Below, one piece after another: positions 1-21,654 of a stretch of DNA of 21,654 nt. The notes under the pieces are model-generated. The model had not been told where the DNA came from, ran no database searches, and worked only from the letters and a program-made list of their open reading frames with translations. The translations under genes were made by a program, and so were the position numbers. The stretch's first letter is position 1; each line of letters begins with the position of its first letter. The stretch is from a virus. The stretch is taken from the IMG/VR virus record IMGVR_UViG_3300046330_000238, positions 1 to 21,654 of that record. One strand, written 5' to 3'.

Positions 1-451
1 CTTTTAATTCTAAAAAGTGTAGGACTCCAGCATATCCTGCTAATTCATTGTTACGATAGAAAATATGTAGTTTTCCATGCTTATTTTCAATATTCATTTC
101 CTCCCATGCCAACAGTGTAAGTTTTTTCTTAATGGCAAGATCTGTAATATCACGCTGCTGAACAGCATGAGTCCATCCGCATAATATCCCTCCGAATTTC
201 ATTTTTTCAAGATCTGTTGCGATTGGTTTTGGAAGTATAATAATGTCGCAATTATAAAGAGATTCTCTAGACCCTAAGGTACATCCCCAACTTTCTAAGT
301 CAGCGTCAGTATATCCATAATCCTCTCCATATCCATGTTCGAAGATTAATTCTTTAAGTAGGGATGGATCTACATTTTTAATATGATCAGGATAGATCGG
401 TAATCTTTTCTCATTCTCTTTATACGACGTTTTAAATACTCCTGTCTTCAT
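1..451 (-). CDS. Alanine dehydrogenase / carboxyethylornithine synthase-like protein, N-terminal part (cut by window edge)
   Basis: The frame opens at an ATG at 451 and stays open for 150 codons to the left edge, so only the N-terminal part is present. Visible features fit the AlaDH/PNT N-terminal domain: a KTSYKENEKR stretch at residues 7-16, IILPKPI at 71-77, CGWTHAVQQ at 91-99, LLAWEEMN at 113-120 and YRNNELAGYAG at 132-142. The layout is closer to the N5-(carboxyethyl)ornithine synthase/alanine dehydrogenase-like group than to canonical alanine dehydrogenase. Members of that group are NAD(P)-dependent oxidoreductases that form or cleave amino-acid/keto-acid adducts. The NAD-binding domain would lie beyond the window. 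The start lies 4 bases after the stop of the ATP-grasp gene, so the two are probably cotranscribed and may work in one pathway. Substrate cannot be read from the sequence. Confidence 0.72.
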   Translation of the reverse strand, partial: MKTGVFKTSYKENEKRLPIYPDHIKNVDPSLLKELIFEHGYGEDYGYTDADLESWGCTLGSRESLYNCDIIILPKPIATDLEKMKFGGILCGWTHAVQQRDITDLAIKKKLTLLAWEEMNIENKHGKLHIFYRNNELAGYAGVLHFLELK

Positions 452-455
452 ATTG

Positions 456-1547
456 TTACTTAATATTAAAGAAGTATTTATATCCATCTTTTGCCTTAGG
501 ATCGGTTAATACTGTATAATCCATTGGCCATTGAGAAGATTCAATTTCTTTTTTGAATTTTGGATAGTAATTTTGGTGGCCAGGTACTACATATTTTAAA
601 TAAATGTCCTCTAAAAATTCGTTATCTAATGGTTCTCCATAAAAATCTTCATACATTGCTTTGTAAACCTCACACATTTTAACGCTTCCAAGTCCGGTTG
701 CAGATGATGTTTCCATAATCCACATTTTACCTTTTTTATCAACTACAATATCTAATGCCCATAAATCTAGGTCTAAGAATGTTTTAACATCTTTACAGAT
801 CGATAACACATTTTCAATAAATTCAGGATCTACTTTGTTTTGGTCTTGATAAACATAAGTAAAACTGATTTTCTCTTCTGCTGTTTTTGTTTTAATTGAA
901 CGATCGTCCTCAATTCTAGGTACTCTTTCATTAATAACGAAAATCTTGTCTCTACAGAACATTACTCTGTATTCTCTTGCAAAATCTATAAATTGACAAA
1001 ATAAATCAAATTCATCTTTACTGTCTTCTAATTCTTTAGCATTATCAAACTTTTGAATTCCAAGTCCGCTATGTCCATCTTTTATTTTTGCAATTACTGG
1101 AAAACCAACATCGCCATTAATAGCCTCTTCTTTTGTAAAAACGGTATTTGGAAGCCAATCAAATTTTGATGCTGCTTTTGCAAATTTTACTTTATCTCCT
1201 GATAATGGAAGTAATTCTCTTTTATTGTAAAGATTGTCGTTGTTTATATTTTTATTCTTTAAAAATGCAACTGCTTCTGGATGTGTTGTTCCTCCAAAAC
1301 CCCCATAATAAAGAATCGGCACGTCAGAAGGTACAGAAACTTTATCATCTTCAAAATCTTCTTTAGTTGCATAATTTAGGAATAAATTTCCTTTTGCAGC
1401 AATATTGTATTTCTTTTCACGGCCATTTACATCACCTGATGTTGATTGAATGTCATTGGATTTCATAATCCATGCTACTTTTTTCGCGTATTTATTTTTA
1501 AGATTTTCTTTGTATACGAATTCTTCAAAAAGCTTAATTGGAATCAT
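456..1547 (-). CDS. ATP-grasp ligase-like protein with capsid-targeting-like N-terminus
   Basis: A 363-residue protein with an ATP-grasp fold, probably near the RimK/carboxylate-amine ligase group. Visible pieces are FPVIAKIKDGHSGLGI at residues 149-164 (first lysine plus glycine-rich loop), the REYRV strand at 191-195, INERVPR at 205-211, WALDIVVD at 263-270 and MWIMETSSATG at 275-285 (acidic metal-binding strand). Such enzymes activate a carboxylate with ATP and join it to an amine or thiol; substrates are unknown here. The first residues, MIPIKLFEEFVYKEN, match the [FY]-x-[EQ]-[FY]-[ILV]-x-E pattern seen at the start of putative core proteins elsewhere in the window, an unexpected tag for a metabolic enzyme, though the glutamate lies one residue later than in most copies. 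It heads an operon with the dehydrogenase-like gene, 4 bases downstream. The leader is AT-rich with no Shine-Dalgarno sequence. Confidence 0.8.
   Translation of the reverse strand: MIPIKLFEEFVYKENLKNKYAKKVAWIMKSNDIQSTSGDVNGREKKYNIAAKGNLFLNYATKEDFEDDKVSVPSDVPILYYGGFGGTTHPEAVAFLKNKNINNDNLYNKRELLPLSGDKVKFAKAASKFDWLPNTVFTKEEAINGDVGFPVIAKIKDGHSGLGIQKFDNAKELEDSKDEFDLFCQFIDFAREYRVMFCRDKIFVINERVPRIEDDRSIKTKTAEEKISFTYVYQDQNKVDPEFIENVLSICKDVKTFLDLDLWALDIVVDKKGKMWIMETSSATGLGSVKMCEVYKAMYEDFYGEPLDNEFLEDIYLKYVVPGHQNYYPKFKKEIESSQWPMDYTVLTDPKAKDGYKYFFNIK
475..482 (-). promoter_or_regulatory. Possible T4-type late promoter box (TATAAATA)
   Basis: The minus strand reads TATAAATA inside the 3' end of the ATP-grasp gene, about 24 bases before the ATG of the dehydrogenase-like gene. 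This equals the T4 late promoter consensus. In DNA this AT-rich an 8-base match is easily fortuitous, and the factors that would read it are not visible here. Confidence 0.2.
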
Positions 1548-1595
1548 CTATAGTGTATTATATTTCTATTATATATCCATCTTTTTAAACATAAA

Positions 1596-1624
1596 AAAGC
1601 AGGGAGTAGCGAATTCCCTGCTTT
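1596..1624 (-). terminator. Rho-independent terminator after nrdA
   Basis: A perfect 10-bp stem (AAAGCAGGGA at 1596-1605 with TCCCTGCTTT at 1615-1624) has a 9-base loop. Read on the minus strand it runs into a T tract, so it ends transcription coming from the ribonucleotide reductase block. A smaller hairpin (GCAATC at 1656-1661 with GATTGC at 1670-1675) lies between it and the nrdA stop. The rest of 1548-1682 shows no gene; the AT-rich stretch at 1548-1595 would have to hold the ATP-grasp promoter, but I see no convincing boxes. Confidence 0.85.
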
Positions 1625-1682
1625 ACTTTCCGTGAACTAGTCCCGGTCCTAAAATGCAATCGTATTTCAGATTGCCGTATTT

Positions 1683-3308
1683 TTATCCTTCACAGCTTGA
1701 ACATTCAAGAATGTCTCTTGCAAATGATTGAGCTGAACTTTGACTAAATTGATAGTATAAAGTTTTAATCCCTTCTTCGTGAGCATATAGATATAGTGTA
1801 TTAATATCTTTAGCTGAAACTGAAGGATGTATCATTAAATTTAACGACTGTGATTGGTCAATAAAATGTTGCCTTTGAGCCGCTTGTAAAACTATTTCTT
1901 TTGGACTGATTTCAACAAATGATTTAAAAACTTCTTTTGTTGGAAAATCTAAATGTTGAACGCTACCGTCTCTTTTTAAGATTCCTTCCCAAACATCTGG
2001 TGTATTTAAACCATATTTTTCAAGTTCTTCAATTAAGAAAGGATTTTTATAAATAGTTTTCGACTTTGCCAAATCTTTAATAAAATAATTAGACTTGATT
2101 GGTTCAATTCCCATACTTACCTGTCCTAAAATAAATGAACTACTTTTCGTTGGAGCAATTGCAATCAATGTTGTGTTTGCATATCCTGGTCGAATAGATC
2201 TGTAACCTTTCTCATCATGTAACCATCTTGAAGCCTCTTCGCTCTTTTCTTTTAATGTTGAAAAAATTTCATGGTTTAATTGTTTTGCTTGAAGTGAATC
2301 AAACGTAATTAATTTAGATTGAAACAATGAATGATAACCTAAAACTCCAAGTCCTAATGCTCTATGATCGTTTGCAAATCTCCATGCTCTTTTCATACCA
2401 GGCATGTTATAAGATTTAAGAATGAATTCGTCCATAACTGCATTTAAGAACAATGTATAAACTTCAATTGCATCAGTTTCTTTAATTTCGTCCCAATGTA
2501 AAAGGTTAATAGAACCTAAACAACATACAAAAGAATTGAATGAATCTGTTGGTAATTGAATTTCACTACATAAATTACTTGCAGTAATATCAAGTCCTAA
2601 TTCTTTGTATGGTGAATTGTTATTTGAGTTATCTTTAAACATGATGTAAGGAAAACCAAACTCGTTACGTCTTTGAATAACTTTAGCCCAAACTTTACGT
2701 TTGTCAGCATCTCCAGCTTTCATTTCGTCTAACCAAGCGTCAGTTACTGTAACTCCATACTGTAAATTTTGAATTGGATTGCCATCAGTTCCAATGTCTA
2801 AAAATTCTAAAATATCGCTATGTTCGATTGGTAACCATGCAGCGCATGCTCCTCTTCTTGCTTCTGATTGTTTGCATACATCAACAGTTGTATCATACAT
2901 TCTAGCGTAATGGACTGGTCCGTCTGCTGTTCCTCCTGTTGAGATTTTAGTTCCTCTTGCTCTAATGTTTCCTAAAAATACTGAAGTACCTCCTCCGTAT
3001 TTCGACATCATTCCAATTTCTCTAGAACCATTTAAGATACTATCTAATGTATCATCAACATTGCTTCCATAACAACTAACTGGAAGTCCTTTATCTTTTC
3101 CATAATTGATCCAAACTGGAGTTGATAAACTATAAAAACCTCTTGTCATATAGTCCTCGAACTTTTTTGCAAACCCTTCAATTTTTAATTGTTTTTCTGC
3201 AGTGTTTGCTACATCTTTAATTCGCTGTTCTGGAGATTCCTTAATATAACCTCTAGATAAAAATGTTCTACTGTCCTCATTAAGCCAGTAATTTTTTTGA
3301 TATTCCAT
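1683..3308 (-). CDS. nrdA: Class I ribonucleoside-diphosphate reductase, alpha (catalytic) subunit
   Basis: This 541-residue protein is the large subunit of class I ribonucleotide reductase, which reduces ribonucleotides to deoxyribonucleotides. Key residues are visible: Cys79 in VSCYGSN, the NLCSE loop (Asn245, Cys247, Glu249), the CCLGSINL segment around 262-269 holding the partner cysteine, a LYYQFSQ segment near the C-terminus in the place of the radical-transfer tyrosine pair, and a C-terminal ECSSCEG tail with the CxxC pair used for re-reduction. The N-terminus starts directly in the catalytic barrel, so the allosteric ATP-cone found in many bacterial NrdA proteins is absent and the protein is short for the family. 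This suggests looser dATP feedback, useful to a replicating phage (inference). It lies 22 bases after nrdB. Confidence 0.96.
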   Translation of the reverse strand: MEYQKNYWLNEDSRTFLSRGYIKESPEQRIKDVANTAEKQLKIEGFAKKFEDYMTRGFYSLSTPVWINYGKDKGLPVSCYGSNVDDTLDSILNGSREIGMMSKYGGGTSVFLGNIRARGTKISTGGTADGPVHYARMYDTTVDVCKQSEARRGACAAWLPIEHSDILEFLDIGTDGNPIQNLQYGVTVTDAWLDEMKAGDADKRKVWAKVIQRRNEFGFPYIMFKDNSNNNSPYKELGLDITASNLCSEIQLPTDSFNSFVCCLGSINLLHWDEIKETDAIEVYTLFLNAVMDEFILKSYNMPGMKRAWRFANDHRALGLGVLGYHSLFQSKLITFDSLQAKQLNHEIFSTLKEKSEEASRWLHDEKGYRSIRPGYANTTLIAIAPTKSSSFILGQVSMGIEPIKSNYFIKDLAKSKTIYKNPFLIEELEKYGLNTPDVWEGILKRDGSVQHLDFPTKEVFKSFVEISPKEIVLQAAQRQHFIDQSQSLNLMIHPSVSAKDINTLYLYAHEEGIKTLYYQFSQSSAQSFARDILECSSCEG

Positions 3309-3330
3309 TTAGTTTGTTTTGTTTTTAATT

Positions 3331-4308
3331 TTAAAATAGGTCGTCTTCAGTAATTGCCTTAGACTTTTTATTATAATCGACACTTTTCTTGTAAAAAAAG
3401 TCTCCCTCTTTTGTTGAAAGAATTTCAACGTCAAACCATAAAGATTTCTCTACTTCTGTAAAATCAACTTCAAATACTGGTTTCATTCCAATTCTTTGTA
3501 AAGAATTATTGAAACGATTTTGAATAAATTGTTTGATTGTTTCTTTTGATAAAAAATCAAGTTCTCCCTCTTCGAAAATCCAATCAAGAATTTTAACCTC
3601 TGCTAAATACGCTTTTTTACAAGCAGAATCTATAAGTTGTTCAAATTCGTCATCAAACCATTCTGGATTTTCTCTCTTAATAATGTTGATTAATTCAGAA
3701 CCAAAGTTTCCATGAATTTCCTCTTCTTTTGAAGTTGCTTCAACTACATTTGAAATACCTTTAAAAAGGTTTCTCTCCTTGTTGAAAGACATCATAATGA
3801 AGAATTGACTAAATAAACTAACATGCTCAATAAACAATGAAAATAGCAATACGGATTTCGTATACATTTTATTGTCCTTACTTCTTGTACCGTCCAAATA
3901 CTTTGACAAGTATGCAATTCTATCTTTAATTGCTGGAATCTCTACTACATGTTGGAATTCGTCTTCTAATCCTAGGATTCTTAATAATTGTGCGTAAGCA
4001 TCTTTGTGTCGCACTTCAGATTCTGCAAATGTCATACCAACATCTCCAATTTCTGTGATAGGCATTCTTTTATAAAGATCTGCCCAAAATGTTTTAACGT
4101 TAACTTCAATTTGAGCAATTGCTAACATTGATCTTTTAATTACTTCACGCTCTGAATCAGATACTTTAGTCATAAAGTCATCAATATCTGTCGTAAAATT
4201 AAATTCTGTGTGGATCCAATATGAATGTCGGATCGCATCTTTGTACGCTAATAATGAAGGGTATTCGTATGGTAAAATGTTTACTCTTTTTTCGAAAATG
4301 TTATTCAT
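3331..4308 (-). CDS. nrdB: Class I ribonucleotide reductase, beta (radical) subunit
   Basis: A 325-residue ferritin-like protein that holds the dimetal centre and tyrosyl radical used by NrdA. Metal-ligand helices are readable: ESEVRHKDAY (about residues 96-105; Glu98, His101 and, four residues on, Tyr105 in the place of the E. coli radical Tyr122), FIEHVSLF with Glu161, and EEEIHGNF at 195-202 with the second ExxH. The normal radical tyrosine suggests a canonical class Ia/Ib-type cofactor rather than an NrdB lacking it. The C-terminal tail ends AITEDDLF, acidic and hydrophobic as expected for docking into NrdA. The gene lies 32 bases after the polymerase fragment and 22 bases before nrdA, clearly one operon. 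Confidence 0.95.
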   Translation of the reverse strand: MNNIFEKRVNILPYEYPSLLAYKDAIRHSYWIHTEFNFTTDIDDFMTKVSDSEREVIKRSMLAIAQIEVNVKTFWADLYKRMPITEIGDVGMTFAESEVRHKDAYAQLLRILGLEDEFQHVVEIPAIKDRIAYLSKYLDGTRSKDNKMYTKSVLLFSLFIEHVSLFSQFFIMMSFNKERNLFKGISNVVEATSKEEEIHGNFGSELINIIKRENPEWFDDEFEQLIDSACKKAYLAEVKILDWIFEEGELDFLSKETIKQFIQNRFNNSLQRIGMKPVFEVDFTEVEKSLWFDVEILSTKEGDFFYKKSVDYNKKSKAITEDDLF

Positions 4309-4340
4309 GATTTGGAATTCTTTTTTTTATTAGTTATTAT

Positions 4341-5738
4341 TTATCTAAGTCTTTTGGCTAATTCGTCAGCCTTTGTAAAGTATTCATAAGAAGTTTTCTT
4401 ATAATCTTTACGTTGCGCATATAAGTCACTTAATATCTTTCTAAGGATAGAATCTTCGGTCTTATATACTACTCCATTATCACATACAATTACGTTCTTG
4501 TCTTTACGTCTTTCATCAATTTCACTTTTATAAATCTTTTCAATATAAGCGTCGGGTGATATATTAAACTGACGCATGATTGAAGGATATAGTGAAGCAA
4601 AGTCAAATGCACTTACTCCTTCATAGAATCCTAAAATTGGTTCTTTTACAAATGCTCCAGCATATTGGCCATCTTTTTGACCATCTGCTTTTTCTTCACT
4701 TCCAATTCTCATTCCCTGCTCTGCGAGTTTTCTGGCCATAATAGCTTCAGTAACTGCCACTGGAGAACTTGCCTTATAAAGTGGCATGTTTGTAATATTT
4801 GCAAGTGTTAGTAATACTTCCATTGATTTTAATTTCTGATCAATATAATAAACTAGCACTGAATCGACTACGTTATAATAAATGTATTTAACAAAATTAT
4901 CTCGATATAAATCTTGAAGAGACCCTGTAAATTTAATCTTGTTAACATTAAGTACTTGACTAGAAACATAATCAAGAGAATTTGATTCTTTTACCTTAAC
5001 TGAACGATCGTATTTATCATACAATTGCATATAATCTAGAATTCCAATATGTAATGGACGACCATCTGTATTATCAACAGATCCTGTCATTCCAACTTCG
5101 CTAATATTGATTTGAAGTCTTTTACAACGATTAACAATATATTGCCAGTCATAGTTAATAAAATTCCATCCAGTCATCATTGGAAACTTAGGTAAGAATT
5201 TCATTAAGAATGTATTTACCATGTCATACTCTGATTTAAACTTATGGTACTTAAATTCCCAATCCATATCAAAATCTTTGAAGTATTCATTAGTATCATC
5301 TTGAATCTTTTGAATTTTATCTGAAGCCATATCTTCAAGACCTAAAACGATTGCTTTACGGTCTGGTGTAATAATTGAGAATGAAAGGATTCTACTTTTA
5401 GCCTCTTCAGCTTTTGGAAATCCATCAACAATCTCAGTTTCAATATCGACGAAATAAGTTTTCGGCATATTGTAAGCTGTTAAGTCAGCTTTATCTTTCT
5501 CAGAAAGGCTATCTAAGAAATATAGGATCGAAAACTTGTTGAATTGTCTTCCATATCCTAATTTGACCGAACGGCCGTCCCAGTTTTTATACTCTGGACT
5601 GGCCGCTCTGTCTTTGTCATCACAAACATACCAGTTTTGGAACTTGTCCACTGGATATTGTTTGAATGCTACTTCTCCTTTTTCATTGTAGTATGAAATG
5701 ATTACATCTTTTTCACGCTGTTCGATGTCAAGTATCAT
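4341..5738 (-). CDS. Family B DNA polymerase, N-terminal half (exonuclease plus motif A), T4 gp43-like
   Basis: This 465-residue protein aligns by eye with the first half of T4 gp43. Exo I is YFVDIE (Asp98, Glu100), Exo II is WNFINYDWQYI at 191-201, Exo III is YNVVD at 288-292, followed by YAGAFVKEP at 359-366 and polymerase motif A, DFASLYPSI, at 379-387. The frame then stops about 80 residues after motif A, within a lysine-rich helix like the start of the fingers. Motif B, motif C (DTD) and the thumb are missing; T4 gp43 is about 900 residues. The next gene, nrdB, follows after only 32 bases, so the other half is not adjacent. The exonuclease is intact, so this is probably one subunit of a polymerase split between motifs A and B; a truncated pseudogene is less likely because the frame is clean. 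The ATG directly follows the dUTPase stop (TAAATG). Confidence 0.9.
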   Translation of the reverse strand: MILDIEQREKDVIISYYNEKGEVAFKQYPVDKFQNWYVCDDKDRAASPEYKNWDGRSVKLGYGRQFNKFSILYFLDSLSEKDKADLTAYNMPKTYFVDIETEIVDGFPKAEEAKSRILSFSIITPDRKAIVLGLEDMASDKIQKIQDDTNEYFKDFDMDWEFKYHKFKSEYDMVNTFLMKFLPKFPMMTGWNFINYDWQYIVNRCKRLQINISEVGMTGSVDNTDGRPLHIGILDYMQLYDKYDRSVKVKESNSLDYVSSQVLNVNKIKFTGSLQDLYRDNFVKYIYYNVVDSVLVYYIDQKLKSMEVLLTLANITNMPLYKASSPVAVTEAIMARKLAEQGMRIGSEEKADGQKDGQYAGAFVKEPILGFYEGVSAFDFASLYPSIMRQFNISPDAYIEKIYKSEIDERRKDKNVIVCDNGVVYKTEDSILRKILSDLYAQRKDYKKTSYEYFTKADELAKRLR

Positions 5739-6206
5739 TTAATATCCTCTTTTTTGACGGTTAACATTTTCTTCGGCTTTTGCGAAGTAATAATTGTAAG
5801 CTGTTTTTGCATCTAATCCGATTGAAGATGCATAGTTTATAAAGAAGTGTAAAATATCTACCCATTCCATATAAAGTTCTTTTTTATCATCTTCAGAAAG
5901 GTCAGAGATTTTCATTGTTTCAAACTTTGAAAAGTCTTTTTTCCAGTATTTCCATACTGCATTTCCGCTTCCATCTTTAATACCTCCAAGAGCATCTGTC
6001 ATTTCGTGAATTTCATCAACTACAGCATGTGTGTTAACATGCCAAAAGTTCATAATATCTCTAATTGACATCTCTTCGAAATTAAAACCATAAGTTTGCT
6101 CTTGCATTTTCTTTTGGTTTTCCATGATGTCAGCTAAATGTGTTGTTGATTGTTCGTAAAAATCTTTTACTTCCAAATCTTTGCATTCATTGTCTATATT
6201 TGCCAT
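5739..6206 (-). CDS. Dimeric (all-alpha, MazG-like) dUTPase
   Basis: A 155-residue helical protein of the dimeric dUTPase/MazG NTP-pyrophosphatase superfamily, expected to hydrolyse dUTP (or dUDP) to dUMP and phosphate. Mg-binding acidic motifs are visible: DEIHE at residues 64-68 (ExxE), EWVDILHFFINYA at 114-126 (ExxD), and a C-terminal KAEENVNRQKRGY at 143-155 matching the family's K..EN..RQ pattern. Its stop codon abuts the polymerase ATG, implying translational coupling with replication genes. It would keep uracil out of phage DNA and supply dUMP for thymidylate or modified-pyrimidine synthesis; no thymidylate synthase is visible in the window. Confidence 0.88.
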   Translation of the reverse strand: MANIDNECKDLEVKDFYEQSTTHLADIMENQKKMQEQTYGFNFEEMSIRDIMNFWHVNTHAVVDEIHEMTDALGGIKDGSGNAVWKYWKKDFSKFETMKISDLSEDDKKELYMEWVDILHFFINYASSIGLDAKTAYNYYFAKAEENVNRQKRGY

Positions 6207-6230
6207 ATTTAATTTTTTATAGTTGTTATA

Positions 6231-7280
6231 TTAAAAAAGAGCGTTTTGTTCAAAATTATTATTAAAAAAATATTCCATTAGATTCTCGTCTACCCTGGCT
6301 ACTTTTCTTCGGCTAATTAAATGTGGATTGCTTCTCAATCGGTAATAAACTCCATACTGGCAAAGGCCAACCTCACATCCATAAGTTTTAAGTTCATCTT
6401 GCTCATGTCTAAAAATCTTTTTACCATCAACTACAATATTGTGGGTAGATTCATGTAATGGAATTTCTCCAATAAGTTCTTTATAATTTTCTCGGAACCA
6501 AATAACTCTATCACCGTGTGGTACTGTACAATCTGAACCAAATATTAAATCTAATGTAAATCTGGCTCCAGGGCCTGGTACACAATATCTTTCGTCATGG
6601 TCTATATTGATTCTTGGATTTACAGAGTTCGATGTTGAACAGTGATATCCGTAGTAAGACCCTACACCCTCGATTTCTGTTAGTATATTAAACATTTCAG
6701 ATAAAGAGTTAACCTGGGCCATCCTTCCTGTGATTCCTCGAGGTATAAAGCTAGCAACCCATAGTAAAATATTAATCTTATGAGCATCTCTTGGTTGGTT
6801 TCTTAGTTCTGCGACATAATTATTGGCAGCTCCAAATAAACTAGTACGTAATTCTGTTGATCCATATATTGGTAGTCCTAAAGAAACAGCATCTTCTAAA
6901 TTCTTACGAATCTTATTTTCATATTCTCGATCAACTAATAATCTTTCAAAATCTATTAGCGCTGTTTTTGGATTTGGATCTCTTGTAAGTACTTGGTGAA
7001 TACCTCGGGCTCCATAGAAGTGAGAGATGATTGTGTTGCATATAATATTATCCATCGACATTGGTGCATTGACAATGTTCTCCATGATATATCTCATACG
7101 ATCATCCAACGTAATTTGTGGATGGAAATATTCAACAGTTTCGCCAAGTGCTTCATCGCCTCCGCTATCGTAACTTTCAAGAACTCCCATATTGTAAAGG
7201 GCTCTTTCATTAACTTTATTAAAGAATCTTCCGACGTCTTTAATAATGTCCATGTTTGCAATTTCTGCTAAGTTTTCCAT
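6231..7280 (-). CDS. HhH-fold protein like thymine-hypermodification pyrophosphorylases / 5-hmdU kinase helical domain
   Basis: A 349-residue protein without recognisable transmembrane or signal segments. Its best clue is a helix-hairpin-helix-like core, IEGVGSYYGYH at residues 203-213, followed about 25 residues later by VPGPGARFTLDLIFG at 234-248. This pairing (G[IV]G-x-[FY] helix, then GPGA) is characteristic of the glycosylase-like helical proteins found with phage thymine hypermodification, the alpha-glutamyl/putrescinyl-thymine pyrophosphorylase clades and the helical part of 5-hydroxymethyl-dU DNA kinases. Known relatives act after replication on hydroxymethyluracil in DNA. It sits between dUTPase and a methyltransferase in a replication operon, which fits such a role. 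The assignment is from motif memory only; a general unknown phage protein remains possible. Confidence 0.5.
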   Translation of the reverse strand: MENLAEIANMDIIKDVGRFFNKVNERALYNMGVLESYDSGGDEALGETVEYFHPQITLDDRMRYIMENIVNAPMSMDNIICNTIISHFYGARGIHQVLTRDPNPKTALIDFERLLVDREYENKIRKNLEDAVSLGLPIYGSTELRTSLFGAANNYVAELRNQPRDAHKINILLWVASFIPRGITGRMAQVNSLSEMFNILTEIEGVGSYYGYHCSTSNSVNPRINIDHDERYCVPGPGARFTLDLIFGSDCTVPHGDRVIWFRENYKELIGEIPLHESTHNIVVDGKKIFRHEQDELKTYGCEVGLCQYGVYYRLRSNPHLISRRKVARVDENLMEYFFNNNFEQNALF

Positions 7281-7287
7281 TTATGTT

Positions 7288-7965
7288 TTATTTTTTAAAC
7301 CAGCAATCGTATCCTCCAATATGTTTGAATACTTCAAAGCTATTAACTTGATTTTTTGGGTATAATCCTGTTAATAAGTCAATTGTTGGTTGTGCAAATT
7401 GTTTTACTTTACCCATGTGTAATTCTATAAATAGAACGTCAGGATAATATTGGGCAATATCTTGAATTATGTCATACTCAGCACCTTCAACATCGACTTT
7501 AATAATATCTGGTTTGTAAGTTTCTAAGAGTTCTTTGATGTGAATATTTCTAACTTCGTCATATTCATTAAATGAACTTCTTTTGATAATTGAGGTTGAA
7601 CAATGTGAACCTCCGGAATTTCCTTTATAGATTTTAATAGTTTTATCTTCACATCCAGAAACTGCAGCATGCATAATGTTTGCCTTTGGTTCGTTTGCAA
7701 AACTATTTTGTAGCTTTTCAAAATTTCTTGTATCACATTCTACTGTGTATACTGCTGACGCTCCGCCGTCAATTGCAATTTTAGTAAAACCGCCAACATT
7801 ACCTCCAAGATCTAGGCATACTTTACCAGTATAATCAACATCTTCATGTATATAATGACGAAGACAATCTTTAATCATGTCTCTATCAACTCTTTCAGTA
7901 GCATCTAAATATTTACAGTATTCTCGTTTTAATTTATTTAATTGCTTTTGTTCTACTGTCCACAT
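7288..7965 (-). CDS. FkbM-family SAM-dependent methyltransferase
   Basis: This 225-residue protein shows a Rossmann methyltransferase core: motif I LDLGGNVGGF at residues 51-60 (SAM-binding glycines), acidic VECD at 75-78 after strand 2, and the FkbM signature IIKVDVEGAEYDII at 154-167. FkbM enzymes usually O-methylate sugars or other small molecules; the target here is unknown. It starts 2 bases after the HAD-like gene ends and stops 7 bases before the helical base-modification-like gene starts, so it is tightly coupled to both. Possible targets are a glycan, an inositol product of the nearby synthase, or a modified nucleotide. I cannot choose among them from sequence. Confidence 0.85.
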   Translation of the reverse strand: MWTVEQKQLNKLKREYCKYLDATERVDRDMIKDCLRHYIHEDVDYTGKVCLDLGGNVGGFTKIAIDGGASAVYTVECDTRNFEKLQNSFANEPKANIMHAAVSGCEDKTIKIYKGNSGGSHCSTSIIKRSSFNEYDEVRNIHIKELLETYKPDIIKVDVEGAEYDIIQDIAQYYPDVLFIELHMGKVKQFAQPTIDLLTGLYPKNQVNSFEVFKHIGGYDCWFKK

Positions 7966-7967
7966 AC

Positions 7968-8369
7968 TTATTTTTTTACTAAAGAAGATACAATATTTAC
8001 TAATTGAATTTGGGGATGATTTTCCTGAATAATTTGATATTGAATTGGATCATCTTCAAAAAATCTAATGATGTTAACTCCATTATCTAAAAGATTTCCA
8101 ATCGTTTTAGCTTTATGATTTCCTGAAAACGTTCTAGCCTCTACTGTATGATTTCCTCGTTGAGCAAGCGTCATTGGATTAAAGTAAACCTTGCACTTGA
8201 TTCCGCGTTCTTTTAAGATTGCTTTAATTTCTTCTTGTTCATCGATACATCTTCCAGTTATAATAACGTCGCTTTCTGATCTTGGTGTAATTCCTATTGA
8301 AATTACTCCATCAAAATCATATCCATAAACTTCTCCGTTTGTTTTTTTCTTTTTAAAAATATTTAACAT
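7968..8369 (-). CDS. Small HAD-superfamily phosphatase-like protein
   Basis: A 133-residue capless HAD-like protein. Motif I is GYDFDGVIS around residues 16-24 (nucleophile Asp18 and acid/base Asp20), motif II is IITGR at 36-40, a lysine-bearing HKAKTI at 85-90 serves as motif III, and FFEDDP at 103-108 is motif IV. All catalytic positions are present, so phosphatase activity is likely. Phage proteins of this kind often dephosphorylate nucleotides or nucleic-acid 3' ends, but with an inositol-phosphate synthase gene just upstream a sugar-phosphate substrate is also conceivable. It is the first gene after the terminator at 8394-8411 and overlaps nothing. Its leader is A/T-rich with no obvious ribosome binding site. 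Confidence 0.78.
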   Translation of the reverse strand: MLNIFKKKKTNGEVYGYDFDGVISIGITPRSESDVIITGRCIDEQEEIKAILKERGIKCKVYFNPMTLAQRGNHTVEARTFSGNHKAKTIGNLLDNGVNIIRFFEDDPIQYQIIQENHPQIQLVNIVSSLVKK

Positions 8370-8393
8370 TCACTGACTTTTTTGATAAAAAAA

Positions 8394-8411
8394 GAGAGCT
8401 CGTAAGCTCTC
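8394..8411 (-). terminator. Rho-independent terminator after inositol-phosphate synthase gene
   Basis: A perfect 7-bp stem (GAGAGCT at 8394-8400, AGCTCTC at 8405-8411) with a 4-base loop is flanked by an A run on the left and a T run on the right, which extend the stem and could make it work in both directions. Only minus-strand genes surround it, so it most likely ends the synthase transcript, 20 bases past that stop codon. Confidence 0.88.
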
Positions 8412-8430
8412 TTTTTCATAAGTTAATTAA

Positions 8431-9624
8431 TTAAAGAGCCTTAGTTGTAGCAACTAATTGTTTTCTAGTAGAATCTGTTAAGCGTCTTGCAGCTAATTCA
8501 GTACACTCATAAACAGCATCCGAGAACATCATCTGATCTGGTGGAGTTTTTTGTGTAAACGCTGAAGGACCTCTTAATGCTCCTACAACTCCTAATTCTC
8601 TCGCTACTTTTAAGTAACGGATTGCGTCGATTACAACTCCTGCAGAGTTTGGTGAATCTTGTACGCTTAATTGAGCATCAAAAAGAACTGGCGCTCCTCC
8701 AAATCCTTCAAGTTCTAAACGGAAGTTAGCAACTTTGTTATCTCCATAGAATGAGATATACTCAGAAGGACCTGCATGTAAAAATGAATCTTCAGTTGAG
8801 ATTCCTCTAATTTCATTTTGAGCACGGATAACGTTTTCTTTTGAAATCTTTTTAGAAGCTAAACGTGATTTATCTTCCATGTTTAAGAAATCGGTGTTAC
8901 CTCCAACATTTCTTTGGATGTGCGCTTTTACATGGTGACCTCTTTCAAAAGCCAATTCTTGCAACATTTGAGATAAAATACTTGCTCCAAATTGAGAACG
9001 CATATCATCTCCAATAATTGGAATTCCAGCATCAATGAATCTTTGCTCCCATGCAGGATCAGATGCAATAAATACAGGAATACAGTTTACGAAAGAAATT
9101 CCAGTTTCTAGGCAGATTTCAGCCCAAAATTCTGTAGTTTTTTGAGAACCTACTGGTAAATAGTTTACCAATACTTCTACCTCATGCTCTTTTAATTTAG
9201 CAATGATTTGGTCTTTCCACTCTCTTGCTTTTCTGCTAGTCCAATCTGTACGATTTTTATCAGTTGAGTTTCTTAACTTCTCATCAACTAAAAATCTGTT
9301 TGATTCTGGATAATTATCCATCAATGCAGCGTAACCATCGATTACTGGTGCTTCGTAAACTGGCGCTGTAGAAGTAATAACATCAACGATGTCGTACGCA
9401 CAGTTTGGTTTTTGTTTTAATGCAACTCCAAGAGTTTGATTAACTTTACGTTCGTCAATCTCGAATGCACATGTAAATTCAATATTTTCAGCTTTGTAAC
9501 CTCCAATATCTGATTTCATCATTCCGGTAATGTTGTTCGTATTTTCTGTGTAGAACTGAACTCCTTCAACCAATGATTTTGCACAATTTCCTGTGCCAAT
9601 AATTCCAACTTTAATTTTGTTCAT
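8431..9624 (-). CDS. ino1: myo-Inositol-1-phosphate synthase (bacterial/archaeal type)
   Basis: A 397-residue NAD-dependent enzyme that converts glucose 6-phosphate to 1D-myo-inositol 3-phosphate. The N-terminus VGIIGTGNCAKSL (6-18) is the dinucleotide-binding loop, and the family blocks VNYLPVGSQ, GDDMRSQFGA, QRNVGGNTDFLN, EGFGGAP and DAIRYLKVA are all readable, with full family length and no gap. Lysines expected in the active site lie in the DDMRSQ/NTDFLN and C-terminal regions. The start fits an A-rich leader. It follows the SGNH-like gene after about 50 bases of AT-rich DNA and is the last gene before a terminator. Some Bacteroidota make inositol lipids with this type of enzyme, so host acquisition is plausible (inference). 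It is an unusual phage metabolic gene. Confidence 0.93.
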   Translation of the reverse strand: MNKIKVGIIGTGNCAKSLVEGVQFYTENTNNITGMMKSDIGGYKAENIEFTCAFEIDERKVNQTLGVALKQKPNCAYDIVDVITSTAPVYEAPVIDGYAALMDNYPESNRFLVDEKLRNSTDKNRTDWTSRKAREWKDQIIAKLKEHEVEVLVNYLPVGSQKTTEFWAEICLETGISFVNCIPVFIASDPAWEQRFIDAGIPIIGDDMRSQFGASILSQMLQELAFERGHHVKAHIQRNVGGNTDFLNMEDKSRLASKKISKENVIRAQNEIRGISTEDSFLHAGPSEYISFYGDNKVANFRLELEGFGGAPVLFDAQLSVQDSPNSAGVVIDAIRYLKVARELGVVGALRGPSAFTQKTPPDQMMFSDAVYECTELAARRLTDSTRKQLVATTKAL

Positions 9625-9677
9625 TTTGTTAAAAATTTAATTTTATATTAATTTATACTGGGTTTATTTAAAAAGTT

Positions 9678-10727
9678 TCAAAAAAGACTATTAATAGTTT
9701 TCTTTAATGTTTTATTTTTTTCGGACGTCTCGAAATCATATTGATAAAACTCTCTAGATAAGTGAACGGAACCTGGTTTTTCCATATAGGTATCTGCAAA
9801 ATACTTTGGATCTTCCTCGTACCAATTACTTGGCCATTCTATTACATTCATATTATATATAGCCGAGAGATTTGCAACCTCTTCATTAAAGATTTGCATC
9901 AATTGAGTTCTTTCACGTTGAGAACCAATAAATGGGGTTCCTTTATAAAATCCGGTCTTTGGGATTCTGCGTTCTTCGAATTCGATCGGAAGTAATTTAA
10001 CCACTGAAATCTTTTCAATATTAAGAGATTTTAAATGTTCAAAATAATTCTTTACAAGTTTCTTAGTTGCATCTACTGGTTTTTCTTGTCGGCAAAGATG
10101 ATGTCGAATATCGATATTTCCAAAGTAGGTTATCAAATGAGTTGTTCCTTCAGGTATATAGGATGCCATTCCCTCCTTCATAACTCCAAACAATGTTTTA
10201 CCATCATTCCTACTGATGTTTCCACCTGGATGATAGACTGAAACTGAGTGTGAATCTCCTAGAACAAATGTTCCGGAAGATAATTTTAATTCAATTGTTT
10301 GGGTTTCTTTACTCTTTTTTGAAAGTTCATCTACATTAAGAGATGCCCATAACGTAGAGCATGCTTTCATTCTACTTTGTGCGAATGCTCCGACATCTGG
10401 CATTTCTCTATTTAAACAATAGATTTGTCCTTTAAAATCTAAGAATCTTTTAATTCTTTCTGCTGGCTCATCAGTTGCTCCACCGAATAGATTATAAGAC
10501 CCTTGAAATTCCATTGGAAGTGCTACTAACCAAACGTCGAAAGAATGAATATCCTCAGACTTAGTAAGTACTTCAACATCTAGACCTAAAGACTTTAATT
10601 GATTTGCTAAGAGAAAAGCCCATGCGCTTTTATGGCTAGCTTTCTTAGAACTGTACGTAGTTACTACATCATCAATTGCAATCTTCTTGCCTTGTAACGA
10701 TTCTAAAACTTCGTAAATGTTAACCAT
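9678..10727 (-). CDS. SGNH-hydrolase-like protein with Rossmann-like N-terminal region
   Basis: I place the start at the ATG at 10727 (349 residues, MVNIYEVLES), because the longer frame from 10781 would overlap the upstream gene by about 60 bases while this start overlaps it by 8 (ATGGTTAA). Residues 14-135 look like an alpha/beta domain resembling a glycosyltransferase or nucleotide-sugar binding region (KKIAIDD, then DVWLVALP). From 152 comes an SGNH/GDSL-like domain: FVLGDSHSV with the nucleophile Ser159, YFGNIDIRHH at 201-210 (block III Asn), and SVHLS at 320-324 for the block V histidine. The usual aspartate three residues before that histidine is a glycine here, so catalysis is uncertain. 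Possible roles are acyl or sugar modification; no signal peptide is seen. Confidence 0.6.
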   Translation of the reverse strand: MVNIYEVLESLQGKKIAIDDVVTTYSSKKASHKSAWAFLLANQLKSLGLDVEVLTKSEDIHSFDVWLVALPMEFQGSYNLFGGATDEPAERIKRFLDFKGQIYCLNREMPDVGAFAQSRMKACSTLWASLNVDELSKKSKETQTIELKLSSGTFVLGDSHSVSVYHPGGNISRNDGKTLFGVMKEGMASYIPEGTTHLITYFGNIDIRHHLCRQEKPVDATKKLVKNYFEHLKSLNIEKISVVKLLPIEFEERRIPKTGFYKGTPFIGSQRERTQLMQIFNEEVANLSAIYNMNVIEWPSNWYEEDPKYFADTYMEKPGSVHLSREFYQYDFETSEKNKTLKKTINSLF

Positions 10728-10995
10728 TGTTTTGTTTTTCTTCGATGTAGTTATCCAATCCTTGGATGTATGCAACTGCATCTAATAAGTTATCACGTTT
10801 GTGATTGTAAGATTCTCTTGAAAATTTAAGTGCAACTAATGCCTTAAACATGTGTTCTCCGGTAACTTCAATTCCTGTCATACCAGTAAAAATCATTGCA
10901 GCTCTGTCCATGCCTTCTGAGAAAGGACCATATTGTCTATCTGCTTCTTCTGAGCGGTTATTAACTATTCCGCTTGCTTCATCTAAAATGTTCAT
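10720..10995 (-). CDS. Small DUF6378-like phage protein
   Basis: A 91-residue helical protein. It carries the pattern RQYGPFSEGMDRAA, a middle helix around HMFKALVALKFSRES, and a C-terminal DNLLDAVAYIQGLDNYI, matching the phage family DUF6378, where YGDPFENF, a helical K.ARE segment and a D..[ID].AGY..L end recur. The function of that family is not known to me; a small helical nucleotide-metabolism partner has been considered, but no catalytic motif is evident. Its last 8 bases overlap the start of the SGNH-like gene (ATGGTTAA), indicating translational coupling. The start has an AT-rich leader after a 44-base gap. Confidence 0.65.
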   Translation of the reverse strand: MNILDEASGIVNNRSEEADRQYGPFSEGMDRAAMIFTGMTGIEVTGEHMFKALVALKFSRESYNHKRDNLLDAVAYIQGLDNYIEEKQNNG

Positions 10996-11039
10996 AAAAT
11001 AAGTTTTAAGTATTATATGTTATATATTGCTTTTGTTTT

Positions 11040-11306
11040 TTATGCACGTAAATAATTAGGATCGTCATAACTTCCAACAACTCCTGTTTCCATTTCAAAC
11101 TGACGCTTTTCATGGTCATATTCAGAATAAACATTGCAGTTTAGCCAACGACCTTCTCCAATATTGTTTAAATACTTCCAAGCCTCTTCAGCGTCCCATT
11201 TTTTACATAACTCATATTCTGCTTGAGTTAAGAGTTCAACTGAGTTAATTAATCTCATATACTCTCTATATTCTTGTTCTGCTAGGTAATTAGATTCTTC
11301 TGACAT
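11040..11306 (-). CDS. Hypothetical protein, 88 residues
   Basis: Not recognised. An acidic, helical protein with many Glu and Tyr residues (MSEESNYLAEQEYREYM at the start) and three tryptophans in its middle (WDAEEAWKYL, GRWLNC). No membrane segment, signal peptide or cysteine pair is seen. It is the first gene after the terminator at 11362-11401, probably opening the block that continues with the DUF6378-like and SGNH-like genes. The frame is clean and its spacing matches its neighbours, so I take it as real. Confidence 0.6.
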   Translation of the reverse strand: MSEESNYLAEQEYREYMRLINSVELLTQAEYELCKKWDAEEAWKYLNNIGEGRWLNCNVYSEYDHEKRQFEMETGVVGSYDDPNYLRA

Positions 11307-11361
11307 GATGTATAAGTTTTAATTTGATATGTAAATATAATCAAAACATTTGACATAAAAA

Positions 11362-11401
11362 AATCCTGGTTAAAAAAGTTATTAACAATTTTACCAGGAT
11401 T
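11362..11401 (-). terminator. Rho-independent terminator closing the candidate RNA
   Basis: A perfect 9-bp stem (AATCCTGGT at 11362-11370, ACCAGGATT at 11393-11401) has a 22-base AT-rich loop. On the minus strand it is followed by seven T residues. It ends transcription coming from the gene-free stretch at 11402-11742. Confidence 0.82.
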
Positions 11402-11742
11402 CTAATTTAATACGGGATAGTTGTTCGTGATTTTCTTCTCGGCAGAATAACCCTCTTTTACGTCTTCGGCTTTTACTTTCGCGAGCGTCTACTAAACTTC
11501 GACCCATCCTACTTGCGTCCTATTTGGGGTGGTTTGACGTTTGACCCATTTTCTAGTGTTAACCTTCACCTTGTCTAGCGCTTCATAGTTTTAGAGGGCA
11601 AACCTTTTTAAAACTCCACGTTTTTTCTAGACCTCTGTCATAGTTGTTTGTGTACTTTTTGCTGTACCTATCCTCCAGGTTCCATTCCGTTGCTAGTTAG
11701 TAATTGCTTGAGTATTGTTTGCTGTAAGGAACCTAATTTCTT
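11402..11742 (-). ncRNA. Candidate structured noncoding RNA
   Basis: This 341-base stretch has no credible reading frame on either strand and looks less AT-rich than its surroundings. Read on the minus strand, nested complementary segments are visible by eye: GGTTCC-type stem 11728-11734 with 11677-11683 (7 bp); GGATAG at 11668-11673 with CTATCC at 11415-11420 (6 bp, long range); GTAC hairpin within 11652-11667; GTCTAG at 11627-11632 with CTAGAC at 11573-11578 (6 bp), enclosing AGTTTTA 11609-11615 with TAAAACT 11587-11593 (7 bp). The pairings are mutually compatible, and an intrinsic terminator follows at once. No promoter is obvious, so it may be processed from the upstream gene's transcript. 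Stretches faintly resemble RNase P RNA (CCAAATAGG) but the core signatures are missing. Pairings were not energy-scored. Confidence 0.5.
11652..11727 (-). repeat. Imperfect 16-base repeat pair inside the candidate RNA
   Basis: On the minus strand, TTACAGCAAACAATAC (11712-11727) and GTACAGCAAAAAGTAC (11652-11667) share TACAGCAAA and a matching TAC end, 60 bases apart. The second copy can close on itself through its GTAC ends. They may be repeated binding or structural elements of the RNA, or chance. Confidence 0.35.
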
Positions 11743-12108
11743 TTATTTAATAATTATGAATGAACCTCCTCTAGAAGATGCAGATTCAGTTTTACCATCT
11801 GATAAAGTTACTTTAGATACTGCTTCTCCACCTAGTGTTTGAGCAACATCTTCTGCAACTTGAGTTAATTCAAAAAATACAATGCTACCTGCAGAATCTG
11901 CTAATATTTTATATCCATCTCCTTCAACTACATTTGGTTTTTTAACAATCTTGTTAATAGTGCTATCAACCTTTTTAGCTGTCATATTAATAATGAAAAC
12001 ATCATTACGGCTTTTATATGCCTTTGGACTTTGTCCATTTTCAATTGGTTCGAATACGTTATGATCAGATTCGTTAACGAATTGTTCAAATAATTTAATA
12101 TGTTTCAT
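11743..12108 (-). CDS. Capsid-targeting-like tagged protein, 121 residues
   Basis: Function not recognised. The N-terminus MKHIKLFEQFVNES has the [FY]-x-[EQ]-[FY]-[ILV]-x-E tag found in several proteins of this window and resembles the T4 internal-protein start (MKTYQEFIAE), so cleavage after VNE at residue 13 by a prohead protease is a reasonable guess. The remainder alternates short strands and turns (DVFIINMTAKKV, YKILADSAGSIVFFEL) and ends in a Gly/Ser-rich stretch before SFIIIK. No membrane segment. It follows the TROVE/vWA gene by 26 bases and precedes the candidate RNA. It may be a small packaged protein, or a partner of the TROVE protein. Confidence 0.65.
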   Translation of the reverse strand: MKHIKLFEQFVNESDHNVFEPIENGQSPKAYKSRNDVFIINMTAKKVDSTINKIVKKPNVVEGDGYKILADSAGSIVFFELTQVAEDVAQTLGGEAVSKVTLSDGKTESASSRGGSFIIIK

Positions 12109-12134
12109 ATTAATTTTGTTTTCTTTTATATATC

Positions 12135-13562
12135 TTAAACAATTGGAGAGTATCTCTCACTCATGATTGTTTTATCCATGATTTGCTGCGGAGATTCAAT
12201 ATCTCCTCCAAGTAAGCTTGTCATAATTGCTGGAGAGAATCCTGAAATTAATGCAGTTCCTGCTGTATCAAATGCAACTGGTACTCCACCATTTCTGGAT
12301 TGAATGTTCCAATAAACAATTTGAGGCATTTTGTAACCTGAAGACTCATACATGTCGTTAATTACTTGCTGAGCTGTTGGGTTCCATGACGCTTGATTTC
12401 TCCAACCACTAGATCTGGTTGCCGCATTAAACTCCATATCTGATAGGATTAGGATTTTATTTGGCATCTCATCTTGAGACAATTTATGCTTAGTGGCCTG
12501 ATCTAAGATCAGCTTGAAAGTTGCCTCAAGATCTGTAGACATTCCCCAATCGGAGTTTGACATCTGTGTGTAGCGATCTTTCAATGAACCACTTAATACT
12601 TGTAACTGCGGAGTACTTGAGAATGTTATAAATGCATCTTTAAAAGGACCTTCATTTCTTTCAGAAATATAAAGACCTAAAGAGATTGCAACATCCATAC
12701 ATGTTACTGATTTACTACCGCCTGCTGAGCAGGACATAGAACCTGAAACATCCACCACTGGTAAAATCATATCGTTTGCTCCTTCTAAATAATTTGGAAG
12801 GGCTTTCCATTGTTCGTTTGCTACTGTAGCATTTCCATATTCTAATGATTTTGTAACATCATAAGGATAAACTGCACCTGCATTAATTGTAGCCTCTCCT
12901 TTTACAAGGGAAGCAATATAAGCTGAATAACTTTCATATGCATTTTTACCAAATGCTTTTTGGTATCTTGCAGAAGCAACTGATGGTAATTTACCGAATT
13001 CAATAGAATCCCATTCTTTAGCACACATTTTAGTTTCAACTACATTAGTCAAATTAACTAAAGTTTTACGGTATTGTTTTGGAGATAAATCCATGAATTT
13101 ACGTAAATTTTCAGCATTTTGACCCTTACGTGGCATCCATTTTGCACATAAACCATTTTCTGCTTTAATAGCATTTTCAATTATAATTAATGCATCATTT
13201 TCTAAATAAGTTCCAAAAAGAGATAATAAGTCATCAAAACGACCATACTCTGGAATTAAGTGTAAATTTGGTTTTAGGACCAAATCATGATTTTCAGCTA
13301 AATAAACTAAAATGTCTTTAAAGACTTGACGCTCTCCGGCTCCACCGCGAACATCTCTAGCCCAAAACAAAAGTTTCATAGCACGCTTAGGATCTTCGTT
13401 AAATGCTTTTGAAAAGGTTGCGATCAAACGTTGTTTGTCTTGGCCTCTCATAGCACCAATGTTAAAGAAAAGGTCAACACAGGCATTCAACGAGGTTGAA
13501 TTAGTCGCCATTCCATTTTCTGTTACGATGTCTTCTTGTCTTAATGCGTCTACGAATTTCAT
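12135..13562 (-). CDS. TROVE-like / vWA-domain protein (DUF2828 family)
   Basis: A 475-residue protein with the two-part layout of Ro60-like proteins. Residues 16-260 form a helical-repeat region opening with TENGMATNSTSLNACVDL and KLLFWARDVRGGAGER at 63-78, typical of DUF2828. Residues 264-430 form a von Willebrand A domain with a complete MIDAS metal site: DVSGSMS at 271-277, the MSTDLEATF threonine (Thr343) and LSDMEF with Asp375. Ro60/TROVE proteins bind structured noncoding RNAs through the helical ring; for DUF2828 members RNA binding is inferred from homology. Just 400 bases downstream lies a candidate structured RNA. A VTEN sequence near residue 13 resembles the prohead cleavage sites of neighbours, but the full tag is absent. 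Spacing suggests an operon with the 83- and 121-residue genes. Confidence 0.85.
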   Translation of the reverse strand: MKFVDALRQEDIVTENGMATNSTSLNACVDLFFNIGAMRGQDKQRLIATFSKAFNEDPKRAMKLLFWARDVRGGAGERQVFKDILVYLAENHDLVLKPNLHLIPEYGRFDDLLSLFGTYLENDALIIIENAIKAENGLCAKWMPRKGQNAENLRKFMDLSPKQYRKTLVNLTNVVETKMCAKEWDSIEFGKLPSVASARYQKAFGKNAYESYSAYIASLVKGEATINAGAVYPYDVTKSLEYGNATVANEQWKALPNYLEGANDMILPVVDVSGSMSCSAGGSKSVTCMDVAISLGLYISERNEGPFKDAFITFSSTPQLQVLSGSLKDRYTQMSNSDWGMSTDLEATFKLILDQATKHKLSQDEMPNKILILSDMEFNAATRSSGWRNQASWNPTAQQVINDMYESSGYKMPQIVYWNIQSRNGGVPVAFDTAGTALISGFSPAIMTSLLGGDIESPQQIMDKTIMSERYSPIV

Positions 13563-13595
13563 TTTGATTATTTTTAAGTTCTTAACTTATACTAA

Positions 13596-13847
13596 TTACT
13601 TTGAGTTTGTTTCAAAAAAACTTTGTTTTTTTAAATCTATTTTTAGCCAAAAAAGTCTTATTACTGATTCTAAATCCTCTTCTATAATGTCATCTTCAAG
13701 AGCCGTAATAATAATAAAGTTATCAACCATTTTTTTAGATACTTCTACTTGCTCGACATTAATACAAGAATTGATTGTTTTTTCTATTTTATTAATAGCT
13801 GATTTTGCCCAATCTTTATAATTTTCTGGTCGAAATATGTAGTTCAT
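13596..13847 (-). CDS. Hypothetical protein, 83 residues
   Basis: Not recognised. A small, charged helical protein with a DWAKSAINKIEKTINS helix and a central FIIITALEDDIIEEDLES segment, ending in a basic KIDLKKQSFF stretch. No membrane segment or metal motif is seen. It lies between a terminator and the TROVE/vWA gene, 33 bases before the latter, so it is probably the first gene of that transcript. Its short frame lowers confidence, though it is clean and in register with the operon. Confidence 0.55.
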   Translation of the reverse strand: MNYIFRPENYKDWAKSAINKIEKTINSCINVEQVEVSKKMVDNFIIITALEDDIIEEDLESVIRLFWLKIDLKKQSFFETNSK

Positions 13848-13908
13848 ATTATGATTATTTTAAAGTTGAGTATTATATAAGACTTTCTAAAAAAGTTTAT
13901 AGACACAA

Positions 13909-13934
13909 AAAGACCCTGAAAAATCAGGGTCTTT
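13909..13934 (-). terminator. Rho-independent terminator closing the core-protein block
   Basis: A perfect 11-bp stem (AAAGACCCTGA at 13909-13919, TCAGGGTCTTT at 13924-13934) with a 4-base loop, the strongest in the window. On the minus strand it runs into TTTTTG. It lies 38 bases past the stop of the DUF3008-like gene and separates the tagged-protein block from the TROVE block. Confidence 0.9.
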
Positions 13935-13971
13935 AAATCCATATTAATGGTATAATTCGATGATACTCAAA

Positions 13972-14538
13972 TTATTTACTATCTTTATTAGTATATTGTT
14001 CGAAAGTTTTGAATTTTTTACGGTTTGTCAAATAATCCTTACGTTCTTTTTTTCTTTTTAAATGTTCTTCTTCAGCATCACCAGCTCCTGATAAAACATC
14101 ACCAGATCCTGGTTGAGTTGCTGTTGGTAATAATGTAGCTCCAATACCTCCAATATTTGCTGCAGAAATACCCTCTTCAAGTTCATGAAAATTATCATTT
14201 GCTTGTTTTAAGTATTCGTACGCTGAAGTGATGTGTGCTTGAATCCATCCTGGTAAGTTCTTTTCAACTTGACCAATTTTTCCTAATAGTTCATCAGTTG
14301 CTTTTTTAATTGCTTCTATCTGACCCATTGCCATTCCAACTTCATGGTCTTCTCCTTCTTTAACGTGATCTGGAAGTCCTTTATGTTCAGTACTTGCAAA
14401 ATCCTTAAGTTGTTGAAGCGTCATAGAATCTGCAAGATCTTTTACTTCTTGGCTTGCATCCTTAGGGTCCATATCTCCTTTTTTAAGAGAGTACGCCATA
14501 CCCATTAATCTTTGTTGTGCTTTACTAGTACTTGGCAT
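13972..14538 (-). CDS. DUF3008-like phage protein with C-terminal FEQY tag
   Basis: A 188-residue protein. Residues 1-60 match the DUF3008 pattern: SKAQQRLMGMAYSLKKG, then KDLADSMTLQQLKDFAST and HKGLPDHV. Residues 90-125 contain LPGWIQAHITSAYEYLKQA, like the W-x-x-x-I-x-x-A-x-x-[YD] segment of small phage structural proteins. A Gly/Ser-rich linker (130-155) leads to a basic tail, and the protein ends KTFEQYTNKDSK, a degenerate C-terminal copy of the tag; the 624-residue protein two genes upstream ends similarly (TFEQFINKDI). Function unknown; a minor virion or prohead-core component is plausible. It starts 2 bases after its upstream neighbour ends. Confidence 0.65.
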   Translation of the reverse strand: MPSTSKAQQRLMGMAYSLKKGDMDPKDASQEVKDLADSMTLQQLKDFASTEHKGLPDHVKEGEDHEVGMAMGQIEAIKKATDELLGKIGQVEKNLPGWIQAHITSAYEYLKQANDNFHELEEGISAANIGGIGATLLPTATQPGSGDVLSGAGDAEEEHLKRKKERKDYLTNRKKFKTFEQYTNKDSK

Positions 14539-14540
14539 AA

Positions 14541-15077
14541 TTATTTTGCGTCTATTTGCATAACCTCTGAACCAGAGATTTCAACATTGTTTTCTCCAAT
14601 TTCAGCATCAAATGATCCATGAATATCTTCTCCACCTGCTAATGTAGTATTTTGCATACCTCCAAGTTTTTTAGAAAACTTACCAGCATCAGTGTCATCC
14701 ATAAATCCTACACTAATTACAAAATCTTTAGGAAGTGAAATATAAAGAGATCCTCCTGTATTATTTAAACTATTACGAGTATCTGCTTCCCATTGTTGAT
14801 TTAATCCAGAAACATGAACATAAGCAACCTGTTCCATGTCTTTAACTGCTTTTTGAACTTCATCTAAAATGATTTTAACTCCATCTGTATGGAAACCTTT
14901 CCATGCTCCATTAATTTCTTCTAAAATAGAAACAGAGTCTCCTCCAAATGCAATTTTTTCAATTTCTTTTTTAAACGATTGCATAACCTTTCCAATGATT
15001 CCTTTAGCAGCGTATGGACCAGATAATCTATATGCTTTTTCTGTTAGGAATTCTTCGTATAATTTGATACGTTTCAT
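14541..15077 (-). CDS. Capsid-targeting-like tagged protein, 178 residues
   Basis: I place the start at the ATG at 15077, because the protein then opens with the tag MKRIKLYEEFLTEKAY and leaves a 14-base gap, whereas the ATG at 15098 would overlap the upstream gene and put seven residues before the tag. After the tag (cleavage predicted after LTE at residue 13) the protein is a mixed alpha/beta domain of unknown function. Its C-terminal third reads SLYISLPKDFVISVGFMDD, a strand-rich segment, then an acidic tail ending SGSEVMQIDAK. There is no recognisable enzyme motif. Position beside other tagged proteins suggests a small internal or prohead-core protein. Confidence 0.7.
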   Translation of the reverse strand: MKRIKLYEEFLTEKAYRLSGPYAAKGIIGKVMQSFKKEIEKIAFGGDSVSILEEINGAWKGFHTDGVKIILDEVQKAVKDMEQVAYVHVSGLNQQWEADTRNSLNNTGGSLYISLPKDFVISVGFMDDTDAGKFSKKLGGMQNTTLAGGEDIHGSFDAEIGENNVEISGSEVMQIDAK

Positions 15078-15091
15078 AGTTTTTTTATTTT

Positions 15092-17383
15092 TTACCAACC
15101 GTAACTTTTAGTTTCGATTTTCTTAGTATAATCACTAATGTTTTTTGCGTATTGTGTTAATTCACGTTCGTAATAATTAGTGTCGTATCCTGCTGCTTTT
15201 TCTTTTTCATCACTAGCAACAGCCTGTACATATCTATTATATTCATCTAAGATGTTTCTCATTAAATTAGAAGCATCTCCTATTTTAACTTCTTTTCCTC
15301 TTGGATCTAATCCAATTAGCATATCGCCATATTTTCCTTTTTCTCCTTTAGTTAAAGCATCTTTGATTTGATTTGATAATGCATCAATTGCATCTAAAAC
15401 TACCTGGTCAATTGGCATTGCAGCTGCTTTTTTAGCTAAGATTGCGTTGTATCTTGCTTTATTTTCATCTTTAAATGCTCTAGGATCCATTATTGCAGTT
15501 GCTCCTTTTCTTGCAGCTTCTCTGTCTGCTTTTAATGAAGCTGTTGAATATCTTGCATCAAGAACTGTTAAGTCTAAACAATATGCTCTATCAGCTAAAT
15601 CAACTACTTGTTTCAAACTTGAAATACCGGTACCATATTGATCGTTAGCACTTGATTTATTGATTCCAGCAGAATCATCTCTTTTAGTTTTTACTAAAGT
15701 TCTACCAGTTGCTTGTCTACTGTGCTTGCTCCATTCTGTATTCATCCATTCGTTAGAACCGTCTGTTATTGCTAATAATGTATTTGCTGGAACAGATTTT
15801 GAGTTGTATGAGTTTTTACCAGCATATGGATTTTCTTTTTCATTTGTTGTAAAGTAAAAATAAACAGCTCTTGCTCTTTTCTCTTTCTTTGCCTGATCTG
15901 GCGTCATTTCAAGAATATCAATGTCTTGAATTTTATCAAGTGCTAATTTAGCCATATTGTAAAAAGCCTGTGGAAGATCTTTTGGCATTGCATATGCTCC
16001 CATTAATAAACTTGCAAGTTTTGCTGATGCAAAAGCCTCGTTTAATGTACCTTCATTTAATTTATTCTCAACGAATTCTGAGAATGATTCATAAATAAAT
16101 TTTGTTTTCATATCTTTTGTGTTTTTGTTTTCATCTAAATCTACCATCCATCCGTATTCAACGTATGCAATAGCATCTTCTGGTTTTACGTCCCATTTTT
16201 CTGCTGCGTCCAATACTATTTTTCTAGTAATTTTTGAATTTGGATATTTTGACATTGCTTTATCAAAACCACCAGGTACCCAAATTTTTGGAGCCTTTTC
16301 AGTTGCTTCTGAAACCATTACATTTTTAAGGATCGCTTTTCCAGACTTAGATAAACTAATTCCATCTTCAGATACATTAAAGTGTCTAGAATTTCTTTTT
16401 AACCATCTTTTAGAATCTGATGTCATCTCTTTTAATAAGTTATCAAACTCTTCTTGAGAAATCTTACCATCTTTGATCGCTTCTAAAACTTTATTTCTAA
16501 TTTTAGCTGCTTTACCAACTACAACTGCTGGATGATTTTCAGTATATTGTCTTTTTATCGTAATGTTTCTTTCGTTAACTACAGATTCTGCAGCCATTCC
16601 ATAACAATCTGTGAATTCATCGATGTCAAACCCATAATGATCTACTAGATCAACAATTTCGTCAGGGAAATCCATCTCATCATTTCTCATTGATTTTCTA
16701 AGACCAGTTACTTTGTCATAATTTGTATAAACAAAGTCAGCTAAGTCATAACACGATGGTTTATCTCCCGCCATGTCTACTAGTTTATCTAGGGATAATG
16801 CTTTAGCTTCAGTTACTACTGATTCATTAAGACCCCATTTTTTCATTTGTTCTTGACCTTTTTTGTCTAATTCAGTCATATCAAAATCTAAAATTTCATC
16901 TCTACCATCAAAATCATAAGAAATATCTTTTGCATTTAAGTAGTTTAATATTTGTTTAAGGTCTTCTCTTGAAATTCCACTCACATCATATTCTTCATTA
17001 GTTATTCTAGATTCGTCTAATTCTTCTGAATTTTCATCATGCGCATCTAAAAATGATTCATCTAACTTTTTAATGTTTTTGATAATTGTATCTACTGAAT
17101 CATTCCATTTACCATAGATTGGTGGATTTTTCATACCAACCCCCATAGCGTCGTTTGAAACGTCTCCATTAGAATTGATTGAATAAGAACCACCATCAAA
17201 TTCTTCTCCGGCAAAATCTAAGTCAAAAGAATCCTCTTCTAATGTTCTTGTATTTACTGTACATTTTTCACCATGTATTTTTGCAATTGCCTTTGCATAA
17301 GTTTCAGCAACTTTTTTAGTGTCTTCAATAGACAATCCCATCGGTTTGAAACTGCCTTCATTTAAGAATTGGTTGAAATTCAT
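15092..17383 (-). CDS. Large modular prohead-core-like protein with repeated cleavage-type motifs
   Basis: A 763-residue protein with no enzyme motif. It begins MNFNQFLNEG, a short tag. Acidic helical modules are punctuated by similar motifs: ESVVTE then A at 187-193, ESVVNE then R at 266-272, VMVSE then A at 355-360, and FSEFVENKLNE then G at 434-445 followed by TLNE then A. The last is preceded by MKTKFIYES, so residues 425-444 look exactly like a tag-bearing N-terminus lying inside the chain, as if two tagged genes had fused. T4 prohead protease gp21 cuts after [LI]-x-E, and these sites fit with V added, so processing into several pieces is predicted. Residues 455-763 form a basic, helical domain ending in YGW. 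Possible major core or internal protein; inference. Confidence 0.7.
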   Translation of the reverse strand: MNFNQFLNEGSFKPMGLSIEDTKKVAETYAKAIAKIHGEKCTVNTRTLEEDSFDLDFAGEEFDGGSYSINSNGDVSNDAMGVGMKNPPIYGKWNDSVDTIIKNIKKLDESFLDAHDENSEELDESRITNEEYDVSGISREDLKQILNYLNAKDISYDFDGRDEILDFDMTELDKKGQEQMKKWGLNESVVTEAKALSLDKLVDMAGDKPSCYDLADFVYTNYDKVTGLRKSMRNDEMDFPDEIVDLVDHYGFDIDEFTDCYGMAAESVVNERNITIKRQYTENHPAVVVGKAAKIRNKVLEAIKDGKISQEEFDNLLKEMTSDSKRWLKRNSRHFNVSEDGISLSKSGKAILKNVMVSEATEKAPKIWVPGGFDKAMSKYPNSKITRKIVLDAAEKWDVKPEDAIAYVEYGWMVDLDENKNTKDMKTKFIYESFSEFVENKLNEGTLNEAFASAKLASLLMGAYAMPKDLPQAFYNMAKLALDKIQDIDILEMTPDQAKKEKRARAVYFYFTTNEKENPYAGKNSYNSKSVPANTLLAITDGSNEWMNTEWSKHSRQATGRTLVKTKRDDSAGINKSSANDQYGTGISSLKQVVDLADRAYCLDLTVLDARYSTASLKADREAARKGATAIMDPRAFKDENKARYNAILAKKAAAMPIDQVVLDAIDALSNQIKDALTKGEKGKYGDMLIGLDPRGKEVKIGDASNLMRNILDEYNRYVQAVASDEKEKAAGYDTNYYERELTQYAKNISDYTKKIETKSYGW

Positions 17384-17405
17384 AATTTTTTATTTTATTT
17401 ATGTT

Positions 17406-19280
17406 TTATATATCTTTATTAATAAACTGCTCAAATGTCATTATTTCTGTTGAAACCGATTCAGCAACAACTCCCATTGAATCTTCAATTTTAGACTTTA
17501 ATTCATTATACATTCCATGAATTGCCTTTGGTGTTAAATTATTGAATTGTTTTTCATCATTTGCTAATAACGCGTTTCTAACTGCAGTTGCCGAAACGTC
17601 ATCATCTGTTCTTGGAATTTCAAAAAGTCCAAAATCAGCTCTTACGTTTAATTGATCTCTATAAGAATCATTATTAACTTGATAACCATAGCTTGCCATT
17701 CTATCGCTTCCAGTTCCCCAAAGTACTGGTTCGTAGTTTGGTCGTATTTCATTAAACATCGTATCGATTCCTCCAGTTGGAACAACAAATATTTCTTTTA
17801 AGAATGTGTATTGTTTTTTAACATTATTGAACATTTCAATTTGAGTGTTTTCATCATATGGTCTGCTAAATTCGTCTCCCTTCTTTTTGGTTTTTGATTT
17901 AACTAAAAATACAACTACTGGGTAACCATTCTCTTTATGAAGCGCTTCTAATACTTTAGCATGTCCTAATGTAAACGGTTGAAATCTACCAACAAACATA
18001 TTTACTGGTTGTTTTCCTTGTTCAGTGTGATTAACTTTAAGAGCCTCATTTAGGTCAACAGAAGCCTTAATTTTATTATGTAACATAAAGTTTTGATAAT
18101 CATAGATTGAATTCTCATCAGTATGTTCAACGAATATCTTTTCGCTGATTTTATCGATGATTTCATTCATACGTTTCATAGTATCTTCATCAATAAGATC
18201 TGTTGTTTTTGTTCTTTTCTTTCTAAAAGAACTTAAAATCATTTTAAAAAGCTCTGCTAAAACATCGTTTGCAACGAATTTTAAAGTCTTTTCATTTTTA
18301 ATGTATTTAGTATTTAATTTAAAAGATTCAGCAGAAGAAAATTCTGCACTTTCAAAGTTAACACCAATATATTTTGAAGAGTTTTTATCGATGTAGGAAT
18401 TAAAGATAACTGATAATGTTTCAAGATATCTGTAATCTGCATTTTCCTCTTCTAATTTAATATCGTCTAAATTATATTGTGCCAAATATTCTAAAACGTC
18501 AGTAACTGCAATTTGATACATGTGACTTGAACTTTGGTCTTCAGTATTGATTGTTCTATTAAAATCTTCAAGCTTAAATGAGTTCATGAATTTACCGTCA
18601 ATAAAATTAACAATAAGTCCATCGATTTCGCTCTCAAGATCAGCGTTCAATGATGATGTGCTAATACTTGGATTAAATAGTTTAAATATTTTGCTTGTAA
18701 AACTTGATTTGTCTTTAGTTTCTATTAAGTAATCGAAAGAATCAGAAAATTCTCGATCGCTCATTCCTAATAATTCAAGTAATTCATCTCTTTGTAATTG
18801 AGATAAATAGCCATCAAAAACAATATTTGGGGCTTGAACATTTAAGGTCTTTGACCATTTCTTTAAGATTTCTGGGTCATTAATTGTTTTTTTAACCTTA
18901 CCATTTTCTCCAATCTGTTGAATGTGCGTAAGTATTAAATTATTTGTTGGTGTATTTGTATAAGATATTTTGGATGCTCCAAGTTCTGGTAAATAATCAA
19001 AACCGAATCTCCAATCATCTGGCATTTCGTTTTTAATAGTGGTTGGTAAACTCTGCATATAATTGATTGCAATCTCATATAATGAAATGATTGTTCTGTC
19101 AACTAAATTTAATTTGTCAGAATTAGAAGATTTGTAGTATTCAAATCCATCTGATTTTCTTCTAACAAGAAATGTGGGAGCTGCAACTTTTTCAGTTACT
19201 AGCACCCTATTCTTTAACATATCAATAAAAGATTCTCTATTTGTTTCGTTAAAGTATTCTCTTAATTTTTGTAATGCCAT
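17406..19280 (-). CDS. Fusion of ligase-like nucleotidyltransferase and NMN-adenylyltransferase-like domains
   Basis: 624 residues. The C-terminal domain is a class I-fold nucleotidylyltransferase: VGRFQPFTLGHAKVL at 430-444 (the GRFQPxHxGH-type loop, with Thr-Leu-Gly-His), and ATAVRNAL at 564-571 (ISxTxxR-type loop). This matches NadR/NMNAT-like adenylyltransferases, though a related cytidylyltransferase is possible. The N-terminal domain shows KSDG at 42-45 (K-x-D-G nucleotidyltransferase motif I), RFGFDYLPEL at 91-100, EIDGLIVNF at 218-226 (motif IV) and SFKLEDF at 234-240 (motif V lysine), the pattern of DNA/RNA ligase superfamily enzymes. The chain ends ESVSTEIMTFEQFINKDI, a C-terminal tag. 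Its ATG shares one base with the preceding stop (TAATG). Substrates unproven; could be NAD metabolism or nucleic-acid repair. Confidence 0.75.
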   Translation of the reverse strand: MALQKLREYFNETNRESFIDMLKNRVLVTEKVAAPTFLVRRKSDGFEYYKSSNSDKLNLVDRTIISLYEIAINYMQSLPTTIKNEMPDDWRFGFDYLPELGASKISYTNTPTNNLILTHIQQIGENGKVKKTINDPEILKKWSKTLNVQAPNIVFDGYLSQLQRDELLELLGMSDREFSDSFDYLIETKDKSSFTSKIFKLFNPSISTSSLNADLESEIDGLIVNFIDGKFMNSFKLEDFNRTINTEDQSSSHMYQIAVTDVLEYLAQYNLDDIKLEEENADYRYLETLSVIFNSYIDKNSSKYIGVNFESAEFSSAESFKLNTKYIKNEKTLKFVANDVLAELFKMILSSFRKKRTKTTDLIDEDTMKRMNEIIDKISEKIFVEHTDENSIYDYQNFMLHNKIKASVDLNEALKVNHTEQGKQPVNMFVGRFQPFTLGHAKVLEALHKENGYPVVVFLVKSKTKKKGDEFSRPYDENTQIEMFNNVKKQYTFLKEIFVVPTGGIDTMFNEIRPNYEPVLWGTGSDRMASYGYQVNNDSYRDQLNVRADFGLFEIPRTDDDVSATAVRNALLANDEKQFNNLTPKAIHGMYNELKSKIEDSMGVVAESVSTEIMTFEQFINKDI

Positions 19281-20569
19281 TATCTTCCGTATTTTATAAT
19301 TCCCATTAGCTGATTTATCGCAGCAAACGTTCCTGTTAATTTGTACATGTGTCCTTTGTATGAAAATACAATACCTTCAGTCGGTATAATCGATTGAATT
19401 CCTCCGATTCTCTCTAGTCTATCAAGTTCTTTCGCAACTTTTTCAATTTGAGTAAGGTCTCCATTTAATTTAATTTTGTCAGCTTCTGTTCTGATTTCGG
19501 TATGCAATCTTTGCATTTCTTTATCTGGCGAAGCAGCAACAAAATTACTTGCATTCTTTAAGATAACACTACCCAATTCTAAGAAAAGATCTTCAAATGG
19601 TCTAATGTTTTCTTTGAATTTCTTTTTAGCGTCCTCTTTGTCAAACTTCTTAATTGCCTCTGCTTGTTCTTTAGTTAATTCTTTGTCTAATGAACGCATG
19701 TTTAATGTTTTCTTGTCATCATAAGCCCATCTTAGTAATAAACCTTCTTTAATATTCTGTGGAAGATCACCAAAGATAGATTCAATTTGCTCTCTCCACC
19801 ACATTTCATGGTATCTTGCAACAGAATCTGAATCTGTTAAATTATAACGATTTTTAAGAGCTTCAACCTTTCCAATAAACTTAGACTGATTCTCTTCAAA
19901 ATCCATATCCTTCTGTAATTTAATAACTTGTGGGGGAATAATTGTAAATGTGCTTCCAATATGAGCATTTAGGTCTTTTAATATACCTGCAACACTTTTA
20001 GCCGCACTATTATCGTCTCCAATAATATTTCCAGCACCATCAGTCTTTTTAACACCATGGAATTGAATTACATCAACATCATAGTGAATAACATTAGGAT
20101 TTGCAGAATATATCAACTCCATGTTCATAAAGTCTAGACCATTCTGGAACACTTCCTCTTGTGTTTTTGTCGGTAATTTTATAAGTAAATTTGCTAAATC
20201 TGCGGCTGCAAATTGAAAAGTATCTTGCACTAATTTGCTTGCATGCCCTTCAAATTTATTTTGGAAATCCTTAAGACTCATTGGGTTTTGCAATTCAGTT
20301 TTATTTCTGGCAAATTTAACTTCACCATTTTGAATAGTTGCAAAAACGTTTTGACCATCTGTTTTTTCAGTAGGTTCCTCTTCAAAGTTTAATTCTCCTT
20401 GAAGTCCACCTATAATCATGTTCTTAAAGTCACCAAATGTCAAATTATTATTATCGAATGGATGGGACATATGTCCTGCTGCTCCACCTTCTAATAATAA
20501 TTGCTCATTTAATTTTGGTTCGTACTTTTCAGTTATGAACTGATTAAAATTAAGGATTTTTGTTTTCAT
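19280..20569 (-). CDS. Tagged protein with DNA/RNA-ligase-superfamily motifs
   Basis: I place the start at the ATG at 20569 (429 residues), because a longer frame would begin inside the upstream terminator and this start brings the tag MKTKILNFNQFITEKYE to the N-terminus. GHMSHPF at 32-38 occurs in related T4-like marine phage proteins. Then come EKTDGQNVFAT at 68-78 (motif I, Lys69), FARN at 86-89, MELIY at 150-154 (motif III), a long helical insertion at about 190-390, EGIVFSY at 398-404 (motif IV) and YKLTG at 409-413 (motif V). The set fits a covalent nucleotidyltransferase of the ligase superfamily. Activity is inferred. FITE, KLNE and LLLE near residues 11-27 offer cleavage sites. It is coupled to the 624-residue gene by a TAATG overlap. 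Confidence 0.7.
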   Translation of the reverse strand: MKTKILNFNQFITEKYEPKLNEQLLLEGGAAGHMSHPFDNNNLTFGDFKNMIIGGLQGELNFEEEPTEKTDGQNVFATIQNGEVKFARNKTELQNPMSLKDFQNKFEGHASKLVQDTFQFAAADLANLLIKLPTKTQEEVFQNGLDFMNMELIYSANPNVIHYDVDVIQFHGVKKTDGAGNIIGDDNSAAKSVAGILKDLNAHIGSTFTIIPPQVIKLQKDMDFEENQSKFIGKVEALKNRYNLTDSDSVARYHEMWWREQIESIFGDLPQNIKEGLLLRWAYDDKKTLNMRSLDKELTKEQAEAIKKFDKEDAKKKFKENIRPFEDLFLELGSVILKNASNFVAASPDKEMQRLHTEIRTEADKIKLNGDLTQIEKVAKELDRLERIGGIQSIIPTEGIVFSYKGHMYKLTGTFAAINQLMGIIKYGR

Positions 20570-20586
20570 AGTGTAAATATAATAAA

Positions 20587-20616
20587 AATACCTGACATGG
20601 TAAAACATCAGGTATT
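20587..20616 (-). terminator. Rho-independent terminator between the first two core genes
   Basis: A perfect 9-bp stem (AATACCTGA at 20587-20595, TCAGGTATT at 20608-20616) has a 12-base loop and a T-rich tail on the minus strand. It lies 18 bases past the stop of the right-most gene and only 17 bases before the next ATG, so it may act as an attenuator or leave the downstream genes dependent on read-through, since there is little room for a promoter between them. Confidence 0.78.
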
Positions 20617-20634
20617 ATTTATTTTAATTATTTT

Positions 20635-21654
20635 TTATGATTCTTGAGCAATCATTGCTTCAATAACATCAGATGAAATCCATCCCTTTGCTTTAACAAA
20701 TTCCTTTGCAAGTTTTAAGACTTTCTTTTCTCCATTTGGCGTAACTTCATTTTCTTCACCGTTTTCATTATTATCATTCCACTCTTCAACGCATGCTGAT
20801 ACTTCTTGTTGTACTTGCATACTGCCAGGATTTTCTATTTTTCCAGCAGCTTCATGATAATCTTCCCAGTATTTTGCATCAAATCCTTCATTTGTAACTG
20901 ATTCTCCTAAAGAGCTTGTTAACATTCCAACTGCAGCACCGTAATCTCCATCACATTTACCAAGAATTCCTTTAACTACTTCTTCCGCTTTAGTTTCGTC
21001 AAATTCCTCTTTAAAAGCATCTTTTAAAACAGTCATTGCATATTCTTTAAATTGATCATCCGACGTAATGTCTTCTTCATTGATTTCAGCTTCTGTAATT
21101 ACAGATTCTTTAATCCCTAATTCTTTTAATGATTTAACTTTTTTACCTGCAGATTCTTCATCATCTTCGTCAGCGTATGCTAATAAACCAGCTGCGATTA
21201 ATCTTTTGTAGATTTCTCCTTTAACTAATTCAAAATCAATTGAGTCACTTGAATTTTCCCAAGTATCTGCAACATATTCTGGATCAATCCAACCATATCC
21301 TGATTTAATGTTTTTAACCATGTCATTAAAATCAGCATCGAATTGTTTAACTGCTCCTTCGTAAACTGTTCCTAAAACCTCTTCTTTATCGTTAAATTTC
21401 TTAATAGATTTTTTAACAGTGTTTAATGCTTTAATAACTGTATCGATAACTCCAGCATCGATGTCATTTCCTGCTAAAGTTGAACCATATAAGTTAGCTA
21501 AATTTTGAGTTGCTGAATATAATTCGTTTCCAATAACATCCTTTGGTAATCTAAAGAATGCCTCAGAAACTGCTAGTTCAAGATCTTTGTCTTTATCGGC
21601 AATAACTTCTTCTAATTCGGCTTCTAAAGCTTTCTTTTGAGCTGTCATTTCTTT
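20635..21654 (-). CDS. Modular acidic core-like protein with ESV-x-x-E motifs (probably cut by the window edge)
   Basis: An ATG at 21648 gives 337 residues, but the frame stays open to the right edge, only 6 bases further, and the first residues (TAQKKALEAELEEV) look internal and lack the tag of neighbours, so the gene probably begins outside. No enzyme motif is seen. It is acidic and helical, with a coiled-coil-like start. Cleavage-type motifs divide it: AVSE then A at 26-30, ESVITE then A at 181-187, ESVTNE then G at 249-255 (numbered from 21648). These repeat the motif of the 763-residue protein, and the two may be paralogous modular proteins of the prohead core. It is followed by a terminator. 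Confidence 0.65.
   Translation of the reverse strand, partial: KEMTAQKKALEAELEEVIADKDKDLELAVSEAFFRLPKDVIGNELYSATQNLANLYGSTLAGNDIDAGVIDTVIKALNTVKKSIKKFNDKEEVLGTVYEGAVKQFDADFNDMVKNIKSGYGWIDPEYVADTWENSSDSIDFELVKGEIYKRLIAAGLLAYADEDDEESAGKKVKSLKELGIKESVITEAEINEEDITSDDQFKEYAMTVLKDAFKEEFDETKAEEVVKGILGKCDGDYGAAVGMLTSSLGESVTNEGFDAKYWEDYHEAAGKIENPGSMQVQQEVSACVEEWNDNNENGEENEVTPNGEKKVLKLAKEFVKAKGWISSDVIEAMIAQES

Follow-up and report, generated by a model that had tools for sequence, protein, structure and literature searches.

The stretch of DNA analysed here (the window; 21,654 nt, IMG/VR virus record IMGVR_UViG_3300046330_000238) is a fragment without protease and capsid genes, which are present in its relatives. 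It encodes five different proteins with full copies of a common N-terminal motif, all of which were claimed in the sequence-only reading and all of which are indeed present, every one on the minus strand. The 121-aa protein (gene 11743-12108) starts with MKHIKLFEQFVNE (12070-12108) followed by S, and the 178-aa protein (gene 14541-15077, counted from the ATG; the longest ORF, from TTG, has 185 aa) starts with MKRIKLYEEFLTE (15039-15077) followed by K; in both, the predicted cut falls after E13. Every orthologue of the former is tagged, as are 16 orthologues of the latter. A short version, MNFNQFLNE followed by G (17357-17383), is found in a 763-aa protein (gene 15092-17383), MKTKILNFNQFITE followed by K (20528-20569) in a 429-aa protein (gene 19280-20569; an alternative upstream ATG would give 442 aa), and MIPIKLFEEFVYKE (1506-1547), with one additional residue ahead of the Glu, in a 363-aa ATP-grasp-like protein (gene 456-1547). 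Two C-terminal copies without the Glu, also on the minus strand, had been overlooked: IMTFEQFINKDI (17409-17444), with the aromatic pair retained, ends a 624-aa nucleotidyltransferase-domain protein (gene 17406-19280), and KFKTFEQYTNKDSK (also given as FKTFEQYTNKDSK; 13975-14016) ends a 188-aa DUF3008 protein (gene 13972-14538). Cleavage of the 624-aa protein at ESVSTE↓IMTFEQF (arrows denote predicted cuts) was considered and dropped, as this site is not conserved in the family.

The tag occurs far more often than expected from shuffled sequences, both in the window (5 of 21 genes versus 0.025 expected) and in the near-complete relatives G006 (19/322 genes versus 0.23) and G003 (21/292 versus 0.27), and the objection that it might be a chance pattern has thus failed; it was also found in 13 of 221 genes of G009 and 3 of 165 genes of G012. 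Its position is fixed, with one residue pattern per genome. The identity of the aromatic residues was imposed by our search pattern; a pattern-free comparison of N-termini recovered the same cluster. The 210 tagged proteins collected from the relatives form 73 clusters with unrelated bodies, which bears out the earlier proposal of a portable address spread over many genes.

Could the tag be merely a by-product of gene shuffling, i.e. a DNA cassette of promoter, start region and first codons that spreads as a recombination or expression element without any role at the protein level? The tagged genes do cluster in runs (e.g. at 193-200 kb in G006 and 147-151 kb in G003), as such an element would predict. 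However, the peptide remains constant while synonymous codons differ (TTA or CTA for Leu6, TTT or TTC for Phe7), and comparison of the DNA upstream of the tagged genes revealed no sharing; therefore the tag is not a spreading DNA cassette. Moreover, a start-region cassette cannot explain copies of the motif at C-termini and inside polyproteins. This possibility is already contradicted, and we give it practically no credence.

The closest known counterpart is the capsid-targeting sequence (CTS) of the T4 internal proteins IPI, IPII and IPIII, likewise a short N-terminal propeptide on unrelated proteins with two aromatic residues three apart and a subsequent [I/L/V]-x-E, in a phage with T4-like head genes and a gp21-family protease. 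Dissection of IPIII has demonstrated that residues 4 and 7 are responsible for targeting and residues 8 and 10 for the control of processing, and that gp21 cleaves after L/I-X-E (PMC9026906). The tag F-x-x-F-[VIL]-x-E exhibits the same spacing, position for position: F7 and F10 (i, i+3) match the targeting aromatics, and [VIL]11 and E13 match the processing residues. The earlier reading of these N-termini as T4-like capsid-targeting tags is therefore supported as far as sequence goes; the packaged or injected status of the proteins remains an inference. The differences are mainly those of scale and elaboration. The same scan of T4 (genes of at least 60 aa) scored only IPII and IPIII, i.e. 2 tags, whereas three relatives, near-complete or large, have approximately 13-21 strict tags each. 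The clade is further distinguished by copies of the tag at C-termini, second sites inside the cargoes, polyproteins made up of modules, a protease fused to the scaffold, and a predicted cargo that includes Tad3 and Acb1-like proteins. The tag system is thus a much enlarged version of that of T4, with packaging and cleavage inferred in the absence of virion proteomics. In the giant phages phiKZ, 201phi2-1 and SPN3US many head proteins are also cut C-terminally to Glu and ejected (PMC9026906, PMC5694885), but their propeptides are mostly longer than 100 residues and there is no single short portable tag in common.

A gp21-family S77 prohead protease, whose existence was a prerequisite to be checked outside the window, is encoded in 11 of 13 relatives, with H85, S140 and D168 conserved; H85 and S140 are presumably catalytic. 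G014, whose TROVE protein and that of the window share 99% identity, encodes the protease as well. The relatives further encode the gp23 major capsid protein (MCP; PF07068, 10 of 13) and the gp20 portal (PF07230, 12 of 15), the genes running from the portal through a small tagged protein and the protease/scaffold to the MCP. The scaffold contains a Y-x-E-Y-V-A-E sequence resembling the tag, but internal matches of this sort are not above chance, and the docking partner is therefore unproven. The idea that the tag is copied from the coiled-coil repeat of the scaffold (YSEHVAE/YAEYVAE) was rejected, as the profile scan gave about one match per scaffold and internal matches did not exceed shuffles; it remains a hint only.

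Independent support for processing, with cleavage itself inferred, comes from the fate of the Glu. With a pattern that does not require it, this residue is kept in 177 of 196 distinct N-terminal tag strings and found in only 1 of 37 distinct C-terminal ones, although most of the latter come from one orthologous family and do not represent 37 independent events. In many cargoes another [LIV]-x-E site lies deeper in the chain. In the 429-aa protein it is LLLE27↓GGAAGHM (E27 codon at 20489-20491, minus strand), where invariance within the family begins with E27 and the Glu precedes GG..GHM in 63 of 63 members; in the Microcystis phage Mel-JY01 a homologue without the tag follows a nucleotidyltransferase domain, to which it is joined at IIAE↓GG. 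The alignment of a tagged Tad3 homologue with the untagged Tad3 of known structure (PDB 9b7d) pairs residue 5 of the latter with query residue 50, which places its residue 1 on E46 of DSINE46↓GLVDK; an untagged Tad3 is present in G012. The coincidence of the predicted cuts with natural N-termini, at I-N-E↓G of Tad3 and at the second [LIV]-x-E of the 429-aa family, supports putative processing. The 429-aa protein has a predicted fold of pLDDT 69, for which Foldseek reported no significant match (the best in the PDB being T4 RNA ligases 1 and 2, E=0.2); the invariant E68-K-T-D-G of the family fits ligase motif I, which is no more than suggestive.

These observations bear on another possible explanation, namely that the common N-terminus directs these proteins to some other place (the host membrane, the replication site or a phage compartment), with the Glu being part of a helix and not a cut site. 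Short amphipathic N-terminal helices can bind membranes too, and cleavage lacks direct proof. On the other hand, a helix function does not account for a Glu retained in N-terminal and not in C-terminal tags, nor for second sites located exactly at natural N-termini; a homologous signal is known in T4, and the head operon has a gene for a small tagged protein flanked by those for portal and protease. We regard such an alternative destination as quite improbable.

The 763-aa protein (15092-17383, minus strand) appears to be a polyprotein whose modules are shuffled and set apart by ESVV[NT]E↓A sites, the cleavage being again inferred. Repeated ESV(V/I)[NT]E sites within this protein and a 337-aa protein had previously been overlooked. 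In the 763-aa protein they are NESVVTE192↓A (16808-16810) and AESVVNE271↓R (16571-16573), both on the minus strand; the module following the latter (RNITIKRQYT) sits directly behind the N-terminal tag in L103 and L112. An internal fossil tag, MKTKFIYESFSEFVENKLNE444↓ (16052-16111, minus strand), and then TLNE449↓A precede the last module, which is a separate tagged protein in L052. Module content is shuffled among relatives, with lengths of 517-971 aa in those with the main modules. The structure is predicted with a mean pLDDT of 63 and with disordered linkers, and Foldseek detected no significant PDB match. The C-terminal part of a second polyprotein, whose gene runs off the window (20635-21654, minus strand), contains KESVITE↓A (codon 21091-21093) and GESVTNE↓G (codon 20887-20889), and is homologous to a 1029-aa protein of G003 with 8 sites. 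A given module can follow a tag in one protein and ESV(V/I)NE within a polyprotein in another, and P1' is A, G or S at 181 of 238 sites.

Polyproteins of this kind would yield many small pieces, as T4 gp22, gp67 and gp68 do, and most modules have no known function. Thus, a variant of the best explanation can be considered, with targeting and cleavage kept and delivery abandoned, in which the tagged proteins are consumed parts of the scaffold or core, degraded and expelled at maturation like gp67 and gp68. This is possible but unlikely, since a number of tagged proteins can be recognised as enzymes or inhibitors (Tad3, Acb1-like, AAA_33 kinase, GNAT, ATP-grasp), and the tagged families differ among close relatives, as T4 internal proteins do.

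The tagged Tad3 (anti-Thoeris) and Acb1-like (anti-CBASS) proteins of close relatives were assigned by homology, and their activity is inferred. The similarity to Tad3 spans the whole domain (PF25185, 8.5e-19; PDB 9b7d, E=2.6e-35, residues 5-190 of 194), and 4 of 5 homologues are tagged. The Acb1-like protein scores 31.2 bits against PF23474 (cut-off 27) and has both HxT motifs (HCT...HMT), with only a weak PDB match (E=0.021); the tag motif is strict in 6 of 9 such proteins and degenerate in 3. The solved forms (9b7d for Tad3, 7t26 for Acb1; the latter is represented in T4 by 57B) have homologous domains and lack the tag. The T4 57B protein starts with MMEFKDF, which is weakly tag-like. Packaging of counter-defence in the head and its delivery with DNA is known for DarA/DarB of phage P1 and for T4 IPI*; the clade differs in that delivery would rely on a common tag and nucleotide-signalling immunity (Thoeris, CBASS) is among the predicted targets.

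A capsid-targeting mechanism of the T4 kind is, overall, very likely. What was observed is the motif, the fact that it is portable and conserved as a peptide, the genes for the protease and the head, the N-/C-terminal difference and the alignment of cuts with N-termini. That the tagged proteins dock, are cleaved, reside in the virion and are ejected was inferred, as there is no virion proteomics for the clade. During building of the scaffold core, F7 and F10 (F-x-x-F) of the helix MK(H/K)(I/V)KLFEQF(V/I/L)NE would dock the tagged protein on the core. Upon completion of the shell, the scaffold-fused S77 protease would cut after the Glu of [V/I/L]-x-E and leave the mature protein free in the head, and long cargoes would be cut at ESV(V/I)[NT]E↓(A/G/S) into modules of approximately 60-140 residues. 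C-terminal copies, which have the aromatic pair without the Glu, should therefore target yet stay uncut. In T4, Asp in place of the Glu prevents cutting and leaves targeting unaffected. Presumably, the freed proteins would leave the head together with the DNA and exert their action at the onset of infection. Thus, a group of large phages puts one short, putatively removable N-terminal address on dozens of unrelated proteins, apparently for loading into the head before infection.

The clade probably infects Bacteroidota, as proposed earlier, although the evidence is indirect and no host has been directly shown: Shine-Dalgarno sites precede 0-2% of genes in the relatives versus 22% in T4, and the nearest named relatives of the MCP belong to Prevotella Lak phages and Tenacibaculum phages. 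An aquatic bacterium of the Flavobacteriia type is the probable host. A scan of GTDB genomes for a host gave no match. The tag DNA pattern was not found at any N-terminus of interest in the Tenacibaculum phages PTm1 and pT24, and PTm1 has no common N-terminal cluster. Other phages exhibit different shared N-termini, MKYIKEYEDFLNE in the 462-kb phage LR756500, MNIRKIIKEE and MRNLIKKILKES in G011, and LYESIMKSVSKTVKKKLNE in Lak-B1, compared with MKHIKLFEQFVNE in this clade, which suggests lineage 'dialects'. Perhaps large T4-like Bacteroidota phages in general preload a big, fast-changing arsenal via such lineage-specific dialects, with some 10-20 or more proteins in each genome, part of them made as polyproteins that the protease cuts. 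Thoeris and CBASS inhibitors would be among them, and counter-defence would in this way precede phage gene expression; we consider the chances of this generalization to be even.

With the tag as a sequence rule, the virion cargo of uncultured phages can be predicted one gene at a time, for which mass spectrometry of isolates would otherwise be needed, and many new proteins of unknown function gain a predicted site of action, as injected proteins in the first minutes of infection. Whether inhibitors of signalling-based immunity are packaged in advance becomes a testable question. Polyprotein processing is suggested as a route for loading many small proteins, as is a natural separation of the targeting signal from the cleavage signal, and the portable tag could double as a delivery tool for Bacteroidota.

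The window is an IMG/VR fragment of 21.6 kb whose major genes all lie on the minus strand; as called by a simple longest-ORF scheme, they comprise RNR subunits, part of a family B polymerase, nucleotide metabolism genes, a TROVE-type protein (DUF2828/DUF7788) and a block of genes of unknown function. The polymerase gene (4341-5738) appears to be split, as its 465-aa frame stops not far into the polymerase domain. The gene at 6231-7280, whose product contains a 5-hydroxymethyl-dU DNA kinase helical domain, suggests hypermodified thymidine in the DNA of this phage, and a metabolic block encodes a myo-inositol-1-phosphate synthase-type protein (8431-9624) and an FkbM methyltransferase (7288-7965). 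The five N-terminal motifs noticed by the sequence-only reading are present where it placed them: with its pattern, accepted only at most 15 residues from an in-frame start, 5 of the 21 window genes are tagged vs 0.025 in shuffles. RNR, the polymerase, inositol-phosphate synthase and the TROVE protein are among the genes without the tag.

Two scans yielded 80 and 80 related loci. The suggested search of full genomes for the N-terminal pattern was carried out on two near-complete relatives, G003 (236 kb, with an end repeat) and G006 (256 kb), read piecewise. The tag is present on 21 genes of G003, with 0.27 expected, and on 19 of G006, with 0.23 expected, so the motif exceeds chance here as in the window. 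The consensus is MK(H/K)(I/V)KLFEQF(V/I/L)NE↓(A/S/G), where the arrow marks the predicted cut, at a constant distance from the start. Comparison by blastp of the regions behind the tag divided the tagged proteins of all loci into 73 clusters, which bears out the proposal of an address portable over many genes; some counts are inflated by orthologues, those of clusters and of tagged genes per genome being more reliable. Since the DNA upstream of tagged genes is not in common and the codons within the tag vary, the tag is conserved as a peptide. It is also common in IMG/VR, where a search with a degenerate DNA version of its sequence gave many matches, those listed being a lower bound. The whole analysis is sequence-based.

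In T4, IPI is delivered with the DNA against restriction; IPIII is brought into the head by its first ten residues, of which 4 and 7 serve targeting and 8 and 10 processing; Asp at position 10 stops processing and leaves targeting intact, and gp21 cleaves after L/I-X-E (PMC9026906). F7, F10, [VIL]11 and E13 of our tag match the IPIII signal in spacing. Applied to T4, the same scan retrieved IPII and IPIII when genes shorter than 60 aa are left out, and also the 54-aa gp61.1, and the known cut of gp23 after E65 has the sequence FGSFLTE. The gp21-like protease that remained to be sought is encoded: an S77 protease, fused to an acidic coiled-coil scaffold and conserving T4 H85, S140 and D168, was found in 11 of 13 records of relatives. 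These also encode gp23 and gp20, and their head gene order (portal - small tagged protein - protease/scaffold - gp23) has its T4 counterpart in 20-67-68-21-22-23. G014, the nearest relative by the TROVE protein (99%), encodes the protease, the portal, and both Tad3 and Acb1 with the tag. A 132-aa frame (locus L175, G003:156418-156672) holds a further, partial match to the S77 family, and such a match also occurs in G004 and G005.

Three lines of evidence, all from sequence comparison, support a putative cleavage after Glu. With a pattern that does not require Glu, this residue is present in 177 of 196 distinct N-terminal tag strings and in 1 of 37 C-terminal tags, behind which a cut would serve nothing; the three families with C-terminal tags are those of the 624-aa protein with a nucleotidyltransferase domain, the DUF3008 protein and a protein of 151 aa. 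Tag and spacer differ both in length and in sequence among members of the 429-aa family, and invariance starts at E27 of [LIV]-x-E↓GGAAGHM, a Glu kept in 63/63 members; the homologue from LR756500 (a 462-kb phage) has its own tag followed by LILE↓GGSYGHL, and that of Mel-JY01 has no tag and IIAE↓GG behind a fused domain. Finally, the Tad3 homologue of G006 has 259 aa and the solved Tad3 (9b7d) 194 aa; residue 5 of 9b7d aligns with residue 50 of the homologue, so residue 1 of 9b7d falls on E46 of DSINE↓GLVDK. Tad3 of G012 lacks the tag. As a separate observation, the ligase-like 429-aa protein adjoins the 624-aa cytidylyltransferase-domain protein in the window (17406-20569), and in Microcystis phage Mel-JY01 (PP395634.1, 11243-13162) the counterpart of the 429-aa protein carries a fused cytidylyltransferase-like domain.

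In an alignment of the 763-aa protein with 20 homologues (A1), the ones that have its main modules range from 517 to 971 aa and differ by whole modules, bounded by ES(V/I/T)(V/T)(N/T)E with A, G or S as the next residue. At least two such sites occur in 104 long proteins; the distinct sites number 238, lie a median of 83 aa apart and have Ala at P1' in 133 cases. In clusters 1, 8, 10, 23 and 57 a module that one phage places behind an N-terminal tag stands in another behind an ESV(V/I)NE site of a polyprotein. MKTKFIYESFSEFVENKLNE inside the 763-aa protein can be read as an N-terminal tag that has become internal, and locus L052 encodes the module that follows it as a tagged protein of its own. 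Most predicted cuts fall within or beside low-confidence linkers of the AlphaFold model. The 337-aa window protein forms the C-terminal part of another polyprotein, whose homologue in G003 has 1029 aa and 8 sites.

A pattern-free comparison of the N-termini of genes with unrelated bodies regained the tag clusters of G003, G006 and G009 and revealed others, unlike the tag, in further phages; T4 and Tenacibaculum phage PTm1 gave no cluster. About 19 genes of LR756500 start with MKYIKEYEDFLNE, also written MKYI(K/L)EYEEFLLE/LNE, and several of them are adjacent (LR756500.1, 312960-318055 and elsewhere, L408-L419). G011 (IMG/VR 3300042319_002138, L377-L390), a different gp23/S77 phage that does not belong to the clade, has 17 genes starting with M(N/R)x(I/L)(R/K)KI(I/L)KE(E/S) vs 0.2 expected (e.g. 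25003-25527, 30297-31335 and 186479-188283); one of them, and one gene with a related longer MKKVIKLNEADLEKLVQKIIREE, lie between protease and gp23. The N-terminus shared by these genes reads MNIRKIIKEE or MRNLIKKILKES, unlike the clade tag. In Prevotella phage Lak-B1 (MK250020, L420-L439), translated with TAG as Gln, LYESIMKSVSKTVKKKLNE-like starts form a 15-gene cluster, some members by chance; LYESIMKSVSKTVKKKLNE and MNKxIKxLxESLFDD precede unrelated bodies (e.g. 37373-42696), and adjacent genes share a MKVQVRRSVFETNSSSTHS start. Dialect starts typically finish with [IL]-x-E, and we infer that they are functional equivalents of the tag. T4 CTS-like sequences on various proteins have already been described (PMC9026906); our search, limited to open-access literature, found no account of tags at this scale, of dialects, of polyproteins or of tagged Tad3/Acb1.

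No relative was found in GTDB genomes. The Bacteroidota host proposed earlier is likely, given the near absence of Shine-Dalgarno sites (0-2% of genes in relatives vs 22% in T4) and the nearest named MCPs, which come from Prevotella and Tenacibaculum phages. Most tagged cluster representatives have no Pfam match; the matches obtained are Tad3 (8.5e-19), Acb1 (2e-7), AAA_33/zeta-like kinase, GNAT and ATP-grasp. The tag is present on Tad3 in 4 of 5 records, and the Acb1-like proteins carry a strict (6/9) or degenerate (3/9) tag. P1 Dar proteins and T4 IPI* are delivered with the DNA against restriction. Because Tad3 and Acb1-like homologues carry the tag, these phages may in a similar manner deliver with their DNA a counter-defence directed against nucleotide-signalling immunity, the inhibition of their targets by these homologues being inferred.
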